Assembly (NCBI GenBank): GCA_022508565.1 | Contig: JAFLUY010000007.1 | Coordinates: 1 to 64,000 of the forward strand | Origin: Erysipelotrichales bacterium | GTDB taxonomy: Bacteria; Bacillota_I; Bacilli_A; RF39; UBA660 | Length of the DNA stretch: 64,000 nt | Direction: 5' to 3' | In this document: one piece after another, positions 1 to 64,000 of the stretch | Position numbering within the stretch: position 1 is the stretch's first letter | How the letters are laid out: each line of letters begins with the position of its first letter | Notes under the pieces: generated by a model | What the model saw: the letters and a program-made list of their open reading frames with translations, nothing else | Told to the model about the DNA's origin: nothing | The model's database searches: none | Position numbers and translations under genes: made by a program

Positions 1-873
1 AATGAAATAAAAGAACAAATTATTAATAATGAAATAACAAAAAGAGTAAAAGATTTTAGTAAGAATAGAAGCGATTTAAATACTTATTATAATGTTGGCA
101 AGCTTTTATCTGAAGCTGGTAAACATTATGGCGAAGGCATAATAAAAGAATATTCGAGAAAATTAACACTAGAAATAGGAAATGGTTATGGGGTTTCAAA
201 TTTAAAAAGAATGAGACAGTTTTATTATATTATTGAAAAAGGTGTGGCAATGCCACACCAATTGAGTTGGTCCCATATAATAGCGTTACTTCCAATTGAT
301 AATAAGGATGCAATAAATTATTATATTTGCCTTGCTGAAAATCTAAATTTACCTTATAGAGAACTAAGAACTAGGATAAGAAATAATGAATATGAAAGAT
401 TAGATGAAAATACTAAATTGAAGTTAATAAAAAAAGAAGATTCACAAATAAAAGATTTAATAAAAAATCCAATCATAATTAAATATAGTAATAACTATGA
501 AATAATATCAGAAAAGATATTACAAAAATTTATTTTAGATGATATAGAAAATTTTATGAAAGAACTTGGCAATTCATTTTGTTTTATAGGTAGTGAATAT
601 AAAATCAAACTAGGTAATACTTATAATTATATTGATTTATTACTATTTAATTATGAGTATAATTGTTTTGTGGTAGTTGAATTAAAAGTTACTGAATTAA
701 AGAAAGAACATATTGGTCAAATACAAGTTTATATGAATTATATAGATAATAATCTAAAAAAAATAAATCAAGATAAAACTATTGGAATAATTATTTGCAA
801 GAAGAATAATAAATATATAATAGAGTATTGTTCTGATGATAGAATAATTGCAAGAGAGTATCAATTAGTTTGA
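1..873 (+). CDS. DUF1016/YhcG-type PD-(D/E)XK nuclease-domain protein, 5' partial
   Basis: The reading frame is open from base 1, so the N-terminus lies outside the window; the ATG at 211 is internal. The visible first 70 residues (SDLNTYYNVGKLLSEAGKHY) look like the DUF1016 N-terminal domain. The C-terminal part carries a PD-(D/E)XK-like core: an Asp in YIDLLLF, then VVVELK about ten residues later, then QIQVYMNY. Family members are putative nucleases often found beside restriction or phage-defence genes; that context is outside this window. Function is inferred from motifs only. The stop is followed 30 nt later by uppP, with no clear terminator between. Confidence 0.8.
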   Translation, partial: NEIKEQIINNEITKRVKDFSKNRSDLNTYYNVGKLLSEAGKHYGEGIIKEYSRKLTLEIGNGYGVSNLKRMRQFYYIIEKGVAMPHQLSWSHIIALLPIDNKDAINYYICLAENLNLPYRELRTRIRNNEYERLDENTKLKLIKKEDSQIKDLIKNPIIIKYSNNYEIISEKILQKFILDDIENFMKELGNSFCFIGSEYKIKLGNTYNYIDLLLFNYEYNCFVVVELKVTELKKEHIGQIQVYMNYIDNNLKKINQDKTIGIIICKKNNKYIIEYCSDDRIIAREYQLV

Positions 874-902
874 TATTATGTTATACTTATAATGGTGATG
901 AT

Positions 903-1727
903 ATGGAAATTTTAAAAGCTATATTTTTTGGAATTGTAGAAGGTATTACTGAATGGTTGCCAGTATCTTCAACTGGTCATATGATTTTGCTTGATGAATT
1001 TATTCATTTAGATGTATCTTCAGAATTCTATAAATTATTTGAAGTTGTTGTTCAACTAGGTGCAATAATTGCAGTAGTAATAATGTATTTTAAAACAATA
1101 TTCCCATTTGGATTTGGCAAAACTAAGGAAGATACAAAAAATACTTTTAATCTATGGGGAAAAATTATTGTTGCTTGTTTACCAGCTGCTTTAGTTGGAA
1201 TACTTTTTGATGATTGGTTAGATGAACATTTATATAATGCATTTGTTGTTTCATTAATGTTAATTATATATGGTGTTTTATTTATTATTATAGAAAGCAA
1301 AAATTTAGGAAGCGGTAAAGTTGAGAATATTAAAGACATTACTTATAAACAAGCTTTAGGTGTTGGTGGTTTTCAATTACTTTCGTTAATACCTGGTACA
1401 AGTAGAAGTGGAGCAACTATTATAGGTGGTTTACTTTTAGGCTTAAAAAGAAGTGTAGCAGCTGAATTTACTTTCTTTTTAGCAATACCTGTAATGGCAG
1501 GAGCTTCACTTTTAAAACTAGCTAAATATGTTTTAAATGTGGGATTTGTATTTGAAACTCAAGAATTGTTAATACTTGGAGTCGCATCAATTGTAACATT
1601 TGTTGTAAGTATGATTGTTATAAGATTCTTACTTTCATATATTAGAAAACGTGACTTTAAGGTATTTGGTTATTATAGAATTATTTTAGGTTTATTAGTA
1701 ATATTATATTTTACATTAATAAAATAA
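903..1727 (+). CDS. uppP: Undecaprenyl-diphosphatase (UppP/BacA)
   Basis: Multi-pass membrane phosphatase that recycles undecaprenyl pyrophosphate to the monophosphate carrier used for peptidoglycan; it confers bacitracin tolerance in known family members. Both signature motifs are present: EGITEWLPVSSTGH near residue 12 and PGTSRSGATI near residue 165. About 274 residues, the usual length. The ATG at 903 is chosen because GGTGAT (893-898) precedes it and the protein then begins MEILKAIFFG as in homologues; the frame is open upstream to a TTG at 870. The next gene starts 10 nt after the stop, so the two are probably co-transcribed. Confidence 0.95.
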   Translation: MEILKAIFFGIVEGITEWLPVSSTGHMILLDEFIHLDVSSEFYKLFEVVVQLGAIIAVVIMYFKTIFPFGFGKTKEDTKNTFNLWGKIIVACLPAALVGILFDDWLDEHLYNAFVVSLMLIIYGVLFIIIESKNLGSGKVENIKDITYKQALGVGGFQLLSLIPGTSRSGATIIGGLLLGLKRSVAAEFTFFLAIPVMAGASLLKLAKYVLNVGFVFETQELLILGVASIVTFVVSMIVIRFLLSYIRKRDFKVFGYYRIILGLLVILYFTLIK

Positions 1728-1737
1728 GGTGAGTATT

Positions 1738-2322
1738 ATGGATAAATATAGATTTAGAAGTACAGTTTATTTAGTATTCTTATTAGTGTCTTTATTTATT
1801 AATGGAGTATTATTATATATGTTAATAGATGTAACTAATAATACTAGTAGTGATAATGCTAATAGTGATATAGAAACTAAAACTGATGTAGATGATAAGG
1901 AATACTTAGTGAGCGAAGCAATGAAAGTATATGAAGATGCCTACAGAGTGTTTAATGAAGAGAATAATAATTTTTTTATAGATAACTATGAAGGTAAAAA
2001 CCAAAAATGTACACTTATTAACTTTAATATGATTGATAATTATTTTACAGCTAAGGCAATAGCTGAGTTATCAAAAAATCTGACTTTAAATAATGGCGCT
2101 TATTATGATTGTCATAATTATTTAAAAGAAGAACTATCATATGGGTTATTTGGAACTATTCATCAACGTGCAAGAGACTTAAAATATATATCGAGTGTTG
2201 AAGATACTTTGATAGTCTCTGGGCAACTTGAATATGATGGTACAGTTAATAATGATGTATATCCTTTATATATGATTTTTAAATATGAAAATAATAAATG
2301 GTTAATAGACTTTTTTGAATAA
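1738..2322 (+). CDS. Membrane-anchored extracytoplasmic protein, unknown function
   Basis: About 194 residues. One N-terminal transmembrane segment (roughly residues 9-31, VYLVFLLVSLFINGVLLYML) is followed by an acidic, Asn/Asp-rich linker and a probable extracellular domain with two Cys residues. No family recognised. The start is the ATG at 1738, because AAGGTG (1726-1731) is its ribosome-binding site; a GTG at 1729 lies inside that site. It sits 10 nt after uppP and ends in a terminator, so it is probably the last gene of the uppP unit. A role at the cell surface is inference. Confidence 0.75.
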   Translation: MDKYRFRSTVYLVFLLVSLFINGVLLYMLIDVTNNTSSDNANSDIETKTDVDDKEYLVSEAMKVYEDAYRVFNEENNNFFIDNYEGKNQKCTLINFNMIDNYFTAKAIAELSKNLTLNNGAYYDCHNYLKEELSYGLFGTIHQRARDLKYISSVEDTLIVSGQLEYDGTVNNDVYPLYMIFKYENNKWLIDFFE

Positions 2323-2346
2323 CACGAATTATCGTGTTTTTTTCTT
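2321..2346 (+). terminator. Terminator after the uppP unit
   Basis: A 7-bp hairpin (AACACGA / TCGTGTT) overlaps the stop codon of the upstream gene and runs straight into a T-run. Confidence 0.85.
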
Positions 2347-2399
2347 TTGTTATATAAGTTATAATATAATTATCAATTATTTAAAGGAGAAGAATAAAT

Positions 2400-2981
2400 A
2401 TGCAAAAAATAATTTGGGTGTTTGGAGAATCGGCTACAGGAAAGAAAACATTGATAGAGTCTTTGTTAAGTGATTCAAATAGCGAATTATCTAATTCTTT
2501 AAACATAAACGGAAAGAAAATTAGAGTTATTGAGGATACAATCAGTAATAATCTTTCATCATTTGATGATGAAGACAATGAATTAAATAGACAAAAATGT
2601 ATTCTTAAAGAAATAGCTGATTTTGTTAGTCAAAAAAACGATGAAATACTTTTGATAAAAGGGCAATCAAATGATATGGATGATAGATATGGTAATACTT
2701 TAAAACAATTTGCGATTTCTTACCCAGATATTGATAAAGAGATTTTTCTATTAGAAGTTAGTGATATGGATTTACTTTATGAAAGAATAATTAATAAAGA
2801 TTGGTTTCAAGCAGACTTTGAAAGATACTCAAAAATGTTTCCAAGAGAGTGGGTAGATAAGGCAATTCAAAAACATCATAATCATGTTTGTTCTTATATA
2901 GATTATGGCTTTAAAATAATAATAATTGATTCTACTAATGGATTTAAAGTAGTTAATAATTCTATAGGAGGTGCTTTATGA
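2400..2981 (+). CDS. P-loop NTPase-like protein (putative kinase)
   Basis: About 193 residues with a Walker A-like motif near the N-terminus (GESATGKKT, residues 9-17), typical of small nucleotide-binding kinases. No further signature identifies a substrate. The start is the ATG at 2400 with AAAGGAG upstream. The stop overlaps the start of the next gene (ATGA, 2978-2981), so it is translationally coupled to the SDR. It heads a three-gene unit with an SDR and a PLP-dependent lyase-like protein. The kinase role is inferred from the P-loop alone. Confidence 0.7.
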   Translation: MQKIIWVFGESATGKKTLIESLLSDSNSELSNSLNINGKKIRVIEDTISNNLSSFDDEDNELNRQKCILKEIADFVSQKNDEILLIKGQSNDMDDRYGNTLKQFAISYPDIDKEIFLLEVSDMDLLYERIINKDWFQADFERYSKMFPREWVDKAIQKHHNHVCSYIDYGFKIIIIDSTNGFKVVNNSIGGAL

Positions 2982-3670
2982 ATGCTTTAGTAACAGGAGG
3001 GTGTAAAGGTTTAGGCAAGATATTTACCTTAGAATTATTAAATCGCGGATATAAAGTATATGCATTATACAATAAAAGTGTTGATGCAGCATTAGAACTT
3101 GAAAATAGTTTTGATAATGTTAGATGCATTAAATGTGATATTAAAAATGAAGCTGAAGTTGAAAGGATTTTGTTTAATATTAATGACATTGATATTATAA
3201 TCAATAATGCAGCTATAGCAATCGATAGTGAATATAAAGATAAAACAAAAAAAGAATTCATGAGAGTTTTAGAAACTAATGTTGTAGGTACTTTTTTAGT
3301 TACTAAATATGCCCTTCAAAGTATGAGTAAGAATGGTGTGATTGTTAATATTAGTAGTAATGCTGCAATCAATGCTAATACAATCTATTCAATGGATTAT
3401 GATGCTTCTAAAGCTGGAGTTAATATGTTGACTAAAGATTTTGCTTTAGTAATTGATAATGAGAAAAATTGTGAAAAGATTATTTCTATTTGCCCAGGTT
3501 GGATAAATACTGAGGAAGTAATGCAGATGAATCCTAACTACTTGGAAGAAGAATTAAAAAGAACTAAACAAAATAAACTTCTTGATAAAGAAGAATTAGT
3601 AAAATATATTTTATATAATTTGGATACTTATAAAAATGGAGACATTATAGAAATAAAGAATATTGGGTGA
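2978..3670 (+). CDS. Short-chain dehydrogenase/reductase (SDR)
   Basis: A 230-residue classical SDR. The cofactor motif TGGCKGLGK is at residues 6-14, NNAA (INNAAIA) near residue 77, the catalytic Ser in NISSNAA, and the YxxxK motif as YDASK near residue 144. This is an NAD(P)-dependent oxidoreductase of unknown substrate, similar to 3-oxoacyl-ACP reductase-like enzymes. It overlaps the P-loop gene by 4 nt, and the following gene begins 4 nt after its stop, so all three are one operon. Confidence 0.88.
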   Translation: MNALVTGGCKGLGKIFTLELLNRGYKVYALYNKSVDAALELENSFDNVRCIKCDIKNEAEVERILFNINDIDIIINNAAIAIDSEYKDKTKKEFMRVLETNVVGTFLVTKYALQSMSKNGVIVNISSNAAINANTIYSMDYDASKAGVNMLTKDFALVIDNEKNCEKIISICPGWINTEEVMQMNPNYLEEELKRTKQNKLLDKEELVKYILYNLDTYKNGDIIEIKNIG

Positions 3671-3674
3671 TATT

Positions 3675-4913
3675 ATGAAAAATGATGAAATAAAAAAATT
3701 ACTAAGTGATGAAGAAAAAAGATTAATCAATGTATTTACTGATATAGATGATACTTGTATGTATTATAGTGAAAAAGTCTTAAGCGCAATGCAAAGATGT
3801 GGGTTAACTGAAGCATGTTTTAACGAAACCACAGGTTATGGCTATAATGATTTAGGAAGAGATGTTATTGAGGCAATTTATAAAGATATCTTTGAATCAG
3901 AAGATGCAATTGTTAGAAATCAATTTGTATCTGGTTCACATGCTTTATCTGTAACTTTATTTGCACTTTTAAGACCGGGAGATTTATTGCTTTCAATAAG
4001 TGGATCACCGTATGATACATTACATGAAGTAATTGGTATTAAGGAAAATCCATCATCACTAAAATCATTTGGAATTAATTATGATCAAATTGATTTACTC
4101 AATAATGATTTTGATTATGACAGAATAAAAGAATATTTAACTAATCATGAAGTAAAAGTAATCGAAATTCAAAGAAGTAAAGGTTATTCAACTAGAGAAA
4201 GTATAATTATAGAAAAATTAGAAAAAGTCATTAAATTAATAAAAGAAATTGATTCTAATATTATTGTCATGATTGATAACTGTTATTGTGAATTTGTTGA
4301 AAAAGTTAATCCAATTCAAGTTGGTGCAGATATAGTAGTTGGTTCTCTAATTAAAAACTTAGGTGGAGGACTTGCACCTAACGGAGCTTATGTCGTTGGT
4401 AAAAAAGAATTAATTGATTTAGTAGGTGAAAGATTAACATTACCAGGAGAAGGAAGAGAAGTTGGTCCAACATTGGGTGTTAATAAACAAATATTACAAG
4501 GTTTATTTTTTGCGCCTTCGGTTGTAGCATCATCGTTAAAAACAGCAGTTCTAACAGCAAAAGTGATGGAAAAGCTTGGTTATAAAGTTAGTCCAAAAGC
4601 AGAGGATAAAAGAGCAGATATTGTTGAGAACATAGAATTTAATTCTCCTGAAAAATTAATTAAGTTTGTTCAAGGAATTCAAGCAGGTTCACCAGTTGAT
4701 GCAAGTGCTTTACCACTTCCATGGGACATGCCAGGCTATACAGATCAAGTAATAATGGCAGCAGGATGTTTCACTCAAGGTTCATCAATTGAACTTTCTT
4801 GTGATGGACCATTAAGAGAACCTTACATTGCTTATATGCAAGGCGGTTTAACTTATGAATATGGTAAACTTGGGCTTATTAAAGCAATAGAATTTTTAAC
4901 TAAGATTGATTAA
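3675..4913 (+). CDS. Methionine gamma-lyase family / aluminium-resistance-type PLP protein (YnbB-like)
   Basis: About 412 residues of the PLP-dependent fold-type I family annotated as methionine gamma-lyase family or aluminium resistance protein. Visible features are the region FVSGSHALSVTLFALLRPGD, the Asp of MIDNCYCEF, and the PLP-lysine region VVGSLIKNLGGGLAPNGAYV, plus a conserved C-terminal stretch SPVDASALPLPWDMPGYTDQ. The ATG at 3675 is preceded by GGGTGAT. In Bacilli the homologue often sits near hfq/glnR; here it closes an operon with an SDR and a P-loop protein. The exact substrate is unknown. Confidence 0.88.
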   Translation: MKNDEIKKLLSDEEKRLINVFTDIDDTCMYYSEKVLSAMQRCGLTEACFNETTGYGYNDLGRDVIEAIYKDIFESEDAIVRNQFVSGSHALSVTLFALLRPGDLLLSISGSPYDTLHEVIGIKENPSSLKSFGINYDQIDLLNNDFDYDRIKEYLTNHEVKVIEIQRSKGYSTRESIIIEKLEKVIKLIKEIDSNIIVMIDNCYCEFVEKVNPIQVGADIVVGSLIKNLGGGLAPNGAYVVGKKELIDLVGERLTLPGEGREVGPTLGVNKQILQGLFFAPSVVASSLKTAVLTAKVMEKLGYKVSPKAEDKRADIVENIEFNSPEKLIKFVQGIQAGSPVDASALPLPWDMPGYTDQVIMAAGCFTQGSSIELSCDGPLREPYIAYMQGGLTYEYGKLGLIKAIEFLTKID

Positions 4914-4928
4914 TCAATCTTTTTTTTT
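4902..4928 (+). terminator. Terminator after the SDR/PLP operon
   Basis: AAGATTGAT / ATCAATCTT hairpin spanning the stop codon, followed by eight or more T. Confidence 0.88.
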
Positions 4929-4971
4929 GAAGCTAATTATTATATAATTATTAAAATGGAGTTGGTACTGT

Positions 4972-6672
4972 ATGAACAAGCTTAAAGTAATTATACCTGC
5001 GTTAATTGTTTTTATAATTGCAACAATTATCAGTGTTTGTTTTCTTTTTCAAAGTGATGAAATACTAGTTAATTTTGAAATATTAAGTGTTAAAAATAAT
5101 TTTAGTGAGTATGAAGTAGAGTTTTCAAAAGTTAAAGCAGCTGATTACTATATAGTTCAAATACATAATTCAAGTAATAGAAAAGTTTATGAAACAAAGA
5201 CCAATGATGAAAAAGTAACATTATCATTAACAAATTTACAAAATAATGAAGAATATTCATTAATGGTTTTTGCTTATGATAAAGTAGGTGATTATCGTCC
5301 TTGTGAAAAGGAGTATAAGTTTACTTGGGATGAACCAACTTTTTCGCAAGATCTATCTATAATTCTTAATAACCAAGATTACGTTTTAACAATCGATGGT
5401 AATTTAGATAATAAAGATTATACTTTAGAAATATTAAATGGTGATGTAGTTTTAGTTAATGAAAAACTAAAAAATAATGAATATACATTGAACAAAGAAT
5501 TATATGAGAATCAAGAAATGGAACTTGTTGTAAGTATAAAAAGCGATGATGTAGTTGTTGATGAAATACATTTATTTAATAATCTCAATCCCGTAACAGA
5601 TATTAGTATTACTAATCTTACTGATGAATCTATTATCCCATATAATGATACTACTTTAGAATATAGTGGTGGAGATAATGCGGAAAACTATGAAATAAAA
5701 ATCTATCGTGACAATAATTGTATTAAGACAAGTAGTACATCTAAAAAAGTAGTTGTTTTATCTAAAAACTTATTTAGTGTTGGTGGATCTTATAGATTTG
5801 AAGTTAATGCTAAATATGGAGAGTATTTAAAAAGTACTAGTGTTAATGTAACAATGAGCGATCAAATTCAATTAAATCCGGTCTATATTTCTAATAACTG
5901 GAAATATGTAAAAAAAGGAACAAAAATTGAATTAGGTACCAGAGATGAGGGTGCTAAAATATACTATACTTTAGATGGCAAATCTCCCGAAAGTTATGGA
6001 ATTTTATATACAGAACCAATTGAAATTAATGAAAATGTTTTACTTAGAACAGTAGCAGTAATGGAAGGTTACCAAAATAGTATTATTTCTGCATATGAAA
6101 TAAATGTTGGAGTTAAAGAAAAATTGAAAGTTTATTTAAGTCCATCAAATCAACATGGAAATCCAGGAGTTGCAAGCACTGGTTATACAAATGAGATGGA
6201 CGAAATGAATGATGTAACTGATTATGTTGAAGAAAGACTAAAAAGTTATGGTGTAATAGTTTATAGAAATAATCCAGCAGGTAATATTAATCTATGGAAT
6301 AAAGACTCTAATTACTATGGTGTTGATTTTAAAATAGCTATACATTCTAATGCTTCAGTTGATCATGATAATTATGGAATTGAAACATGGGTTGACACTC
6401 AAAATAGTTTAACTTATAGTATAGCCAATGCTATTCAAAGTGGTCTTGTAGATATTTATCCATATAAAGATTTACCTAACGCAGACCGTGGAGTAAAATA
6501 TGCTAATGGTGCTTTAGGTGAAGCAAATGATACTTATATTCCTTTTGGAATTTTAGTAGAAATTGCACATCATGATTATGAAGATGATGCAAGATGGATT
6601 ATGGAAAATAAAAAGCTAATTGGTTATAACATAGCTGATTCAATTTTAAAATATTATCAAGTTATTGACTAA
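4972..6672 (+). CDS. Secreted/membrane-anchored N-acetylmuramoyl-L-alanine amidase
   Basis: A 566-residue cell-wall hydrolase. The N-terminal hydrophobic segment (residues 5-27) is a signal anchor. Fibronectin III-like beta domains follow (about 30-290), then a chitobiase/hexosaminidase C-terminal-type module (YYTLDGKSPESYG, about 325-380). The C-terminal catalytic domain is of the Amidase_3 type: LSPSNQHGN, then TNEMDEMND, the AIHSNA motif, DRGVK and LVEIAHHD, with WIMENKKLIGYNIADSI at the end. This SPSNQ subtype lacks the usual DPGHGG motif. It cleaves the amide between MurNAc and L-Ala. Single-gene unit; the ATG has a purine-rich ribosome-binding site (ATGGAGTTGG). Confidence 0.9.
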   Translation: MNKLKVIIPALIVFIIATIISVCFLFQSDEILVNFEILSVKNNFSEYEVEFSKVKAADYYIVQIHNSSNRKVYETKTNDEKVTLSLTNLQNNEEYSLMVFAYDKVGDYRPCEKEYKFTWDEPTFSQDLSIILNNQDYVLTIDGNLDNKDYTLEILNGDVVLVNEKLKNNEYTLNKELYENQEMELVVSIKSDDVVVDEIHLFNNLNPVTDISITNLTDESIIPYNDTTLEYSGGDNAENYEIKIYRDNNCIKTSSTSKKVVVLSKNLFSVGGSYRFEVNAKYGEYLKSTSVNVTMSDQIQLNPVYISNNWKYVKKGTKIELGTRDEGAKIYYTLDGKSPESYGILYTEPIEINENVLLRTVAVMEGYQNSIISAYEINVGVKEKLKVYLSPSNQHGNPGVASTGYTNEMDEMNDVTDYVEERLKSYGVIVYRNNPAGNINLWNKDSNYYGVDFKIAIHSNASVDHDNYGIETWVDTQNSLTYSIANAIQSGLVDIYPYKDLPNADRGVKYANGALGEANDTYIPFGILVEIAHHDYEDDARWIMENKKLIGYNIADSILKYYQVID

Positions 6673-6693
6673 TATGTCGAAACTGTTTATAAA
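6665..6693 (+). promoter_or_regulatory. Promoter inside the 3' end of the amidase gene, driving the micro-gene
   Basis: TTGACT (6665-6670), a 17-nt spacer and TATAAA (6688-6693), ending just past the amidase stop. A start near 6700 would give a leader of about 30 nt before the 29-codon reading frame. Confidence 0.6.
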
Positions 6694-6729
6694 CATTTTA
6701 TTATTCGTTATAGTGTTATTGGTGATCTA

Positions 6730-6819
6730 ATGGATGAAATAAACACGAAGTTTAATAAGATGTTAGAGAGTATTGATAAGTTAATAGATGTAATAAGTAA
6801 AACTTCCTCAAAAAAATAG
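6730..6819 (+). CDS. 29-residue micro-protein, unknown function
   Basis: A 29-codon frame, MDEINTKFNKMLESIDKLID followed by VISKTSSKK. It has its own promoter (6665-6693), a GGTGAT ribosome-binding site (6721-6726) at the distance used by other genes here, and an immediate hairpin terminator whose stem includes the stop codon. The peptide is predicted to be an amphipathic helix with Ile/Leu/Phe/Met on one face. It lies just upstream of gpsB in the same direction. No family recognised; an sRNA with a fortuitous frame is the alternative. Confidence 0.55.
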   Translation: MDEINTKFNKMLESIDKLIDVISKTSSKK

Positions 6820-6830
6820 GAAGTTTTATT
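6799..6830 (+). terminator. Terminator of the micro-gene
   Basis: A 10-bp perfect stem (AAAACTTCCT / AGGAAGTTTT) with an A-rich loop. The T-tract is short and interrupted (TTTTATT). Confidence 0.65.
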
Positions 6831-6853
6831 AACTTTTTGAAATGCTCGCAACC

Positions 6854-6882
6854 TTGACTTTTATATTAAAATAAACTACAAT
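6854..6882 (+). promoter_or_regulatory. gpsB promoter
   Basis: TTGACT (6854-6859), a 17-nt spacer and TACAAT (6877-6882), 28 nt before the gpsB ATG. Confidence 0.75.
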
Positions 6883-6909
6883 TATGTCTATAAGAAGGGT
6901 GAAGCGTAT

Positions 6910-7251
6910 ATGTATAATGAAAAGTTATTTTTAACTCCACAAGAGATACTTGATAAGGAATTTAAGGTTGATGCTAAAGGCTATAGACCTCAAGAAGTAG
7001 ACAAGTTTCTTGATATGGTTATAAGGGATTATACAGAATTTGCTAGTATTATTAAAAAATTACAAAATGAGAATAAAATGTTAAGTGATGATAATGCTAA
7101 ATTAAAAGCTGAATATCGTAAGCTTAAAAACATTATTGATTCAGCAAATGAGTCAAGTGCTAGTTCAAGCTCAAAGAGTAATTTTAATAATGTTGATCTT
7201 CTTAAGAGAATTAGCAATTTAGAAAAAGTTGTTTTTGGAAGAGAAGAATAA
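6910..7251 (+). CDS. gpsB: Cell-division regulator GpsB (DivIVA family)
   Basis: A 113-residue DivIVA-like cytoplasmic protein. The N-terminal membrane-binding domain matches GpsB (LTPQEILDKEFKVDAKGYRP, then QEVDKFLDMVIRDY). A coiled coil covers about residues 35-78, followed by a Ser-rich linker (ASSSSKSN) and a short C-terminal helix (LLKRISNLEKVVFG) that forms the hexamerisation domain in known GpsB. It coordinates penicillin-binding proteins at septum and side wall. Its position directly before rnpB is the Bacillus arrangement. The start follows AAGAAGGGTGAAG. Confidence 0.95.
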   Translation: MYNEKLFLTPQEILDKEFKVDAKGYRPQEVDKFLDMVIRDYTEFASIIKKLQNENKMLSDDNAKLKAEYRKLKNIIDSANESSASSSSKSNFNNVDLLKRISNLEKVVFGREE

Positions 7252-7591
7252 TATCTTAGATAAACGCTGCATAGTATTATGTTGAGGAAAGTCCATGCTC
7301 GCACAATCTGTGATGATTGTAGTGTTTGTGCTAGGGGAATAAATAACCCTAGGTAGTTTTTGCTAACGGCTCCGAAATAACCTGTCAAATGGTTAAATTA
7401 GGTATAAAAGTGCCAAAGAGACGAGTCACTTTGGAAACGAAGTGAGTGGAACGTGGTAAACCCCGCAAGCGAGAAATCCAAATTTGGTAGGAGAGTCTTT
7501 GGAAACGAATGATAAGGGACCAAAGGACACGTAAGTGTAGATAAATGTTTATCACCCACTAGGGTACAGAACATGGCTTATTAGATATAAT
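7252..7591 (+). ncRNA. rnpB: RNase P RNA, class B (Bacillus type)
   Basis: Catalytic RNA of RNase P. Conserved core segments are visible in order: GAGGAAAGTCCATGCTCGCA near 7285, the P10/11-type segment GAGTGGAACGTGGTAAACCC near 7444 followed by GCAAGCGAGAAATCC, and ACAGAACATGGCTTA near 7567. The ends pair (TATCTTA near 7253 with TTAGATA near 7581), closing P1. A run of twelve T follows directly and would terminate transcription. Exact ends are estimated to within about 5 nt. It may be read from the gpsB promoter. Confidence 0.95.
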
Positions 7592-7602
7592 TTTTTTTTT
7601 TA
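7591..7602 (+). terminator. T-run after rnpB
   Basis: The P1 helix of the RNase P RNA is followed by twelve T, so P1 itself probably serves as the terminator hairpin. Confidence 0.6.
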
Positions 7603-7624
7603 ATAATATTAAGGAGTTGGTACT

Positions 7625-8113
7625 TTGGTAGAAGCTGGAGAAACCTTAAAGAGTACTAGAGAAGCATCGGGGGTTTCTATAGACGAAGCTAGTAAAGATT
7701 TAAATATTCCGGTAATTGTTTTAGAACAAATAGAAGATGGGTCAATTGGATCTTTTGAAAATATTTATGAACTCAAACAATACATGCTAGATTATGCTAA
7801 ATATTTAGGTGTGAATACAGATAATATAATACTTAAGTTTAATGAGTATATGTTTGAATATACTAGCAAGATTCCAATGGATGAAATAGAAAAGGCAGTA
7901 AGGGAAAAGAATAAAGAAAAAGAAGATGAAGATCATATTTATTCTCCTTATACAAGAGTTTATCCAAGAGAAAAAACAATGCCTTATATAATCACAGGTG
8001 CAATTGTAATTATTTTAGTAATACTTGCAATTATATGGAGCATAAGGCAAATAACAGTTAATAATAATAGTACAGATATGATAGGTTGTATTGTAGTAGG
8101 AGGAAGAGTATGA
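7625..8113 (+). CDS. rodZ: RodZ-like HTH membrane protein
   Basis: About 162 residues. An N-terminal helix-turn-helix domain of the RodZ type (GETLKSTREASGVSIDEASK, then LNIPVIVLEQIEDG) is followed by a linker and one transmembrane segment (about 121-141) with only a short external tail. RodZ links MreB to the membrane during elongation; the large external domain of some homologues is missing here. The start is TTG at 7625, supported by AAGGAG 8 nt upstream. It overlaps pgsA by 4 nt (ATGA), matching the ymfM-pgsA order of Bacillus. Confidence 0.85.
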   Translation: MVEAGETLKSTREASGVSIDEASKDLNIPVIVLEQIEDGSIGSFENIYELKQYMLDYAKYLGVNTDNIILKFNEYMFEYTSKIPMDEIEKAVREKNKEKEDEDHIYSPYTRVYPREKTMPYIITGAIVIILVILAIIWSIRQITVNNNSTDMIGCIVVGGRV

Positions 8114-8703
8114 ATTTACCTAATAAAATTACTATTTGTAGAATAGTTTTATCAATAATATTACTTATAATGTTAGTTTTTCCATTTGATATGTGTGGTT
8201 TTATTTGGCCAGTATATCAAGTTTTTGGAACAATTAATGTAAGCTTACAATATATTATGGGTGGTGTTATTTTCTTAATTGCATCTTTAACAGATTTCCT
8301 AGATGGAAATATTGCAAGAAAAAGAGGTTTAGTTACTGATTTTGGAAAAGTAATGGATGCTATTGCTGATAAAGTATTAGTAAATGGTGTTTTAGTAGTA
8401 CTTGCTTGTAATGGGCTAATTAATCAAATAATTCCAGTAATAATTATTACAAGAGATATCTTTGTTGATTCAATTAAGATGGTTGCTGGAAGCAGCGGAA
8501 AAGCAGTTGGAGCAAGTATATTAGGAAAACTAAAAACAATTTGTATGATGTGTGGTTTAACATTAGTGTTCTTCTACAATATTCCTTTTGAATTAGTTAA
8601 TATAAATGTAGCTGAAGGATTATTATACATGGCTACTGTTTTATCAATAATCTCAGGTATTCAATATTACTTAGTTAATAAAGAATATTTTAAAGAAAAA
8701 TAG
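8110..8703 (+). CDS. pgsA: CDP-diacylglycerol-glycerol-3-phosphate 3-phosphatidyltransferase
   Basis: A 197-residue membrane enzyme that makes phosphatidylglycerophosphate, the first committed step to phosphatidylglycerol. The CDP-alcohol phosphotransferase signature is complete: DFLDGNIARKRGLVTDFGKV followed by MDAIADK (about residues 62-88). Several hydrophobic segments surround it. The ATG at 8110 overlaps the rodZ stop and has AGGAGGAAG upstream. The Bacillus order continues with cinA then recA; cinA is absent here and recA follows after its own promoter. Confidence 0.95.
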   Translation: MNLPNKITICRIVLSIILLIMLVFPFDMCGFIWPVYQVFGTINVSLQYIMGGVIFLIASLTDFLDGNIARKRGLVTDFGKVMDAIADKVLVNGVLVVLACNGLINQIIPVIIITRDIFVDSIKMVAGSSGKAVGASILGKLKTICMMCGLTLVFFYNIPFELVNINVAEGLLYMATVLSIISGIQYYLVNKEYFKEK

Positions 8704-8729
8704 TCAACTTTTAAAAGTTGATTTTTTTT
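8704..8729 (+). terminator. Terminator after pgsA
   Basis: TCAACTTTTAAAAGTTGA palindrome followed by eight T. Confidence 0.9.
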
Positions 8730-8810
8730 GAAGTAAAATTATTAACTTTATTGTATATGATTAGTAGGATGAGCAATATATAAGTATTTAAGGGAAATTG
8801 TAAATATAAT

Positions 8811-8859
8811 ACATTTGTTCGAAAAATGTATTGACAAAGAAAATATTATATATTAAAAT
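8811..8859 (+). promoter_or_regulatory. recA promoter with LexA (SOS) box
   Basis: ACATTTGTTCG (8811-8821; CGAACAAATGT on the minus strand) matches the first eleven positions of the Gram-positive LexA box CGAACAAATGTTCG. It lies 9 nt upstream of TTGACA (8831-8836), with TAAAAT (8854-8859) after a 17-nt spacer. The same core occurs in the lexA promoter in this window. Confidence 0.75.
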
Positions 8860-8890
8860 TAAGATGTAATGTAGAAATAGGAGAGACAAG

Positions 8891-9901
8891 ATGAAAAAAA
8901 TTGAAACAAATAATGAAGACAAAGATAAAGCATTAGAACAAGTAATGGCTGACATTGAAAAACAATTTGGTAAAGGCGCTATTATGAAACTTGGAAGTGA
9001 TGCTCATATTGAGATTGAAACTACCCCAAGTGGTTCGCTAGCATTAGATATAGCATTAGGAGTTGGAGGATTTCCTAAGGGTAGAATAATTGAAGTATTT
9101 GGACCTGAATCTTCTGGTAAGACAACTATAGCTTTACAAGCAGTTGCTGAAGTTCAAAAACAAGGTGGAAGAGCAGCATTTATTGATGCAGAACATGCAC
9201 TAGACCCAGTTTATGCAAAAAACTTAGGAGTTAATATTGAAGAATTGCTTTTAAGTCAACCGGACACTGGAGAACAAGCTTTAGAGATATGTGAAGCTCT
9301 AGTTAGAAGTAATGCTGTATCTATAGTTGTAATTGACTCTGTTGCAGCTTTAGTCCCTCAAGCAGAAATTGAAGGTGAGATGGGAGATTCTCATGTTGGC
9401 TTACAAGCAAGGCTTATGAGTCAAGCTTTAAGAAAATTAGGTGGAATTATTAATAAGACTAACACAACTGCAATATTTATCAATCAACTTCGTGAAAAAG
9501 TTGGAATTATGTTTGGTAACCCTGAAACAACACCTGGTGGTAGAGCATTAAAATTCTACTCATCAGTAAGATTAGATGTTCGCCGTGGTGAACAAATCAA
9601 AGTGGGAGATTCTGTTATTGGTAATAGAACTAATATCAAAGTTGTTAAAAATAAAGTGGCTCCACCATTTAAAACAGCTGTCGTTGACATAATGTACGGT
9701 GAAGGTGTATCAAGAGAAGGTGAACTTGTTGATATTGCATCAGAAATTGGTGTTATGGAAAAAAGTGGTGCTTGGTATGCATACAATGGTGAAAAGATTG
9801 GTCAAGGTAAAGAAAATGCTAAGATCTTCTTAAAAAATAATCCTGATATAGCTGATGAGGTTGAAGGATTAATTAGAGAACACTACGAATTTAAGGATTA
9901 A
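8891..9901 (+). CDS. recA: Recombinase RecA
   Basis: A 336-residue RecA. It forms ATP-dependent filaments on single-stranded DNA for strand exchange and triggers LexA self-cleavage. Visible features: Walker A GPESSGKT (about 72-79), Walker B VIDSVAAL, loop L1/L2 regions ([30 protein letters not shown]), and an acidic C-terminus slightly shorter than in Bacillus. AGGAGAG precedes the ATG. It is a single-gene unit between a LexA-box promoter and a strong terminator. Confidence 0.98.
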
Positions 9902-9917
9902 ATATTAATCCTTTTTC
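9893..9917 (+). terminator. Terminator after recA
   Basis: AAGGATTAA / TTAATCCTT hairpin overlapping the stop codon, then TTTTT. Confidence 0.85.
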
Positions 9918-10010
9918 TTTTGCTTGTAAAAATCTCTTTTATAAATTATAATTTAAGTATAGAAACACAACTTCGCACATGAAGTTTTCTATAATAGATG
10001 GAGGGAATAT

Positions 10011-11564
10011 ATGGAATTTAATACGATGTCCATAATTACTCTTCTTATTGGTCTTGGAGTAGGTGCAGGTTTAATAATAGTTATAACTATATTATTCGGT
10101 GCCAATTCTAGAAGAAAAGCAGAAAAATTATTAAAGGATGCTCAAAAAGAAGCGGAAAAGCATAAAAGGGATGCGTTAGCTGAATTAAAAGAAGAAAGCT
10201 ATAAATTAAAACAAGAAACTGAAAAGGAAATTAAAGAGAGAAAAGCAGAAGTTTTAGCAAGTGAAGAACGACTTTTATCTCGTGAACAATCTTTAGATAA
10301 AAGAGAAGAAATGTTACAAAACAGAGATTCTCTTTTAGAACAAAAAGATAATAATTTAAGTGCTTTACAAAAACAAGTCCAAGAGAAGGAAATTAAAATG
10401 GACGAACTTCTTAAGGAAGAATTAGAAAAATTAGAAAGTATTGCTAAATACTCTAAAGAAAAAGCTCATGATGAAATCATGAAAAGGGTAGAAAGTAATA
10501 TGGAAGTTGAAATAGCTGAGTACATAAAAGAAAAAGAAGCAGAAGCTAAATTAGAAGTTGATGAAAAAGCTAAGAATTTATTAGTTAACTCAATGGAAAA
10601 ATATTCTAATGATGTTACTAACATTCAAACAGTTTCAACAATTAGTTTACCTAACGATGAAATGAAAGGTAGATTAATTGGTAGAGAAGGAAGAAATATT
10701 CGTACAATTGAAGCAGTTACAGGAGTAGATTTAATAATTGACGATACTCCAGAGGCTATTGTAATATCTTCTTTTGATCCATTCAGAAGAGAGATTGCAA
10801 AACAAACTATTGAAACATTAATTAAGGATGGAAGAATTCATCCAACAAGAATTGAAGAAATCTATGATAAAGTTTGTAAGGATATGAATGCAAGAGTTAC
10901 AGAAATCGGTAGAGATGCTATATATCAATTAGGATTATCAAAAATAGATCCTGATTTAGTTAATACAATTGGTAAACTTTATTTTAGAACTAGTTATGGT
11001 CAAAATGCTTTACAACATTCAATTGAAGTTGCAAACCTTTGCGGTATTATGGCTGGTGAGCTTGGTGAGAATGTTATGCTTGCTAAAAGAGCAGGTTTAT
11101 TACATGATATTGGTAAAGCTATTGATTTTGAAGTTGAAGGAAGCCATGTAGATATTGGAATTGATATTGCAAAGAAATATCATGAAGATGAAGTAGTAAT
11201 TAATTCAATTGCTTCGCATCATGGTGATACAGCTCAAACAAGTATTGTATCTTGTTTAGTACAAATTGCTGATACAATGAGTGCAGCAAGACCTGGTGCA
11301 AGAAATGATTCAATGGAAAACTATGTTAAACGTTTAGAACAATTGGAAAGCATTGGAAACTCATTTGCTGGTGTTGATAAATCATACGCAATGCAAGCAG
11401 GTAGAGAAATTAGAGTTTTGGTTAAACCAGATGAAGTTGATGATTTAACAAGCTTTAAGATTGCTCGTGAACTAAAAGATAGAATAGAAGCAGAAATGCA
11501 ATATCCTGGAACAATTAAGATTACAGTTGTTCGTGAAACAAGAGCACAAGAAGAAGCAAAATAA
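10011..11564 (+). CDS. rny: Ribonuclease Y
   Basis: A 517-residue membrane-tethered endoribonuclease that starts mRNA decay in Firmicutes. Order of domains: N-terminal transmembrane helix (about 8-27), long charged coiled coil (about 35-195), KH domain (GRLIGREGRNIRTIEAVTGV, about 222-241) and HD domain (LLHDIGKAIDFE about 363; SHHGD). Full family length. AGGGAATAT with upstream GGAGG precedes the ATG. The Bacillus recA-pbpX-ymdA neighbourhood is recognisable. A small hairpin (AACTTC / GAAGTT, 9969-9986) lies in the leader. Confidence 0.97.
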   Translation: MEFNTMSIITLLIGLGVGAGLIIVITILFGANSRRKAEKLLKDAQKEAEKHKRDALAELKEESYKLKQETEKEIKERKAEVLASEERLLSREQSLDKREEMLQNRDSLLEQKDNNLSALQKQVQEKEIKMDELLKEELEKLESIAKYSKEKAHDEIMKRVESNMEVEIAEYIKEKEAEAKLEVDEKAKNLLVNSMEKYSNDVTNIQTVSTISLPNDEMKGRLIGREGRNIRTIEAVTGVDLIIDDTPEAIVISSFDPFRREIAKQTIETLIKDGRIHPTRIEEIYDKVCKDMNARVTEIGRDAIYQLGLSKIDPDLVNTIGKLYFRTSYGQNALQHSIEVANLCGIMAGELGENVMLAKRAGLLHDIGKAIDFEVEGSHVDIGIDIAKKYHEDEVVINSIASHHGDTAQTSIVSCLVQIADTMSAARPGARNDSMENYVKRLEQLESIGNSFAGVDKSYAMQAGREIRVLVKPDEVDDLTSFKIARELKDRIEAEMQYPGTIKITVVRETRAQEEAK

Positions 11565-11578
11565 TTTGCTTCTTTTTT
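11553..11578 (+). terminator. Terminator after rny
   Basis: GAAGCAAA / TTTGCTTC stem enclosing the stop codon, then six T. Confidence 0.9.
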
Positions 11579-11634
11579 AATTAAAATAATTACTATTAAA
11601 TAGTTTTAGTGTATAATATTAATAGGTGATTATA

Positions 11635-12477
11635 ATGTGGCTTTTATTTATATTTTTATATATTATTTTGGCTGTTGCCTTTACTCAATTCTTTAAAATT
11701 GTTACTAATACTTCAACAAGTGATGGAGCGTTAATTGTTTTATTGCAATCTATTGCAGGAGTATGTGCATTATTATTAAGCCCATTTTTCAAATTCTCGT
11801 TTCCAACTGATTGGAAAATATATTTATTTTTGAGTATTGCTTGTATTTTTTATGCGATAACTGATAGAATGAACACAACAGTTAGAGGTGGCTTAGAAGC
11901 GTCTACCGTTAGTATTATTAGTCAATTATCAACGGTTTTTATGATATTAGCAGGTTTATTATTTTTTAAGGAACCATTTGTTTTTAAAAAAATCTTTGGT
12001 GCTGGATTAATAATTTTTAGTAATATTCTTATATTTTATAAAAAAGGAAAACAAAAACTCGATAAATATATTTTTCTAGGTATACTAGCAAATTTTACTT
12101 TTTCAATTGCTCTGTCTTTAGATGTTAATATATCAGAGAATTTCAATTTAGCTTTTTATGTTGCTTTAACATTATTGGTTCCAGCATTTTTTATTTCAAA
12201 AGCAGAAAGAGTTAGTTTTTCTAACATAAGAAATGAATTTGTTGGCGGTAATAAGAAAGCAATAATAATCACTAGCTTATGTTGGTCAATAATGCTTATT
12301 TGTGAACTAAAAGCATATCAATTAGGTAATGTTACTACTATAGCTCCACTATGTGCTTTAACGGTAATTGGTAATGTAATAGTTGGATATGTATTTTTAA
12401 AAGAAAGAGGTAATCTATTGAAAAAGTTGATTGCTGCAGTTCTTATAATTATAAGTGTATTATTAATCAATTTGTAA
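11635..12477 (+). CDS. EamA/DMT-family transporter
   Basis: About 280 residues made almost entirely of hydrophobic helices; ten segments can be counted, in the two five-helix halves typical of the drug/metabolite transporter superfamily. The motif FFKEPFVFKKIFGAGLIIFS in the middle and VFLKERGNLLKKLIAAVLII at the end are the repeated EamA half-ends. Substrate unknown. The ATG at 11635 is preceded by AGGTGAT (11624-11630). It converges with the dGTPase-like gene. Confidence 0.85.
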   Translation: MWLLFIFLYIILAVAFTQFFKIVTNTSTSDGALIVLLQSIAGVCALLLSPFFKFSFPTDWKIYLFLSIACIFYAITDRMNTTVRGGLEASTVSIISQLSTVFMILAGLLFFKEPFVFKKIFGAGLIIFSNILIFYKKGKQKLDKYIFLGILANFTFSIALSLDVNISENFNLAFYVALTLLVPAFFISKAERVSFSNIRNEFVGGNKKAIIITSLCWSIMLICELKAYQLGNVTTIAPLCALTVIGNVIVGYVFLKERGNLLKKLIAAVLIIISVLLINL

Positions 12478-12577
12478 GTAAGTCTAGTTTATAAGAGAGT
12501 TTTTTATTAGAATGTATAATATTTATAATACAGTACATAATATTAATGGAAGCAATTAACGGATATGTTAATCTTCC

Positions 12578-12618
12578 AAAAAAAGCAAGCACATCATATT
12601 GATGTGCTTTATTTTATT
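12578..12618. terminator. Bidirectional terminator
   Basis: A 10-bp stem AAGCACATCA / TGATGTGCTT (12587-12609) is flanked by an A-run on the left and a T-rich run on the right, so it can end transcripts of both convergent genes. Confidence 0.8.
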
Positions 12619-13730
12619 TTACTAAATTCACTGATGAAGAACTCATCGGTCATACCTGAGATATAATCGATTACAATTCTGGCATTTGATGTATTGTTTT
12701 TATATTCATCAGTCATATGATCTAAATATATTTTGTAAATATTATTATTCTTATCAAGTTTTTTATTTTCTAATACTTTGTAAAGATAATCAAATAATTT
12801 ATTAAACATCTTTTCAATTTTTATTTTCTCTTTTTCACTGTTAGCTTTATCATAAATATGTTCATAATTGAATGCTTTTAAATCACTCACTGCTTTATAA
12901 ACATCTTTTGACATTGTTATATAACCTTTACCAAGAGAATTATTTATTATGTCTTGAGTAATTGTTGCTACAATATCACGGTTACTATCTCCTAGTATTT
13001 TCTTAATTGATTTAGGTATTTCATTTATATCAAATACACCTAGTCTAACAGCATCCTCAATATCTCTTCCTAAGTAACCAATAATGTCACTTATTCTTAC
13101 AACACATCCTTCCATTGTCATAGGAATTAGTTTTTTTACATATTTAATATCTTTATAACATGAGTTATAGTCATTTAAGAAATCTTCAACTGTTTTCTTT
13201 TTTGGTTTATATTCAGCTTGAATAAATTCACCATTATGACAAAGTATTCCATCTAATGTTTGAACACATAAGTTTTTACCTTTACCATTATCTTCAAGAT
13301 ACATTAGTGTTCTTACAGATTGAACATTATGCATAAAGTGCCCTTCATTATAACGTAGTGAGATATCATTTAAAATTCTTTCACCTAAGTGTCCAAATGG
13401 CACATGACCAATATCATGTCCTAAGGCGATAGCTTCAATTAAATCCTCATTTAAATTAAGTGCGCGACCAATTGTTCTTGCTATTTTACTAACTAATTGA
13501 ACGTGAATGATACGTTTTGATATATGATCGTTTTGAAGATTTGAAAATACTTGAGTTTTATCTATATAACGTGTATAAGACAAACTATAGATAATTCTAT
13601 CAATATCTCTAAAATAATTTGGTCTAATATCTTTATTTAATGATCCAAATAATCTAATTGCATCTTTATCTTTAGCTGCATATTTAGATAAATTTTTTTC
13701 GTTTTTTAACATATTCTTTTTTATACCCAT
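12609..13730 (-). CDS. Deoxyguanosinetriphosphate triphosphohydrolase-like HD protein
   Basis: About 373 residues of the Dgt family, which hydrolyses dNTPs to nucleosides and triphosphate. The HD signature is visible as an upstream His (RIIHVQLVSKIARTIG) and ALGHDIGHVPFGHLGE near residue 105, followed by NVQSVRTLMYLE. The last HD-ligand Asp is in VRISDIIGYLGRDIEDA. The ATG (complement of 13728-13730) is chosen because AGGTGG lies just upstream; the frame also has an overlapping GTG at 13739. Substrate specificity cannot be told from sequence. Confidence 0.88.
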   Translation of the reverse strand: MGIKKNMLKNEKNLSKYAAKDKDAIRLFGSLNKDIRPNYFRDIDRIIYSLSYTRYIDKTQVFSNLQNDHISKRIIHVQLVSKIARTIGRALNLNEDLIEAIALGHDIGHVPFGHLGERILNDISLRYNEGHFMHNVQSVRTLMYLEDNGKGKNLCVQTLDGILCHNGEFIQAEYKPKKKTVEDFLNDYNSCYKDIKYVKKLIPMTMEGCVVRISDIIGYLGRDIEDAVRLGVFDINEIPKSIKKILGDSNRDIVATITQDIINNSLGKGYITMSKDVYKAVSDLKAFNYEHIYDKANSEKEKIKIEKMFNKLFDYLYKVLENKKLDKNNNIYKIYLDHMTDEYKNNTSNARIVIDYISGMTDEFFISEFSKIK

Positions 13731-13825
13731 GGTTACCACCTAGATAGATTATAGCATAAAATTGATAATTTATTGCTTAATACTTAATTATTATGTTATT
13801 ATAGAAAACAAATTAGGTGGTATTT

Positions 13826-15265
13826 ATGAAATTATACTATGAAGTTATTAAGTTATTATTTAGAAAATATATATTGCGCTATGACACTGGAAAAGCTATT
13901 AGAATTTTTTGTGAACATATGGGTATTGCCTATGTTAAAGCTGCGCAAATGCTTACTAGTCAAAATATAGGAGATTTATTTACAGAAAAGGATCGTTTAA
14001 TTCTTTCCAGTATTTGTGATAATTATAAAAGATTGCCTTTTTCAGAAATTAAGACTATTTTGGAAGAAGAATATAAAACTGAGCTAGATAATGTTTTTAT
14101 GTATATTGATTCTGAACCTGTTGGGTCAGCTTCTATATCACAAGTACATAAAGCAGTATTAAAAAGTGGAGAAGTTGTTGCTGTAAAAGTTAAAAGAAAA
14201 GATATCACAAATAAGATTGAAAAGGACTTGAAAGATATTAGAAATTGTGTTCATCGTTTCGGTAAATTCTTTAAATATAATAATTTTGTTGGTGGTGATC
14301 ATGCTTTAGAACTATATCTTAAATGGTTAGATGATGAAACAGACTTTAACCATGAAAAAGAAAATATTAAATTGTATCAAAATTTTGCAGAAAAAGTTAA
14401 TGGAAAAATTCCGGATACAAAAAATATTTTAGTTCCAAAACTATATGAGGATTTATGTACTGAAAATGTAATTGTTATGGAGTTCGTCAATAGTCCAACT
14501 CTTACAGAAATTCAAAAAGATGAAGAAAATAATGAGATAATTGCAACTGCTATAAATAGTTATTTAAAATCTAGTTTCTATGCTTTTTTTCATAATGAAC
14601 AAATCGTTTTTCATGGAGATCCACATAATGGAAATGTTTATATAGATGATGATGGCAATATCGGATTTTTAGATATGGGACTTTTATTTGTTTTAACTGA
14701 AGAGGAAGCTGATTTATTACGAAAACTTTTCTTTACTGCTTATGCGTGTAATTATGAAAAGTTGTATGATTTATTAATGCCATTTAGTAAAATGCCAGAA
14801 AAAGAAAAAGGCGCATTTAAAGAAGAGTTAAAAATATTTTGTAGTCAGACACATGAAATAAAGCTATCGGAGTTTTATACCAAAATGATTACAGTTTGTT
14901 TGGGACATGAAATAGTTCCACCGGATTTTCTATTTAGTATGGCAAAAACTATGGTTATATTAAATGGTACAAATAATGTTTTTGATAATAATTTAACTGT
15001 TGAAGCTCTGCTTATGGAACAAATTATTGACTATTTTTTTAGACGTAGTATGAGTGATGCTAAAGATATAGCACTTGATATTTTAAAACTATCAACAAAA
15101 GTTGTTCAAGATATTATAAGTAAAGATGCTTATCAAAGTTTGGTTTCAGAATATACTGAAATTGTTTCTTTATATGATAATTTATTGAAATGTTTTGCTA
15201 ATTCAAAAGAAATGCTTGATATTTTTAAAGCTTCTACTGAAGAATTAAAGAAAAAAAGACAATAA
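13826..15265 (+). CDS. ABC1/AarF/UbiB-family kinase-like protein
   Basis: About 479 residues of the atypical kinase family ABC1/AarF. Diagnostic pieces: KAAQMLTSQ (the KxGQ-like motif, here KAAQ), EPVGSASISQVHKAVL (Ala-rich loop variant), VAVKVKRKDI (catalytic Lys), VMEFVNS, and FHGDPHNGNVYI with FLDMGL (metal-binding Asp). Bacterial members are tied to isoprenoid-quinone or lipid homeostasis; the role in this organism is unknown. AGGTGG precedes the ATG at 13826. Divergent from the dGTPase-like gene; followed after 37 nt by the CDF gene. Confidence 0.88.
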   Translation: MKLYYEVIKLLFRKYILRYDTGKAIRIFCEHMGIAYVKAAQMLTSQNIGDLFTEKDRLILSSICDNYKRLPFSEIKTILEEEYKTELDNVFMYIDSEPVGSASISQVHKAVLKSGEVVAVKVKRKDITNKIEKDLKDIRNCVHRFGKFFKYNNFVGGDHALELYLKWLDDETDFNHEKENIKLYQNFAEKVNGKIPDTKNILVPKLYEDLCTENVIVMEFVNSPTLTEIQKDEENNEIIATAINSYLKSSFYAFFHNEQIVFHGDPHNGNVYIDDDGNIGFLDMGLLFVLTEEEADLLRKLFFTAYACNYEKLYDLLMPFSKMPEKEKGAFKEELKIFCSQTHEIKLSEFYTKMITVCLGHEIVPPDFLFSMAKTMVILNGTNNVFDNNLTVEALLMEQIIDYFFRRSMSDAKDIALDILKLSTKVVQDIISKDAYQSLVSEYTEIVSLYDNLLKCFANSKEMLDIFKASTEELKKKRQ

Positions 15266-15302
15266 TTTGTGCTATAATTATATATATTAGTGAGAGGTAT
15301 TT

Positions 15303-16199
15303 ATGAAAACTGAAAAAAATATTTTAGTAGCTTTTATTTTAAATATATCATTTTCTATATTTGAACTTATTGGTGGTTTTTTCATTAATAGTGTTGCCAT
15401 AATATCTGATGCAGTTCATGATTTTGGTGATGCATTATCTATACTACTTTCTTTAATTTTAGAAAGAAAAAGTAAAAAGAAACCTGATAATAAGTATACA
15501 TATGGATATTTAAGATATTCAGTATTAGGTGCATTAATTACAACTTTGATTTTATTAGTTGGTTCAATCTTTGTAATAATTAATTCGGTAAAAAGAATAA
15601 TATCTCCAGAAGTAATTAATTATAATGGGATGATTATATTTGCAATATTTGGAACAATCATTAATTTTGCTGCTGCAGTTTTTACTCATGAAGGAGATTC
15701 TTTAAATCAAAAAGCGGTAAACTTACATATGCTTGAAGACGTATTGGGTTGGGTTGTTGTATTAATTGGATCAATTATTATGAAATTTACTGACATAAGT
15801 TTAATTGATTCACTTATGTCAATTGGAATAGCTTTATTTATTTTAATTAATGCAATTAAAAATGTTAAAGAAGCTCTTGATTTATTTTTAGAAAAAACTC
15901 CAAATAATATTTCTAGTGATGATTTAATTAATCATCTTAAAGAAATCTCTGGAATTAAAGATGTTCACCATTTGCATTTATGGAGTATTGATGGAAATCA
16001 AATTATTGCAACAATTCATATTATTTGTAATGAAGAAGATGCAGACATAGTAAAAAAGAAAGTTAGAGAAGAAATGCAAGAGCACGGTGTAAATCATGTT
16101 ACAATTGAAATAGAAAAAGATGAACATGATTGTGATGATTTAGAATGCAATGTAAGTGAAGCTAATTCTAGTCAACAACACCATCACCATCATCATTAA
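15303..16199 (+). CDS. Cation diffusion facilitator, probable Zn/metal exporter, with C-terminal His6
   Basis: A 298-residue CDF transporter with six transmembrane helices. The metal site residues are visible as HDFGD in helix II (ISDAVHDFGDALSI) and HMLED in helix V. The cytoplasmic C-terminal domain (GIKDVHHLHLWSIDGNQIIA) is the usual dimerising metal sensor. The protein ends QQHHHHHH and stop: a genome-encoded hexahistidine tail that could bind metal. The interhelical loop (ERKSKKKPDNKY) is short and lacks His. GAGAGGT precedes the ATG. Confidence 0.93.
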   Translation: MKTEKNILVAFILNISFSIFELIGGFFINSVAIISDAVHDFGDALSILLSLILERKSKKKPDNKYTYGYLRYSVLGALITTLILLVGSIFVIINSVKRIISPEVINYNGMIIFAIFGTIINFAAAVFTHEGDSLNQKAVNLHMLEDVLGWVVVLIGSIIMKFTDISLIDSLMSIGIALFILINAIKNVKEALDLFLEKTPNNISSDDLINHLKEISGIKDVHHLHLWSIDGNQIIATIHIICNEEDADIVKKKVREEMQEHGVNHVTIEIEKDEHDCDDLECNVSEANSSQQHHHHHH

Positions 16200-16228
16200 A
16201 AAAACTTCAGTTAATCTGAAGTTTTAGT
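16196..16228. terminator. Bidirectional terminator
   Basis: AAAACTTCAG / CTGAAGTTTT perfect 10-bp stem between two convergent genes, with A-run left and T-rich run right. Confidence 0.85.
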
Positions 16229-16793
16229 TTGTTACATTATTTGATAACATATGTAGAATTTCTAACCAAGAGTTAGCTCTTATAAATTCTTGATTATCTT
16301 CATTAAATATATTTCCAAAAAGAATTGTTTTTATTCCATGAGCTTTTGCATTATTAAGATTCTTGATAGAATCATCTATTAAGATATCGATATTGTGTTC
16401 CTTACAAAATATTCCTTTATCGTATACACCAATGTTTAGTTTGTCATAGTAGATATCATTTTTCTTTAAATAATCATAACTGATTCCCCAAGGATCATCA
16501 TATTCTGTTAAAGTTCTAGCTGTTACTATCTCTATTGTATATCCCATTTTATGTAAGGCATCTATAACTTCTTTGACATCTTTTTTTAATTTAACATTAG
16601 GGATAATGCTTTCAAAGTTACCAATAGCAAACTTTCGATAATCTGGATATTTGTTTTTGTCACACAATTCTTCATATGATGTTTTATTATGAATAAGTTG
16701 TGTTTTATCAAGATTATAAAATTTTGAATAGGCAGACATTATATCATCATATGAATCTGTCATTGTATCATCAATATCTATACCAATTCGCAT
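16224..16793 (-). CDS. HAD-superfamily 5'(3')-deoxyribonucleotidase-like protein
   Basis: About 189 residues. HAD motif I is at the very N-terminus (IGIDIDDTMTD; nucleophile and acid/base Asp), motif II is the Thr of VTART, and motif IV is ILIDDSIKN. The arrangement and length match the NT5C-type nucleotidase family that includes B. subtilis YqfW. The ATG (complement of 16791-16793) is preceded by GGTGAT; an ATG 12 nt upstream overlaps that ribosome-binding site. Substrate is inferred from family only. Confidence 0.82.
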   Translation of the reverse strand: MRIGIDIDDTMTDSYDDIMSAYSKFYNLDKTQLIHNKTSYEELCDKNKYPDYRKFAIGNFESIIPNVKLKKDVKEVIDALHKMGYTIEIVTARTLTEYDDPWGISYDYLKKNDIYYDKLNIGVYDKGIFCKEHNIDILIDDSIKNLNNAKAHGIKTILFGNIFNEDNQEFIRANSWLEILHMLSNNVTN

Positions 16794-16995
16794 ATATATC
16801 ACCATGCTAATTTTATCATGTGTCTATATTCTGTTGGCAAAAAAGTGTAACGCAATTGTTTAGTGTGTGTCAAATAATTATAATTATTTTTTAAATAAAA
16901 GCTTATTTAAAGGTTATATTTGATTTTATTTGATATAATGAATTTAATGTGTTATTATATGTGACGAAATAAATTTTACAAGCGAGGGACATAAA

Positions 16996-17979
16996 ATGAA
17001 CGTATTAGCAGATGAACAACAAAAATTATATCAAGAAGGATTGACAGAAGAAGAATATAAAAAAATTGAAAAAGAATTCTTAGAACTTTATTATAAGATG
17101 AGAGATAAAAATGCTAGTAAATTTTATAGTAAACTAACATTAGAACAAAGGAAAAAAATTCATAAATACATTCTTGGCATTTATATATTAAAAAACCGTT
17201 TAGGTGGTTTAACTCATGAAATTATTGCAGACAGAAGACAAAAGACTGATAGACCAATTATATTTGCTGTAACACATGTTGGTAAATTTGATATTGAGGT
17301 TACAAGTGAAGCCATTAAAGATCATTACTATTTATTGTCCGGAGATTATGAACATATTCAAGGAATTATTGATGAACCATTTATTGGTTTAAATGGGATC
17401 TTCTATTTTAATGAATTTGTAAAATCAGAAAGACAAGAAGTAACAGATAAAATGATTAATCATTTACAACAAAATGGTAATTTAATGTATTTCATTGAAG
17501 GAACATGGAATATGACTCCAAATTTACCAATGCTTCCATGTTATTGGGGGATAGTGGATATAGCTAAAAAAGGTAATGCAATCATTGTTCCTGTTGCGGC
17601 TGATCAATATGGAAAACATTTCAAAATAAATATTGGTGAAAATTTTGATATGAATAATTATGGCTCTGATGCATCTGAAAAAACTCGCGCTATTACAGAT
17701 TTAAGAGACACTTTAGCTACTCTTAAATGGGAAATTTGGGAAACAGAGCCTACTAAGCGAAAAGATATAGCTCCGGATGAGTGGGATAAGTATGTTGAAG
17801 AAAGGTTTAAAGAATGGCCATACTTCAGTTTGGAATATATTGATAGACTAGTTTTTAAGCCAAAAAATGTGGTTGAAAGAAAAGATGTGTACGCTTTTGC
17901 TAAAAAACTTACACCAAATAAGAATAATGCATTCTTATATGATAAAAGAAATATAGATGGTATTTTTAGAGAAAATTAA
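16996..17979 (+). CDS. PlsC-like glycerolipid acyltransferase
   Basis: A 327-residue protein of the 1-acylglycerol-3-phosphate acyltransferase superfamily. The catalytic HX4D motif is HVGKFD (about residues 95-100) and the EGTR-like motif reads EGTWN (about 172-176). A following stretch (AIIVPVAADQYGKH) matches motif IV. It lacks an obvious long N-terminal membrane helix, so it may associate peripherally. A TATAAT box at 16934-16939 and a GCGAGGGAC ribosome-binding site precede the ATG. The exact acyl acceptor is unknown; the Trp in place of Arg in EGTR is unusual. Confidence 0.8.
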   Translation: MNVLADEQQKLYQEGLTEEEYKKIEKEFLELYYKMRDKNASKFYSKLTLEQRKKIHKYILGIYILKNRLGGLTHEIIADRRQKTDRPIIFAVTHVGKFDIEVTSEAIKDHYYLLSGDYEHIQGIIDEPFIGLNGIFYFNEFVKSERQEVTDKMINHLQQNGNLMYFIEGTWNMTPNLPMLPCYWGIVDIAKKGNAIIVPVAADQYGKHFKINIGENFDMNNYGSDASEKTRAITDLRDTLATLKWEIWETEPTKRKDIAPDEWDKYVEERFKEWPYFSLEYIDRLVFKPKNVVERKDVYAFAKKLTPNKNNAFLYDKRNIDGIFREN

Positions 17980-17995
17980 TTTTTCTCTTTTTTTT
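17968..17995 (+). terminator. Terminator after the acyltransferase
   Basis: AGAGAAAA / TTTTCTCT stem around the stop codon, then a T-run. Confidence 0.88.
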
Positions 17996-18044
17996 GCACA
18001 CATATTTTAATTATGATATACTTATTATAATAGCTGGTGATGGT

Positions 18045-20303
18045 ATGAGTAATATATATTTAACGGGGTGTGCTTTAGCAATTTCTATATTGCTTAGTAT
18101 AATGTTTTTTTTAAAAAAAAGAGTTGATAATATTGAAACAAAAATATTTGGCTATATGTTGTTATTAAATATTATTGAGTCTATTTCTACTACAAGTATA
18201 GTTGTTGTTGCTATTTCTTTGAATAGTGATTTTTTTCTTACAATACTAAATAGAATTGATATTATAGCTATTATAACTTGGACAAGTTTAATGTTTTATT
18301 ATGTTTTAAACATTTCCCATAAATCATTTTGTCAGACATTTAAAAAGTTTATAATTATTTTAAATGTTTTATTGTATACATTAGCATTAATTTTGCCAGT
18401 TAATATAATTAATCAAGATGGAATTTTAGATTCGAATGGTCCATTAACAGTTTTTGGCTTAGGAGCTGCAGTGATTTATATCATTTTTATGGCAATAACT
18501 GTTATTTCTGTATCAACAAATAAACGCAAAGATAATAATATAAAATATATACCTTTATATTTTTTAATAGTACTTTTAATTATTATTGCTATTTTGCGTG
18601 TTGTTGTTCCAGAAATTAATTTTATATCAATACTCTTGAGTTTTGTGGTGTTTTTAATGTATCATACTATTGAAAATCCTGATATTAGAATGATTGCTGC
18701 TTTAAATGAAGCTAAGTTAGCAGCTGAAAAAGCTAATAATGCTAAATCAGACTTTTTATCTAGCATGTCTCATGAGATTAGAACTCCTTTAAATGCCATT
18801 GTTGGTTTTTCTGATTGTATTTTAGAAGAAGAAACATTAGAAGCTGCTAAAAGTGATGCTAAAGATATAAAGTTAGCATCAGAAAACTTGCTTGAGATAG
18901 TTAATGGAATTTTAGATATATCTAAAATTGAAGCTGATAAAATGGAAATTGTTGAAACAGATTACAATATCCTTGAGGCTTTAGATAATGTTGCTAAATT
19001 AGTTAAACCAAGAATTGGAGATAAACCAATTGAAATGAATGTTAATTTTGCTCCAGATATTCCATACATAGTTCATGGGGATGGTGGAAAACTTAGACAG
19101 ATTATTACAAATATATTAACTAATGCGGTTAAATATACAGAAGAGGGTAGTATTTATTTTGATGTTTCTTGTGTAAATGAAGGCGACGAAACTAAGTTAA
19201 TCTTATCTGTTGAAGATACTGGGCGTGGAATAAAGCCAGAACAAATTGATAAATTGTTTACTAAATTTCAAAGGTTAGATGAAGATAAAAATACAACACT
19301 TGAAGGTACAGGTTTAGGCTTAGCAATTACTAAACGCTTTGTTGAAATGATGGGCGGTAAAATTGTTGTTCAAAGTAAGTATGGATCAGGCTCTAAGTTC
19401 ACAGTATACTTAAGACAAAAGATTGTTACTTTAAATAAACCAGAGTCAGAAAAAGAAGAAGAACTATTTGATACAATGCAAATTAAGTTATTTGATTTTT
19501 CTAAGTGTCGTGTGCTTGTAGTAGATGATAATAAGGTAAATATTAAAGTTGCTTTAAAGATTTTATCTAATTATGGTATAACTGCTGATTCTTGTGAAAG
19601 TGGTTTTGATGTAATAGATAGAATAAAATCAGGTAGTATTTATGATTTAATTTTACTTGATGATATGATGCCACGAATGAGCGGTGTAGAAACATTAAAG
19701 CAAATTAAAGAATTAGTTTCTTACGATATGACAGTTGTTGCTTTAACTGCCAATGCTTTATCGGGTATGAAAGAAAAGTATATAAATGATGGCTTTGATG
19801 ATTATTTGGCAAAACCAATTGAAAAAAATGAGCTTTATCGCATACTTATAACTTATTTAAATAATAAAATGCAAAAGCCTGAAGAGAAATCTGTATCAGT
19901 TAATATGTATACTGTTAAAGAAGAAAATAAACAAAAAGAAGATATCAAAAAAAGTATTTTAATTGTTGATGATAATAAAATTAATATTAAAATCGTTGAA
20001 AAATTACTTTCTAATTTTGATTTGGATATTGATTCAGCCTTATCAGGTAAAGAAGCAATTGAAAAAGTTAAAAATAAAAATTATGATTTAGTATTTATGG
20101 ATATAATGATGCCAGAAATGGATGGTGTTGAAGCCTTCCATCATTTAAGAGACGATTTGGGATTTAAAAACCCTGTTATTACTTTAACAGCAGATGCAGT
20201 TGCTGGTTCTAAAGAAAAATATTTAAATGAAGGTTTTAATGATTATTTAGCAAAGCCAATCACACTAAAAATTATTTCTGATATCATTAAAAAATATTTA
20301 TAA
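18045..20303 (+). CDS. Hybrid sensor histidine kinase with two receiver domains
   Basis: About 752 residues. Six to seven transmembrane helices fill residues 1-215. A short coil leads to HisKA (SMSHEIRTPLNAIVGFSD, phospho-His near 242), then HATPase_c with N box LTNAVKYT, G1 DTGRGI, F box and G2 GTGLGLAITK. Receiver 1 (about 488-605) has VVDDNKVN and LLDDMMP; receiver 2 (about 635-752) has IVDDNKIN and FMDIMMP. There is no histidine phosphotransfer domain, so another protein must carry phosphate onward. The membrane sensor has no recognised ligand domain. GGTGATGGT precedes the ATG at 18045. No partner regulator is adjacent. Confidence 0.92.
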   Translation: MSNIYLTGCALAISILLSIMFFLKKRVDNIETKIFGYMLLLNIIESISTTSIVVVAISLNSDFFLTILNRIDIIAIITWTSLMFYYVLNISHKSFCQTFKKFIIILNVLLYTLALILPVNIINQDGILDSNGPLTVFGLGAAVIYIIFMAITVISVSTNKRKDNNIKYIPLYFLIVLLIIIAILRVVVPEINFISILLSFVVFLMYHTIENPDIRMIAALNEAKLAAEKANNAKSDFLSSMSHEIRTPLNAIVGFSDCILEEETLEAAKSDAKDIKLASENLLEIVNGILDISKIEADKMEIVETDYNILEALDNVAKLVKPRIGDKPIEMNVNFAPDIPYIVHGDGGKLRQIITNILTNAVKYTEEGSIYFDVSCVNEGDETKLILSVEDTGRGIKPEQIDKLFTKFQRLDEDKNTTLEGTGLGLAITKRFVEMMGGKIVVQSKYGSGSKFTVYLRQKIVTLNKPESEKEEELFDTMQIKLFDFSKCRVLVVDDNKVNIKVALKILSNYGITADSCESGFDVIDRIKSGSIYDLILLDDMMPRMSGVETLKQIKELVSYDMTVVALTANALSGMKEKYINDGFDDYLAKPIEKNELYRILITYLNNKMQKPEEKSVSVNMYTVKEENKQKEDIKKSILIVDDNKINIKIVEKLLSNFDLDIDSALSGKEAIEKVKNKNYDLVFMDIMMPEMDGVEAFHHLRDDLGFKNPVITLTADAVAGSKEKYLNEGFNDYLAKPITLKIISDIIKKYL

Positions 20304-20327
20304 AAAGTTAGATTATCTAACTTTTTT
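20303..20327 (+). terminator. Terminator after the hybrid kinase
   Basis: AAAGTTAGA / TCTAACTTT hairpin followed by T-run. Confidence 0.85.
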
Positions 20328-20395
20328 ATTTACTAATCAGTTTTGTTGATGTTATAATAACTTCGGTTTTGTTTTTGATAGTTAGAGGTGAAATC

Positions 20396-20884
20396 ATGGA
20401 AATCATTGTCGATCAATTAGGCTATCAACAGTTTATGGATATATTAGAATCTTATAAACAAGAAAGTATAGATAATGGTTTAAAAGGTAATGAAGCATAT
20501 AGTAATGACCCAGGGAATACTTGGCATGATAATTTTGATTTTGAAGTTATGATGCAAAAAAGTCGTACTATTGCTAATAAAATTGATAAAATGTATGAAG
20601 CAAAGAAGTTTTTAAAAGTAATTGAAAAAGAAGACTTAGCATATCATATTGTGAATATTGGCGATACATTAAAGTTAGAAATCATATATGGAGATAATGA
20701 TATTGAATATGAAACAGTTATTCTCACAGGCAAATATATACCAAATGTCAATTTAGATATTGAAGAGATAACTTTAAATAGTCCGATTGGAAAAGCAATA
20801 TTTAAACAAAAGGTAGGAGAGTTAATAGAATTTACTCTAAATGACCAAAAAACTTATGTTAAAGTTATAGAAAAAGTAAAGTAA
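20396..20884 (+). CDS. GreA/GreB-like transcription elongation factor
   Basis: About 162 residues, the usual Gre length. The C-terminal FKBP-like domain is clear (SPIGKAIFKQKVGELIEF near residues 130-147). The N-terminal half is helical and would form the coiled-coil finger that enters the RNA polymerase secondary channel, but it diverges from housekeeping GreA, so this may be a paralogue. The ATG at 20396 follows GAGGTGAAAT. Single-gene unit. Confidence 0.75.
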   Translation: MEIIVDQLGYQQFMDILESYKQESIDNGLKGNEAYSNDPGNTWHDNFDFEVMMQKSRTIANKIDKMYEAKKFLKVIEKEDLAYHIVNIGDTLKLEIIYGDNDIEYETVILTGKYIPNVNLDIEEITLNSPIGKAIFKQKVGELIEFTLNDQKTYVKVIEKVK

Positions 20885-20886
20885 AA

Positions 20887-20912
20887 CACCAGCTATTTAG
20901 CTGGTGCTATTT
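20887..20912. terminator. Bidirectional terminator between convergent genes
   Basis: CACCAGCT / AGCTGGTG 8-bp stem with ATTT loop. It includes the last codons of the minus-strand permease and is followed by TATTTTT on the plus strand. Confidence 0.8.
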
Positions 20913-21697
20913 TTATCTTTTGTTATAGTTTTTTCTAATGTATTTATTAATATGTTAAATATGAAAGATAGTAAAGACAAGATTAATATACCACACATTA
21001 CTAAAGATAAATTAAATACTTGAGTTCCATAAAGAATTAAATAACCTATACCTTTTTTGCAACTTAAGAATTCTCCCATTATAACTCCAATAAGTGACAT
21101 TGATAGATTTATTTTTAAAGCTGAGATTATTTCATTTTTTGATGATGGAATAATTAAATTTATTAATATATCTATTTTTTTTGCTTTAAATACTTTAAAT
21201 AGTTTTATTAAATCTTTATCACAAGATTCCATTCCATTTAGTATTGTCATAAATGTTACAATAACACTGATAAGTAAGGAGTTAAAAACTATTGCTTTTG
21301 TCGATGTCCCTAACCAAATTATTATTAGAGGACCTAATGCAACTTTTGGTAAACTATTAATTGCTACTATAAAAGGATCTAATATTTTTTTTATTGTTTT
21401 AAATGAGTAAAGAATTAAAGCTATTAAGAATGCTACTATGAATGATAATATTAATGATAAAATTACTTCTACAGAAGTTGTAAAAATGTGAATAAACAAA
21501 TTATTATCTTGATATAAATTAATAAGAGTAGTTATTACTTTTGATGGAGATGAAAAAATAAAAGAATTAATGATATTATATCTTGATAATAATTCCCATA
21601 TAACTATAAAAAAAGTGAGTAATGAAAATTGGCTTATAGTTATAATTAATTTATTTCTTTTTATTCTTTTTAAGTATAATTTATGTTCTTCAGTCAT
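20897..21697 (-). CDS. ABC transporter permease, NitT/TauT family
   Basis: A 266-residue integral membrane protein. The binding-protein-dependent transport motif is visible (SLPKVALGPLIIIWLG, then NGMESCDKDLIKLFKVFKAK and the EAA-like loop). It resembles SsuC/TauC/ThiX permeases. Its start overlaps the ATPase stop by 8 nt, so it is the last gene of the dedA-SBP-ATPase-permease operon. Substrate unknown; nitrate/sulfonate or pyrimidine-precursor types are all possible. Confidence 0.87.
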   Translation of the reverse strand: MTEEHKLYLKRIKRNKLIITISQFSLLTFFIVIWELLSRYNIINSFIFSSPSKVITTLINLYQDNNLFIHIFTTSVEVILSLILSFIVAFLIALILYSFKTIKKILDPFIVAINSLPKVALGPLIIIWLGTSTKAIVFNSLLISVIVTFMTILNGMESCDKDLIKLFKVFKAKKIDILINLIIPSSKNEIISALKINLSMSLIGVIMGEFLSCKKGIGYLILYGTQVFNLSLVMCGILILSLLSFIFNILINTLEKTITKDKNSTS

Positions 21698-22430
21698 GAT
21701 CTATATTACTCCAAATATTTTCATACAATTTAGAGAAGAATCCTTCTTTTCTTCTTTCGCTAGGTACAGTAACTTCATCATAATTTAATTTGTATGCGCA
21801 TTTAACACTTCCTGGTCTTTTTGAAAGTATAATTATATTATCGCTTAAACTTATTGCTTCTTCAATATCGTGTGTTATAAGGATGGTTGTTATATTTAAT
21901 TCTTTAATTATCTTATAAACATCATCTGTAATGTTTTTTCTTGTTTCTACATCAAGTTTGGAAAATGGTTCATCTAAAAGCAAAATATTTGGTTTTATTG
22001 CTAAAGTTCTAATAAGAGCAAGCCTTTGCCTCATACCTCCAGATAGATTATTCGGATATTCATCTTTAAACTCATATAAATCATATTTTTTTAAAAGATT
22101 AATTACATAGCATTTTGTTTCATCATTAATATTTTTTTGTAATTTTAATCCGAGCATTGCATTATCAAAAACACTCATCCATGGTAGTAGAGCATCTGTT
22201 TGCATCATGTATCCGATAATTAAATCTTTATTATTTCTAATTGTTCCAGTACTTGTACTTTCAATTTTTGTTATAAGATTTAAAAGAGTAGATTTACCAC
22301 ATCCTGATGGACCGATAATACTTGTTATTTTATTATCTTCAATATCTATTGATATATTTTCTAATGCTTTAATCTCTTTAGTTGTAGTATGATATATCTT
22401 TGTTAAATTTCTTATATTAATTAAGTTCAT
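21690..22430 (-). CDS. ABC transporter ATP-binding protein, NitT/TauT family
   Basis: About 246 residues with Walker A GPSGCGKST, Q-loop YMMQTDALLPW, signature LSGGMRQR, Walker B ILLLDEPFSKLD and switch His in ITHDIEEA. The D-loop and length match SsuB/TauB/ThiZ ATPases. The start is uncertain: the ATG at complement 22428-22430 gives the usual short N-terminus (MNLINIRNLTKIY) and a 14-nt overlap with the binding-protein gene. An ATG 24 nt upstream is possible; neither has a strong ribosome-binding site, so coupling to the upstream gene is likely. Confidence 0.88.
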   Translation of the reverse strand: MNLINIRNLTKIYHTTTKEIKALENISIDIEDNKITSIIGPSGCGKSTLLNLITKIESTSTGTIRNNKDLIIGYMMQTDALLPWMSVFDNAMLGLKLQKNINDETKCYVINLLKKYDLYEFKDEYPNNLSGGMRQRLALIRTLAIKPNILLLDEPFSKLDVETRKNITDDVYKIIKELNITTILITHDIEEAISLSDNIIILSKRPGSVKCAYKLNYDEVTVPSERRKEGFFSKLYENIWSNIDHD

Positions 22431-23403
22431 AAATAAGGTCTTTATAGTTAACATAAGCTTTAATATCTTTATTATCTATCATTATGTCTTGTAGATTCTT
22501 AAAACTATCTTCCGGTATTTTTGGAGTTTTAAACCAAGAATCAGCATTTTTATAGTTATCTATCATGACTTCTAAATCAGCAATTGATGTATCAGGAAAT
22601 TCAGAGATAATAACTTCGGCAATTTCTTTAGATGAATGAGTATGAACATATTCAAGTCCTTTTTTTATTCCTTCATAAAAAGATTTTATTATATCCTTAT
22701 TATTTTCAATATAACTAATTTTAGCGTTAAAAGCTGTATATGGTACAACTCCTGAATAAGTTCCAACAGAATCTGCAATAAAACCATATCCTTCTTTAAC
22801 TAGTTTTGTGGCATTTGGTTCGAATAGATTTACTCCATCACCATTTCCTGCAATAAAAGCAGAAGTAAGATTTGCAAAGTCAACGGATTCATCAACTTTA
22901 ACGTTAGTAATATTTTCGTTTTTTAATGCATTTTTAAAATTAAGTAAAGGCATTCCTGATGCCCTTCCGGCTAATATTGTAAGTCCATTTATATCTTTGA
23001 AATCATGATAATTAACTCCGTTTCTTAAAACTAAGAATTGACCATCTCTTTTAGTTAAGCCAGCAAATGATTTTAAATAATCTTTATTATTTTCATTGTA
23101 GATATAAATTGTAGCTTCTGGTCCGCAGAAACCAATTTCCACATCTCCACTTAAAACAGCAGCTGCAACATTATTGGCACCACTGGTTAATATTACTTCT
23201 ATATCTAAATTTTCAAAATAATTATTTTTTAACGCAACATACCATGGTGCGTAAAATACAGAGTGAGTAACTTCAGCAACTTTTATTTTTGTTGTAGTGG
23301 TTTTAGAATTTTTTTCTTTTTCATTATTCTTTTTCTCAACAACAATTACTGTTGCAAGTATAAGAATTAGTCCAATTAAAATTGTCACCAACATTCTTTT
23401 CAA
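22417..23403 (-). CDS. ABC transporter substrate-binding protein, NMT1/SsuA-like, membrane-anchored
   Basis: A 328-residue periplasmic-binding-type fold. The N-terminal hydrophobic segment (about 4-23) has no lipobox Cys, so the protein is anchored by the helix or secreted, not lipidated. Family features: SVFYAPWYVALKNNYFENLD, GDVEIGFCGPEATIYIY, and GRASGMPLLNFKNAL. The ligand class (sulfonate, nitrate, thiamine precursor) cannot be decided. No TPP riboswitch was seen upstream. GGAGGT precedes the start. Operon with dedA upstream (40-nt gap) and the ATPase. Confidence 0.85.
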   Translation of the reverse strand: MKRMLVTILIGLILILATVIVVEKKNNEKEKNSKTTTTKIKVAEVTHSVFYAPWYVALKNNYFENLDIEVILTSGANNVAAAVLSGDVEIGFCGPEATIYIYNENNKDYLKSFAGLTKRDGQFLVLRNGVNYHDFKDINGLTILAGRASGMPLLNFKNALKNENITNVKVDESVDFANLTSAFIAGNGDGVNLFEPNATKLVKEGYGFIADSVGTYSGVVPYTAFNAKISYIENNKDIIKSFYEGIKKGLEYVHTHSSKEIAEVIISEFPDTSIADLEVMIDNYKNADSWFKTPKIPEDSFKNLQDIMIDNKDIKAYVNYKDLIYELN

Positions 23404-23443
23404 ATAAATAACCTCCTTTTATTTCCAATGTATTATATGGAGA

Positions 23444-24043
23444 TTATCTAGTTATTGCTACTATTTTGTGTTTCTTATATATCCTTTTAATTATGAATAT
23501 AACCATTAAAAGAATAACTATTGGTTTATAGTACGAACTTATATATTTAGACACAATTAAATAATTATCACCAATCATATTTCCAAGAAGTATGAGTATG
23601 GAATTCCATATAAAACCACCAATTGTAGTTAAGACTATAAATTCAACTATATTCATTTTAGCAATACCTGCTGGAATGGATATTAAACTCCTTACAATAG
23701 GTGCTAATCTTCCAATAAAAACAGACTTTTTTCCGTTTTCATTGAATTCGCTTATTGTTTTATTCATCTTGTCTTTATCAAGTTTTAATATGTTTATTAT
23801 TTTATCATTTAAAAAATATCCTAGATAATAAAGTATAATTGCGCCAATTACAGAACCAAGTGTTGAAAACAAAACAATTAAAAATAAACTAAGATTAGCC
23901 TTCTTTGCGATAAATCCCGAGAATGTTAGGATAATTTCTGATGGAATAGGGGGAAATAGATTTTCAATCATGATAAGAAAAAAAATGCCAAAGTATCCAA
24001 ATTTACTAATTATATTAAGTATAAAATTATTTATATTAATCAC
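23444..24043 (-). CDS. DedA-family membrane protein
   Basis: A 199-residue protein with the DedA/SNARE-associated signature: ENLFPPIPSEIILTFSGF at about 27-44, then GAIILYYLGYFLNDK, and FIGRLAPIVRSLISIPAGI at about 110-128, with several membrane helices. DedA proteins are implicated in lipid flipping (undecaprenyl phosphate or phospholipid) and envelope homeostasis. It is first in a minus-strand operon with an ABC importer. Divergent from the coiled-coil gene at 24136. Confidence 0.92.
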   Translation of the reverse strand: MININNFILNIISKFGYFGIFFLIMIENLFPPIPSEIILTFSGFIAKKANLSLFLIVLFSTLGSVIGAIILYYLGYFLNDKIINILKLDKDKMNKTISEFNENGKKSVFIGRLAPIVRSLISIPAGIAKMNIVEFIVLTTIGGFIWNSILILLGNMIGDNYLIVSKYISSYYKPIVILLMVIFIIKRIYKKHKIVAITR

Positions 24044-24135
24044 CTAATTAAGATTATGATATATATTAGTTTATTATTTACATCTTTTTAAACCTTTGCT
24101 ATAATGTTATATAGAGAATAGAGAGGTATTTTGTT

Positions 24136-25938
24136 ATGGAGAGAATGATTAAGGTCATTAATGACAATTTAAAGAATGTAATAGCTGGTATTAAAGATCA
24201 TAAAGCTGATTTAGAAAACACTTTAGATGGCATTAGAAGCGATATGGCTACAAGTGTAAAAGAGGCTAATTCTTATAAAAATGAAGTTGAAGACGCCAGA
24301 ACAATTGTCTATTCTCTAGAAAATGAAATTGCCGATCTAGAAAAAGACTTGGATGAATTAAATCAAAAATTTGGTTCTAAAGATTTTAAAGAAATCTTAG
24401 CTGCTGGTAATAAAGAAATTAATGCTAAAATAATTGAAAAGAAATCATTAATTAATGAACAAGGAAGAATTATTTTAACATTAACTGAAAAAGCTCGTAG
24501 TTTAAAAGAACAATTAGTTGATTTAAGAGAAAGAAAAATAGCTACTGAAGAAGAACTTAAGAAAACTAAAATACTTGAAAGTTATTATGAATTAAGAGTT
24601 ACAGATATAATTAAATTTGCAGAAGAACATCCTGAAGAACTAGCAAATTATAGAGATGAAGTTCCTCAAGATGAATTAGATATTCAAGAAGATATCGATA
24701 TTACTGGTGTTATTGACGGTTCTATTTTCGAAGAAATTGATGAAATTTCTGGTAATGAACCAGATCAAGATTTACTTCAAAATGCATTAGCTAATCCAGG
24801 AGAAATACCTGTATATGAAAAAGAAGCAGAAGAAGAAAAATCTGTAGAAATTGATGTATCTACAGCTAACCAACTTGATAATATAATTACTGATGCAACT
24901 AATTTCATGAATAAAGCTAATGAACTAGATACTAATGATAGTGATTCAAATAATTTGGAAACTTATAGTGAAGATATCAATCCATATTTAGATATGGAAG
25001 GATTAGAAAAAGAACTTGCTCAAGAAGAAACTGTAGTAGATGATGGAATAGAACTAGAAAATAGTGAAGTAGGACTTGTTGAAATTGAGGGTTATGTACC
25101 TGATGCTTCTAAAGCTTCTGAATCAACAGTATCAGAAGAAGGTCCATCAAGTGACAAAGTGGGACTTATTGAAATAGAAGGATATACTCCAGAAACTGAA
25201 GTAGTAAATTCTGAAATAATTGAAGAAATATCTGAATCAATTGAAGAAGAAACTGAGGCTCAAGAAGAAACAACAGGAGAAGTTCAAGACCTAGCTTCAA
25301 TGTTTGAAAAATATGATATGAATCTTAAGATGTTCAGTAAAGCAGAACGAGAAAAATTAGAAAAATCTGATATTAGAGCTAATATGGTTCATTTTGTTAA
25401 AACAATGAGAAAGCATAATATTGAATTAGATAAATTCTATGATAATGCTAATATTCTAATTGCTCTTAAACCAAGAAAATTAGAAAAACTATTAACATTA
25501 ATTGAAAAAACTGATGCAACTCTTGAAGATATGCTTTTAGTATTTAAATATTTAGATAAAGTTAATATCGAAAAATTTGAACAACTTGTTAATGCAGAAA
25601 GTGGAGCAAGTTTAGCATCATGTCTTGGTCAAGCAATTAACACAACTGATGATGTTATTGGTTCAACTTTAGGATTATCAAGAAAAGCAGAAGAAACATT
25701 AAAGAAAACAGCAACTAAAGAAGAAATGAAAATAATGAACGCACTTCCTGATATGGTATTAGAAAACTATCGCGAAGTTAGAGCATTAAATGTTGATAAT
25801 ATTGAAGATTGTATTTCTAAGTATCCTCATAGATTTACTCTTACTCATAGTAAATTCCATGAGATATTGGATAAATATGATACAGAAGATTTAATTAGAT
25901 GTATTAATAAAAATCCAGCTGTTATTGATAAATTGTAG
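24136..25938 (+). CDS. Large coiled-coil protein of unknown function
   Basis: A 600-residue cytoplasmic protein with no signal or membrane segment. Residues 1-165 form a long coiled coil. The middle (about 170-390) is very acidic and low-complexity, and contains two copies, about 30 residues apart, of VGL[VI]EIEGY[VT]P. The C-terminal 200 residues are a run of helical pairs (KPRKLEKLLTLIEKTDATLE; HSKFHEILDKYDTEDLIRCI) weakly reminiscent of helical-repeat folds. No family recognised. GAGAGGT precedes the ATG. Single-gene unit between DedA (divergent) and a surface cluster. Confidence 0.8.
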   Translation: MERMIKVINDNLKNVIAGIKDHKADLENTLDGIRSDMATSVKEANSYKNEVEDARTIVYSLENEIADLEKDLDELNQKFGSKDFKEILAAGNKEINAKIIEKKSLINEQGRIILTLTEKARSLKEQLVDLRERKIATEEELKKTKILESYYELRVTDIIKFAEEHPEELANYRDEVPQDELDIQEDIDITGVIDGSIFEEIDEISGNEPDQDLLQNALANPGEIPVYEKEAEEEKSVEIDVSTANQLDNIITDATNFMNKANELDTNDSDSNNLETYSEDINPYLDMEGLEKELAQEETVVDDGIELENSEVGLVEIEGYVPDASKASESTVSEEGPSSDKVGLIEIEGYTPETEVVNSEIIEEISESIEEETEAQEETTGEVQDLASMFEKYDMNLKMFSKAEREKLEKSDIRANMVHFVKTMRKHNIELDKFYDNANILIALKPRKLEKLLTLIEKTDATLEDMLLVFKYLDKVNIEKFEQLVNAESGASLASCLGQAINTTDDVIGSTLGLSRKAEETLKKTATKEEMKIMNALPDMVLENYREVRALNVDNIEDCISKYPHRFTLTHSKFHEILDKYDTEDLIRCINKNPAVIDKL

Positions 25939-25966
25939 AAAGAACGACAATGTTCTTTCTTTTTTT
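25937..25966 (+). terminator. Terminator after the coiled-coil gene
   Basis: AGAAAGAAC / GTTCTTTCT stem, then T-run. Confidence 0.9.
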
Positions 25967-26075
25967 GTATATCATTTGTAAAATTTACTCTTATTTACAC
26001 ATATTATGTAGTTATTTGTTATAATTATTATAAATCATTAGTGCATATAAGTACTAAAGAAGTAGGGTGAAAGTA

Positions 26076-27833
26076 ATGAAGAATAAAAAGTTTATTTATT
26101 TTATATTTTTATTTTTAATTATTTTAATTCCTGGTAATGTCTTTGCAGATAAAATCGAAATTACAGGCAATGATGTTCGTGTAAGAACTGAACCAAAAAC
26201 AGGTGAATCTAACATTATAGTAACAGCAGGCCATGGAGATACCTTTGATCTTGTATCAACAGCTTTAGTTGCTGATAAGGGGGGCTGTAGTGCTGGATGG
26301 TATAATGTTAAAGCCTCTGGTAAAAACGGTTATGTTTGCTCAAGTTATGCGAGAATAATTGAAACTACTGTAGTTGTAGATCCAGCAGCACAAAGCGCAT
26401 GTGAACAAGAACTAAGTAAGGCTGGTTTTCCAAAACAATATTGGAGTGGACTATGTTCATTAAAATTAGCTCATCCAAACTGGACATTTAATCCAATTAA
26501 CACAGGTCTTGATTTTAAAGTAGCTGTAGAAAAAGAAAGTGCATGTAAGAAAAATACAATTAGTACATCTAATCAAGAATACATTGATACATCATGTACA
26601 GGAAGTTTTGATTCAGGGTATAAAGCTGTAAGTCAAAAGGCAGTTGCATATTATTTGAATCCGACTAATTTCTTTGATGAAAAAAATATCTTTATGTTTG
26701 AATCAAACTATGTAAATAAAAATGTAAGTGATGATTTATATGCATCTACTTCAAAGAGTATTTTAGGAACGTTTATGGTAGATAATTTACCTAGTCTAAC
26801 AACTGCTATTAATAATGCTTGTCGTACTAAGGAAGTTAATCAGGTAATGATATCTTCAAGAATCAGACAAGAAATTGGTACAGGAAAAGCTACAAGCAAT
26901 ACTTATGCTGGTCAATTGTTATCTTGTATTTCTGGAAATTATACAACACGCTGGGGAACTGTTGATCCACAAGATAATCTATCAATGGATTACTACTATA
27001 ATTTCTTTAATGTTGGAGTTAATGATGGTAGTAATGGAGATGCCGCTTATAAATCAGTATTATATGCTAAAAGACATGGCTGGGGCGGAACAGGAGACCA
27101 AGCAAAGGATTTAGAATTGGCTATAGGTGGCGGAGTTGATTTTTTAAAGAATAAATATATCACAGTTGGTCAAGATACAATATACTTTCAAAAATTTAAT
27201 ACACATCCAGTTAATTCAAGCAATTTATATGTTAACCAATATATGAGCAATATAGCTGCTCCTGTGAGTGAGGCAAGTATTGCCTATAATGCTTATAAAT
27301 TTGCTAATATGCTAAATAGTCCATTTATTTTTAATATACCTGTTTATAACAATGTTGATGTAGTAATCGAGAATTCACCAAATGGTGCTGTTCCAGATGG
27401 TTCAACAAACAGCTCTAATGGCCTTAGTACAGAAACCATTATTGTATCATCGGGTTATAAATTATCAGGTACAACAATAACTGGAATTGCTGTAGGTTCA
27501 ACTTTAAATGATATTAACAATAAATTAAAAGCAAATGGTGCTTCTATTACAAGTGGCTCGCTTAATAAAACAGCAGGTACTGGAATGGTTATTAAAATTT
27601 CGAATGGAAGTACTGAAAAAGAATATACTTTAGTAGTTAAAGGGGATACTTCTGGTGATGGAGTCATTAATGCTTTAGACCTTTTACAAGTTCAAAAAAG
27701 CATTCTTGGCTCATATAAGTTTAACAGTGCTCAAATGAGTGCTGGGGATCCATCGGGTGATGGAAAACTAGATGCTTTAGATTTATTACAAATTCAAAAA
27801 CATATTTTAGGATCTTATAAAATAACTCAATAG
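26076..27833 (+). CDS. Secreted SH3b / N-acetylglucosaminidase with C-terminal type I dockerin
   Basis: About 585 residues. Signal peptide at 1-25 (ends NVFADKI). SH3b domain (about 27-95: VRVRTEPKTGE to YVCSSYARII) for wall binding. A glucosaminidase-like catalytic domain (about 110-430) has a candidate catalytic Glu in SSRIRQEIGTG and a later FFNVGVNDG segment. A beta-rich module follows (about 455-525). The last 55 residues are two dockerin EF-hand repeats, DTSGDGVINALDLLQVQKSI and DPSGDGKLDALDLLQIQKHI, with the 1-3-5-9-12 calcium-ligand pattern. The cohesin-like gene starts 9 nt after the stop. Confidence 0.88.
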   Translation: MKNKKFIYFIFLFLIILIPGNVFADKIEITGNDVRVRTEPKTGESNIIVTAGHGDTFDLVSTALVADKGGCSAGWYNVKASGKNGYVCSSYARIIETTVVVDPAAQSACEQELSKAGFPKQYWSGLCSLKLAHPNWTFNPINTGLDFKVAVEKESACKKNTISTSNQEYIDTSCTGSFDSGYKAVSQKAVAYYLNPTNFFDEKNIFMFESNYVNKNVSDDLYASTSKSILGTFMVDNLPSLTTAINNACRTKEVNQVMISSRIRQEIGTGKATSNTYAGQLLSCISGNYTTRWGTVDPQDNLSMDYYYNFFNVGVNDGSNGDAAYKSVLYAKRHGWGGTGDQAKDLELAIGGGVDFLKNKYITVGQDTIYFQKFNTHPVNSSNLYVNQYMSNIAAPVSEASIAYNAYKFANMLNSPFIFNIPVYNNVDVVIENSPNGAVPDGSTNSSNGLSTETIIVSSGYKLSGTTITGIAVGSTLNDINNKLKANGASITSGSLNKTAGTGMVIKISNGSTEKEYTLVVKGDTSGDGVINALDLLQVQKSILGSYKFNSAQMSAGDPSGDGKLDALDLLQIQKHILGSYKITQ

Positions 27834-27842
27834 GAGGATGTT

Positions 27843-29372
27843 ATGAAAAAGTTTTATGTAATTATTTTAGGATTATTTATGATAGTATTACCTACACATG
27901 TATATGCATCATCTGCAAATATAAGTGTAAGTGCTAGCAATACAGTTATGGTAGGAAATCAAGTAACTGTAACTGTTACTTTATCAAGTAGTAGTAAGAT
28001 AGGAAGTTGGCAAGTAGATTTATCTTATGATAAAAATTTATTACAACTAACTAACAGTAATGCTGAGGGTGGCGGAACTTATATGGTAAATGTTGCCCAA
28101 AACGGTACTACAAGCAAAAAATATACATTTACATTTAAAACATTAAAAGCAGGTTCAGCAAAGGTAAGTGTAAATTCTTATACTTTGTATGACTATAATA
28201 CTATGGATGCAATGCAAACAACTGGTTCATCAAAAACTATTAGTATTAAAACAAAAGAAGAAATAGAGGCATCATATTCATCTAATGCTTACCTTAAAAG
28301 TTTAAGCGTTGGAGAATATGAATTAAAACCTGCATTTAATAAAGAGACATATGAATATAATGTTGAAGTTGAAAATGAAATTGAATCTATTACTTTAAGT
28401 GCATCAAAAGAAGATGCTAATGCTACTATAAGTGGTTCTGGTGAAAAAGAATTAGTTGAAGGTAATAACAAATTTGAAATAGTTGTTACTGCCCAAAAAG
28501 GTAATAGTTTAACTTATGTAGTTAATGTTTATAGAAAAGAATTAGATCCTATTAATATAAATATAAATGGTAAAGAATATGGTGTAGTTAGAAGAGCAGA
28601 TGCACTTCCTGAATTTAAAACTTTTACACCAACTACAGTAACGTATGAAGACACAGAAATACCCGCTTTATACAGTGAAATAACTGGAATTACTTTAGTT
28701 GGACTAAAAGATGAAGAAGGAAATGTGGTTACTTACTTTTATGAAGACAATAAGATAACTAATATCTACATTGAATTAAATGGAAATACTTATGCAATTA
28801 CTCCTCTTGAATTAAAAGAAAGTGATTTATTCAATAACTATAAGATCAAAGAAGTTGAAATAAATGGTGTTAAAGTAAAAGCTTATATTTTAGCAGACGA
28901 TTCAAAATACGCAATTATATATGGACAAAATGTTGAAAATGGAGATATCACATATTATTCTTACTCTTTAACTGATGGAACATTCCAAGTTTATGATAAA
29001 GATTTAATTGCCTTTTATGAAGAAAGAATTCAAAACTACAAGTATATTCTTTTAGGCGCTATTGCAGTAATATTTATTCTTCTACTTATCGTATGTTTTA
29101 GAAAAACAAAAAAAATTAAGAAAAATGATAACAAATATGATGCTTCATTAGTTCAAACTATTGAAAATCATATAGATGAAGAAATAAAAGAAGAAATAAA
29201 AAATGAAAACGAGAAAAAAGAAGAAACTAAAGAGATCAAACTTGTAGAAAAAGATATAGAGGAAAGTGTTGATAAAACTAGCGAGATAAAACTTGTTAAC
29301 AACGAAGAAAGTAAGAATAATAAGAAACATAAGAATAAAAAACAAAAGATTAGAAATGACTTTGATTTCTAG
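27843..29372 (+). CDS. Membrane-anchored cohesin-like protein with cadherin-like domain
   Basis: A 509-residue surface protein. Signal peptide at 1-22. A cohesin-like domain covers about 24-140 (ISVSASNTVMVGNQVTVTVT, IGSWQVDLSYDKNLLQL, then SAKVSVNS). A cadherin-like beta-sandwich (about 150-232) starts YLKSLSVGEYELKPAFNKET and ends TYVVNVYRKE. An unassigned extracellular region follows. One transmembrane helix lies at about 400-421, then a highly charged 85-residue cytoplasmic tail with two EIKLV repeats. GGAGG overlapping the upstream stop serves as ribosome-binding site, so it is co-translated with the dockerin enzyme. Probable anchor for that enzyme (inference). Confidence 0.8.
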   Translation: MKKFYVIILGLFMIVLPTHVYASSANISVSASNTVMVGNQVTVTVTLSSSSKIGSWQVDLSYDKNLLQLTNSNAEGGGTYMVNVAQNGTTSKKYTFTFKTLKAGSAKVSVNSYTLYDYNTMDAMQTTGSSKTISIKTKEEIEASYSSNAYLKSLSVGEYELKPAFNKETYEYNVEVENEIESITLSASKEDANATISGSGEKELVEGNNKFEIVVTAQKGNSLTYVVNVYRKELDPINININGKEYGVVRRADALPEFKTFTPTTVTYEDTEIPALYSEITGITLVGLKDEEGNVVTYFYEDNKITNIYIELNGNTYAITPLELKESDLFNNYKIKEVEINGVKVKAYILADDSKYAIIYGQNVENGDITYYSYSLTDGTFQVYDKDLIAFYEERIQNYKYILLGAIAVIFILLLIVCFRKTKKIKKNDNKYDASLVQTIENHIDEEIKEEIKNENEKKEETKEIKLVEKDIEESVDKTSEIKLVNNEESKNNKKHKNKKQKIRNDFDF

Positions 29373-29415
29373 TCTTTTTTCTTGTCTTTTTCATATAAAG
29401 TAATAGGTGATATGT

Positions 29416-30186
29416 TTGAAATATTTTAAATACTCTTTACTTATTTTTTTATGTGTAATTTCATTTTATGTTTCAGATAAACTACTTTTATATGTTGAAA
29501 ATGCAAGCCCTTTAATGCAGGCAATAAACGATGTTGAAGATTTTGATGAATATGCTCCGGTTAATGCTACTATTGATGGTAATACTATAATACCAGGAAA
29601 AAAAGGAAGAACTATTAATAAAAGAGAAACTTACTTAAAGATGAATGATTTTGGAGCATTTAATAATACCTTTTTTGTTTATGATTATGAATCGCCAGAA
29701 GTGTCTTTAGATGATAATTTAGATAAAGTAATTATAAAAGGAAATGATGATAAAAAAATATCATTATTAGTCGATACTAATAAGTATGATGAATTTTTTC
29801 TTGAAAATAAAATTAAAACAACTAAATTAATTAGTAATAAAGATAATATAACAGATGATGAAAACATTAGTTATATTAATGCAAACTTAGATAAAGATCT
29901 TTTCTATGACTTAAATTATTATCTAAAGAGAAAAAAAGAAAATAATAAAATATGTTTAGTAGGTAAGTCAAATATAGAGGTTTGTAAAACTTTAAAATAT
30001 TATTTGGTTGAACCAAATTTAAATATGTATCATTCAAATGTTGTTATGGTAAAAACAAAACTTGAAGGCGGTTCTATTATATATATTCATGATGATGTTT
30101 CTTTAAGTGAATTAAAAGTAATAGTTCAAGAAATAAATTATAAAAATTTAGAAATAGTAAGCTTAAGTGAATTAATTAAAGAATAA
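29416..30186 (+). CDS. Membrane-anchored protein, possibly a degenerate polysaccharide-deacetylase-like domain
   Basis: About 256 residues. N-terminal hydrophobic anchor (about 5-23), then an external region containing IIPGKKGRTINKRETYLKM and LDKVIIKGNDDKKISLLVDT, a layout resembling the N-terminal lead of Firmicutes NodB-fold deacetylases. The metal-binding His-His-Asp motifs were not found, so catalytic function is doubtful. The start is taken as TTG at 29416, with AGGTGAT (29405-29411) 4 nt upstream; the ATG at 29412 is out of frame. Same strand and just after the cohesin-like gene. Confidence 0.65.
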   Translation: MKYFKYSLLIFLCVISFYVSDKLLLYVENASPLMQAINDVEDFDEYAPVNATIDGNTIIPGKKGRTINKRETYLKMNDFGAFNNTFFVYDYESPEVSLDDNLDKVIIKGNDDKKISLLVDTNKYDEFFLENKIKTTKLISNKDNITDDENISYINANLDKDLFYDLNYYLKRKKENNKICLVGKSNIEVCKTLKYYLVEPNLNMYHSNVVMVKTKLEGGSIIYIHDDVSLSELKVIVQEINYKNLEIVSLSELIKE

Positions 30187-30190
30187 CTAT

Positions 30191-30219
30191 TTGACATTTT
30201 ATAGTACTTAATATAGAAT
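30191..30219 (+). promoter_or_regulatory. Promoter of the 119-residue unknown gene
   Basis: TTGACA (30191-30196), 17-nt spacer, TAGAAT (30214-30219). Confidence 0.75.
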
Positions 30220-30249
30220 AAAAACAACGAAAGAAAAATAGGTGGCATT

Positions 30250-30609
30250 ATGAAAAAAAGAGATGTCTATGTTGCGCCAATTTATATGGATAAAAAAATC
30301 AATGATGAAACAAAAAATATTAGTACAGATAGAATTACAGTATGTGATCAAGCCGTACTTGTAAAAAATCATGGTGGCGCTTATGTATGGCTTAATGAAA
30401 TTAACACTCTTGAAGATATGTTTTTATTCTATATGTGTTTATCAAATATAATAGAAACAGAACCACAAAACAATGAAGAGTTTTATACCGATGAGTCAAA
30501 AGCTGTTCCATACTTTGATATAAATGAACATGAACAAAAAATTGGTGTAAAGAAATTAAAACGTGAAATACTTTTGGACCCAAGATTACCAGGTGGAGTA
30601 GAGTATTAA
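30250..30609 (+). CDS. Small soluble protein, unknown function
   Basis: A 119-residue hydrophilic protein with no signal or membrane segment; starts MKKRDVYVAPIYMDKKINDE. No family recognised. It has a strong promoter, an AGGTGG ribosome-binding site and a terminator of its own, so it is a genuine single-gene unit. Codon use is like its neighbours. It lies between a surface-protein cluster and polA. Confidence 0.75.
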   Translation: MKKRDVYVAPIYMDKKINDETKNISTDRITVCDQAVLVKNHGGAYVWLNEINTLEDMFLFYMCLSNIIETEPQNNEEFYTDESKAVPYFDINEHEQKIGVKKLKREILLDPRLPGGVEY

Positions 30610-30629
30610 AAGACAGAAATGTCTTTTTT
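30608..30629 (+). terminator. Terminator after the 119-residue gene
   Basis: AAAAGACA / TGTCTTTT stem with GAAA tetraloop, then T. Confidence 0.88.
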
Positions 30630-30678
30630 CTATGTAAGAAAATTATCAAATATGCTAAAATATTATTAGGTGATAATC

Positions 30679-33219
30679 ATGAAGAAAATAGTATTAATAG
30701 ATGGTAATAATTTAATGTTTAGAAGTTACTATGCTACTGCCTACACGGGTAGTTTAATGAAAAATTCAAAAGGCTTAGTAACTAATGCTTTATATGGTTT
30801 TGCTAATATGATTAATAAGATAATTGAAGAAGAAAAGCCAGAATATATGTGTGTTGCTTTTGATGTTGGAAAAAGTTTTAGACATAGACAATATGCTGAA
30901 TATAAAGCAGGAAGAAGTGCTACTCCTGAAGAACTAAAAATGCAAATGCCAATAGCTAGAACAATGTTAGATAAAATGGGTATATTTAATATAAATGTTT
31001 TAGACTATGAAGCTGATGACATTATTGGTACTTTAGCAAAAAGAGCGAATGAAGATCCTGAGTGGGATGCTTTACTTGTTACAAGTGATCATGATTATTT
31101 ACAATTGATTACTGATGTTGTTAATGTTAAATTATTACAACCTAAAGGCTTTACTAAATATAATCCTGCATCATTTAAGGAAGAATATGGAATTGAACCT
31201 ATTAGGGTAATTGATTTAAAAGCTTTAATGGGCGATTCTTCAGATAATATACCAGGAGTTCCAGGTATAGGCGAAAAGACAGCCTTAAAATTATTAGTTG
31301 AATATGGAACACTAGACAATTTATATGAAAATATTTCATCTATTAAAGGTAAACTTTATGATAAGTTAGTAGAAAATAAGGAGTCTGCATATTTTTCTTA
31401 TGAACTTGCTACAATCTTCTGTGATGTTCCAATAAATAATAAATTTGAAGATATGAAGTATGAAGGGCCTACAAAGGAATTAGATGATTTCTATCGCGAA
31501 TTAGAATTCTATTCTTTAGTCAATAAACATGAAAATGTAAAAAAAGTAGTGGTTGATAATAATTCTAAAGTATTAGAAAATGTTAACGAAATTAGTTTAG
31601 ATAAGCAAATATCTTATTACATAGAATGTGATAATGAAAATTATCATCTTGCAAATATTTTAGGTATGGGTTTATATGACGGGAAAAATCTATTTTATGT
31701 AGAAGAGAGCAAAATAAATGAAGTAATGGCATATATTAAAGATGTTCCTAAATATACTTTTGAATTAAAAAAGAATATGTGCTTACTTAAAAATGTTGAC
31801 CTTAATACAATTTTTGATTTAAATTTGGCAGCATATCTTTTAAATAAGACAACAAAAGATGATTTAGCAATATTAATGAATAATGATTCAATTGAAGTTC
31901 CATTAATTCATGATATTATTAAGAAAAAAATTGATGTTAAACCATTTGTAACTTTAAAAGCTAAATATATTAGTGATTTACATGATAAATATATAGATGA
32001 TTTAAAAAGTGAAGAGATGTATGATTTATATACAAATATAGAACATCCTTTAATTAGAGTTCTAGCTAAAATGGAACTTAATGGTATTAAGTGTGATAAA
32101 AATATTTTAAGTGAAATGGCAGGTAAAATTAAAATTCAAATTGAAGAATTACAAAGTGAAATATATGAATTATGTGGACGTGAATTTAATATTTCATCAC
32201 CTAAGCAACTTGCTACTGTTCTTTTTGAAGATTTAGGTTTACCACATGGTAAGAAGATTAGTACAAGTGCTGATGTTTTAGAAAAACTAGTATCAGTTCA
32301 TCCAGTAATTGCTAAGATTCTTGAATATAGAAATATTACAAAACTTTATAGTACATACTTAGAAGGGTTAAATAAATATATTTTAGATGATGGTAAAATT
32401 CATACCATATATAAACAGACTCTAACAAGAACAGGAAGACTATCCTCAGTTGATCCTAATATGCAAAACATTCCAACTCGTGATGAATTAGGACGATTAG
32501 TAAGAAAAGCTTTCTTACCAGTTAATCAAGAATTCTTATCAGCAGATTATTCACAAATTGAGCTTCGTATACTTGCTCATATTTCTGAAAGTGAAGATTT
32601 AATTCAAGCATTTATTGACGGCAATGATATTCATACAAAAGTAGCTGCTGATATATTTAATAAAGATATGAAAGATGTTACTAAGAATGAAAGAAGAACT
32701 GCAAAGGCTGTAATCTTTGGAATAGTTTATGGTATTAGTGGTTTTGGTTTAGGAGAAAATATTGGAGTTAGTCCTAAAGAAGCTAAAAAGTTTATTGAAA
32801 AATATTATGAATTATATCCTGGTGTAAAAAGATATATGGATATGATTGTCAAAGATGCTTATGATTGTGGTTATGTTAGAACACTATTTAACCGTAAAAG
32901 AAATATTGATGAGTTATTTTCAAGTAACTTTATGATTAGACAGGGTGGAGAAAGAATTGCTTTAAATACTCCAATCCAAGGAACAAGTGCTGATATTATC
33001 AAAAAAGCTATGGTTGAAATTGATGAAGCATTTGAGGCAAATAATATTAAATCATCTATGCTTTTACAAGTACATGATGAACTTATCTTTGATGTAATAG
33101 AGGAAGAGAAAAATAAAGTTTCAGATATAGTTAAAACAATCATGGAATCTACAGTTAAATTCTCAGTCCCGTTACTCGTTAGTCAAGACTTTGGTACAGA
33201 TCTATATGAAACTAAATAA
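30679..33219 (+). CDS. polA: DNA polymerase I
   Basis: About 846 residues. The N-terminal 5'-3' exonuclease/flap domain (about 1-290) has DGNNLMFRSYYA, DYEADDIIGTLA, TSDHDYLQL and GDSSDNIPGVPGIGEKTA. The middle 3'-5' exonuclease-like domain (about 310-460) lacks the DxE proofreading motif, so proofreading is probably absent, as in other Firmicutes. Polymerase motif A is DYSQIELRILAH, motif B RRTAKAVIFGIVYG, motif C LLQVHDELIFDV. Works in Okazaki-fragment maturation and repair. The ATG at 30679 follows AGGTGAT. mutM lies two genes downstream. Confidence 0.97.
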   Translation: MKKIVLIDGNNLMFRSYYATAYTGSLMKNSKGLVTNALYGFANMINKIIEEEKPEYMCVAFDVGKSFRHRQYAEYKAGRSATPEELKMQMPIARTMLDKMGIFNINVLDYEADDIIGTLAKRANEDPEWDALLVTSDHDYLQLITDVVNVKLLQPKGFTKYNPASFKEEYGIEPIRVIDLKALMGDSSDNIPGVPGIGEKTALKLLVEYGTLDNLYENISSIKGKLYDKLVENKESAYFSYELATIFCDVPINNKFEDMKYEGPTKELDDFYRELEFYSLVNKHENVKKVVVDNNSKVLENVNEISLDKQISYYIECDNENYHLANILGMGLYDGKNLFYVEESKINEVMAYIKDVPKYTFELKKNMCLLKNVDLNTIFDLNLAAYLLNKTTKDDLAILMNNDSIEVPLIHDIIKKKIDVKPFVTLKAKYISDLHDKYIDDLKSEEMYDLYTNIEHPLIRVLAKMELNGIKCDKNILSEMAGKIKIQIEELQSEIYELCGREFNISSPKQLATVLFEDLGLPHGKKISTSADVLEKLVSVHPVIAKILEYRNITKLYSTYLEGLNKYILDDGKIHTIYKQTLTRTGRLSSVDPNMQNIPTRDELGRLVRKAFLPVNQEFLSADYSQIELRILAHISESEDLIQAFIDGNDIHTKVAADIFNKDMKDVTKNERRTAKAVIFGIVYGISGFGLGENIGVSPKEAKKFIEKYYELYPGVKRYMDMIVKDAYDCGYVRTLFNRKRNIDELFSSNFMIRQGGERIALNTPIQGTSADIIKKAMVEIDEAFEANNIKSSMLLQVHDELIFDVIEEEKNKVSDIVKTIMESTVKFSVPLLVSQDFGTDLYETK

Positions 33220-33240
33220 GAAGCATATGCTTCTTTTTTT
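33218..33240 (+). terminator. Terminator after polA
   Basis: AAGAAGCATATGCTTCTT palindrome followed by T-run. Confidence 0.88.
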
Positions 33241-33267
33241 GACAAATAAAGTTTTGATTAATATAAT
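33239..33267 (+). promoter_or_regulatory. Consensus promoter for the HExxH gene
   Basis: TTGACA (33239-33244), 17-nt spacer, TATAAT (33262-33267): a perfect housekeeping match whose first bases lie inside the polA terminator T-run. Confidence 0.8.
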
Positions 33268-33300
33268 ATGCAATAATAAATTATCAATTAGGTGATTATT

Positions 33301-34077
33301 ATGGAATTAACTAACAAAGCAGTAAGAGAATTAACTGCTTTAAAAGATGAATATGAAAGAAAAGAACAACTTGCTGATAAAAAATTTATGGTAAGTGCTT
33401 TAGATATCCTTGAAGCAGAAGCAAGATTTCAAGGTCTATTAGAATATGATTTTGTTGATCATGATTATTGGACTATTTTTACTGAAGGAGAATTAATAAG
33501 TATTAATTTTAAGAAATTATTAGATTATTCTAAAAAAGAATTATCTTTATATAAGAAAAAGTATAAAAAAGAAGAATTATTTGCAATAAGAAATATGTAT
33601 GTATTATATTGTTTAATTCATGAAGGTTCACACGTATGGCAGTTTTGTGGTCTAGATGATTATGATGAGATTAATCGATATTACAATGCAATTGATTTTG
33701 ATGAAGAAGATTTATATAATCGATTAAAATATAGATTATTTCACGATACTTACTCATTTGAAAGACATGCTTGTATTGATGCTAATCGAGAACTTGCAAA
33801 AATCTATGGCGGAACTAAATTTGCAAAAATAGCTACAATGGCTCATATGTATTATTTATCTAGTAATTATGGAATATTATCTCCTGTTGAGAAGACTTTA
33901 TTGATAAGGCATAAGAAGAATGATTTTGATACTACTGATATACCAACTCCTCTTCTTATTGATGTTGGATTTAGACTTGATAAAGATACTTATAAAGAAT
34001 TTGAACAAATCATTATTAAAGAAGCCAAAGGCAAAATTAGTTATGAAAAAAGTTTAAGTCTTATTAATAAATTATAA
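33301..34077 (+). CDS. Putative zinc-binding protein with HExxH motif, unknown function
   Basis: A 258-residue soluble protein. The motif LIHEGSHVWQF (near residue 105) fits HExxH of zinc metallopeptidases, and a later helix (SFERHACIDANRELA, near 155) supplies possible third ligands. No signal peptide, so it would act in the cytoplasm. I do not recognise the family; proteolysis is only a possibility. A perfect consensus promoter and AGGTGAT ribosome-binding site suggest high expression. It may share a transcript with mutM, which starts 53 nt later. Confidence 0.75.
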   Translation: MELTNKAVRELTALKDEYERKEQLADKKFMVSALDILEAEARFQGLLEYDFVDHDYWTIFTEGELISINFKKLLDYSKKELSLYKKKYKKEELFAIRNMYVLYCLIHEGSHVWQFCGLDDYDEINRYYNAIDFDEEDLYNRLKYRLFHDTYSFERHACIDANRELAKIYGGTKFAKIATMAHMYYLSSNYGILSPVEKTLLIRHKKNDFDTTDIPTPLLIDVGFRLDKDTYKEFEQIIIKEAKGKISYEKSLSLINKL

Positions 34078-34130
34078 GTTGCTAATAATTATATTTAGTG
34101 ATAATATTTTTTTAGAATGAAGGTGAAGTT

Positions 34131-34949
34131 ATGCCAGAACTTGCAGAAGTTAGAACAGTTGCTAGAACTTTAAATGAAAGAATTGTAGGTAAAAAGATTA
34201 TTGGAGTTGATACTCCATTTGATAAAATAATTGAAGGAGATAAAAAAGCATTTGTTGAAGGTGCTATTAACTCTTACATTACAAATGTTGATAATTATGG
34301 AAAATGGATATTTATATCTTTAGGATCTAATACTATCATGGCACATTTACGTATGGAGGGTAAATTCTTTATTAAACCTCAAGATGAAAAAATAAGTAAA
34401 CACGAACATATTATATTTCATTTAGATGATGGTACTGATTTAAGATATCATGATGTTCGTAAGTTTGGAAAAATGATTTTAGTTAAAACTGACGAAATAT
34501 ATAGATCAAAAGAAATTGCTAAATTAGGTATTGAACCTGATAATAAAGCTTTAAGTGCTCATTATATTCATGAATGTTTAAAATCAAAAAAAATGCCAAT
34601 TAAGACAGCTTTACTTGATCAAACAATTATTAATGGGCTAGGTAATATCTATGCAGATGAAGTTTTATTCGCATCTGGTATTAATCCCTTAAGAGAAGCT
34701 TGTTCAATTAAACTAACTGAATGCGAAAGTATTAAAAATGCAGCGAGTGCAATTATAACTAAAGCAACTGAAATGGGCGGAACAACTATAAGAAGTTATA
34801 CTTCTTCATTAGGAGTATACGGTAACTATCAAAGCGAACTTAAAGTTCATACAAAACAAGGTGTGCCTTGCCAGGTATGTGGAAGTGAAATAAAGAAGAC
34901 AAGAGTAGGTGGAAGAGGAACTTACTATTGTCCTAAATGTCAAAAATAA
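34131..34949 (+). CDS. mutM: Formamidopyrimidine-DNA glycosylase
   Basis: A 272-residue bifunctional glycosylase/AP lyase that removes 8-oxoguanine. The mature N-terminus is Pro-Glu (PELAEVR; homologues usually read PELPEVE), which supplies the catalytic Pro and Glu. MAHLRMEGKF contains the catalytic beta-turn Lys. The C-terminal zinc finger is complete: CQVCGSEIKK to CPKC. The neighbourhood with polA matches the Bacillus polA-mutM order, except for the inserted HExxH gene. GAAGGTGAAG precedes the ATG. Confidence 0.95.
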   Translation: MPELAEVRTVARTLNERIVGKKIIGVDTPFDKIIEGDKKAFVEGAINSYITNVDNYGKWIFISLGSNTIMAHLRMEGKFFIKPQDEKISKHEHIIFHLDDGTDLRYHDVRKFGKMILVKTDEIYRSKEIAKLGIEPDNKALSAHYIHECLKSKKMPIKTALLDQTIINGLGNIYADEVLFASGINPLREACSIKLTECESIKNAASAIITKATEMGGTTIRSYTSSLGVYGNYQSELKVHTKQGVPCQVCGSEIKKTRVGGRGTYYCPKCQK

Positions 34950-34950
34950 A

Positions 34951-34986
34951 AAATACACCAATTCTAATATTTTGGTGTATTTTTTT
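34951..34986 (+). terminator. Terminator after mutM
   Basis: AAATACACCAA / TTGGTGTATTT stem followed by T-run. Confidence 0.88.
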
Positions 34987-35049
34987 CTGGTTTTTTAGAA
35001 TTTTGTCGAATGTATTGGTAATCACAATAAGTTGATAAAGAATAATGAT

Positions 35050-35190
35050 GTTTACAAAAATCCGTTGGTTAAATAATAACTAAAGCATTATGTTATATAA
35101 TCTCTTAAGAAACGATATTTAAGTATGTCATCATTATGATGGTTTTTATTGTGTAAATTTTTATAATAAATCAACGGTTTTTTAGTGAAC
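35050..35190. repeat. Imperfect inverted repeat in the gene-free stretch before ezrA
   Basis: The left arm (35050-35070, GTTTAC, A5, CCGTTGGTT) and right arm (35170-35190, ATCAACGG, T6, GTGAAC) are near-complementary over about 20 bp with one mismatch or bulge and two G-U pairs. The 99-nt interior contains smaller palindromes (CTTAA...TTAAG; CATCA...TGATG). No reading frame fits. It could be a structured RNA, since the right arm contains T6, or the remnant of a small mobile repeat. No single family is recognised. The remainder of 34987-35259 is AT-rich with a TATAAT at 35230-35235 before ezrA. Confidence 0.5.
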
Positions 35191-35259
35191 TTATGTGTAA
35201 AGTCAATGTTTTTTTCACAAAGCCTATGTTATAATTATTTATAGTAAAGGAGTGTTTGT

Positions 35260-36987
35260 ATGAGCGAGCAATTATTAACAATGATTACTATAACTTATGC
35301 TGTAATTACTTTTATTGTCGTTTTAGTAATTGTTTTCATTGTACTTAAAAGAATAAAAGATCAATATAAAAACACTCTTGTAGAACTTGAAAGAAGTAAA
35401 AACCTAATTATTAGTGGTTCTATTTTATCAGAATTAAATAAAGTAGAAGCGTTAATTAATAATAAAGACTTAGAAGAAAAATACAATTATTGGAAGAGTA
35501 TATTTAAAAATATTAAAGATGTTGAAGTACCTAACATTACTAATGAAATAATTACAGCTGAAGAATTACTTGAAGATCACAATTATTCACAAGTTAAAGA
35601 TGTATTAGGAAGAATTGAATTTAATATATATATTGCAAAAAGTAAAGCTCAAAAATTACTTGAAGATATTAAAGAAATTACTTTATCTGAACAAAAGAAT
35701 CGTGAAATTGTTACAAAACTAAAAACAGATTATCGTACAATTTTCTTACAATATAACAATAATGATAAAGACGATTATAGTTTAATTAGAACCCCATTAG
35801 AATTACAATTTGAAAATATTGATAAATTATTTTCGACTTTTGAAATGGCTATGGAAAACAATGTATATTCAGAAGTAGGTAAAATAGTTAGAGCTTTGGA
35901 TGATTCTATAGGTAACTTAAAAATAGTAATTGAAGAAGCACCAAGTATTATTTTGATGGGTAGAAACTTAATTCCAAATAGAATTAAAGAAGTTAATAAA
36001 GTTTATGAAAAAATGAAGAACGATGGCTTTAACTTAGATTATTTAAATATTGAATATAATATTAGTGAATCTGAGAAAAAAGTTGCTGATGTTTTTGATA
36101 GACTAAATGTTTTAAACTTAGAGGATTCAGTATTTGAACTTCGTACTATTATGGATTACTTTGATTCTTTATACAGCGATTTTGATAAAGAAAGAATTTC
36201 TAAGAAATCATTTGATGATTACATTAGAAGTGTAATTATGAAATGCAAAAAACTTAAAAAAATAATTAATAAATTATCTAACAAGATTAATGATATTAAG
36301 TATAGCTATGACTTAACTGATGATGATGTTAAAATTATAGTTGAATTAAAAATAGAAGTAGCTGAATGCGAAGAAAAATATGATGAAATAATTGCAGCCT
36401 ATCGTGAAAAGAAAACAGCTTATTCTAAACTTAATAAAGAGATGGATTTGGTAAATGCTCGTTTACTTAAATGCGAAGATAAATTAAATTATACATTAAG
36501 AAGTTTAGGCTCTTTAAAAGAAGATGAAATAAGAGCAAGAGAACAATTAACAGAAATTAAATCAATTGTTAAAGAAGCAAGAACACATGTTAATTCTTTT
36601 AAATTACCAGTTGTTCCAAAAAACTATTATGTTGAATTAGATGAAGCAAATGAAGCAATAAAAAATATGGTTATTGAACTCGAAAAACAACCAATAAGTA
36701 TCAAGACTTTAAATACAAGAGTTGATACAGCTAGAGATTTAGTATTAAAAGTTTATAATACATCTATTGAGATTATTAAAACTGCTTCTATGGCAGAGAA
36801 TGCAATTGTCTATGGAAATAGATATAGACCAGTTAATTCAAGCATTGATTCTGGTTTAGCTAAAGCTGAGAGAGAATTCTTTAAAGGCAACTTTAAATCG
36901 AGTTTGGAACTTGCAATTAATTCAATTAATGTAGTTGAACCAGGAATTTATAATAGATTACTAGATGCTTATAAAAGCGAGAATTAG
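35260..36987 (+). CDS. ezrA: Septation ring formation regulator EzrA
   Basis: A 575-residue protein with one N-terminal transmembrane helix (about 8-30) and no other hydrophobic stretch; the rest is helical and coiled-coil, matching the spectrin-like repeats of EzrA. EzrA limits FtsZ ring formation at poles and helps cycle PBP1. Sequence cues include the N-terminal anchor orientation, length (Bacillus about 562) and direct synteny with a cysteine desulfurase, as in Bacillus ezrA-nifZ. GGAG precedes the ATG. Confidence 0.88.
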   Translation: MSEQLLTMITITYAVITFIVVLVIVFIVLKRIKDQYKNTLVELERSKNLIISGSILSELNKVEALINNKDLEEKYNYWKSIFKNIKDVEVPNITNEIITAEELLEDHNYSQVKDVLGRIEFNIYIAKSKAQKLLEDIKEITLSEQKNREIVTKLKTDYRTIFLQYNNNDKDDYSLIRTPLELQFENIDKLFSTFEMAMENNVYSEVGKIVRALDDSIGNLKIVIEEAPSIILMGRNLIPNRIKEVNKVYEKMKNDGFNLDYLNIEYNISESEKKVADVFDRLNVLNLEDSVFELRTIMDYFDSLYSDFDKERISKKSFDDYIRSVIMKCKKLKKIINKLSNKINDIKYSYDLTDDDVKIIVELKIEVAECEEKYDEIIAAYREKKTAYSKLNKEMDLVNARLLKCEDKLNYTLRSLGSLKEDEIRAREQLTEIKSIVKEARTHVNSFKLPVVPKNYYVELDEANEAIKNMVIELEKQPISIKTLNTRVDTARDLVLKVYNTSIEIIKTASMAENAIVYGNRYRPVNSSIDSGLAKAEREFFKGNFKSSLELAINSINVVEPGIYNRLLDAYKSEN

Positions 36988-36995
36988 GAGGATAT

Positions 36996-38120
36996 ATGGT
37001 TTATTTAGATTATTCATCAACAACTCCTGTATTACCAGAAGTATTAGATAGTTATAATAAAGTTACTGAAGAATATTTTGGTAATCCCAATAGTTTGCAT
37101 AGTTTAGGTATTAAAAGTCGTGAGCTACTTGATAGTGCAACTAAGCAAATTGCCGAACTTTTGAATATCAAGGAAACTGAGTTTGTTATGACAAGTGGCG
37201 CTACTGAAGCAAATAATATGGCATTAATTGGCACTGCCTTAACATATAAAAGATATGGAAATAGAATTGCTGTATCGAAAATGGAACACCCAAGTATTTA
37301 TGGTATATGTAAATACTTAGAATACATAGGTTTTACTATTGATCTAATTGATGTTACAGAGGAAGGTGTAATTGACTTCGATGATTTAAGAAGAAAAGTC
37401 ACAAAAGATACAATCTTAGTTAGTGTTTGTGCTGTTAATTCAGAAACAGGTGCCAGACAACCTTTAAAAACTGTAAGACAAGTAATTAGAAAAAACAATG
37501 AAAACTGTATATTACATTCTGATATGACTCAAGCAATTGGTAAAGTCAATATATCAGTAAATGATGTTGATTTAGCGAGTATGAGCGGACATAAGATTTA
37601 TGGTCCAAAAGGAGTAGGTTTGTTATACAAAAATAAGAATCTTGTTTTAACACCACTTCTTTATGGAAATCACGATGGTGAATTAAAGCCTGGAACTCCA
37701 GCTTTACCTTTAATAGTATCGTTTGCCAAAGCTTTAAGACTTGCTTTAAAAGATTTACCTAAAAAGGAAGAAGTAGTTCGTAAGTATAATGAAAAGATAG
37801 TTGCTCATTTAAGTAATTATCCAAATATTAAAATAAATTCATCAAAATATTGTATACCCCATATTTTAAATATTAGTTTAATGAATATTAAACCTGAGAC
37901 ATTCATTCATGCTTTAGAAACTGATGAAATATATGTTTCTTCAAATACAGCATGTGCATCAGGTGAACCTAGTAAATCAGTTATGAATATGTATAAAGAT
38001 GAAACACGTAGTAAAACTACTATCAGAATAAGTTTATCGCATATAACGCTTCCTAGTGAGATATCCGAATTCCTAGAAAGTTTTGATAAACATTATAACG
38101 AATTAAATACTTTAAGATAG
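36996..38120 (+). CDS. Cysteine desulfurase (NifS/NifZ-like)
   Basis: A 374-residue PLP enzyme that takes sulfur from cysteine for thiolation or Fe-S clusters. Visible: TSGATEANNMAL (about 68-79), HSDMTQAIGK (PLP Asp region; the usual His-Ser-Asp is retained), the PLP Lys in MSGHKIYGPKGVG (about 197-209), and the catalytic loop Cys in SNTACASGEPS (about 312-322). In Bacillus the ezrA-linked desulfurase partners ThiI for tRNA 4-thiouridine; no thiI is adjacent here. It starts 8 nt after ezrA. Confidence 0.95.
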   Translation: MVYLDYSSTTPVLPEVLDSYNKVTEEYFGNPNSLHSLGIKSRELLDSATKQIAELLNIKETEFVMTSGATEANNMALIGTALTYKRYGNRIAVSKMEHPSIYGICKYLEYIGFTIDLIDVTEEGVIDFDDLRRKVTKDTILVSVCAVNSETGARQPLKTVRQVIRKNNENCILHSDMTQAIGKVNISVNDVDLASMSGHKIYGPKGVGLLYKNKNLVLTPLLYGNHDGELKPGTPALPLIVSFAKALRLALKDLPKKEEVVRKYNEKIVAHLSNYPNIKINSSKYCIPHILNISLMNIKPETFIHALETDEIYVSSNTACASGEPSKSVMNMYKDETRSKTTIRISLSHITLPSEISEFLESFDKHYNELNTLR

Positions 38121-38142
38121 AAGGTTTGACCTTCTATTTATT
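38117..38142 (+). terminator. Terminator after the desulfurase
   Basis: ATAGAAGGT / ACCTTCTAT stem with TTG loop and a short T-rich tail. Confidence 0.8.
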
Positions 38143-38170
38143 TGACATAAATAAGTATTTATAGTATAAA
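38142..38170 (+). promoter_or_regulatory. trpS promoter
   Basis: TTGACA (38142-38147), 17-nt spacer, TATAAA (38165-38170); 21 nt before the ATG, leaving no room for a T-box leader. Confidence 0.75.
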
Positions 38171-38191
38171 ATGAGTAAGTGAGATGATATT

Positions 38192-39199
38192 ATGAAAACT
38201 ATATTAACCGGTTTAAGACCAACAGGTAATCTTCATTTAGGTCATTATTTTGGTGCTGGAGTTAATTATTTGGCTTTACAAGATAAGTATGACTTTTATT
38301 TAGAAATTGCTGATGTTCAAGCTTTAACTGATAATTTTTCTGATCCGGGAAAAGTAAGACGCAATGTAAAAGAGATTACTACTGATTTACTTGCAATCGG
38401 ACTTGATCCAGAAAAAGTTAATTTCTTTATTCAATCAAGAATACCTGAAATAGCTGAATTAACAGTTTATTATTCTAATTTGGTTACAGTTTCAAGATTA
38501 CATAGAAATCCAACTGTAAAATCAGAAATTGCTCAAAAAAAAGAGCTATTTGGGTCGGATGGAGAATCTATAACTTATGGATTTTTAGGATATCCTGTTT
38601 CTCAAGCAGCAGACATTACTTGTTTTGATGGTGAGTGTGTGCCTGCTGGAGAGGATCAAATGCCTTTAGTTGAACAATGCCGTGAAATAGTTAGAAAATT
38701 TAATTCTATTTATGGTACTGTTTTAAAAGAACCAGAAATACTGCTTTCTGAAAACAAACGAATTAAAGGTTTAGATGGCAATGATAAGATGGGCAAAAGT
38801 CTTGGAAATGCGATTTACTTAGTTGATGATGAAGAAACGATAAAAACCAAAATTATGAATGCAGTAACGGACACAAATAAAATTAAAAAAGATGATCCTG
38901 CAGATCCAGAGAAATGTATGGTTTATTATTATCATGAATTAGTAACTGAAAAAGATGACTTACCAACAATTTGTAGTGAATGCAAAAAGGGAGAACGTGG
39001 GTGTGTTGATTGTAAGAAACAATTAATTGAATCTATGAATGAGTTCTTAAGACCTATTAAAGAAAGAAGAAAGTATTATAAAGAACATCCTGAGATTGTT
39101 GATAAAATTTTAGAAAACGGCACAGAAAAAGCAAGATGCAAAGCAAAAGAACAAATGAAAAAAGTAAAACAAGCTATGATGCTTGATTATGACAACTAG
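38192..39199 (+). CDS. trpS: Tryptophan-tRNA ligase
   Basis: A 335-residue class I synthetase. The HIGH-type motif is GLRPTGNLHLGHYFG at residues 6-20 and the KMSKS motif is NDKMGKSLGN near residue 199. It carries a Cys-rich segment (ICSECKKGERGCVDCKKQ, about 261-278). Full length for TrpRS. The ribosome-binding site is a weak GAGATGAT. Confidence 0.95.
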   Translation: MKTILTGLRPTGNLHLGHYFGAGVNYLALQDKYDFYLEIADVQALTDNFSDPGKVRRNVKEITTDLLAIGLDPEKVNFFIQSRIPEIAELTVYYSNLVTVSRLHRNPTVKSEIAQKKELFGSDGESITYGFLGYPVSQAADITCFDGECVPAGEDQMPLVEQCREIVRKFNSIYGTVLKEPEILLSENKRIKGLDGNDKMGKSLGNAIYLVDDEETIKTKIMNAVTDTNKIKKDDPADPEKCMVYYYHELVTEKDDLPTICSECKKGERGCVDCKKQLIESMNEFLRPIKERRKYYKEHPEIVDKILENGTEKARCKAKEQMKKVKQAMMLDYDN

Positions 39200-39222
39200 T
39201 TCACATTAAGTGAACTTTTTTC
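39198..39222 (+). terminator. Terminator after trpS
   Basis: AGTTCAC / GTGAACT stem followed by six T. Confidence 0.88.
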
Positions 39223-39269
39223 TTCCTTTAAATAGTTTAATGATATAATTATACTAGGATGTGATTCAA

Positions 39270-39818
39270 TTGAAATCAACAAAAAAGTTTATTATAAATT
39301 TAATCATATTAGTTTTATTAATTGGAATTTTCCTTATAGTGAATATTTATGGATTTGAAAATATAAAGACTGGACGCATTACAACAACTACTAAAAATGT
39401 AACAACAACAGAAGCTCCTGTTCAAGATATTGCTTATGAAGATATAATTTATGTAGGTGATGAAGAAATACAAATACATTCAGTTCAATTTGTCAGTCAT
39501 TTAGGATTTGGATTTAAATATGAGTCGGAATACTTTGAAGTTAAACATTTATCAAACGGCTCTGTCTTAATAACAAATAAAGAAGACGCTAATAATTATA
39601 TAACAATAGAAAAGCTTCAAGAAAATGTATATTATCAAGAATATGAAAGATTAAATTTAAAAGAAGAAATAAACGATGGTTATCTAGTTAATTATAAATT
39701 CTTAAAAGGTTCATCTTATAATTATTTAAAAGTAACTAAATCGGCAATACTCGATAATTCAAGTCTTAATGCGCACATGGACTATATTATTCATACAATG
39801 AGTTTTACTAGCAATTAG
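39270..39818 (+). CDS. Membrane-anchored extracytoplasmic protein, unknown function
   Basis: About 182 residues. One N-terminal membrane helix (KFIINLIILVLLIGIFLIVN) is followed by a Thr-rich linker (TGRITTTTKNVTTTEAP) and a small external domain of about 130 residues containing FGFKYESEYFEVKHLSNGS. No family recognised. The start is probably the TTG at 39270, because GGATGTGAT lies at the same spacing used by ATG genes here; an in-frame GTG at 39261 is the alternative. Independent unit with terminator. Confidence 0.7.
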   Translation: MKSTKKFIINLIILVLLIGIFLIVNIYGFENIKTGRITTTTKNVTTTEAPVQDIAYEDIIYVGDEEIQIHSVQFVSHLGFGFKYESEYFEVKHLSNGSVLITNKEDANNYITIEKLQENVYYQEYERLNLKEEINDGYLVNYKFLKGSSYNYLKVTKSAILDNSSLNAHMDYIIHTMSFTSN

Positions 39819-39830
39819 CTAGTTTTTCTT
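39807..39830 (+). terminator. Terminator after the anchored unknown
   Basis: ACTAGC / GCTAGT stem then T-run. Confidence 0.8.
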
Positions 39831-39880
39831 TATTTTTAAGCAAATATTTTATATAATGTTAGTTGTTAAGAGGTGTTTTT

Positions 39881-41524
39881 ATGACTAATAAGGAATTAGC
39901 AGATTTAATATTTCCAAATGTAGATAAAACAATTGAAGATTATGAAAAAATATATAAGAATCGTGAATTAAAAGAAGGCACTATGGTTACAAGATTTGCA
40001 CCATCTCCAACCGGCTTTGTTCATATTGGTAATACATTACAAGCTTTAACAGATTATCTTCTTTCACGTAACAGTGGTGGGATTTTCTTTTTAAGAAATG
40101 AAGATACTGATACAAAAAGAGAAGTAAATGAAGCAATGGATAAAATAATGGACACTTTAGATTATTTAGGATTTACACCAGATGAATACCAATATAAAGA
40201 AGATATAGTTGGTGAATATGGTCCATATATTCAAAGTAAGAGAAAAGAAATCTATCATGCATTTATTAAACATTTAATTGAAATTGACAGAGCCTACCCT
40301 TGTTTTTGCACATCTGAAGAGCTAGATGAAATGAGAAAAAAACAGGAAGCTAAAAAATTACAACCAGGGTATTATGGAGCATGGGCTAAATGCCGAGACC
40401 TAACAAACGAAGAAAAAGCTGAAAGAATAAAAAATGGAGATGCCTTTGTTATTAGATTTAAAAGTATGGGCAATCCAAACAGAAAGATTGAATATCATGA
40501 TTTAGTTACAGGGATTATAGAGTTCCCGGAAAACAATAATGATATGGTTATAATGAAATCAGGAGATTTATTACCAACATATCATTTTGCTCATGTAGTA
40601 GATGATCATTTAATGAAAACTACTCATGTTATTCGTGGGCAAGAGTGGTTACCAAGCGTTCCATTACATCTTGAAATGTTTAATGCCTTTGGATTTGAAC
40701 CACCTAAATATATTCATAACTCATTATTGTTAAAACAAGATGGTAATTCAAGAAGAAAGATAAGTAAAAGAAAAGATCCAGAAGCTTTAATGGATTACTA
40801 TATAGAAAAAGGTTATCCAAGTGTTTCAGTTATAGAATCTTTAATGACAATTTTAAACAGCAACTATGAAGAGTGGAGAGATGCAAATCCTGATAAATCA
40901 TATTTAGAATTTGAATTCAATCCTTCTAAAGTTGGAACTACTGGTGCTTTATATGATTTAGAAAAATTAGATAATATTTCTAAGAATATAATTTCTAAAA
41001 TGACTAAAGATCAAGTATATGAATTATTAGTTAAATATACAGAAAAGTATGATAAAGATTTTTATGATATTATTACAAAAGATGAAAACTATACTAAGGA
41101 AATATTAAATATTGAAAGAGAACAAGAAAAACCAAGAAAAGATTTTGCTTGTATGAGTGATGTTAAAAATTCTATTTGGTATATGTTTGATGAACTTTAT
41201 TCACCAGAGAATTATGAGTGGATGAAAATTACTGATATTGATGAGATTAAGAATATTGCTAATACTTACTTGAATGAATATTATAATCAAGATGATGATA
41301 AAGATACTTGGTTTAATAAAGTTAAAGAATTGACTGACAGCCTTGGATATTGTTCTAATATGAAAGAGTATAAAGTAAATCCTGATGCTTATAAGGGGAA
41401 TGTTGCTGATATATCAACTGTCCTAAGAGTAGCTTTAACTAGTAAAAGTCAAACACCAGATCTTTACTGCATTATGAAATTGCTAGGCAAAGAAAGAATG
41501 GAAATGCGAATCAATAATTTATAA
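39881..41524 (+). CDS. Glutamyl- (or glutaminyl-) tRNA synthetase family
   Basis: A 547-residue class I synthetase. HIGH motif: RFAPSPTGFVHIGNTLQALT (about 39-58). A CFCTSEELDEMR element and GRDP-like RKDPEAL follow; the KMSKS motif reads KISKRKDPEA near 287. It is longer than typical bacterial GltX (about 480-500), with insertions in the C-terminal anticodon-binding half, a form seen in some gut Firmicutes annotated as glutamate-tRNA ligase. Whether it charges tRNA-Glu, tRNA-Gln or both is not determined. AGAGGTG precedes the ATG at 39881. Confidence 0.88.
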   Translation: MTNKELADLIFPNVDKTIEDYEKIYKNRELKEGTMVTRFAPSPTGFVHIGNTLQALTDYLLSRNSGGIFFLRNEDTDTKREVNEAMDKIMDTLDYLGFTPDEYQYKEDIVGEYGPYIQSKRKEIYHAFIKHLIEIDRAYPCFCTSEELDEMRKKQEAKKLQPGYYGAWAKCRDLTNEEKAERIKNGDAFVIRFKSMGNPNRKIEYHDLVTGIIEFPENNNDMVIMKSGDLLPTYHFAHVVDDHLMKTTHVIRGQEWLPSVPLHLEMFNAFGFEPPKYIHNSLLLKQDGNSRRKISKRKDPEALMDYYIEKGYPSVSVIESLMTILNSNYEEWRDANPDKSYLEFEFNPSKVGTTGALYDLEKLDNISKNIISKMTKDQVYELLVKYTEKYDKDFYDIITKDENYTKEILNIEREQEKPRKDFACMSDVKNSIWYMFDELYSPENYEWMKITDIDEIKNIANTYLNEYYNQDDDKDTWFNKVKELTDSLGYCSNMKEYKVNPDAYKGNVADISTVLRVALTSKSQTPDLYCIMKLLGKERMEMRINNL

Positions 41525-41549
41525 GAAGACAAAATTGTTTTCTTTTTTT
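41523..41549 (+). terminator. Terminator after the Glu-tRNA synthetase
   Basis: GAAGACAA / TTGTTTTC stem (G-U pairs allowed) then seven T. Confidence 0.75.
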
Positions 41550-41557
41550 GTCGTTAT

Positions 41558-41585
41558 TTGTCAGGTGTGTTGAAATGATTATAAT
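41558..41585 (+). promoter_or_regulatory. Putative promoter of the small-peptide (toxin-like) mRNA
   Basis: TTGTCA (41558-41563), 16-nt spacer, TATAAT (41580-41585). Predicted start near 41592 gives a leader of about 97 nt. The leader carries AAGATGCTT (41617-41625), complementary to the left stem of the 3' hairpin. Confidence 0.6.
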
Positions 41586-41688
41586 TATTGATTAGTATAT
41601 ACATTCGAGTAGCGCGAAGATGCTTATCACTTCTTACTTCTAGTTTAAATTATTCAGGGGGGAGTAAGCAGTAAAGGGACTGATTTTA

Positions 41689-41766
41689 ATGACTAAAAAT
41701 GAAATGACAGCAATGTTATTTATTTTAACCATTATAATTTTTATACGAGCTTTAAAAGTTATATAA
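41689..41766 (+). CDS. 25-residue hydrophobic peptide, type I toxin / holin-like candidate
   Basis: A 25-codon frame, MTKNEMTAMLFILTIIIFIR then ALKVI: one short membrane helix with charged ends, like the putative holin-like toxins and Fst/TxpA-class peptides of Firmicutes. A GGGAC sequence lies about 10 nt upstream, and a stronger AGGGGGGAG about 25-30 nt upstream. The frame ends where a shared hairpin begins, and an antisense RNA promoter faces it 85 nt downstream. The arrangement, not sequence identity, supports the call. Confidence 0.55.
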   Translation: MTKNEMTAMLFILTIIIFIRALKVI

Positions 41767-41843
41767 AAAAAGCATCTTATTCATTTGAATAAGATGCTTT
41801 AGCCACAGTGCTAAGCATTAACTAGAGATGTAACGCTTCTCAC
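41765..41843 (-). ncRNA. Putative antisense RNA (type I antitoxin candidate)
   Basis: A minus-strand transcript predicted from the promoter at 41850-41879 would run about 79 nt and end in the 15-bp stem 41769-41800 (GCATCTTATTCA / TGAATAAGATGC). On the minus strand that stem is followed by TTTTTTT. It overlaps the 3' end of the peptide mRNA. A second stem-loop (TTAGC / GCTAA, around 41799-41817) precedes the terminator. Confidence 0.55.
41769..41800. terminator. Shared hairpin terminator of the convergent pair
   Basis: AAAGCATCTTATTCA / TGAATAAGATGCTTT, 15 perfect pairs and a 2-nt loop. The seven-T tract is on the minus strand (A-run 41765-41771); the plus-strand tail is only TTT. Confidence 0.85.
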
Positions 41844-41849
41844 ATTTAA

Positions 41850-41879
41850 ATTATATCATATGATAATAATTTTATTCAA
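41850..41879 (-). promoter_or_regulatory. Putative antisense-RNA promoter
   Basis: Reading the minus strand: TTGAAT (complement 41874-41879), 18-nt spacer, TATAAT (complement 41850-41855). Confidence 0.6.
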
Positions 41880-41892
41880 TGTGTTTTTAATG

Positions 41893-42408
41893 TTACATCA
41901 TCTTTAATCTTATTAATTTAATCATTGTAAGAATAAAGTCTGATATAAATATTATTGAAACGACTATAGTTATATACTTTGGTATTTTACTTACTAGTTT
42001 ATCACTATGCTTTTTTATTAAATAGAGATAGATAAAAGCACCTGTTGCCCAAATAAGAGATGTTCCAACAGAAATATATCTTCCTAAATGTAATGGTATA
42101 CGTTCATAATTCCATAAAGAATATCCGTGGAGATATTCTAAAGTTACCCCACCAGTGAACTCTAATAAGGATAGAAAAAAGAATAGAAATATAAATAATA
42201 AAATATTTTTATTTTTTTTATCATTTATGTGCTCGGAAAAATATTTATAAGATATTATGGATATTAAAACTCCAGTTCCATAGAAAGGGGTCCACCATAG
42301 ATACATAAATCCACTTTGATTATGCATCCCAAGTAAGGCAAAAGTTATTGTTTCAAAAAAGAATCCAAATATTGAAAATACTAAAAAATTGTTTATATAA
42401 TAAAACAT
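41893..42408 (-). CDS. PF06541 (ABC_trans_CmpB-type) membrane protein
   Basis: A 171-residue polytopic protein, about five membrane helices. Conserved pieces of the PF06541 family are evident: FFFETI, GFMYLWWTPFYGTGVL, LEFTGGVTLEYLHGYSLWNYE, and GRYISVGTSLIWATGAF. The family is labelled a putative ABC-transporter component, but function is not established. Divergent from sigG, 101 nt apart. Confidence 0.82.
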   Translation of the reverse strand: MFYYINNFLVFSIFGFFFETITFALLGMHNQSGFMYLWWTPFYGTGVLISIISYKYFSEHINDKKNKNILLFIFLFFFLSLLEFTGGVTLEYLHGYSLWNYERIPLHLGRYISVGTSLIWATGAFIYLYLIKKHSDKLVSKIPKYITIVVSIIFISDFILTMIKLIRLKMM

Positions 42409-42461
42409 GATATCACCATATTATTAGTATTTACTAAATATTAATCATTATGTATTAACTT

Positions 42462-42491
42462 GAATAAAAAAGTATCCATTACACCATTATA
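42462..42491 (+). promoter_or_regulatory. Candidate SigG-type promoter before sigG
   Basis: GAATA (42462-42466), 18-nt spacer, CATTATA (42485-42491) fits the Bacillus SigG consensus GHATR-N17/18-CATnHTA. The implied start (about 42498) would leave a leader of only about 12 nt with the ribosome-binding site at its end, so the call is tentative. Confidence 0.4.
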
Positions 42492-42509
42492 AAGGTAAAG
42501 GGTGATACT

Positions 42510-43286
42510 ATGAGTAAATATAAAGTTAATATAAATGGCGTAGATACTTCTAATTTAGTTGTGTTAACAAAAGAAGAAATGGCTATATTGCTTAAAGAGT
42601 TTAAAAATGGTAGTCAAGAAGCAAAAGAAAAAATAATAAATGGAAATTTGAAGTTAGTGTTATCTATTATTAATAAATATAATAATGGTAAAAATGATAT
42701 GAATGATTTATTTCAAATTGGATGTATTGGATTAATTAAAGCTGTTGATAATTTTGATGACTCTTATGGAGTTATGTTTTCAACTTATGCAGTTCCTTTA
42801 ATATTAGGAGAAGTAAAAAGGTATATAAGAGATTCAACTAGTATTAGAATAACTAGAAGCGTAAGAGATAGAGCTTATCAAATAATGAAATTTAAGGATG
42901 AGTATATGACAATTCATGGTGTTGAACCAAGTATTGATGAAATTACTAAAAGTTTAGATATAACTGAATATGAACTTGCAAGTGCAATGGATTCACTTAA
43001 AGATCCAGTAAGTATATATGAGCCTATATATAATGATGGAGGTGATACAATATATTTACTTGATCAACTTGCTGACACAAAAGAAGTTGAGGGTAAAAAA
43101 GATGATTTAATATCTTTAAGGAAGGCTTTAACAAAATTAAAGGAAAGGGAAAAAGAAATACTAATTGACCGCTATATTGTTGGTAAAACACAAATGGAAT
43201 TAGCTAGTGAATTAGGAGTTAGTCAAGCGCAAATTTCGAGAATTGAAAAAAACGCTATAAATAATATTAAAAAATTGATAAAGTGA
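42510..43286 (+). CDS. sigG: RNA polymerase sporulation sigma factor SigG
   Basis: A 258-residue sigma-70 family protein closest in my reading to forespore SigG. It opens KVNINGVDTSNLVVLTKEEM (Bacillus: KVEICGVDTSKLPVLKNEEM) and keeps GNLKLVLSIINKYNN, FQIGCIGLIKAVDNFD, FSTYAVPLILGEVKRYIRD, DPVSIYEPIYNDGGD and the region 4.2 helix TQMELASELGVSQAQISRIE. It directs late forespore genes. spoIIGA and sigE, usual neighbours, are not in the window, but a ylmC/ymxH-like gene lies 2.2 kb downstream. AAAGGGTGAT is the ribosome-binding site. Confidence 0.93.
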   Translation: MSKYKVNINGVDTSNLVVLTKEEMAILLKEFKNGSQEAKEKIINGNLKLVLSIINKYNNGKNDMNDLFQIGCIGLIKAVDNFDDSYGVMFSTYAVPLILGEVKRYIRDSTSIRITRSVRDRAYQIMKFKDEYMTIHGVEPSIDEITKSLDITEYELASAMDSLKDPVSIYEPIYNDGGDTIYLLDQLADTKEVEGKKDDLISLRKALTKLKEREKEILIDRYIVGKTQMELASELGVSQAQISRIEKNAINNIKKLIK

Positions 43287-43368
43287 TTTACATATAAAAT
43301 GATTTTTTTATTAATCTCGTAATTTATATATGATATAATTTTAATATAGACTAGAAAGAAGTGAAAAT

Positions 43369-44472
43369 ATGGGATTAATTAGTGCAACCTCAGGTTCTAT
43401 TTCAGGAGTTGTTGGAGATCAATTTAAAGAGTATGTAACATGTCCAGCAGCTGATAAATCAGTACTTGTTGCAAGAGGTGTTGTAAATCATGGTGATGGA
43501 AATAAAAATCCAACAGAAGGAGTTATAACTAATGGAAGTAAAATTGTAGTTCCTCAAGGTTATGCCATGATGATTATTGATAACGGAGAAATTAAAGAAT
43601 TTTCTGCAGAACCAGGAGAATTTATTTGGGATACTTCGAGTGAACCAAGTGTTTTTGAGGGGGGATTCTTTAAAGGAATTGCAGATTCTATTAAAAAGAT
43701 AGGTAATCGTATTACTTATGGTGGACATCCAGCAAGAGACCAAAGAGTTTATTATATTAGTTTACTTACAATGACTGAAAATAAATTTGGATCTCCAAAT
43801 CCAGAAACTGTATTAGATCCAGTTTATGGTTCAGTTGAAATTACTTTTAATGGTATGTATTCGTTTAAAGTAGTTGACCCAACTGTTTTAGTTGCGAACC
43901 TTATTGGTACAAATGCTAAAGATCAAATAACAGTTGATGAAGTTGTAGGTGGACAATTAAAATTAACGTTTATTTCAAATGTTTCAGTATGTATTTCTAA
44001 AGTTATGACTGAAGGAAATATTTCATTCAACACTGTTCAAACAAAAAAGACAGAAATTGCAAATGAAATGAATAGTTTATTAGATGAGTCTTGGAGAGAC
44101 AAGTACGGTCTTGAAATTCAAGATGTTGCATTGGTTATTAATGCTAGTGAAGAATCTAAAGCAATTATAAGAGAAGTTGATGCAGACATCTCTCGTGAAA
44201 GAAGAAGAGGAGAAATGTATGCTGAAAATCCTAATGGCATGATGGCAGCAGCAACAGCTGATGCAATGAAAACAGCAGCAGGAAATGAAAATGGCGCTTT
44301 GATGGGATTCATGGGAATGAATGCAGGACAAAATGTCGGTGCTAGTGCAATGGCTGCAGCCGCAACTATTAGTCCAACTACCCAATCCACAACAGGAGCA
44401 AAATTCTGTAGTAATTGTGGTGCTCCTTTAACTGGCGCATTTTGTAGCCAATGTGGAACAAAAGCCGAATAG
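43369..44472 (+). CDS. SPFH/Band-7 domain protein with C-terminal zinc ribbon (YdjI-like)
   Basis: A 367-residue protein of the virion-core-protein-like SPFH family (Bacillus YdjI). SPFH region at about 25-250 (VPQGYAMMIIDNGEIKEFSA, ADSIKKIGNRITYGGHPARD). An Ala/Met-rich linker follows, and the C-terminus is a zinc ribbon, FCSNCGAPLTGAFCSQCG, with four Cys. In Bacillus YdjI belongs to a membrane-stress/PspA system; no PspA gene is in this window. Immediately follows sigG on the same strand with an 82-nt gap. Confidence 0.85.
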   Translation: MGLISATSGSISGVVGDQFKEYVTCPAADKSVLVARGVVNHGDGNKNPTEGVITNGSKIVVPQGYAMMIIDNGEIKEFSAEPGEFIWDTSSEPSVFEGGFFKGIADSIKKIGNRITYGGHPARDQRVYYISLLTMTENKFGSPNPETVLDPVYGSVEITFNGMYSFKVVDPTVLVANLIGTNAKDQITVDEVVGGQLKLTFISNVSVCISKVMTEGNISFNTVQTKKTEIANEMNSLLDESWRDKYGLEIQDVALVINASEESKAIIREVDADISRERRRGEMYAENPNGMMAAATADAMKTAAGNENGALMGFMGMNAGQNVGASAMAAAATISPTTQSTTGAKFCSNCGAPLTGAFCSQCGTKAE

Positions 44473-44503
44473 TTTTAAATAAGTGTAGATATTTATCTGT
44501 GCT

Positions 44504-44536
44504 TAAAAAAAAGAGTAATTAAATTTACTCTTTTTA
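44504..44536. terminator. Bidirectional terminator
   Basis: AAAGAGTAA / TTACTCTTT stem (44510-44533) between convergent genes, with A-run left and T-rich right. Confidence 0.82.
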
Positions 44537-45394
44537 CTTTTTTTTCAATTCTCTTTTTATCACAGATTCGTGTTTCACTACTTTTCTAAAACCTATTTCA
44601 CAAGAAGATACATTTAACTCATCGTCACTAATTTTTGCTTCTATGAATCCTACATTTGGTAATCCAGATAGTTGCGTTTTTGACTTTCCTAATACTAAAT
44701 CGCACATTGGCGGAAGACAAATCACATTATTATCTCTTATTTCAAAACCATAATTATCGCCTCTAATATTTAGTAGATTATTACCATGCTTTGGTACATT
44801 AATATTATACTTATTAATATTATGATACAAAGTTAGATATTGATCTTGCCATAATACATATGTTGATTGAAATCCTAGCAAATCAAAGTCTTCTCTTTCT
44901 CTAAGAATATCAATTCCCTCTGAATATCTCGATAAAACTTCATAATCTCTATTACCAAACAAGATATGTAATTTTATATTTTCGTCAAAAGGGAAGCTTT
45001 CAATTACATGCTCAACTTGATCTTCAGGATTTTTCATATCATACGTAACATAACTATTATTACCATGAAATAAGTTTCCTAGGATATATATATCATTAAT
45101 ATTATTTTTAACGGCATAATCGTATAATAATTTCACATAATCCAAGTTTTCTTTTATAGAACCAAAATGATAGTCTGCTGAGAAAATCGCAGAGTTACTA
45201 TCAATCTTCATATTTGGTATATCAGGTTTAAGAACGTTTAAAGGAAATCCCTTTTTCTGTAAGATAAATACAACATCTTTATAAAACATTTTTTCATTTC
45301 TTGCTATAGCTTCAATAGTATTTTTTTGTTTATATAAAGATAGTATCTCATTTTTTAATTCGCTTGTTATATCTTCATCTTTAAACTTATACAT
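44534..45394 (-). CDS. Calcineurin-like metallophosphoesterase family protein
   Basis: About 286 residues. An N-terminal helical segment (about 1-55) resembles a helix-turn-helix. The phosphoesterase core is recognisable but divergent: SADYHFG (motif DxH), ILGNLFHG (usually GDxxD), LFGNRDY (usually GNHD) and LTLYHNI. Several metal ligands differ from consensus, so activity is uncertain. The ATG (complement 45392-45394) follows GGAGG. Divergent from the ylmC-like gene. Confidence 0.65.
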   Translation of the reverse strand: MYKFKDEDITSELKNEILSLYKQKNTIEAIARNEKMFYKDVVFILQKKGFPLNVLKPDIPNMKIDSNSAIFSADYHFGSIKENLDYVKLLYDYAVKNNINDIYILGNLFHGNNSYVTYDMKNPEDQVEHVIESFPFDENIKLHILFGNRDYEVLSRYSEGIDILREREDFDLLGFQSTYVLWQDQYLTLYHNINKYNINVPKHGNNLLNIRGDNYGFEIRDNNVICLPPMCDLVLGKSKTQLSGLPNVGFIEAKISDDELNVSSCEIGFRKVVKHESVIKRELKKK

Positions 45395-45499
45395 AGTTGT
45401 CCTCCGTTTATATTTTTTTATTTTACTTTCTTTTTTTTGTTTTGACAATATATTTATAATAAAAAGTTGGTATATTCATAAAATTTAATGGGTGTTTTT

Positions 45500-45727
45500 A
45501 TGCGTATAAGCGATTTACAAACAAAGGATGTAATAAATCAGAGTGATGGCAGAAATATAGGTAGAATAATTGATATGGATATACAAGATAATGGAACAAT
45601 AAACTATTTTATTGTTGAACCAAGAAAAATAATGAAAAAGTTAAATATTTATAACAATGAAACTAGTATAAATATTAGCCAAATAGTTAAAATAGGAGAA
45701 GATGTTATACTTGTAGATTTACGATAA
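45500..45727 (+). CDS. YlmC/YmxH-family PRC-barrel protein
   Basis: A 75-residue PRC-barrel protein: MRISDLQTKDVINQSDGRNI, then GRIIDMDI and FIVEPRK. This is the YlmC/YmxH family, linked to sporulation loci in Firmicutes. The ATG at 45500 is preceded by GGGTG. Presence near sigG echoes the clostridial spoIIGA-sigE-sigG-ylmC arrangement. It leads directly into lspA (28-nt gap). Confidence 0.8.
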   Translation: MRISDLQTKDVINQSDGRNIGRIIDMDIQDNGTINYFIVEPRKIMKKLNIYNNETSINISQIVKIGEDVILVDLR

Positions 45728-45755
45728 ATAAGATATAATTTAGAAGGTGTTTGAC

Positions 45756-46241
45756 ATGAATAAAAAAATAGTTATAATATCATCATTAATATTATTTTTA
45801 GATCAATTAGTCAAATCAATTGTTGAAATAAATGAAGTTCATTTTAATTTGATTGCTAATTTTTTAAAGTTTAATTATTCACAAAATACTGGTGCAGCTT
45901 TTAGTATTCTACAAGGTAAAATACATTTCTTAATTTTAATATCAGTGATAATGTTAATAATAATATATAGCATGACATTTTCCTATGAAGAAAGTAAAAT
46001 TTCTAATTGTGCTTTTGGATTATTATTTGGAGGAATTTTAGGAAATCTTGTGGATCGTATATTTTATGGTTTTGTAAGAGATTTTATTGATATAAATATA
46101 TTGGGATATAATTTTCCTATATTCAATATAGCAGATATAACTATTGTAGTTGGAGTTATGCTATTAATACTTGCCACCATTAAAGGAGAAGTAAAAAATG
46201 GAAATAAAGGTAAAAGATTCAGAAGAGAGAATAAGAATTGA
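45756..46241 (+). CDS. lspA: Signal peptidase II (lipoprotein signal peptidase)
   Basis: A 161-residue membrane aspartyl protease that cleaves prolipoproteins. Four hydrophobic segments. Catalytic-region motifs: NYSQNTGAAFSIL (about 48-60), GGILGNLVDRIFYGFVRDFI (first Asp near 108) and FNIADITIVVG (second Asp near 129). AGAAGGTG precedes the ATG. Its last 44 nt overlap the next gene, the common lspA-rluD pairing of Firmicutes. Confidence 0.95.
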   Translation: MNKKIVIISSLILFLDQLVKSIVEINEVHFNLIANFLKFNYSQNTGAAFSILQGKIHFLILISVIMLIIIYSMTFSYEESKISNCAFGLLFGGILGNLVDRIFYGFVRDFIDINILGYNFPIFNIADITIVVGVMLLILATIKGEVKNGNKGKRFRRENKN

Positions 46242-47094
46242 TAAATATTTAGGTGCCTATCTTGATGATTCACGCAGTTTAATAGCTAAGATGATCGATT
46301 CAGAATATATCTTAGTTAATGATGAGCCAACAAAGTCTAACTATGTAGTTAGAACTGGTGATGAAATAACTATCATTGATGGTTTTGTTGAACCTGAGAC
46401 AATTGAACCTGAAGATATACCAATAAATATTATTTATGAAGATAAAGATTTAATAGTAGTGGATAAAGAAAGCGGAATGGTTGTTCATCCGGGAAGTGGT
46501 AACTTTAGTGGAACTTTAGTAAACGCTTTAATGTATCATACTAAGGATTTGTCAGATATTAATGGTGAAGTACGTCCTGGGATTGTTCATAGAATTGATA
46601 AAGATACATCAGGACTAATGATAGTTGCAAAAAATAATAAAACTCATGAAATGCTTGCTGATGCTTTAAGTAGACACGAAATAAAAAGAGATTATATTGC
46701 CTTAATTAAAGGTGAATTTATGCATGATACTGCAACTATTGATGCGCCAATTGGTCGTGATAAAAATGATCGTAAGAAGATGACTGTAACTGCCGATAAT
46801 AGTAAAGCTGCAGTAACTCATTTAAGAGTATTAGAAAGATACAAGGGTTATACTTTAGTTAAATTATCACTTGAAACCGGAAGAACTCATCAAATTAGAG
46901 TTCATATGAACTATATTGGTTATCCAATTTTTAATGACCCAGTTTATACAAATGATAATTGCACTGAATTTGGGCAATTCTTACATTCGGCAACTTTAGA
47001 ATTTGTTCATCCAACTACAAAAGAAAATTTACACTTTGAATCAGAGTTGCCAGCTTATTTTAAAGATTTTATAGACACTCTAGAAAAGAAATAG
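46198..47094 (+). CDS. RluD-family large-subunit pseudouridine synthase
   Basis: A 298-residue RluA-type synthase. N-terminal S4 RNA-binding domain (RIDKYLGAYLDDSRSLIAKM, about 13-32). Catalytic motif with the essential Asp: GIVHRIDKDTSGLMI (about 131-145). Later motifs RTHQIRVHM and GYPIFNDPVY. Likely modifies 23S rRNA like YlyB/RluD. Its start, preceded by AAAGGAG (46182-46188), lies inside the lspA reading frame. Confidence 0.93.
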   Translation: MEIKVKDSEERIRIDKYLGAYLDDSRSLIAKMIDSEYILVNDEPTKSNYVVRTGDEITIIDGFVEPETIEPEDIPINIIYEDKDLIVVDKESGMVVHPGSGNFSGTLVNALMYHTKDLSDINGEVRPGIVHRIDKDTSGLMIVAKNNKTHEMLADALSRHEIKRDYIALIKGEFMHDTATIDAPIGRDKNDRKKMTVTADNSKAAVTHLRVLERYKGYTLVKLSLETGRTHQIRVHMNYIGYPIFNDPVYTNDNCTEFGQFLHSATLEFVHPTTKENLHFESELPAYFKDFIDTLEKK

Positions 47095-47131
47095 AAAATA
47101 TTATAGAATATATATAGAAAGGGCTGTTTTG

Positions 47132-48259
47132 ATGAATAGTTTAAGAATGACAAGTGCAGATGAAATTACCATGCGTTTAGTTCATTATTTTGTAACTAAA
47201 GAAAATTATCAACCTATTGTCGTTAATGGACTTGAAAATGAAATCTGGCTTGAAAACACAGAAAAACGTTATGAAGTAATTAGAATAAATAGCAATTATA
47301 TTCATAATGATGAACAATTAAATTTTGATATGTTTAAAGCTAAAGCAGTTATAAAACAAATTAAAAGAAAAATGTTTTCATTAAATTGTAATACTTTAAA
47401 TATAATGCTAAATGTCAGTGATAATGTTACATCGCTAGATTCTGGCTATAAACATATGGATATTGTAAAAGTTGATGCTACAAAAACATTAGATAAAGAA
47501 GAAAATATTACATCATTGTTTCCGGATATTGTTAATGATAAAATTGATTCCCTTGATGATATGGATTTCTTTATAAATGTTACTCAAGATATCAATAAAT
47601 CAACCGAAAAGAAAAACAGATTATATGAAAAAACGTTTAAGAAAAAAACAATTGTAGTCACTTATGCTTTAATAGTTATTAATACACTTATTTTTATGTT
47701 AGAACTATTAGGATTAGTTAATATTAATTATTTTGCAACTAGTCCAACCGCAATTAGAGCTGGACACTATTGGGTAATACTTACTTCTGCTTTCTTACAT
47801 GCAGATATAATACACCTAGTATGCAATATGTGGTCATTATATATAATTGGTACACAACTTGAAACAGTACTTGGTAAAGTTAAGTTCTTAGTAGTTTACT
47901 TTGTAAGTGCTATAGTTGCTTCTTTGCTAAGTGGAGTACTTACTGGTGGAGCAGCAATAGGAGCAAGTGGAGCTATATTTGGGCTTATTGGAGCGCTTCT
48001 ATATTTCGGATATCATTACAGATTATATTTAGGAAATGTAATTATTCGTCAATTAGTTCCCGTTGTAATTCTTAATTTGCTTATTGGTTTTTCACTATCA
48101 AATGTTGATAACTTTGGACATATTGGTGGATTACTTGGTGGTGTATTTAGTGCTATGATGGTTGGTGTTGAAGGTAAGAGTGAAAAAAGCGATATTATAA
48201 ATGGTGTTATAATATCTTTAACATTAATTGTATTCTTACTTTATATGATTTTACGATAA
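47132..48259 (+). CDS. Rhomboid-family intramembrane serine protease
   Basis: A 375-residue protein. An N-terminal cytoplasmic domain of about 170 residues resembles that of GluP. Then six or seven membrane helices carry the rhomboid catalytic dyad: GASGAIFGLIG (Ser, about 284) and NFGHIGGLLGG (His, about 331), plus HADIIHLVCNMWSL. GAAAGGGCTG precedes the ATG. The substrate is unknown. Ends with a strong terminator facing lexA. Confidence 0.92.
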   Translation: MNSLRMTSADEITMRLVHYFVTKENYQPIVVNGLENEIWLENTEKRYEVIRINSNYIHNDEQLNFDMFKAKAVIKQIKRKMFSLNCNTLNIMLNVSDNVTSLDSGYKHMDIVKVDATKTLDKEENITSLFPDIVNDKIDSLDDMDFFINVTQDINKSTEKKNRLYEKTFKKKTIVVTYALIVINTLIFMLELLGLVNINYFATSPTAIRAGHYWVILTSAFLHADIIHLVCNMWSLYIIGTQLETVLGKVKFLVVYFVSAIVASLLSGVLTGGAAIGASGAIFGLIGALLYFGYHYRLYLGNVIIRQLVPVVILNLLIGFSLSNVDNFGHIGGLLGGVFSAMMVGVEGKSEKSDIINGVIISLTLIVFLLYMILR

Positions 48260-48282
48260 AGAACCTGTGGGTTCTTTTTTTT
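48258..48282 (+). terminator. Terminator after the rhomboid gene
   Basis: AAAGAACC / GGGTTCTT stem and eight T. Confidence 0.88.
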
Positions 48283-48312
48283 GCAAAAAAAAAGAGACTT
48301 CAGCCTCTTATA
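48283..48312 (-). terminator. Terminator of lexA
   Basis: On the minus strand, an AAGAGgctgaagtCTCTT hairpin is followed by a run of T (complement of A-run 48284-48292). Confidence 0.8.
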
Positions 48313-48934
48313 TTTTACGATATAGACCAATTGCCTTTCCTAAGATAACACAATCACTCAAAATTATTGGTGCAAGATTATCGTTTTCTGGTTGTAATCT
48401 AATATGATCTTTCTCTTTATAAAAAGTCTTTAATGTAACTTCACCATCTTCAGTCATGGCGACAACTATATCACCATTTTTAGCAACTTTTTGTTTTTGT
48501 ACAATAACGATATCTTTATCATAGATACCAACATTTATCATTGAATCTCCAGAACACATAAGAGTAAAAATAGATTCTTTTGCAGGTATTAAACTTGCTG
48601 GCAAAGTAAAGAAGTCATTTGGATTTTCGATAGCTTCAATCGGATTACCACAGGCAATTTTACCAAGTAATGGAACAGATACAACATCTTCTTTTTCTTC
48701 TTTTATTTCAAACTCATTATCAACTAATAATTCTATTGTACGGAACTTAGAATTTTGTTTTCTAATAAATCCTTTAGCTTCTAATTCTTTTAAATGGGTA
48801 TGTGCTGTAGCCGGGCTAGATAAACCCATACCTTGGCATATTTCCCTTACTGATGGTGGGAAGCCATGCGACACAATATATTTTTTTAAAAATGTTAATG
48901 TTTCATCTTGTTTCTTAGTTAAATCTTTACTCAT
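48308..48934 (-). CDS. lexA: LexA repressor
   Basis: A 208-residue SOS repressor. N-terminal winged helix: FPPSVREICQGMGLSSPATA (about 25-44). C-terminal S24 latent protease: Ser in MCSGDSMINVG and Lys in EVTLKTFYK. The self-cleavage site reads GKIACGNP, i.e. Cys-Gly in place of the usual Ala-Gly. Boxes of the form CAAACAAATGT overlap its own promoter, so autoregulation is expected. AGGAGGAA precedes the ATG. Divergent from a small membrane-peptide gene. Confidence 0.96.
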   Translation of the reverse strand: MSKDLTKKQDETLTFLKKYIVSHGFPPSVREICQGMGLSSPATAHTHLKELEAKGFIRKQNSKFRTIELLVDNEFEIKEEKEDVVSVPLLGKIACGNPIEAIENPNDFFTLPASLIPAKESIFTLMCSGDSMINVGIYDKDIVIVQKQKVAKNGDIVVAMTEDGEVTLKTFYKEKDHIRLQPENDNLAPIILSDCVILGKAIGLYRKI

Positions 48935-48954
48935 TTACGATTCCTCCTAGTTAA

Positions 48955-48994
48955 ATAATACCAAACAAATGTCCAAATGTCAAACAAATGTTTA
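48955..48994 (-). promoter_or_regulatory. lexA promoter with two embedded LexA boxes
   Basis: Minus strand: TTGACA (complement 48978-48983), 17-nt spacer, TATTAT (complement 48955-48960). Plus-strand boxes CAAACAAATGTCC (48962-48974) and CAAACAAATGTTTA (48981-48994) cover the spacer and -35. Confidence 0.8.
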
Positions 48995-49008
48995 GTTTTT
49001 AATTTATA

Positions 49009-49054
49009 CGAACAAACGTATTGGTGTTTAGAAATTTATATGTTAAATTATAAT
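49009..49054 (+). promoter_or_regulatory. LexA-like box and -10 upstream of the SOS micro-gene
   Basis: CGAACAAACGTATT (49009-49022) matches the left part of the SOS box; TATAAT lies at 49049-49054, 20 nt before the ATG. The -35 region is poor. Confidence 0.6.
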
Positions 49055-49073
49055 TGTAGAAAGGAGTGATAAT

Positions 49074-49211
49074 ATGATTAGCTTATTAGACAAGTATAAA
49101 GGAGGGATTTTATTTATATTAGTTTTTGTGTTCATGTTTAACTTGTATTCTAACCGAATTAAAGAACTCAATCAACTTGAACAGACTAATATAGCTTTCT
49201 ATGAAGAATAA
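49074..49211 (+). CDS. 45-residue single-pass membrane peptide, candidate SOS division inhibitor
   Basis: A 45-codon frame starting MISLLDKYKGGILFILVFVF and ending FYEE. One membrane helix (about 11-25) is followed by a charged, helical C-terminal tail (NRIKELNQLEQTN). AAGGAG lies 7 nt before the ATG. The gene is divergent from lexA with LexA-like boxes between, the position held by yneA in Bacillus, but it lacks the LysM domain of YneA. Size and topology resemble other SOS division inhibitors (small membrane peptides such as SidA). It ends in its own terminator. Function is inferred from position and topology. Confidence 0.65.
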   Translation: MISLLDKYKGGILFILVFVFMFNLYSNRIKELNQLEQTNIAFYEE

Positions 49212-49225
49212 ATCATTTATTACTT

Positions 49226-49261
49226 AAAAAATCTTTACGGTTAATATTGTAGAGATTTTTT
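49226..49261 (+). terminator. Terminator after the SOS micro-gene
   Basis: AAATCTTTAC / GTAGAGATTT stem (one G-U) followed by T-run. Confidence 0.8.
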
Positions 49262-49314
49262 ATTTGCCTTTTCTATTCTATATTATTATAATATCTTACT
49301 AAAGAAGTGATTTT

Positions 49315-50163
49315 ATGGATATAATAACTTATGATGATTTATTAGCTTATTATGATGAGCATTTTAAACTAGTAGATAAAGAATTATTTCGTATAGTTAT
49401 AAATGAGTTTTTAGATATAATTGGTGAAAAAATTAATTTTGAAAACGATGATTATATCACTCTTGCTACAAGTATTAAGCGTTATTTTTTTTATGAATCT
49501 GAATATGTTGAATTGTGGTTTGATTTATTAAAAAAACATAATTACAGTATGAAATCAGAAATAAAAGACATAATTGATCAACTGACTTCTTTACCTTTTC
49601 CTAATCTTAATAAAAGATTAATAAAAAAACTACTTAAATCTCCTGTTGTTGATGATATTAGTTATAACGGTAAAGGAGGGTTTACAATAATTAGTCCACA
49701 GTATGGCGAAATAAAGCTTATGCATACTAAGGAAGTTTTTAAAGATATTAAACAAGTAAAAAAATATATGAAGGATAATATAACAAATTGTTGTCATGAT
49801 AATACATATTATTTATCCGGTGGATTCTTAAATATGTATTCGATTACTTCTTTGGCAAACCATTATTTCAATCACCCTTTTTATCACTCATATACATATG
49901 ATAAAGAAATAGATTGTGTTATTGATTTATCTTTAAAATGCGCAATGGAAAAGAAAACATATGATTTAATAATAGAACCAAAAGAAATAATAATGATTCA
50001 AAATAGAGATATACCACAAATATTAGCAAACGTAGAAAGTAAAACGGAACAACCAGAAAAAAGATGTCAGTTACTGAAGATAGCTTTATATGAACAACTT
50101 AATAATATAAGTGCTGAAGAAATAAATAAAATTTTAACGTATAAAAATTCTATTAAGCGATAA
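49315..50163 (+). CDS. Unknown protein, paralogue A, with Cys-His / YHSY / IDL motifs
   Basis: A 282-residue soluble protein. The C-terminal half has an ordered set CCHDN (Cys159-Cys160), YSITSL, HYF, FYHSY (His191), VIDLS (Asp204), and MEKK then EPKEI; the same set occurs in the next gene. Cys-His-Asp in this order and spacing is reminiscent of papain/transglutaminase-like folds, but no family could be named. GAAGTGAT precedes the ATG. A TATAAT-like -10 lies at about 49285, so it has its own promoter. Confidence 0.7.
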   Translation: MDIITYDDLLAYYDEHFKLVDKELFRIVINEFLDIIGEKINFENDDYITLATSIKRYFFYESEYVELWFDLLKKHNYSMKSEIKDIIDQLTSLPFPNLNKRLIKKLLKSPVVDDISYNGKGGFTIISPQYGEIKLMHTKEVFKDIKQVKKYMKDNITNCCHDNTYYLSGGFLNMYSITSLANHYFNHPFYHSYTYDKEIDCVIDLSLKCAMEKKTYDLIIEPKEIIMIQNRDIPQILANVESKTEQPEKRCQLLKIALYEQLNNISAEEINKILTYKNSIKR

Positions 50164-50187
50164 TACACAAATTTTTGTATATTTTTT
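50163..50187 (+). terminator. Terminator between the paralogues
   Basis: ATACAcAAA / TTTTGTAT hairpin then T-run. Confidence 0.7.
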
Positions 50188-50226
50188 CTTTTATGCTATA
50201 ATACGCTTTATTCAGGGAGTGTCATT

Positions 50227-51111
50227 ATGGAAAATCTAGAATTAGATATTTTGTATTTAATTTTTAACTATTATGAGATAAATAGTTCTTTTCGAAATGG
50301 CGAAATTTTTATGAGTTTGGTAGATGATTTTAGCAAGTTAATAAATCAGCCTATTTACTATCCTTATTATAAAAATGCAGCAAATCATGAACAGGGGATA
50401 ACTATTGGTTATTATTTAATGCGTCAACTTGTATTTGGCCAACAATACCAATGTTATTTTTTAGATGCTTTAAAAAGTAAAAATTATTATATGAAAACAT
50501 TTATTAAAGACTTAATTAAAGAATTAGGTAGTGCTAAAGATAAAAGTAGAGCTGAAGAAATAATTGATAGGTATAAAAGATTACCTATGATAAATAATGT
50601 TAAATTTAATGGGTTAGATAAATATACAATAGAAACTACTTATGGCGCTTATTCATTTATTCTCGCTGATAAAGTCTTACAAGATGAAGAAATAATAGAA
50701 TATATGAGAGCGGAAAATCGAATAAAATCTTGTCATAATAATGCTACTATGTTACTTAATAGTTCTGATGATTTATATTCTATATGTTCTTTATGTCATC
50801 ATTATTTTGTTGATTCTTATTATCATTCTTATGGCTATATAAAAAGTAAAGACTCGATTATCGACTTATGTTCTAATATGTTAATGGAAAAAACACCATT
50901 TGATGATTTATATGCTCCAAGAGAAATATTGTTTATGCGTAATGATGAATTGAGAAAATTATATTTGGATAAAATAAAAAATATTCAAACTAAACTTGAT
51001 GATAAAAGCATATTAAAGTGTGCTTTATATTTACAGTCTTTATGTTTAGATGATAACCCTGACGAAAAGAAACGTGTGCTTGAATTTAATGGCATAACAA
51101 ATTTACAATAA
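50227..51111 (+). CDS. Unknown protein, paralogue B, with Cys-His / YHSY / IDL motifs
   Basis: A 294-residue paralogue of the preceding gene. It shares SCHNN (Cys169-His170), YSICSL, HHYF, YYHSY (His200), IIDL (Asp213), MEK and PREI. The N-terminal halves are much less alike, so the conserved part is a catalytic-like or binding core. No signal or membrane segment. The gene has its own upstream TATAAT and a terminator before it, so the two are independently transcribed duplicates. AGGGAGTG precedes the ATG. Confidence 0.7.
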   Translation: MENLELDILYLIFNYYEINSSFRNGEIFMSLVDDFSKLINQPIYYPYYKNAANHEQGITIGYYLMRQLVFGQQYQCYFLDALKSKNYYMKTFIKDLIKELGSAKDKSRAEEIIDRYKRLPMINNVKFNGLDKYTIETTYGAYSFILADKVLQDEEIIEYMRAENRIKSCHNNATMLLNSSDDLYSICSLCHHYFVDSYYHSYGYIKSKDSIIDLCSNMLMEKTPFDDLYAPREILFMRNDELRKLYLDKIKNIQTKLDDKSILKCALYLQSLCLDDNPDEKKRVLEFNGITNLQ

Positions 51112-51153
51112 TATCAAATAATGTTATAATTTTACTCGTTAGGACGTGGTAGT

Positions 51154-52557
51154 ATGAATTTACCAGATATGCAAAGTGCAAAATCAAGAAATAAAGAACG
51201 TGTTGAGTTTATTTATTCAACTCCAATTGTTAATAATGAATTTAATGGTAAAAAATATTTTATAAGAACTTATGGATGCCAAATGAATGTTCATGATTCA
51301 GAAGAAATAGCTGGTCTTTTAGAAAATATTGGTTTTGAATCTGTTGAATCAGAGGAAGTTGCTGATATTATTATTTTAAATACATGTGCAATTAGAGAAA
51401 ATGCTCATGATAAAGTTTTTGGCTTTTTAGGTAGATGTAAACACTTAAAAGAGTTAAAACCAGATATAAAAATAATTGTATGTGGTTGTATGGCTCAAGA
51501 AAAAAGTGTTGTCGATGAAATAATGAGTAAACACAAATATATTGATTTAGTTTTTGGTACACATAACATTCATGAACTTCCTAATTATTTAATGAATTTA
51601 ACTGGTGGTTTAAATATCGAAGTAAAGAGTAATGAAGGCAATGTTTTTGAAATAGGTGAAAACTTTAAAAGAGATTCTAAGTATGTTGCTTGGGTTAATA
51701 TAATGTATGGATGTGATAAGTTCTGTACTTACTGCATTGTTCCTTATACAAGAGGAAAAGAAAGAAGTAGAAAAAGTAAAGATATTTTAAAAGAAGTTGA
51801 ATGTTTAAAAATGAAAGGTTATAAAGAAGTAACTTTACTTGGACAAAATGTTAATGCATATGGAAATGATTTAGAAGATGATTTGAATTTTGCAGCATTA
51901 CTTGAAGCGGTAGCAAAAACGGGAATTGAGAGAATCCGCTTTGTTACAAGTCATCCATGGAATTTTACTGATGAAATGATCGATATTATAGCTAAGTATG
52001 ATAATATCATGCCTTATATTCATCTGCCATTACAATCTGGTTCTGATAGAATCTTAAAACTAATGGGTAGAAGATATACAAAAGCAGAATATTTAAGTTT
52101 ATATGAAAAGTTAAAAAGCAAGATTAAAAATGTAGCAATAACAACAGATATAATTGTAGGTTTTCCAAATGAAACAGAAGAAGATTTTAATGAAACTTTA
52201 AGTGTTGTTGAAGAATGCAAATATGATGGAGCATTTACATTTATATATTCGCCTAGAGAAGGAACTCCAGCAGCTAAAATGGAAGATTCAATTCCAATGA
52301 ATGTTAAAGAGGAAAGACTACAAAAACTAAATGAAATTGTTAATAAGTATTCAAATATGAACAATCAAAAATATTTAAATACTAAACAAAAAGTATTACT
52401 TGTTGGAACTAGTGAAAAAGATAATAATAAACTTTATGGCTATACAGAGACAATGAAACTAGTAAATGTAGATTGTGATAAGAATCTTGTTGGTAATATT
52501 GTTGATGTTACAATTACTGAAGCAAAAAGTTTTAGTTTGGATGGTATTGTAGAATAA
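51154..52557 (+). CDS. miaB: tRNA-2-methylthio-N6-dimethylallyladenosine synthase MiaB
   Basis: A 467-residue radical-SAM methylthiotransferase acting on A37 of tRNAs. The N-terminal UPF0004 domain has three cluster Cys (YGCQMNVHDSEE, NTCAIRENAHD, CGCMAQ). The radical-SAM motif is CDKFCTYC (about 190-197). HLPLQSGSD and a C-terminal TRAM-like domain complete the family order. AGGACGTGG precedes the ATG. In many Firmicutes miaB precedes ymcA or mutS; neither is here. Confidence 0.96.
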   Translation: MNLPDMQSAKSRNKERVEFIYSTPIVNNEFNGKKYFIRTYGCQMNVHDSEEIAGLLENIGFESVESEEVADIIILNTCAIRENAHDKVFGFLGRCKHLKELKPDIKIIVCGCMAQEKSVVDEIMSKHKYIDLVFGTHNIHELPNYLMNLTGGLNIEVKSNEGNVFEIGENFKRDSKYVAWVNIMYGCDKFCTYCIVPYTRGKERSRKSKDILKEVECLKMKGYKEVTLLGQNVNAYGNDLEDDLNFAALLEAVAKTGIERIRFVTSHPWNFTDEMIDIIAKYDNIMPYIHLPLQSGSDRILKLMGRRYTKAEYLSLYEKLKSKIKNVAITTDIIVGFPNETEEDFNETLSVVEECKYDGAFTFIYSPREGTPAAKMEDSIPMNVKEERLQKLNEIVNKYSNMNNQKYLNTKQKVLLVGTSEKDNNKLYGYTETMKLVNVDCDKNLVGNIVDVTITEAKSFSLDGIVE

Positions 52558-52580
52558 AGAAGAGAAATCTTCTTTTTTTT
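52557..52580 (+). terminator. Terminator after miaB
   Basis: AAGAAGA / TCTTCTT stem with GAAA loop, then eight T. Confidence 0.9.
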
Positions 52581-52681
52581 GTACAAACTTCATGTATTTA
52601 TTAATCAAGCAAATAAATATGTTTTTGTTTTCATTTTTTTTAATATTTGATATAATTATAATGAGAATTGAGGGGAAGCAA

Positions 52682-53647
52682 ATGAACAATCAAGAAAACC
52701 CAAATAATGTAGAACAGACTCAAGTAGATCCACGCACTGTTAATGCAGAGGTTATTGGAGAACTTCGTAAGGATAAAATAGGAAGGCCTATATTAGTTAT
52801 TCAAATGTTTATTATCTTTGGTATAGTTTTAATTGGTTTGCCAATAGTAAATAGTTTAATGAATAATCAATCTAGTTTTTTATATAAGATTTTTAATCCT
52901 AACACAGCAATAATTGAACCTCCAACTAGTGATGGTGAAGAAAAAGAAGAGTTTTTAAATGCTAGTGAGGAACAACCATTATTAAGTGGTACATCTATGA
53001 AATATGAAAACATAGTTATGGAGAATTTCTCTTTAGCTGGAAATTATATTACATTTGATATTTATAGTTATAATGGTGTTTTAAATCTTGATAAAGAACC
53101 ATGTTTTTTAGAAGTTTATTCAGCGTCATCTAGTAATTTGATTGCAACAGTTAAATTAACTGGTACATATGATAATCAAAAACAAAGAGTTTCTTTAACT
53201 GCGTATGGCCTTTCATTTAATGGTAATTATGCATATGTTGGTAAGGTTGTTGAGATGGACTATTCTGATTATCCGGCACACACTATAAATTCTGATGAAT
53301 CTGGAATTGGCTCTATGACTTGTATTATGGATAATAGAACACTTGAATATACTTTTAAAAATAACTACTTAATTGGTATAAAAGATAGTATGAGAGTATA
53401 TCTTAAAGATCAAAAAGATGATACAGCATATTTAAATCTAAAAGGAACTTATGAAACAAAAGCTACTAATCTTGGTGAGACGTCATTTGTTGAAGAAGTG
53501 TCTGATGGATTTGTCTTTAATGCAAGTATAGATCTAGAGAATATGAAAGTACCATCATCTATTATTGATTATGATTATTATGAATTAGATACAGAATCTA
53601 AAGTTATATATTTTACTTTAAGAGGTAAAGGATTTGATTGTAAATGA
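52682..53647 (+). CDS. Membrane-anchored protein of unknown function upstream of scpA
   Basis: About 321 residues. A cytoplasmic N-terminal 35 residues (NNQENPNNVEQTQVDPRTV) lead to one transmembrane helix (about 42-61), then an external domain with beta-rich character and several Cys. No family recognised. The ATG at 52682 is preceded by GAGGGGAAGC; the frame is open upstream but without a ribosome-binding site. The stop overlaps the scpA start (ATGA), so it is the first gene of an operon with scpA-scpB and possibly the pentapeptide gene. Confidence 0.75.
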   Translation: MNNQENPNNVEQTQVDPRTVNAEVIGELRKDKIGRPILVIQMFIIFGIVLIGLPIVNSLMNNQSSFLYKIFNPNTAIIEPPTSDGEEKEEFLNASEEQPLLSGTSMKYENIVMENFSLAGNYITFDIYSYNGVLNLDKEPCFLEVYSASSSNLIATVKLTGTYDNQKQRVSLTAYGLSFNGNYAYVGKVVEMDYSDYPAHTINSDESGIGSMTCIMDNRTLEYTFKNNYLIGIKDSMRVYLKDQKDDTAYLNLKGTYETKATNLGETSFVEEVSDGFVFNASIDLENMKVPSSIIDYDYYELDTESKVIYFTLRGKGFDCK

Positions 53648-54363
53648 CATACAATTTTTGTATAAATGATTTTGAAGGTCCTTTGGACCTTTTGTTACAT
53701 TTAATAAAAAGTAGCAAAATGGATATTTATGATATAAATATTGAAAGCATTACTAAGCAATATTTAAGTTTTATTAATGAAACAAAGAACTTAAGTGTTG
53801 ATATTGCTTCAGAATATTTAGTAATGGCTGCTGAATTAATACATTTAAAGAGTAAGATATTATTAAATAAAAAAGAAGAGAGTGAAGAAGATTCAGAATA
53901 TGAATTAAATTCTGAAGAAGATTTAAGAAATAAATTACTAGAGTATGAAAAAGTAAAAGAATTAACTTCAACTTTTCATGATCTTGAAGATAAAAGAAAT
54001 AATTTCTTCACTAAATTACCTAGTGATCTTTCAGAATTTAAAAACAATGAATCAACACTTGATCCAGAAACTGATCTAAGTGATTTAATCAATGCATTCG
54101 AATTATTTTTGGAACGTCAAAAATACAATAAACCACTTAATACAAAAATAACTAGAAAAGAATTAAGTGTAACTGATAGAACAAAACAAATAAGAAGTTT
54201 ACTTAAAGAAAAAGGAAAATGTGTATTTACTTCTTTATTTGAAAGAATAGATAAACCTTATGTTATTGTTACATTTTTATCTATTTTAGAAATGTCTAAG
54301 AATAAAGAAATATTAATAACGCAAGATAAACAATTTGGAGAAATAATACTAGAAATGAAGTGA
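53644..54363 (+). CDS. scpA: Segregation and condensation protein A
   Basis: A 239-residue kleisin of the SMC complex. N-terminal signature FEGPLDLLLHLIKSSKMDIY (about 9-28) and IASEYLVMAAELIHLKSKIL (about 58-77). C-terminal winged-helix region (VTFLSILEMSKNKEILITQD). Bridges SMC heads with ScpB. Overlaps the upstream gene by 4 nt and is followed by scpB after 4 nt. Confidence 0.96.
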   Translation: MTYNFCINDFEGPLDLLLHLIKSSKMDIYDINIESITKQYLSFINETKNLSVDIASEYLVMAAELIHLKSKILLNKKEESEEDSEYELNSEEDLRNKLLEYEKVKELTSTFHDLEDKRNNFFTKLPSDLSEFKNNESTLDPETDLSDLINAFELFLERQKYNKPLNTKITRKELSVTDRTKQIRSLLKEKGKCVFTSLFERIDKPYVIVTFLSILEMSKNKEILITQDKQFGEIILEMK

Positions 54364-54367
54364 TAAA

Positions 54368-54937
54368 ATGAAACAACTTGGAATACTTGAAGGTCTACTT
54401 TTTGTCATGGGTGATGAAGGAATAGATTTAAAAAGTTTATGTGAAATAATGTCTATAGAAGAAGAAGAGGCTAAAGAACTTTTAAAAGAACTAAAGAAAA
54501 ATTATGAAGAAGAGGATCGAGGTCTTAGAATCTCATATCTAGGAAATGCTTTTAAACTAACTACTAAAGAAGAACATAAAGAATATTATGAAAAATTAGT
54601 TGTTAACCCAGGAACTAATAAATTAAGTCAAGCTGCTTTAGAAACTCTTGCTATAATTGCATATAATCAACCTATCACTATTTCAGAAATAAATGAAATA
54701 AGAGGTGTACAAACTAATCAGTTAATTAGGAAATTAGTTGCTAAAGGATTACTAAAAGAAGTAGGAAAATCTGATTTAGCTGGAAGACCAAATTTGTATG
54801 CAACTACATCAGAATTCTTAGATTATTTTGGACTTGCAACCATTGAAGATTTACCAACTATTGATATTAAAAATCCAGAAGAAAATAGTGAAACTGATTT
54901 GTTCACTTCAATTTATAAAGATGAAGAAGGAAATTAG
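54368..54937 (+). CDS. scpB: Segregation and condensation protein B
   Basis: A 189-residue winged-helix protein that pairs with ScpA and SMC. ScpB marks: LEGLLFVMGDEGI at the N-terminus, LSQAALETLAIIAYNQPITI (about 79-98), EINEIRGVQTNQLIRKL and LLKEVGKSDLAGRPNLYATT. The last 17 nt overlap the pentapeptide gene. Confidence 0.96.
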   Translation: MKQLGILEGLLFVMGDEGIDLKSLCEIMSIEEEEAKELLKELKKNYEEEDRGLRISYLGNAFKLTTKEEHKEYYEKLVVNPGTNKLSQAALETLAIIAYNQPITISEINEIRGVQTNQLIRKLVAKGLLKEVGKSDLAGRPNLYATTSEFLDYFGLATIEDLPTIDIKNPEENSETDLFTSIYKDEEGN

Positions 54938-55541
54938 TAGATATGAAGATATTTCAACTTTATATGATGAAATATCTTTAGGTGATGATCAAGTAGTTGT
55001 TTACAAAAAGTTTGAAAATATTACATTTGATGAAAAAATTAAATTCTATAGTTTTGAAAACTGTGTTTTTATTAACTGTGAATTTAAAGGAAGTTTTATC
55101 AATTGTACCTTCCATAATGTTAAATTTAGTAAATGTGAACTCTCTAATATAATTTTTGATGGATGTGGAATAGGAAAATCACTACTAGAATCTTGTCGTA
55201 TGGTAGGTTCTACTATAATAAATAGCAAGATAACTTCATCTAACATAGTTAATAGTAATCTTTTAATGATTAATCTAGATAAGGTAACTTTAGATAATAA
55301 TATATTTGAAAATACTAAAATGTCTAATGCTAATATAACTAATGTAAGTATGATAAATACATCCTTTTATAATGTTGATCTAACTTCATCAGAATTTATT
55401 ACAACTTCTCTAAGAGGAGTAGATTTGAGAGACGCTAAAATAAACGATATTTTAATTGCTCCTGAATTTTTAAGAGGAGTAATTGTTAACCAAGTTCAAG
55501 CCATCGAGTTTATTAATTTGCTTGGTATTGTCGTTAAATAA
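54921..55541 (+). CDS. Pentapeptide-repeat protein
   Basis: About 206 residues. From about residue 50 it is a run of five-residue units with a central Phe/Leu/Ile (FINCEFKGSFINCTFHNVKF, then SNANITNVSMINTSFYNVDL), predicting a right-handed quadrilateral beta-helix. The ATG at 54921 overlaps the end of scpB; the ribosome-binding site is weak, so translation may be coupled. Function unknown: some pentapeptide proteins protect gyrase, but nothing here points to that. Confidence 0.82.
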   Translation: MKKEISRYEDISTLYDEISLGDDQVVVYKKFENITFDEKIKFYSFENCVFINCEFKGSFINCTFHNVKFSKCELSNIIFDGCGIGKSLLESCRMVGSTIINSKITSSNIVNSNLLMINLDKVTLDNNIFENTKMSNANITNVSMINTSFYNVDLTSSEFITTSLRGVDLRDAKINDILIAPEFLRGVIVNQVQAIEFINLLGIVVK

Positions 55542-55583
55542 ATATTTAATTCCTAATTATTTATGTTATAATTAGGTAGTAAC

Positions 55584-55670
55584 GCCCGTGTGGTGAAATT
55601 GGTAGACGCGTTGGACTCAAAATCCAATGGTAGCAATACCGTGCCGGTTCAAGTCCGGCCACGGGCACCA
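55584..55670 (+). tRNA. tRNA-Leu (anticodon CAA)
   Basis: Acceptor GCCCGTG pairs with CACGGGC; the anticodon stem TTGGA/TCCAA encloses loop CTCAAAA (anticodon CAA). A long variable arm (class II) and T-arm GCCGGTTCAAGTCCGGC are present. CCA is encoded at 55668-55670. A TATAAT box lies upstream at 55567-55572. Confidence 0.97.
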
Positions 55671-55679
55671 GAATGATAT

Positions 55680-55713
55680 AAAACTCGAACTTTTAATAGT
55701 TCGAGTTTTTATT
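55680..55713. terminator. Bidirectional terminator after tRNA-Leu
   Basis: AAAACTCGAAC / GTTCGAGTTTT stem then T-rich tail, between the tRNA and a convergent gene. Confidence 0.88.
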
Positions 55714-56602
55714 ATCTGCTTTTTTTATTATCTTCTTTTGTTTTAAAACTAACAATTTTTGTTCCACTTACTTTGGTTCTAAGTTTTTCTTGAAGTTTAG
55801 CTATATCATTTGTTGTTAATTGATTACTTTCCATATAATATAAGTCATTAATTATTGTTTTTATATTAATTCTATTTGTTTGATCTACCATGTTCTTTGA
55901 TAAAGTCATTCTAATAACACTCATTAATTTGTCATAAAATTCATTTTCAATTCCAAGTTCTTGAAAAAAACTATATGTTGTATCAAAAAATATATCCCAT
56001 TCTTTATCAGATATTTCAAGTGGAGGTATTTTATATGCTGTGTAGTAGAAATCAATTGCTTTCCTAATTTGTTTCATTGTTTCATCTTTATTTAAAACTT
56101 CATTTTCACTATCAACTTTTAGTTCTTGATTCTTATTATCCTCATATTCTTTCGGATGTTTTTCTCTATATGCTTTTTCTTCATTTACGAAATGTTCAAA
56201 ATCTTCATTATAAAAATGTGATGCTTCTATCTCACTTCTTTTTCGTGCTTCAATTAATTCATCTGTAAAAGTTTTTTCTCGATTAATTTTTGTTATTTTA
56301 GGTTTATTATCATGAATTGGATTTAGGCTATTTATGCTTTCAATCATTTCTTTTGTCAATTTTACAGCAGTTCCACCAGCTAAAACTACAACACCTATTA
56401 TTATAGGAGTTACACTTGCAAGTGCGACAGAGAAAATAGCGCCAATACCAACCGGAATAGAAATAAATAAAAGTTTTTTCTTAATATCTTTTTTTTCTCT
56501 TTCCATTTCTCTTTCAGATGCGTCAATAAATTTTTCAAAATTAACTAATCTTACATTTGTATCTAGAGAATAAACTGGTTTATCTTTTTCTTGATCTTTC
56601 AA
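55712..56602 (-). CDS. Unknown protein with two central membrane segments
   Basis: About 296 residues. Two adjacent hydrophobic segments (LLFISIPVGIGAIFSVALAS and TPIIIGVVVLAGGTAV, about 45-80) form a likely membrane hairpin. The remaining 210 residues are hydrophilic and helical. No family recognised. The start is taken as TTG at complement 56600-56602, because GGAGGT lies just upstream; an ATG 15 nt further up contains that ribosome-binding site. No partner gene is adjacent. Confidence 0.68.
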   Translation of the reverse strand: MKDQEKDKPVYSLDTNVRLVNFEKFIDASEREMEREKKDIKKKLLFISIPVGIGAIFSVALASVTPIIIGVVVLAGGTAVKLTKEMIESINSLNPIHDNKPKITKINREKTFTDELIEARKRSEIEASHFYNEDFEHFVNEEKAYREKHPKEYEDNKNQELKVDSENEVLNKDETMKQIRKAIDFYYTAYKIPPLEISDKEWDIFFDTTYSFFQELGIENEFYDKLMSVIRMTLSKNMVDQTNRINIKTIINDLYYMESNQLTTNDIAKLQEKLRTKVSGTKIVSFKTKEDNKKSR

Positions 56603-56715
56603 TATAAAAACCTCCAATGATATTTCTTAATTTTATTATAACATAACTCTTTTATTTTAAATTAATTTTAGTATATAATAATAATGCGAATTGTCATATT
56701 CAAGGAAGCGATAAT

Positions 56716-57147
56716 ATAGATTATAAATTAATAGATGCAAATAATGATGATAAAGATACATTAATTCAGTACAAACTAGCAAGTATATTTGATTATGCAG
56801 AATCTTTAAGTGAAGATGAAATAAGACAAATTAAGAAATATGTTAATGAAAATGTTCCAAAACAAATAGATAAATATAAAATTATATTTTCTAATAACAA
56901 AAATATTGGGTGTTTTCTTATAAATGATTATGAAGATGGTGTTTTGCTTGATGAAATCTATTTAATTCAAGATTATCGAGGCAAAGTAATTGGTTCAAAT
57001 ATATTAAAAGATGTGATTAGTAATTGTAATAAAATATATTTGTGGGTATATAAAAATAATATAAATGCTATAAATATATATAGAAACTTTGGGTTTATAG
57101 AAATAGAAGAAACAGAATCAAGAGTAAAGATGAAATATGAAAGGTAA
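56716..57147 (+). CDS. GNAT-family acetyltransferase with ATA at the start position
   Basis: An uninterrupted frame of 143 codons. The C-terminal half fits GNAT: acetyl-CoA loop DYRGKVIGSNILKDVI (Q/RxxGxG/A-like) and NINAINIYRNFGFIEIE. The N-terminal half (MDYKLIDANNDD if ATA is read as Met, then ESLSEDEIRQI) completes the fold. The codon placed 7 nt after AAGGAAG (56702-56708) is ATA, not ATG; no ATG, GTG or TTG precedes it in frame. The first alternative start, TTG at 56944, would delete half the domain. Either rare AUA initiation or a recent start-codon loss. Confidence 0.6.
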   Translation: MDYKLIDANNDDKDTLIQYKLASIFDYAESLSEDEIRQIKKYVNENVPKQIDKYKIIFSNNKNIGCFLINDYEDGVLLDEIYLIQDYRGKVIGSNILKDVISNCNKIYLWVYKNNINAINIYRNFGFIEIEETESRVKMKYER

Positions 57148-57171
57148 TAAAGTCAAAATTTGATTATTTTT
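57146..57171 (+). terminator. Weak terminator after the GNAT gene
   Basis: AATAA/TTATT and TCAA/TTGA paired segments with a 2-nt bulge, then TTT. Confidence 0.5.
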
Positions 57172-57216
57172 GCAAAAAATTGTATAATGTATGATGATTC
57201 TTAAGGGGGAAGTATT

Positions 57217-57993
57217 GTGAAAGCATTAATTACTAGTATACAATTTAAAAAAATTGATAAAAAACATTGTTATTGGTCAATAACATTAAGAGATGTTCAT
57301 GGGAATTTACTTGAAGTTTTTGATGTGCCAAAATTAAGCGATAGTATTAATTTTCGTACACAAACTTATGGTATCTTAACTATAACTAATTCTTATGATT
57401 TATTAAGAATATTTACAGAAACGCCAACACCTTTACCAGTTTATGTAGGAAGTGACAGCACTAATAAAAATCAATATATTAAAAACCATAAAGGTGATAT
57501 ATTTAAATTTGATGAAGAAGAATATGGTATTGATAAAGTAACAAAACTTATAGTTGGTAATAAAAAGACAAGAAAAGAAATAAATGCTGAAATTGAAAGC
57601 ATAGTTTCAAAAGAACGATCAATTGATGTAGGAGTTAAAACTAAGCAAGATTCTAAAGTCTTTTCATCTCCTCAACTTTATTATGGGTTTGGTTATCCAC
57701 TATCGGATTATAAAGAAAGTAATAAATCAACAATAAATACAGCAACTGATATGTTTAGAACTTTTATTGAAGGTATTTTATGTATTTATAATACAACTGA
57801 ATTATTAGATCTTGGTAGATCAGATGCTATTGAATATCCAATCGTAGAGGTTTTATATGATGAAAACGGAGAAATTAATGGTATTGGTAGTATTGAAACA
57901 GATGATTACTTAATGATTGAAAATGGAAAATATAAGATTATTAATAAAACACCAGAATTAAAAGAAGAACAAAAAGTAAGAACATTAAATTAA
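57217..57993 (+). CDS. Unknown protein, 258 residues
   Basis: A soluble protein starting (GTG) with KALITSIQFKKIDKKHCYWS. The N-terminal half looks beta-rich; no signal or membrane segment. The ribosome-binding site GGGGGAAG is strong. No family recognised. It lies 53 nt before the next unknown gene on the same strand and may be co-transcribed; only a weak AACT/AGTT hairpin with T7 lies between. Confidence 0.72.
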   Translation: MKALITSIQFKKIDKKHCYWSITLRDVHGNLLEVFDVPKLSDSINFRTQTYGILTITNSYDLLRIFTETPTPLPVYVGSDSTNKNQYIKNHKGDIFKFDEEEYGIDKVTKLIVGNKKTRKEINAEIESIVSKERSIDVGVKTKQDSKVFSSPQLYYGFGYPLSDYKESNKSTINTATDMFRTFIEGILCIYNTTELLDLGRSDAIEYPIVEVLYDENGEINGIGSIETDDYLMIENGKYKIINKTPELKEEQKVRTLN

Positions 57994-58046
57994 AAAGACT
58001 AAACTAAAGTTTTTTTGAAACAAAAAAAGAATTTAGGGGTTAAATA

Positions 58047-59051
58047 ATGACAAAGTTTGAAAAGAATTTATTAAATGCACAAAATGAAGATAAAATAATT
58101 TATTATGATTATTTATCATATAAAAAAGCTGCCGGCTGGACATCAGGAGCAGTTGTTGATGATTGGCGTAGACCAATGATCGTAAAAAAGGCAAAATATA
58201 ATGGTAATTTTTTAAATAGTTTACCTGATTATTACTTTTTAGGAATTCCAATCAAAGAATTATTAAAAAGTACTTATGCAAGTGGATTTTCAGCTGCTTG
58301 TACAGTTGCTTTGAGTTTATGTTTTGACGATTTTGAAATTATTACTTGTAATTTAGCTAATTATGCAGAACATACAAAAAATGATTACTTTGAAAGCACT
58401 TTTTTAGTAGTTGATATAGATGGAGTCAAAACTGCAATTGATCCAACTTTTGGTTTTATTACTGATTATGATACTTACAACGAAATTTTTAATTTACAAG
58501 AAATTAAAAAAATTAGTTCTGATCAAGTTAAAGATACAAAAACATATGATCATATTAAATCATTAAGAGACTATGTAGGACCAGAGATTAGTAAAGATAA
58601 TGTTTTAGTTCTTCAAAAAGGAAGTTGGTCTCCAACACTTGCACATGAAATGTATGAAATGGTATTAGATGAACACATGTATTTTTGTGAGGGAGATGCA
58701 AAAATAATTAGAGAAAATAAGGAAGATGATAAAGCATTAACAATGGATGACGTTGTTTTAGCAGATTTTATTGGTAGAAGTTTACTTGCTACATCTACTA
58801 AAGGTTGCATTATAAGTTGGAGAAGAAAATATAATAATAAAGATGTTGGAAATGCTAGATTTATCTATCCAGCAACAGTTTTAAATTCATTAGAAGATGA
58901 TGAAAAAGATAACAATCTTTATAGTATTTATGATAGTAGTATTATAGATAACGAAAGAGTGCAAAAATATTATAGTAGCGCATTATTCACTGCTTTAAGA
59001 GTGGTTGCATCAAGAGTATCTAGTTTGAAAAGTCAAAAGAAAAAGAGATAA
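58047..59051 (+). CDS. Unknown protein, transglutaminase-like pattern with missing His
   Basis: A 334-residue soluble protein. A transglutaminase-like arrangement is visible: Cys85 in GFSAACTVALSL, then FESTFLVVDIDGVKTAIDPT, which aligns with the HxWxEVxxxGxWxxxDPT pattern of that fold, but Glu116 or Ser117 stands where His is expected; Asp132 is retained. Catalysis is therefore doubtful and a binding role possible. No family assigned. GGGG precedes the ATG. Convergent with the radical-SAM gene, 4 nt apart. Confidence 0.65.
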   Translation: MTKFEKNLLNAQNEDKIIYYDYLSYKKAAGWTSGAVVDDWRRPMIVKKAKYNGNFLNSLPDYYFLGIPIKELLKSTYASGFSAACTVALSLCFDDFEIITCNLANYAEHTKNDYFESTFLVVDIDGVKTAIDPTFGFITDYDTYNEIFNLQEIKKISSDQVKDTKTYDHIKSLRDYVGPEISKDNVLVLQKGSWSPTLAHEMYEMVLDEHMYFCEGDAKIIRENKEDDKALTMDDVVLADFIGRSLLATSTKGCIISWRRKYNNKDVGNARFIYPATVLNSLEDDEKDNNLYSIYDSSIIDNERVQKYYSSALFTALRVVASRVSSLKSQKKKR

Positions 59052-59055
59052 GATA

Positions 59056-59871
59056 TTAACCATTATAGTTATTCCATCTTTTAACCTCTTTATTACATGC
59101 TCTTAAATAGCGTTTTGGTGGTAAAACAATTGCATTATTTTCAAGCAATTGTTTTTCAATTGATCCATTTAAAACATTTCCATAATTATAAACTGTTCTT
59201 TGATGTATAGTTGATGCATCACATTCAGTAATTACTCCTGCCTGATTTATAGTTACTAGTGGTCCAATTTCGCATCTACCGTGTTCTTTATCAAATTTAA
59301 GGTTTGAATTAACATAAGTTATATAATGTTTTATTGGAATTAGTGGTATGGTTAAATTATTATCTAAGTATTGAGCATTACCTTCACATAATAATTTTTT
59401 GTCAATAGTTCTAAAGTCATAAAAGTATTTGCTTTCTTTATATTTTTGTATATTTTCACCAAATTCATCTATGATATTTAATCGCTTCATTTCATCAATA
59501 TGATATTTATCAATAGATATTGAAAAGAAGGCACGTACTGACTCGGCTCCGATATAATTATTTATCTCTTCGAATAAGCGGATCATTTCTTCAGAATAAA
59601 TTGTTCCATTGATAGTTGCTGTAAGATGAGTTAGATAAATGTGATGTTCAATTAAATAATCAATTATACTTTCTAATCTATCTAGTGCTAATGTTAGTTC
59701 TCCTCCACATATTGAGAGTGTTCCAAGAGCTAGTGTTTGTTCAAGTGTTGCTTCAATTACTTCATCTGACATTTTTCTTCGTTCCTTTTTGCCATGCAAA
59801 CAGTGAGCACAATTCATGTTACAGACATCTGATACTACCATTGCTAAATTTTGAAAACAACATTTATTCAT
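59056..59871 (-). CDS. Radical SAM protein
   Basis: About 271 residues with the cluster motif CNMNCAHC (about 18-25), then LSICGGELTLALD (GGE-type SAM motif) and a C-terminal pair CEIGP / ITECDAST plus ACNKEV that could hold a second cluster (SPASM-like). The ATG (complement 59869-59871) is preceded by GGAGGCC; an ATG 12 nt upstream contains that ribosome-binding site. Substrate unknown; no precursor-peptide gene was found nearby. Confidence 0.83.
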   Translation of the reverse strand: MNKCCFQNLAMVVSDVCNMNCAHCLHGKKERRKMSDEVIEATLEQTLALGTLSICGGELTLALDRLESIIDYLIEHHIYLTHLTATINGTIYSEEMIRLFEEINNYIGAESVRAFFSISIDKYHIDEMKRLNIIDEFGENIQKYKESKYFYDFRTIDKKLLCEGNAQYLDNNLTIPLIPIKHYITYVNSNLKFDKEHGRCEIGPLVTINQAGVITECDASTIHQRTVYNYGNVLNGSIEKQLLENNAIVLPPKRYLRACNKEVKRWNNYNG

Positions 59872-59990
59872 AACGGCCTCCATAAAATTAATTGTTATTA
59901 TAACATAAATTGTTAATTTTCTAAAAAATTGTCGAATTTTTGTTTGAGTAATGTTATAATTAATTAAATGTTTAGTAAGAGGGTGGATAT

Positions 59991-60614
59991 ATGGAATATT
60001 TAGATATTTATGATGAAAATGGAAACCATTTAGGTAAAGAAGAAAGAAGTGTAGTACACGCGTTGGCTTTATGGCATAAGACAGTTCATTGCTGGCTTTT
60101 TGATAAGGAAGGCAATATATATTTTCAAATAAGAAAAGATGAAGGAACTTTTTATACTACAGGTTCTGGCCATATTCAAGCTGGTGAAAGCGTTAAAGAA
60201 GGTTTTTATCGCGAGATAAAAGAAGAAATTGGTATTGAAGTTGATATTGATAACTGTATACTTGTTGATGTTGTTAATTTTGTTATGGATAGGTCTAATA
60301 AAGATGGATCTGTTTTTAGAGATCGTGCTTTTGCTAATGTTTATATATGTGATTTTGAAGAATCAATTGATGCCTTTAAATTTGATACAAATGAAGTTAA
60401 AGGTTTAGTTAAAATGACTGCAAAAGATGTTTTAGCTTTAATAAGTTCAGAGGTTGACTCTATAAATGCAACTTATATAGTAGCAGATAATGATAAAAAT
60501 ATAAGTTATGAAGAAACTGTTACAAGAGATAATTTCTTAGTTAATCCTGGAGAAACTATTTTAGGAAAATATGGAGATGTAGTAAGAAAGGTTATTGAGG
60601 TAACAAGTAAATAA
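59991..60614 (+). CDS. Nudix hydrolase (IPP-isomerase-like subgroup)
   Basis: A 207-residue protein. Complete Nudix box GHIQAGESVKEGFYREIKEE followed by IGI (about 57-79). The N-terminus EYLDIYDENGNHLGKEERSV and HKTVHCWLFD resemble IPP-isomerase/YfcD-type Nudix proteins. Pyrophosphatase activity on an unknown nucleotide derivative is likely. GAGGGTGG precedes the ATG. Followed after 9 nt by the HD-domain gene: one operon with it and the ABC exporter. Confidence 0.88.
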   Translation: MEYLDIYDENGNHLGKEERSVVHALALWHKTVHCWLFDKEGNIYFQIRKDEGTFYTTGSGHIQAGESVKEGFYREIKEEIGIEVDIDNCILVDVVNFVMDRSNKDGSVFRDRAFANVYICDFEESIDAFKFDTNEVKGLVKMTAKDVLALISSEVDSINATYIVADNDKNISYEETVTRDNFLVNPGETILGKYGDVVRKVIEVTSK

Positions 60615-60623
60615 GGAAGAATT

Positions 60624-61280
60624 ATGAATAAAGCAAAAAGAGTAGTAAATTATTATGTTTTAATAGCTAAGTTAAAAGAAGTAATTAGAAAAGGATGGAA
60701 AAATGCTTGTGTTTCTAAAGAAAGATTAGAATCAGTTGCTGACCATGTTTATAGTACCGAGAATTTAGCTATTGCAATGTATTATGTCTATAAACCAGAT
60801 ATTGATTTAAAAAAAGTAATTATGATGTTAGCAGTTCATGAAATTGAAGAAATAATAATTGGAGATATAGCTGTTAGTGATCCAGAATATAAACATGCTA
60901 AAGATAACGCTCATAATATTGTTGAAAGTGTTTTAGAAACATTAGGTGAAGCAGAAGAAGTAAAAGATCTAATATTTGAATTTGACGAAAAAGCTACAAA
61001 AGAAGCAAAATTTGCTTTTCTATGTGATAAATTAGATTGTGACATTCAAGCAAAACTTTATAGTGAACAATGTGGGTTTGATAAAGAGGAATTAAAGAAT
61101 AAAAATAATTTCTTTACTTCGCATGTGGTTAATGGAAATGAGACTTTATCTGATATTTGGTTACCATGGGATGAACATATTTATCAAGATGATGAAGATT
61201 TTAAAAGTGTTTTTGATTATGTTTTTAATAACGAAATACTTTCTTTTAGAAGTGAGTTTGAAAACGATATTAAAGATTAA
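60624..61280 (+). CDS. HD-domain protein, YfbR-like nucleotidase candidate
   Basis: A 218-residue soluble protein. HD-superfamily ligands fit RLESVADHVYSTENLA (His, about 37), LAVHEIEEIIIGDIA (His-Glu in place of His-Asp, about 75) and CDKLDCDIQAK (Asp, about 136), the layout of 5'-deoxynucleotidases. HD to HE is a variation seen in some members. Between a Nudix hydrolase and an ABC transporter, so a nucleotide-related house-cleaning role is plausible but inferred. Confidence 0.75.
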   Translation: MNKAKRVVNYYVLIAKLKEVIRKGWKNACVSKERLESVADHVYSTENLAIAMYYVYKPDIDLKKVIMMLAVHEIEEIIIGDIAVSDPEYKHAKDNAHNIVESVLETLGEAEEVKDLIFEFDEKATKEAKFAFLCDKLDCDIQAKLYSEQCGFDKEELKNKNNFFTSHVVNGNETLSDIWLPWDEHIYQDDEDFKSVFDYVFNNEILSFRSEFENDIKD

Positions 61281-61301
61281 TTATTATTTAGGAGGGGTAG
61301 A

Positions 61302-63068
61302 GTGAAAGAAGAAAACAAAGAAGAAAAAATAAAGTTTAGCAGTGTATTTAAATATTTAAAATATACTTATAAGTATGCAAAAGAAGGAAAAATTTACTTA
61401 TTTATTACTTTTATTACCAGCATTATTTTAGGGGCGATATCTGTAGCTGTACCTATTTACAATGCGAGACAGATTGTTTCTCTAACAGATGGAGACTTTC
61501 CTACATTAATTAGAATTGTTTTAATTATTTTTGGACTAGAAATATTAAGAAATACAGGTAGATTAATATTTAGTTTTTCTTGGAATAAATATTTTTATAA
61601 AGTTAAAAAGAATATTCAATTAAAAATTGTTGAAGAAACTTTAAAAATTACAACTGATGAATTGAATACACATTCTAGTGGAATATTTATTGAAAGAATT
61701 AACAATGATACGGAAAAGATTGTTGATGTATTTGTTGATTTATTTGATAGACTTACTTATTTAATCGCTAATATTGGAGTATTTGTAAGTGTATTCTTTA
61801 TAAACAAAGTAATATTTGCTGTTTTTGCTATATTTATAGCTACATCGCTTCTATTTCAAAATAGAACAGCAGCAATTGTTTTAGAAAAAAGAAAGAAACA
61901 TATTAAGAATCGTGAAAAAGTAAATGGTTTTACTTCAGAAATGGTTAGAGGTGCTAAAGATATTAAAATCTTAAATGCCGAAAAGTCATTTTTAAAACAT
62001 GCAGCTGAGAGAATGGATGATTTAAAACAAACAGGTATGGCGTGGACTTTTACAAGTGCAAAATTCAGATGGGTCAATGGAAGCCTTCTAGATATATTGG
62101 ATTTAGTTGTTTCTTTAGTTGGTGTGTATTTTATCATCAATGGAAAACTAACTGTTTCAGCAATGTTAATAATTTATAACTACACTGGAAAAATCACAAG
62201 TATATCTAATAACTGTGAATATATTATTAGTTTAGTTAATAATTTTAATCTATCGGCAAGTAGAATATTTGGTATTTTACTTGAAGAAGAATTTGAAAAA
62301 GAAAAATTTGGCGATAAACATGTTAAAAAATTAAAAGGTAATATTAAGTTTGATAAAGTTAATTTTGATTATGATGGCTATAACGCTGTACTTAAAAATA
62401 TGAGTTTTGAAGTTGAAGCAAATAATACTGTTGCATTTGTAGGTAAAAGTGGAGCAGGTAAATCAACAATATTTAATTTAATTAGCAAATTATATGACCC
62501 AACATCAGGTAATATATATTTAGATGATTATAATATTAAGGATTTAGATCGTGAATCAATTCGTGGTAACTTATCAATCATTTCACAAAATCCATATATT
62601 TATAATTTATCAATCAAAGAAAACTTACATATAATTAAAAGTAATGCAACTGATAAAGAAATAAAAGAAGCTTGTAAAACAGCTTGCTTACATGACTTTA
62701 TAATGTCTTTAAAAGATGGTTATGACACAATTGTAGGTGAGGGTGGAGTTACTCTATCTGGAGGACAAAAACAAAGACTTGCTATTGCTAGAGCAATTCT
62801 ATTAAAAACACCAATTATTTTATTTGATGAAGCTACATCAGCTTTAGATAATGAAACTCAAAGTGAGATAACAAAAGCAATTGAAAACATGAAAGGTGAT
62901 TACACAATTTTAATTATTGCTCATAGATTATCGACTGTTGAAAATGCCGATAAAATATTTGTTGTTGATAAAGGCAAAGTTGTTGACAGTGGCACTCGAA
63001 CTTATCTTTTAAAGAATAGTAAAACATTTAAAAAGTTATATCAAACTGAGCTTGAAAATGAAAAATAA
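61302..63068 (+). CDS. ABC-type multidrug/lipid exporter, half-transporter
   Basis: A 588-residue exporter with a six-helix membrane domain (about 20-320) and C-terminal ATPase: Walker A GKSGAGKST (about 384-392), Q-loop ISQNPYIY, signature LSGGQKQR, Walker B IILFDEATSALD, H-loop AHRLSTVE. Starts with GTG at 61302 after GGAGGGG. Would act as a homodimer or with an unlinked partner. Last gene of the Nudix-HD-ABC operon. Substrate unknown. Confidence 0.93.
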   Translation: MKEENKEEKIKFSSVFKYLKYTYKYAKEGKIYLFITFITSIILGAISVAVPIYNARQIVSLTDGDFPTLIRIVLIIFGLEILRNTGRLIFSFSWNKYFYKVKKNIQLKIVEETLKITTDELNTHSSGIFIERINNDTEKIVDVFVDLFDRLTYLIANIGVFVSVFFINKVIFAVFAIFIATSLLFQNRTAAIVLEKRKKHIKNREKVNGFTSEMVRGAKDIKILNAEKSFLKHAAERMDDLKQTGMAWTFTSAKFRWVNGSLLDILDLVVSLVGVYFIINGKLTVSAMLIIYNYTGKITSISNNCEYIISLVNNFNLSASRIFGILLEEEFEKEKFGDKHVKKLKGNIKFDKVNFDYDGYNAVLKNMSFEVEANNTVAFVGKSGAGKSTIFNLISKLYDPTSGNIYLDDYNIKDLDRESIRGNLSIISQNPYIYNLSIKENLHIIKSNATDKEIKEACKTACLHDFIMSLKDGYDTIVGEGGVTLSGGQKQRLAIARAILLKTPIILFDEATSALDNETQSEITKAIENMKGDYTILIIAHRLSTVENADKIFVVDKGKVVDSGTRTYLLKNSKTFKKLYQTELENEK

Positions 63069-63077
63069 TTTAAAAAG

Positions 63078-63107
63078 AACTATGAGTTATTTCTCTTAGT
63101 TTTTTTG
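63078..63107 (+). terminator. Terminator after the ABC exporter
   Basis: AACTA-t-GAG / CTC-t-TAGTT stem with TTATTT loop, then T-run. Confidence 0.78.
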
Positions 63108-63144
63108 TGTGATATAATAGTTCTTAAGAATAGAGGATGATAAT

Positions 63145-64000
63145 ATGAATGAAAAAGGGTTAATAAAGCAAGTTTTTAAGCTAATTAATTCTAATTACAG
63201 TAATATTTATGTTATTGATATAGAAGAAGATAAAGTTTATATGCTTTATTTTAATGAAGATAATTCTTTGTTTATTAAGAACACAATAACTTATACGGAC
63301 TTTATTGAAGAAGCAAAAAAGTTTGTTCATAAAGATGAAGTAAGTTCTTATTTTGATGCTATTTCTTTAAACAGATTAGAAAGCGAGTCTCAAAAGGGGA
63401 ATAATGAAACAAAAGTTAAATATCGTAAATTAAGTGAGACTGGTGAATATCGTTGGTCAGTTAATATCATTAATTATCTTCCATTTGAAGGAAAAAGATT
63501 AATATTTATGATGAGTGAAGATATTAATGAAAGACTTGTTGATAGTGAAGAACATAATTTACGTCTTGCTTCAGAAGTTGCAAATTATAAAACAAGAATT
63601 AGTCGTGAAAACGATTCTATAAGTGATGCAATAATGCAAATAAATAATTTACTTGATTCAAGTAAAGGTGATTCAATTTTTAAAAATACTGATACGAAAG
63701 ATTATATTAATTCAATATTCAATCGTGTAAGTATTGATCATCCTGAACTAAATGATGCCATTGTTAATAAGATTGTAACTAGTGAAAATTATATTAAACC
63801 AACAATTCTAATTGTCGATGATTCATCAATAATTAGAAATTCATTAAAACGTATTTTTGATAAAGAATATAACATAGTTACTGCTAATAATGGAAATGAA
63901 GCAATTGATATTATTACTAAAAATATATTATCTAAAGATAATCTAGAAAAACTAAATATTGTTGCAGTGTTACTAGATTTGATAATGCCTGGCAGTGATG
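63145..64000 (+). CDS. PAS-like / receiver-domain signalling protein, 3' partial
   Basis: The frame is open to the end of the window (285 codons visible). ATG at 63145 with GAGGATGAT upstream. Residues 1-140 look like a PAS-type sensor (YRKLSETGEYRWSVNIINYL is the PAC-like end), then a coil, then a receiver domain starting ILIVDDSSIIRNSLKR with phospho-Asp region VLLDLIMPGSD. The C-terminal output domain (often a diguanylate cyclase or EAL in this class) is outside the window. Confidence 0.82.
   Translation, partial: MNEKGLIKQVFKLINSNYSNIYVIDIEEDKVYMLYFNEDNSLFIKNTITYTDFIEEAKKFVHKDEVSSYFDAISLNRLESESQKGNNETKVKYRKLSETGEYRWSVNIINYLPFEGKRLIFMMSEDINERLVDSEEHNLRLASEVANYKTRISRENDSISDAIMQINNLLDSSKGDSIFKNTDTKDYINSIFNRVSIDHPELNDAIVNKIVTSENYIKPTILIVDDSSIIRNSLKRIFDKEYNIVTANNGNEAIDIITKNILSKDNLEKLNIVAVLLDLIMPGSD

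What the first reader, a model, noticed from the sequence alone, without database searches (positions are those of the whole stretch)
26076..29372. Dockerin-bearing wall hydrolase encoded next to a membrane-anchored cohesin-like protein
Seen: the glucosaminidase ends in two 12-position calcium-loop repeats typical of type I dockerin. The gene 9 nt downstream has an N-terminal domain that reads like a cohesin, a cadherin-like domain, one membrane helix and a charged tail. Known: cohesin-dockerin pairs build cellulosomes, and scattered dockerins occur elsewhere. Inference: this two-gene unit is a minimal non-cellulosomal docking system that fixes a peptidoglycan hydrolase at the membrane, with the 85-residue cytoplasmic tail perhaps linking to division or wall machinery.
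Basis: partly seen in the sequence, partly recalled or inferred. Interest (0 to 1): 0.75.

Follow-up and report, generated by a model that had tools for sequence, protein, structure and literature searches.

The report
Wall enzyme docked to membrane receptor
In a group of uncultured gut Bacilli, a secreted enzyme that probably cuts the bacterium's own wall carries a plug whose matching socket is encoded in the very next gene on a membrane-anchored protein, a dedicated docking pair built from the same parts that assemble cellulose-digesting complexes.

Summary
Gene 1 (26076-27833) is a secreted SH3/GH73-type glucosaminidase ending in a type I dockerin (Pfam 45 bits). Gene 2, 9 nt on (27843-29372), has an N-terminal cohesin (32.8 bits alone; predicted fold Z 14 to solved cohesins), a cadherin-like domain, a conserved all-beta domain, one membrane helix and a tail. 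The genome has one dockerin and one cohesin.

In 241 genomes of the same order, 182 of the 183 with the full receptor also have a dockerin. In fetched loci, 106 of 107 glucosaminidase-dockerin genes are followed within 25 nt by the receptor. The two dockerin repeats match each other at known recognition positions, as in dual-binding dockerins. Dockerin columns covary with cohesin columns far more than with five control domains. In other Bacilli families the same receptor follows dockerin-bearing glucosaminidase, GH25, amidase or metallo-beta-lactamase-fold genes.

Best reading: a non-cellulosomal, one-to-one dockerin-cohesin pair that tethers a wall hydrolase at the membrane, working like SagB-SpdC. 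The proposed role of the cytoplasmic tail is not supported: it ranges from 7 to 173 residues. Binding and calcium dependence are untested; no report of the pair was found in the papers searched.

The parts
26076..27833 (+). Secreted glucosaminidase with C-terminal dockerin (585 aa from ATG; residue numbers in this report count from the GTG at 26067)
26076..26147 (+). Signal peptide (cleavage after ...NVFA by eye)
   Evidence: sequence; hydrophobic N-terminus with conserved A27
26148..26366 (+). SH3-type domain, residues about 28-100
   Evidence: SH3_3 in 30 of 47 orthologs, not over threshold in the window protein itself
26367..27359 (+). GH73-type glucosaminidase domain, residues 101-431; invariant Glu269 is the likely catalytic acid
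   Evidence: SagB profile 36.8 bits; Atl/AtlE structures; E269 invariant in 47 orthologs
27429..27635 (+). Small alpha/beta module just before the dockerin (residues 455-523), X-module-like in position
   Evidence: confident in the model; found with the dockerin in several relatives
27639..27809 (+). Type I dockerin; calcium loops at 27645-27680 and 27747-27782
   Evidence: PF00404 45 bits, 49.1 bits; repeat symmetry
27832..27837 (+). Ribosome-binding site AGGAGG of gene 2, overlapping the TAG of gene 1
   Evidence: sequence
27843..29372 (+). Membrane-anchored cohesin receptor (509 aa)
27912..28259 (+). Cohesin domain, residues 24-139
   Evidence: 32.8 bits; VIA-align Z 14.2, 115 residues, rmsd 2.4 to 2jh2_A
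28296..28538 (+). Cadherin-like beta-sandwich, residues 152-232
   Evidence: PF12733 44.4 bits
28548..29027 (+). Conserved membrane-proximal all-beta domain, residues 236-395, no close solved fold found
   Evidence: pLDDT 94.4; Foldseek no hit E<=0.001; best VIA Z 4.0 over 42 residues
29043..29099 (+). Single transmembrane helix, about residues 401-419
   Evidence: hydropathy; C-terminal membrane helix in 104 of 106 orthologs
29100..29369 (+). Charged cytoplasmic tail, not conserved in length or sequence

Best explanation
The two genes form an operon for a dedicated docking pair. The glucosaminidase is secreted, folds its dockerin around two calcium ions, and the dockerin binds the cohesin at the outer end of the neighbouring membrane protein. 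The receptor (cohesin, cadherin-like spacer, all-beta domain, single helix) holds the enzyme close to the membrane, where new glycan strands emerge, so that an otherwise diffusible hydrolase acts locally. Shown here: the domains, one copy of each module in the genome, conserved order and co-occurrence, repeat symmetry, and dockerin-cohesin covariation. Inferred: physical binding, calcium dependence, action on the cell's own peptidoglycan, and membrane-proximal glycan trimming.
For: Single dockerin and single cohesin in the genome. 106 of 107 glucosaminidase-dockerin genes in fetched loci are followed at -11 to 25 nt by the receptor. 182 of 183 genomes with the full receptor have a dockerin, Fisher p 2e-30. 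The two dockerin repeats agree at positions 10, 11, 13-15, 17, 18 in 77-100% of sequences against 25-73% expected, with no excess at positions 4, 8, 16; positions 11 and 15 are the main contacts in a solved complex (PMC5429695). The top 35 couplings of dockerin columns all fall in the cohesin, which is 114 of 826 columns; 49 of the top 50 in 38 sequences under 50% identity. Cohesin fold confirmed. Two of 20 receptor homologs outside the order have no dockerin gene upstream, and both also lack the cohesin. The genome has 5 penicillin-binding transpeptidase matches, so it probably makes peptidoglycan.
Against: No binding data. The structure tool returned no interface or PAE, so the docked pose was not examined. 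Much of the covariation comes from two dockerin-cohesin subtypes switching together; inside the main subtype the cohesin excess is weaker and some glucosaminidase columns couple as strongly. The genome also has sortases and two other glucosaminidases, so neither anchoring nor activity is uniquely supplied by this pair. The enzyme's substrate is inferred from weak similarity.
Confidence: 0.8

Rival explanations
1. The receptor is a regulator rather than a mere tether: binding through cohesin-dockerin activates, inhibits or sets the cut length of the glucosaminidase, as SpdC does for SagB.
For: One-to-one operon pairing; SagB-like catalytic part; SpdC sets SagB product length by direct contact (PMC12272431). 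A conserved extra domain of unknown function sits next to the membrane.
Against: The docking module is linked to the catalytic domain through a separate small domain, and the same receptor family pairs with unrelated catalytic domains (GH25, amidase, metallo-beta-lactamase fold), which fits tethering better than catalytic-site regulation.
Confidence: 0.3
2. A miniature cellulosome-like display that attacks outside glycans (mucin, chitin, other bacteria's walls) rather than the cell's own wall.
For: Dockerin enzymes in gut bacteria often serve glycan feeding; dockerin-bearing wall hydrolases in cellulosomes have led to a 'lyticome' idea (PMC6403190).
Against: One cohesin and one dockerin enzyme in the genome, no Pfam carbohydrate-binding module over threshold in either protein, and a single-pass membrane anchor; related pairs carry GH25, amidase or glucosaminidase, all wall-hydrolase families.
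Confidence: 0.12
3. The dockerin is a calcium-binding wall-retention or stability element and the neighbouring cohesin-like domain is an unrelated Ig-like fold.
For: Whole-protein Pfam scan misses the cohesin; sequence identity to the matched solved cohesins is only about 9-20%.
Against: Isolated domain scores over the Pfam cut-off, the best structural matches are cohesins, and dockerin columns covary with this domain specifically.
Confidence: 0.05

Closest known systems
Cellulosome type I cohesin-dockerin pairs (Clostridium, Acetivibrio, Ruminococcus)
   Same: Same two modules, calcium loops, paired repeats with matching recognition positions, cohesin fold.
   Different: No scaffoldin, one cohesin and one dockerin per genome here, anchor is a single membrane helix, enzyme is a wall-type glucosaminidase.
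SagB-SpdC peptidoglycan-release complex (Staphylococcus aureus)
   Same: Membrane protein paired with a SagB-like glucosaminidase; likely works on glycan near the membrane.
   Different: SpdC is an integral membrane protein of the CAAX protease family; here contact would be through cohesin-dockerin, and the enzyme has no membrane helix beyond its signal peptide.
Clostridium perfringens cohesin-like module and dockerin-bearing glycoside hydrolases
   Same: Non-cellulosomal cohesin; the best structural match to our domain is the NagJ module 2jh2.
   Different: From general knowledge, there both modules sit on secreted carbohydrate-active enzymes or toxins; here the cohesin is on a membrane receptor in the same operon.
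Dockerin-bearing lysozymes and wall hydrolases in cellulosomes ('lyticome' idea, PMC6403190)
   Same: A wall hydrolase carries a dockerin.
   Different: Those join multi-enzyme scaffoldins; this is a dedicated one-to-one membrane pair in a bacterium without a cellulosome.

Membership tests
Type I dockerin | Pfam Dockerin_1 over its cut-off with two calcium-loop repeats | tested here: met
   45 bits vs 22.9, residues 525-581; both loops complete
Type I dockerin | Matching recognition positions in both repeats (dual binding) | tested here: met
Type I dockerin | Calcium-dependent high-affinity binding of a cohesin | not testable with these tools
   needs purified domains
Cohesin | Pfam Cohesin over its cut-off | tested here: met
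   32.8 bits vs 24.1 on the isolated domain; not reported for the whole protein
Cohesin | Cohesin beta-sandwich fold | tested here: met
   pLDDT above 90 over the domain; Z 14.2/115 aligned/2.4 A to 2jh2_A, Z about 13 to type I cohesins
Cellulosome | Scaffoldin with several cohesins binding several dockerin enzymes | tested here: not met
   one cohesin, one dockerin in the assembly
SagB glucosaminidase | NCBIfam SagB over its cut-off (425 bits) | tested here: not met
   36.8 bits, a distant relative only
SagB-SpdC complex | CAAX-protease-family SpdC partner | tested here: not met
   the partner gene is a single-pass protein without that domain
GH73-type glucosaminidase | Conserved catalytic Glu and similarity to Atl/AtlE glucosaminidases | tested here: inconclusive
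   E269 invariant, weak similarity to 6fxo/4pi7; Pfam Glucosaminidase does not reach threshold in the window protein but does in several relatives of the unit outside the order

The most novel reading that the evidence does not exclude
The receptor is a general, exchangeable hydrolase-docking platform of Bacilli: a conserved membrane protein with an undescribed membrane-proximal domain and a variable cohesin captures whichever wall hydrolase is encoded beside it (glucosaminidase, GH25 muramidase, amidase, metallo-beta-lactamase-fold enzyme), with paralogous pairs in one cell kept apart by co-evolved specificity.
Probability: 0.5. Interest if true: 0.75.

Novelty: new variant of a known kind. 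Interest (0 to 1): 0.62.

Why it matters
Cohesin-dockerin pairs are known mainly as the assembly parts of cellulosomes. Here a single, operon-encoded, order-wide conserved pair appears to serve the cell's own wall. It offers a testable answer to how a secreted wall hydrolase is kept at the membrane in these uncultured gut Bacilli, supplies more than a hundred naturally paired dockerin-cohesin sequences for specificity studies, and adds a conserved extracellular domain for which no similar solved fold was found.

Tried and rejected
Cytoplasmic tail as a link to division machinery: rejected as a general feature, length 7-173 residues, no conservation. Lack of sortase as the reason for this anchoring: rejected, four sortase matches in the genome. 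Conserved wider neighbourhood: rejected, flanking genes are shared by at most 5 of the compared loci. Whole-protein searches for the cohesin in Pfam or PDB failed; isolating the domain or using a family profile worked. Docked pose by reading through the TAG between the two in-frame genes: the model is confident (pLDDT 93, pTM 0.74), but no coordinates or PAE were available, so it supports the domain folds only. Foldseek and VIA-align searches with the membrane-proximal domain gave nothing convincing. Named relatives: the one genome-contig scan gave a single locus, 'uncultured Bacilli bacterium'; the order is probably RF39, an inference. Literature searches found no report of this pair in the papers held.

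Full report
What is there. Gene 1 (26076-27833) encodes a signal peptide, an SH3-type region, a glucosaminidase-type domain, a small alpha/beta module and a C-terminal dockerin. Dockerin_1 scores 45 bits over residues 525-581, and both calcium loops have the expected ligands. The catalytic region is a distant relative of SagB (36.8 bits, well below that family's cut-off) and of the solved Atl and AtlE glucosaminidases. Glu269, in the motif SRIRQEIG, is invariant in 47 orthologs and is the likely catalytic acid (inference). Gene 2 starts 9 nt after the stop of gene 1, in the same frame, with its ribosome-binding site overlapping that stop. It has a signal peptide, a cohesin, a cadherin-like domain, a further conserved domain, one membrane helix and a charged tail.

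The cohesin is real. A whole-protein Pfam scan misses it, but the isolated domain scores 32.8 bits against a cut-off of 24.1, and the genome-wide search finds it at 30.5 bits. A profile of 69 orthologous domains finds cellulosomal cohesins among solved structures (E 8e-5 and 1e-4). The predicted structure matches cohesins first by Foldseek. VIA-align gives Z 14.2 to the C. perfringens module 2jh2 and about 13 to several type I cohesins.

The pair is alone in its genome. The assembly (1.69 Mb, about 95% complete) holds one dockerin and one cohesin by Pfam and by the family profile. This argues against a cellulosome and leaves each module only the other as a visible partner.

The pair is conserved. 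Of 241 genomes of the same order (one family, about 92 genera), 200 have a dockerin and 183 have a full-length receptor (E <= 1e-60). 182 of those 183 also have a dockerin, and 40 genomes lack both (Fisher p 2e-30, not corrected for kinship). In the loci fetched, 107 encode the glucosaminidase with a dockerin, and in 106 the next gene is the receptor, at -11 to 25 nt. In the remaining case no full receptor ORF was found next to the enzyme. The fetched loci were chosen mainly by their dockerins, and ten more by their cohesins. The other flanking genes are not conserved, so selection keeps these two together.

Sequence signatures of binding. The two dockerin repeats of one protein agree with each other at positions 10, 11, 13, 14, 15, 17 and 18 in 77-100% of sequences, against 25-73% when repeats are shuffled between proteins. 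Positions 4, 8 and 16 show no excess. This fits a dockerin that can bind in two orientations; in a solved Ruminococcus complex positions 11 and 15 dominate the contact (PMC5429695). Mutual information over 97 paired loci puts all 35 strongest dockerin couplings in the neighbouring cohesin rather than in the SH3, catalytic, X, cadherin-like or membrane-proximal domains, which share the same ancestry. In 38 sequences below 50% identity, 49 of the top 50 couplings are still in the cohesin. A caveat: most of this signal comes from two subtypes, an L-type dockerin (DLLxxQK) with a cohesin bearing W56 and Y62-D63, and a Y-type dockerin (DYVxxKN) with a cohesin lacking them, which switch together. 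Inside the L-type the cohesin excess is smaller, and some catalytic-domain columns couple as strongly. Coupling of position 10 with cohesin residue 81 remains there.

The unit outside the order. A profile of the receptor finds full-length homologs in other Bacilli families. In a sample of 392 genomes of the phylum, all matches at E <= 1e-30 lie in the same class. Of 20 such loci inspected, 18 have a dockerin gene directly upstream. Of ten enzymes scanned, the catalytic domains include glucosaminidase, GH25 muramidase, amidase and a metallo-beta-lactamase fold. Three genomes (G309, G518, G570) have two pairs with different upstream genes. The two receptors without an upstream dockerin also lack the cohesin.

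The receptor beyond the cohesin. Residues 236-395 form a confidently predicted all-beta domain (pLDDT 94.4, pTM 0.84) with no close solved structure by Foldseek or VIA-align (best Z 4.0 over 42 residues). This does not prove a new fold. The membrane helix is kept in 104 of 106 receptors, whereas the tail varies from 7 to 173 residues.

Mechanism. The best reading is that the enzyme is exported, its dockerin folds with calcium, and it docks on the cohesin held above the membrane. That would keep a wall-cutting enzyme near the membrane. The nearest functional parallel is SagB-SpdC of S. aureus, where a membrane protein binds a glucosaminidase and the pair releases new glycan from its lipid anchor (PMC12272431). 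The present pair is not a member of that system: the partner is unrelated and SagB's cut-off is not met. The genome has five transpeptidase matches, and order RF39, to which it probably belongs (inference), is predicted to be largely walled (PMC10868615). Tethering is favoured over pure regulation because unrelated catalytic domains use the same receptor family.

Novelty. Dockerin-bearing wall hydrolases have been reported inside cellulosomes, with the suggestion of a 'lyticome' (PMC6403190). No paper found in the held library describes a dedicated membrane cohesin for such an enzyme; most subscription papers are not held. I class it as a new variant of the non-cellulosomal cohesin-dockerin kind.

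Limits. The genomes compared are a sample and mostly draft assemblies. Orthology cut-offs are mine. No binding, activity or localisation was measured, and no interface prediction could be inspected.

Noticed in passing
window 29407-30186: Gene 34 nt downstream of the receptor has a weak match to the YlxY sporulation polysaccharide deacetylase family (44.5 bits, far below the 391.5 cut-off); homologs are in only 2 of the compared loci, so it is not part of the conserved unit.
   Followed up: partly
L205, L206, L207, L208, L216, L217 (genomes G309, G518, G570): Single genomes with two dockerin-receptor pairs and different enzymes: GH25 plus glucosaminidase; metallo-beta-lactamase fold plus a second pair; amidase plus glucosaminidase.
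   Followed up: partly
genomes G233, G014, G139, G015 of the same order: Some relatives have 10-19 dockerin matches, suggesting larger dockerin systems in this otherwise minimal group.
   Followed up: no
L004, L008, L010, L012, L021, L023, L025 and others: Cohesin matches inside open frames of 2400-4000 residues in many relatives, apparently giant surface proteins distinct from the receptor.
   Followed up: no
window 28548-29027: Receptor domain 236-395: confident all-beta model with no close solved fold found.
   Followed up: partly
L220, L221 (genomes G394, G405): Short receptor homologs that keep the cadherin-like and membrane-proximal domains but lack the cohesin, with no dockerin gene beside them.
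   Followed up: partly
window 24136-25938: 600-residue coiled-coil protein upstream of the unit with no clear family; not conserved next to the pair.
   Followed up: no

Follow-up and report, generated by a model that had tools for sequence, protein, structure and literature searches.

A very short, lexA-linked membrane peptide of uncultured gut Bacilli, probably an inhibitor of cell division, and its homologues in phages

The stretch of DNA considered here (the window, 64,000 nucleotides) belongs to a 1.69-Mb genome bin, the named relatives of which are metagenome-assembled gut Bacilli, including Candidatus Coprovivens. Its lexA gene occupies positions 48308–48934 of the minus strand, and the product contains the Pfam domains LexA_DNA_bind and Peptidase_S24 and scores 216 bits with the NCBIfam lexA model (cut-off 111). 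A rhomboid protease gene (47129–48259) adjoins lexA. Divergently from lexA, on the plus strand, an ATG frame of 45 codons (49074–49211) encodes a one-helix membrane peptide, MISLLDKYKGGILFILVFVFMFNLYSNRIKELNQLEQTNIAFYEE. On the same strand, the frame is preceded by the ribosome-binding site AAAGGAG (49060–49066), the sequence of which is kept across the genus, and followed by an AU-rich intrinsic terminator consisting of a hairpin and a T tract (49225–49262; −15.7 kcal/mol, z −5.95). The stem of this terminator is kept 3' of the peptide stop in nine congeners; being AU-rich, the hairpin was missed by a simple terminator scan. Two genes of unknown family (49315–50163 and 50227–51111), whose products are mutually related (28% identity, E 4e-33), lie between the peptide gene and miaB, and they look inserted, since miaB is found directly 3' of the peptide gene in the congeners L002 and L003.

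A frame of 45–47 codons was found at the same place in all eight other genomes of the genus. In comparisons within the genus, pN was lower than pS in 36/36 pairs, and the pooled pN/pS was 0.51 for the peptide frame (a rough figure, because synonymous sites are near saturation) against 0.78 and 1.35 for the other two frames. Differences at the three codon positions of the peptide frame amounted to 0.37, 0.26 and 0.49, with the third position dominating. Judged by these comparisons, 49074–49211 is a real gene, the frame of which is under purifying selection in the genus. Beyond the genus, lexA loci were gathered without reference to the peptide, and in the family clade it was present at 87 of 104 of them, mostly with a length of 43–53 residues; truncated versions occur at two loci. 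On the LexA tree, which is a quick tree with many weakly supported branches, this pattern of presence needs about ten changes, and it is consistent with a peptide ancestral in the family clade and lost about ten times in a scattered manner. As read from the sequences, inheritance of the peptide has been vertical, in its place beside lexA. A sequence-only reading of the window had proposed a 45-codon frame with a good ribosome-binding site and its own terminator and had named a lack of conservation in relatives as a refutation; the data given above support the frame and its terminator and show it to be conserved. Genome G226 contains two lexA genes (contigs C20 and C85) with the peptide beside one of them. 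At L156, in genome G057 of another family, lexA is accompanied by a small membrane ORF of a different kind, MFNKFCLFIYSYRYLIGFYF...EVFAYQKK, which lies behind two boxes and gave no match to the profile of the peptide family.

In the encoded peptide a short N-terminus leads into one hydrophobic segment, after which come a polar linker and a hydrophobic end. The peptide of the window has a single uncharged hydrophobic stretch at residues ~9–27, and AlphaFold2 with the family alignment gave one helix comprising residues 2–35 (pLDDT 82), in agreement with the one membrane helix of the sequence-only reading. The pattern common to the 87 peptides is K-[KE]-Y-x-G-V-I-x-F-Y, the rest of the helix, [NS]-x-R-x3-L-N and a variable polar linker. 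Hydrophobic residues make up 0.66–0.76 at positions −6 to −3 from the C-terminus versus about 0.2 in the linker, and a polar residue follows. No charged residue occurs in the helix core of 78 of 85 peptides, and the N-terminus is basic, with a mean net charge of +1.9 in the family. By the positive-inside rule, basic segments flanking a membrane helix stay on the inner side, and because of this N-terminus the peptide is predicted, from charge alone, to be oriented N-in/C-out. No Pfam or NCBIfam family matches it. Neither a LysM domain, which the sequence-only reading had also found lacking, nor a match to the YneA model NF010723 (E<=0.1) was found in 28 members of the family.

The intergenic region contains several LexA-like boxes, which were scored with a matrix trained on 78 loci outside the genus. 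The best score in the window (14.4) belongs to CAAACAAATGTTTA at 48981–48994, which overlaps the −35 element of lexA and is nearly invariant in the genus; a weaker box (8.1) is situated on the lexA side at 48962–48975. On the plus strand, the alignment of nine congeneric promoters places the −35 element of the peptide gene at 49021–49026 (TTGGTG) and, after a 17-bp spacer, the −10 element at 49044–49049 (TAAATT), with an alternative −10 element, TATAAT, at 49049–49054; a consensus promoter scan gives TTTAGA-16-TATAAT instead. The box CGAACAAACGTATT (49009–49022, plus strand, score 10.1) abuts this −35 element. It has two mismatches to the palindrome, is not outstanding alone (18 such matches in the window at 14.6 expected) and ranks about fourth in the 64 kb by the matrix. 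In eight of the nine aligned promoters a box lies within the spacer, TTGACA-[CGAACN4GTWYG]-TAAATT, with a weaker match in L007. The segment of the window aligned with this operator, TTTAGAAATTTATA (49027–49040, plus strand), scores −15.8 and appears as a decayed former main operator; only in the window species has the spacer operator been lost and the −35 element weakened. The box at 49009–49022 is, according to the same alignment, the counterpart of an auxiliary upstream box in L004, L006 and L009. The LexA-like boxes of the sequence-only reading thus stood as a property of the family, in which a box precedes nearly every copy, and had to be revised for the window itself, where the box that was pointed out is auxiliary and the main operator has decayed. 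LexA control in the window species is likely to be weaker than in relatives; it is still plausible, because the box before recA in the same genome (about 8808–8821, minus strand; recA ATG near 8893), which has the same form and serves as an internal control of the regulon, is also located directly upstream of the −35 element of its gene.

Across the family clade, a box scoring above the 99% level of the null within 75 nt before the ATG was found in 86 of the 87 peptide loci, mostly with a box-to-ATG spacing of 31–39 nt; in 15 loci with a spacing of 54–61 nt it may reflect lexA's own box. The peptide is absent from 11 loci, and nearly all of these retain a single box, the one proximal to lexA; L136 has a second box close to the first, and L027 has weak ones. 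At three loci (L258, L260 and L273) chromosomal copies of the peptide are unlinked from lexA, one of them adjoining murC, and a box is situated 36–37 nt before their starts. The suggestion that the box serves lexA alone was rejected, because the box disappears where the peptide is lost and persists at relocated copies.

The general box pattern with one mismatch showed no enrichment over the genome (33 matches versus 71 for the reversed control), and therefore only a stricter pattern and the matrix were used. The strict pattern CRAACAWWYGTWY has seven matches in the 1.69-Mb genome. Four sites precede recA, lexA, the peptide gene and a Y-family (ImpB/MucB) polymerase gene, in the promoter of which the box was located (L142; G000 C34:110526), and three are inside ORFs; a small SOS regulon is a credible reading of these matches. 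By the matrix, CGAATTTTTGTTTG at 59933–59946 ranks second in the window (13.6); it lies between the −35 and −10 elements of an ORF that starts near 59992 and reads like a Nudix hydrolase, possibly a further LexA target.

Using a profile search of relatives and IMG/VR viral contigs, six homologues of the peptide were found in phages and prophages, all of them without a LexA box. In the prophage L171 (copy at 3046–3195) the gene order is repressor, small helix-turn-helix gene, peptide, DnaD-like helicase loader, the annealing protein Erf, RecE-like nuclease and SSB. The copy of L170 (8909–9079, minus strand) has a small early gene on one side and, on the other, a gene of the replication region that is followed by Erf; that of L259 (3073–3225, minus strand) lies between early genes and genes for a primosomal protein and DnaB. 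The IMG/VR viral contigs L256 (2724–2912), L288 (peptide core at 3241) and L293 (peptide core at 11196) carry the others. The slot between early regulatory genes and a replication-initiation gene is common to 6/6 copies, in four different replication modules. Hydrophobic composition as the sole cause of these matches was rejected, since for each of four copies tested 0/500 composition-matched shuffles reached the profile score. Scans of viral sequences with two single phage peptides as queries gave no relative (one matched its own contig only), and a search of a phage collection gave no match.

The nearest lexA-linked relative of the L171 copy is the peptide encoded in the genome of its own host, and the other copies are closest to other host lineages, which suggests repeated capture of the peptide by phages, within the weak phylogeny that such short sequences allow. 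The broad distribution in hosts points to the direction from host to phage. In our opinion, the chances are slightly better than even that temperate phages repeatedly captured a host SOS checkpoint peptide, dropped the LexA operator and placed the gene under early lytic control, by which host division would be stopped during replication. Division inhibitors of phages and prophages include Kil of lambda (PMC3961180), DicB of Qin (PMC10448788) and Gp0.4 of T7 (PMC13423816). These are small phage genes that stop host division, and the six copies would be of the same kind. The difference is that the copies found here are homologues of a lexA-linked host peptide; we know of no evidence that Kil, DicB or Gp0.4 is a homologue of the host's own SOS inhibitor. 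Phage-borne homologues of this type appear to be undescribed in the literature searched, in which no description of the peptide family was found either.

A transketolase gene is located downstream of the peptide gene at some loci, as it is downstream of yneA in Bacillus. Further likenesses to YneA of Bacillus subtilis are the position beside lexA, the LexA box and one helix with a basic start; in contrast, the LysM domain essential in YneA is missing from the peptide, which also differs by the lack of a match to the YneA model. The helix of YneA binds TM7 of FtsW and localises when alone but does not inhibit, LysM being needed (PMC13396833), and YneA is cleared by YlbL and CtpA (PMC6051672). 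At the outgroup loci L138 and L139, proteins with a transmembrane segment and LysM occupy the position of the peptide and match the YneA model at 5e-13 and 2.5e-14, below the cut-off of the model. The family profile gave no match to these two proteins (about 1 bit or less); descent of the peptide from YneA by loss of LysM would be possible.

Lack of LysM in an inhibitor at this position has a precedent in SosA of Staphylococcus aureus, which has 77 residues and is divergent from lexA and LexA-controlled (PMC6851548). Compared by description, the peptide resembles it in its divergence from lexA, one N-terminal helix, a predicted outside C-terminus and the absence of LysM, and in both cases the C-terminal end is proposed as a protease signal; the last ten residues of SosA appear to signal turnover by CtpA (PMC6851548). 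However, SosA is longer than the 45 residues of the peptide and needs a conserved outside segment, so that its form lacking 30 residues is inactive (PMC6851548). In Caulobacter crescentus, late division proteins are the target of SidA, a small membrane peptide induced by SOS (PMC6851548, PMC13396833), the predicted binding site of which is on the other side of FtsW TM7 (PMC13396833); SidA comes from an unrelated lineage and shares with the peptide small size, membrane location, the absence of a large outside domain and, presumably, SOS induction. The peptide shares features with the functional class of SosA, YneA, ChiZ and DivS: its gene runs divergently from lexA and is preceded by a LexA box, and hydropathy, charge and the model indicate a single N-terminal helix, with a C-terminus predicted to be outside.

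By analogy with these systems, this very short, LysM-less, lexA-linked membrane peptide probably inhibits division, as the sequence-only reading had proposed. We infer this function from position, architecture and the likeness to SosA and YneA, together with the phage early-operon homologues, which fit a peptide useful for halting host division. It is fairly likely, in our opinion, that it represents the lineage's minimal SOS checkpoint peptide, a LexA-repressed membrane inhibitor of the septal peptidoglycan machinery. Judging by the boxes and the position, LexA would repress the gene, and DNA damage would release it through RecA-driven self-cleavage of LexA. The peptide would insert N-in/C-out, its helix may bind a component of septal peptidoglycan synthesis, with FtsW as the most likely partner, as reported for YneA, and septum synthesis may then be stalled either by the short segment outside or by the helix. 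After repair, a PDZ protease (CtpA or YlbL) would recognise the hydrophobic C-terminal end and clear the peptide. The window genome encodes three SEDS proteins, five proteins with a transpeptidase domain, CtpA (417 aa) and a Lon_C protein of YlbL size (330 aa). Relatives without the peptide have CtpA, YlbL-like and SEDS genes as well, and nearly all relatives have CtpA/YlbL, so that co-occurrence of these genes with the peptide is uninformative. Against the inhibitor reading are the length of the peptide, close to that of the inactive truncation of SosA, the inability of the YneA helix alone to inhibit, the lack of detectable homology to YneA, and the decay of the main operator in the window species. 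If the peptide inhibits division, it does so with less than SosA or YneA.

Size and LexA control would also fit a membrane toxin of the TisB/DinQ kind, which lowers membrane potential and ATP after SOS induction and slows growth, with the septum not being blocked; DinQ is a toxic peptide with a single helix, and SOS induces it (PMC3567139). Such loci pair with an antisense RNA, however, and no partner of this type was recognised on reading the intergenic sequence; vertical inheritance beside lexA, the polar linker, the conserved hydrophobic C-terminal end and the helix core uncharged in most peptides also argue against a toxin, which we regard as unlikely. The C-terminal end, being of the kind read by PDZ proteases, and the rhomboid gene next to lexA in the window are what could be expected if the peptide were a decoy or adaptor regulating a membrane protease or stress sensor, such as CtpA/YlbL or the rhomboid protease, and not a division inhibitor. 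Relatives that lost the peptide nevertheless retain CtpA and YlbL-like genes, and phage capture into replication operons would be left unexplained by a protease regulator, so that we consider this improbable.

The loss of the main operator and the weakened −35 element, confined to the window species, raise another explanation, according to which the peptide is conserved and translated at a low constitutive level and plays no SOS role in this species. Yet the edge of the −35 element still carries an upstream box that has the form of recA's, and the frame is intact, with 69% identity to that of the congener L006, which has the full operator; an SOS role lost in this way seems to us quite unlikely.

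If the peptide is indeed a LexA-repressed inhibitor of septum synthesis, an entire clade of uncultured gut Bacilli relies on an inhibitor of ~45 residues for its checkpoint, a size near the lower limit for proteins of this type, and the LysM domain of YneA would not be required in general. With about 90 natural variants on hand, the requirements of a bare helix for stopping septum synthesis could be mapped. If the proposed capture took place, the phage copies would show a virus taking over a part of the host cell-cycle checkpoint and would provide an independent handle on the function of the peptide.
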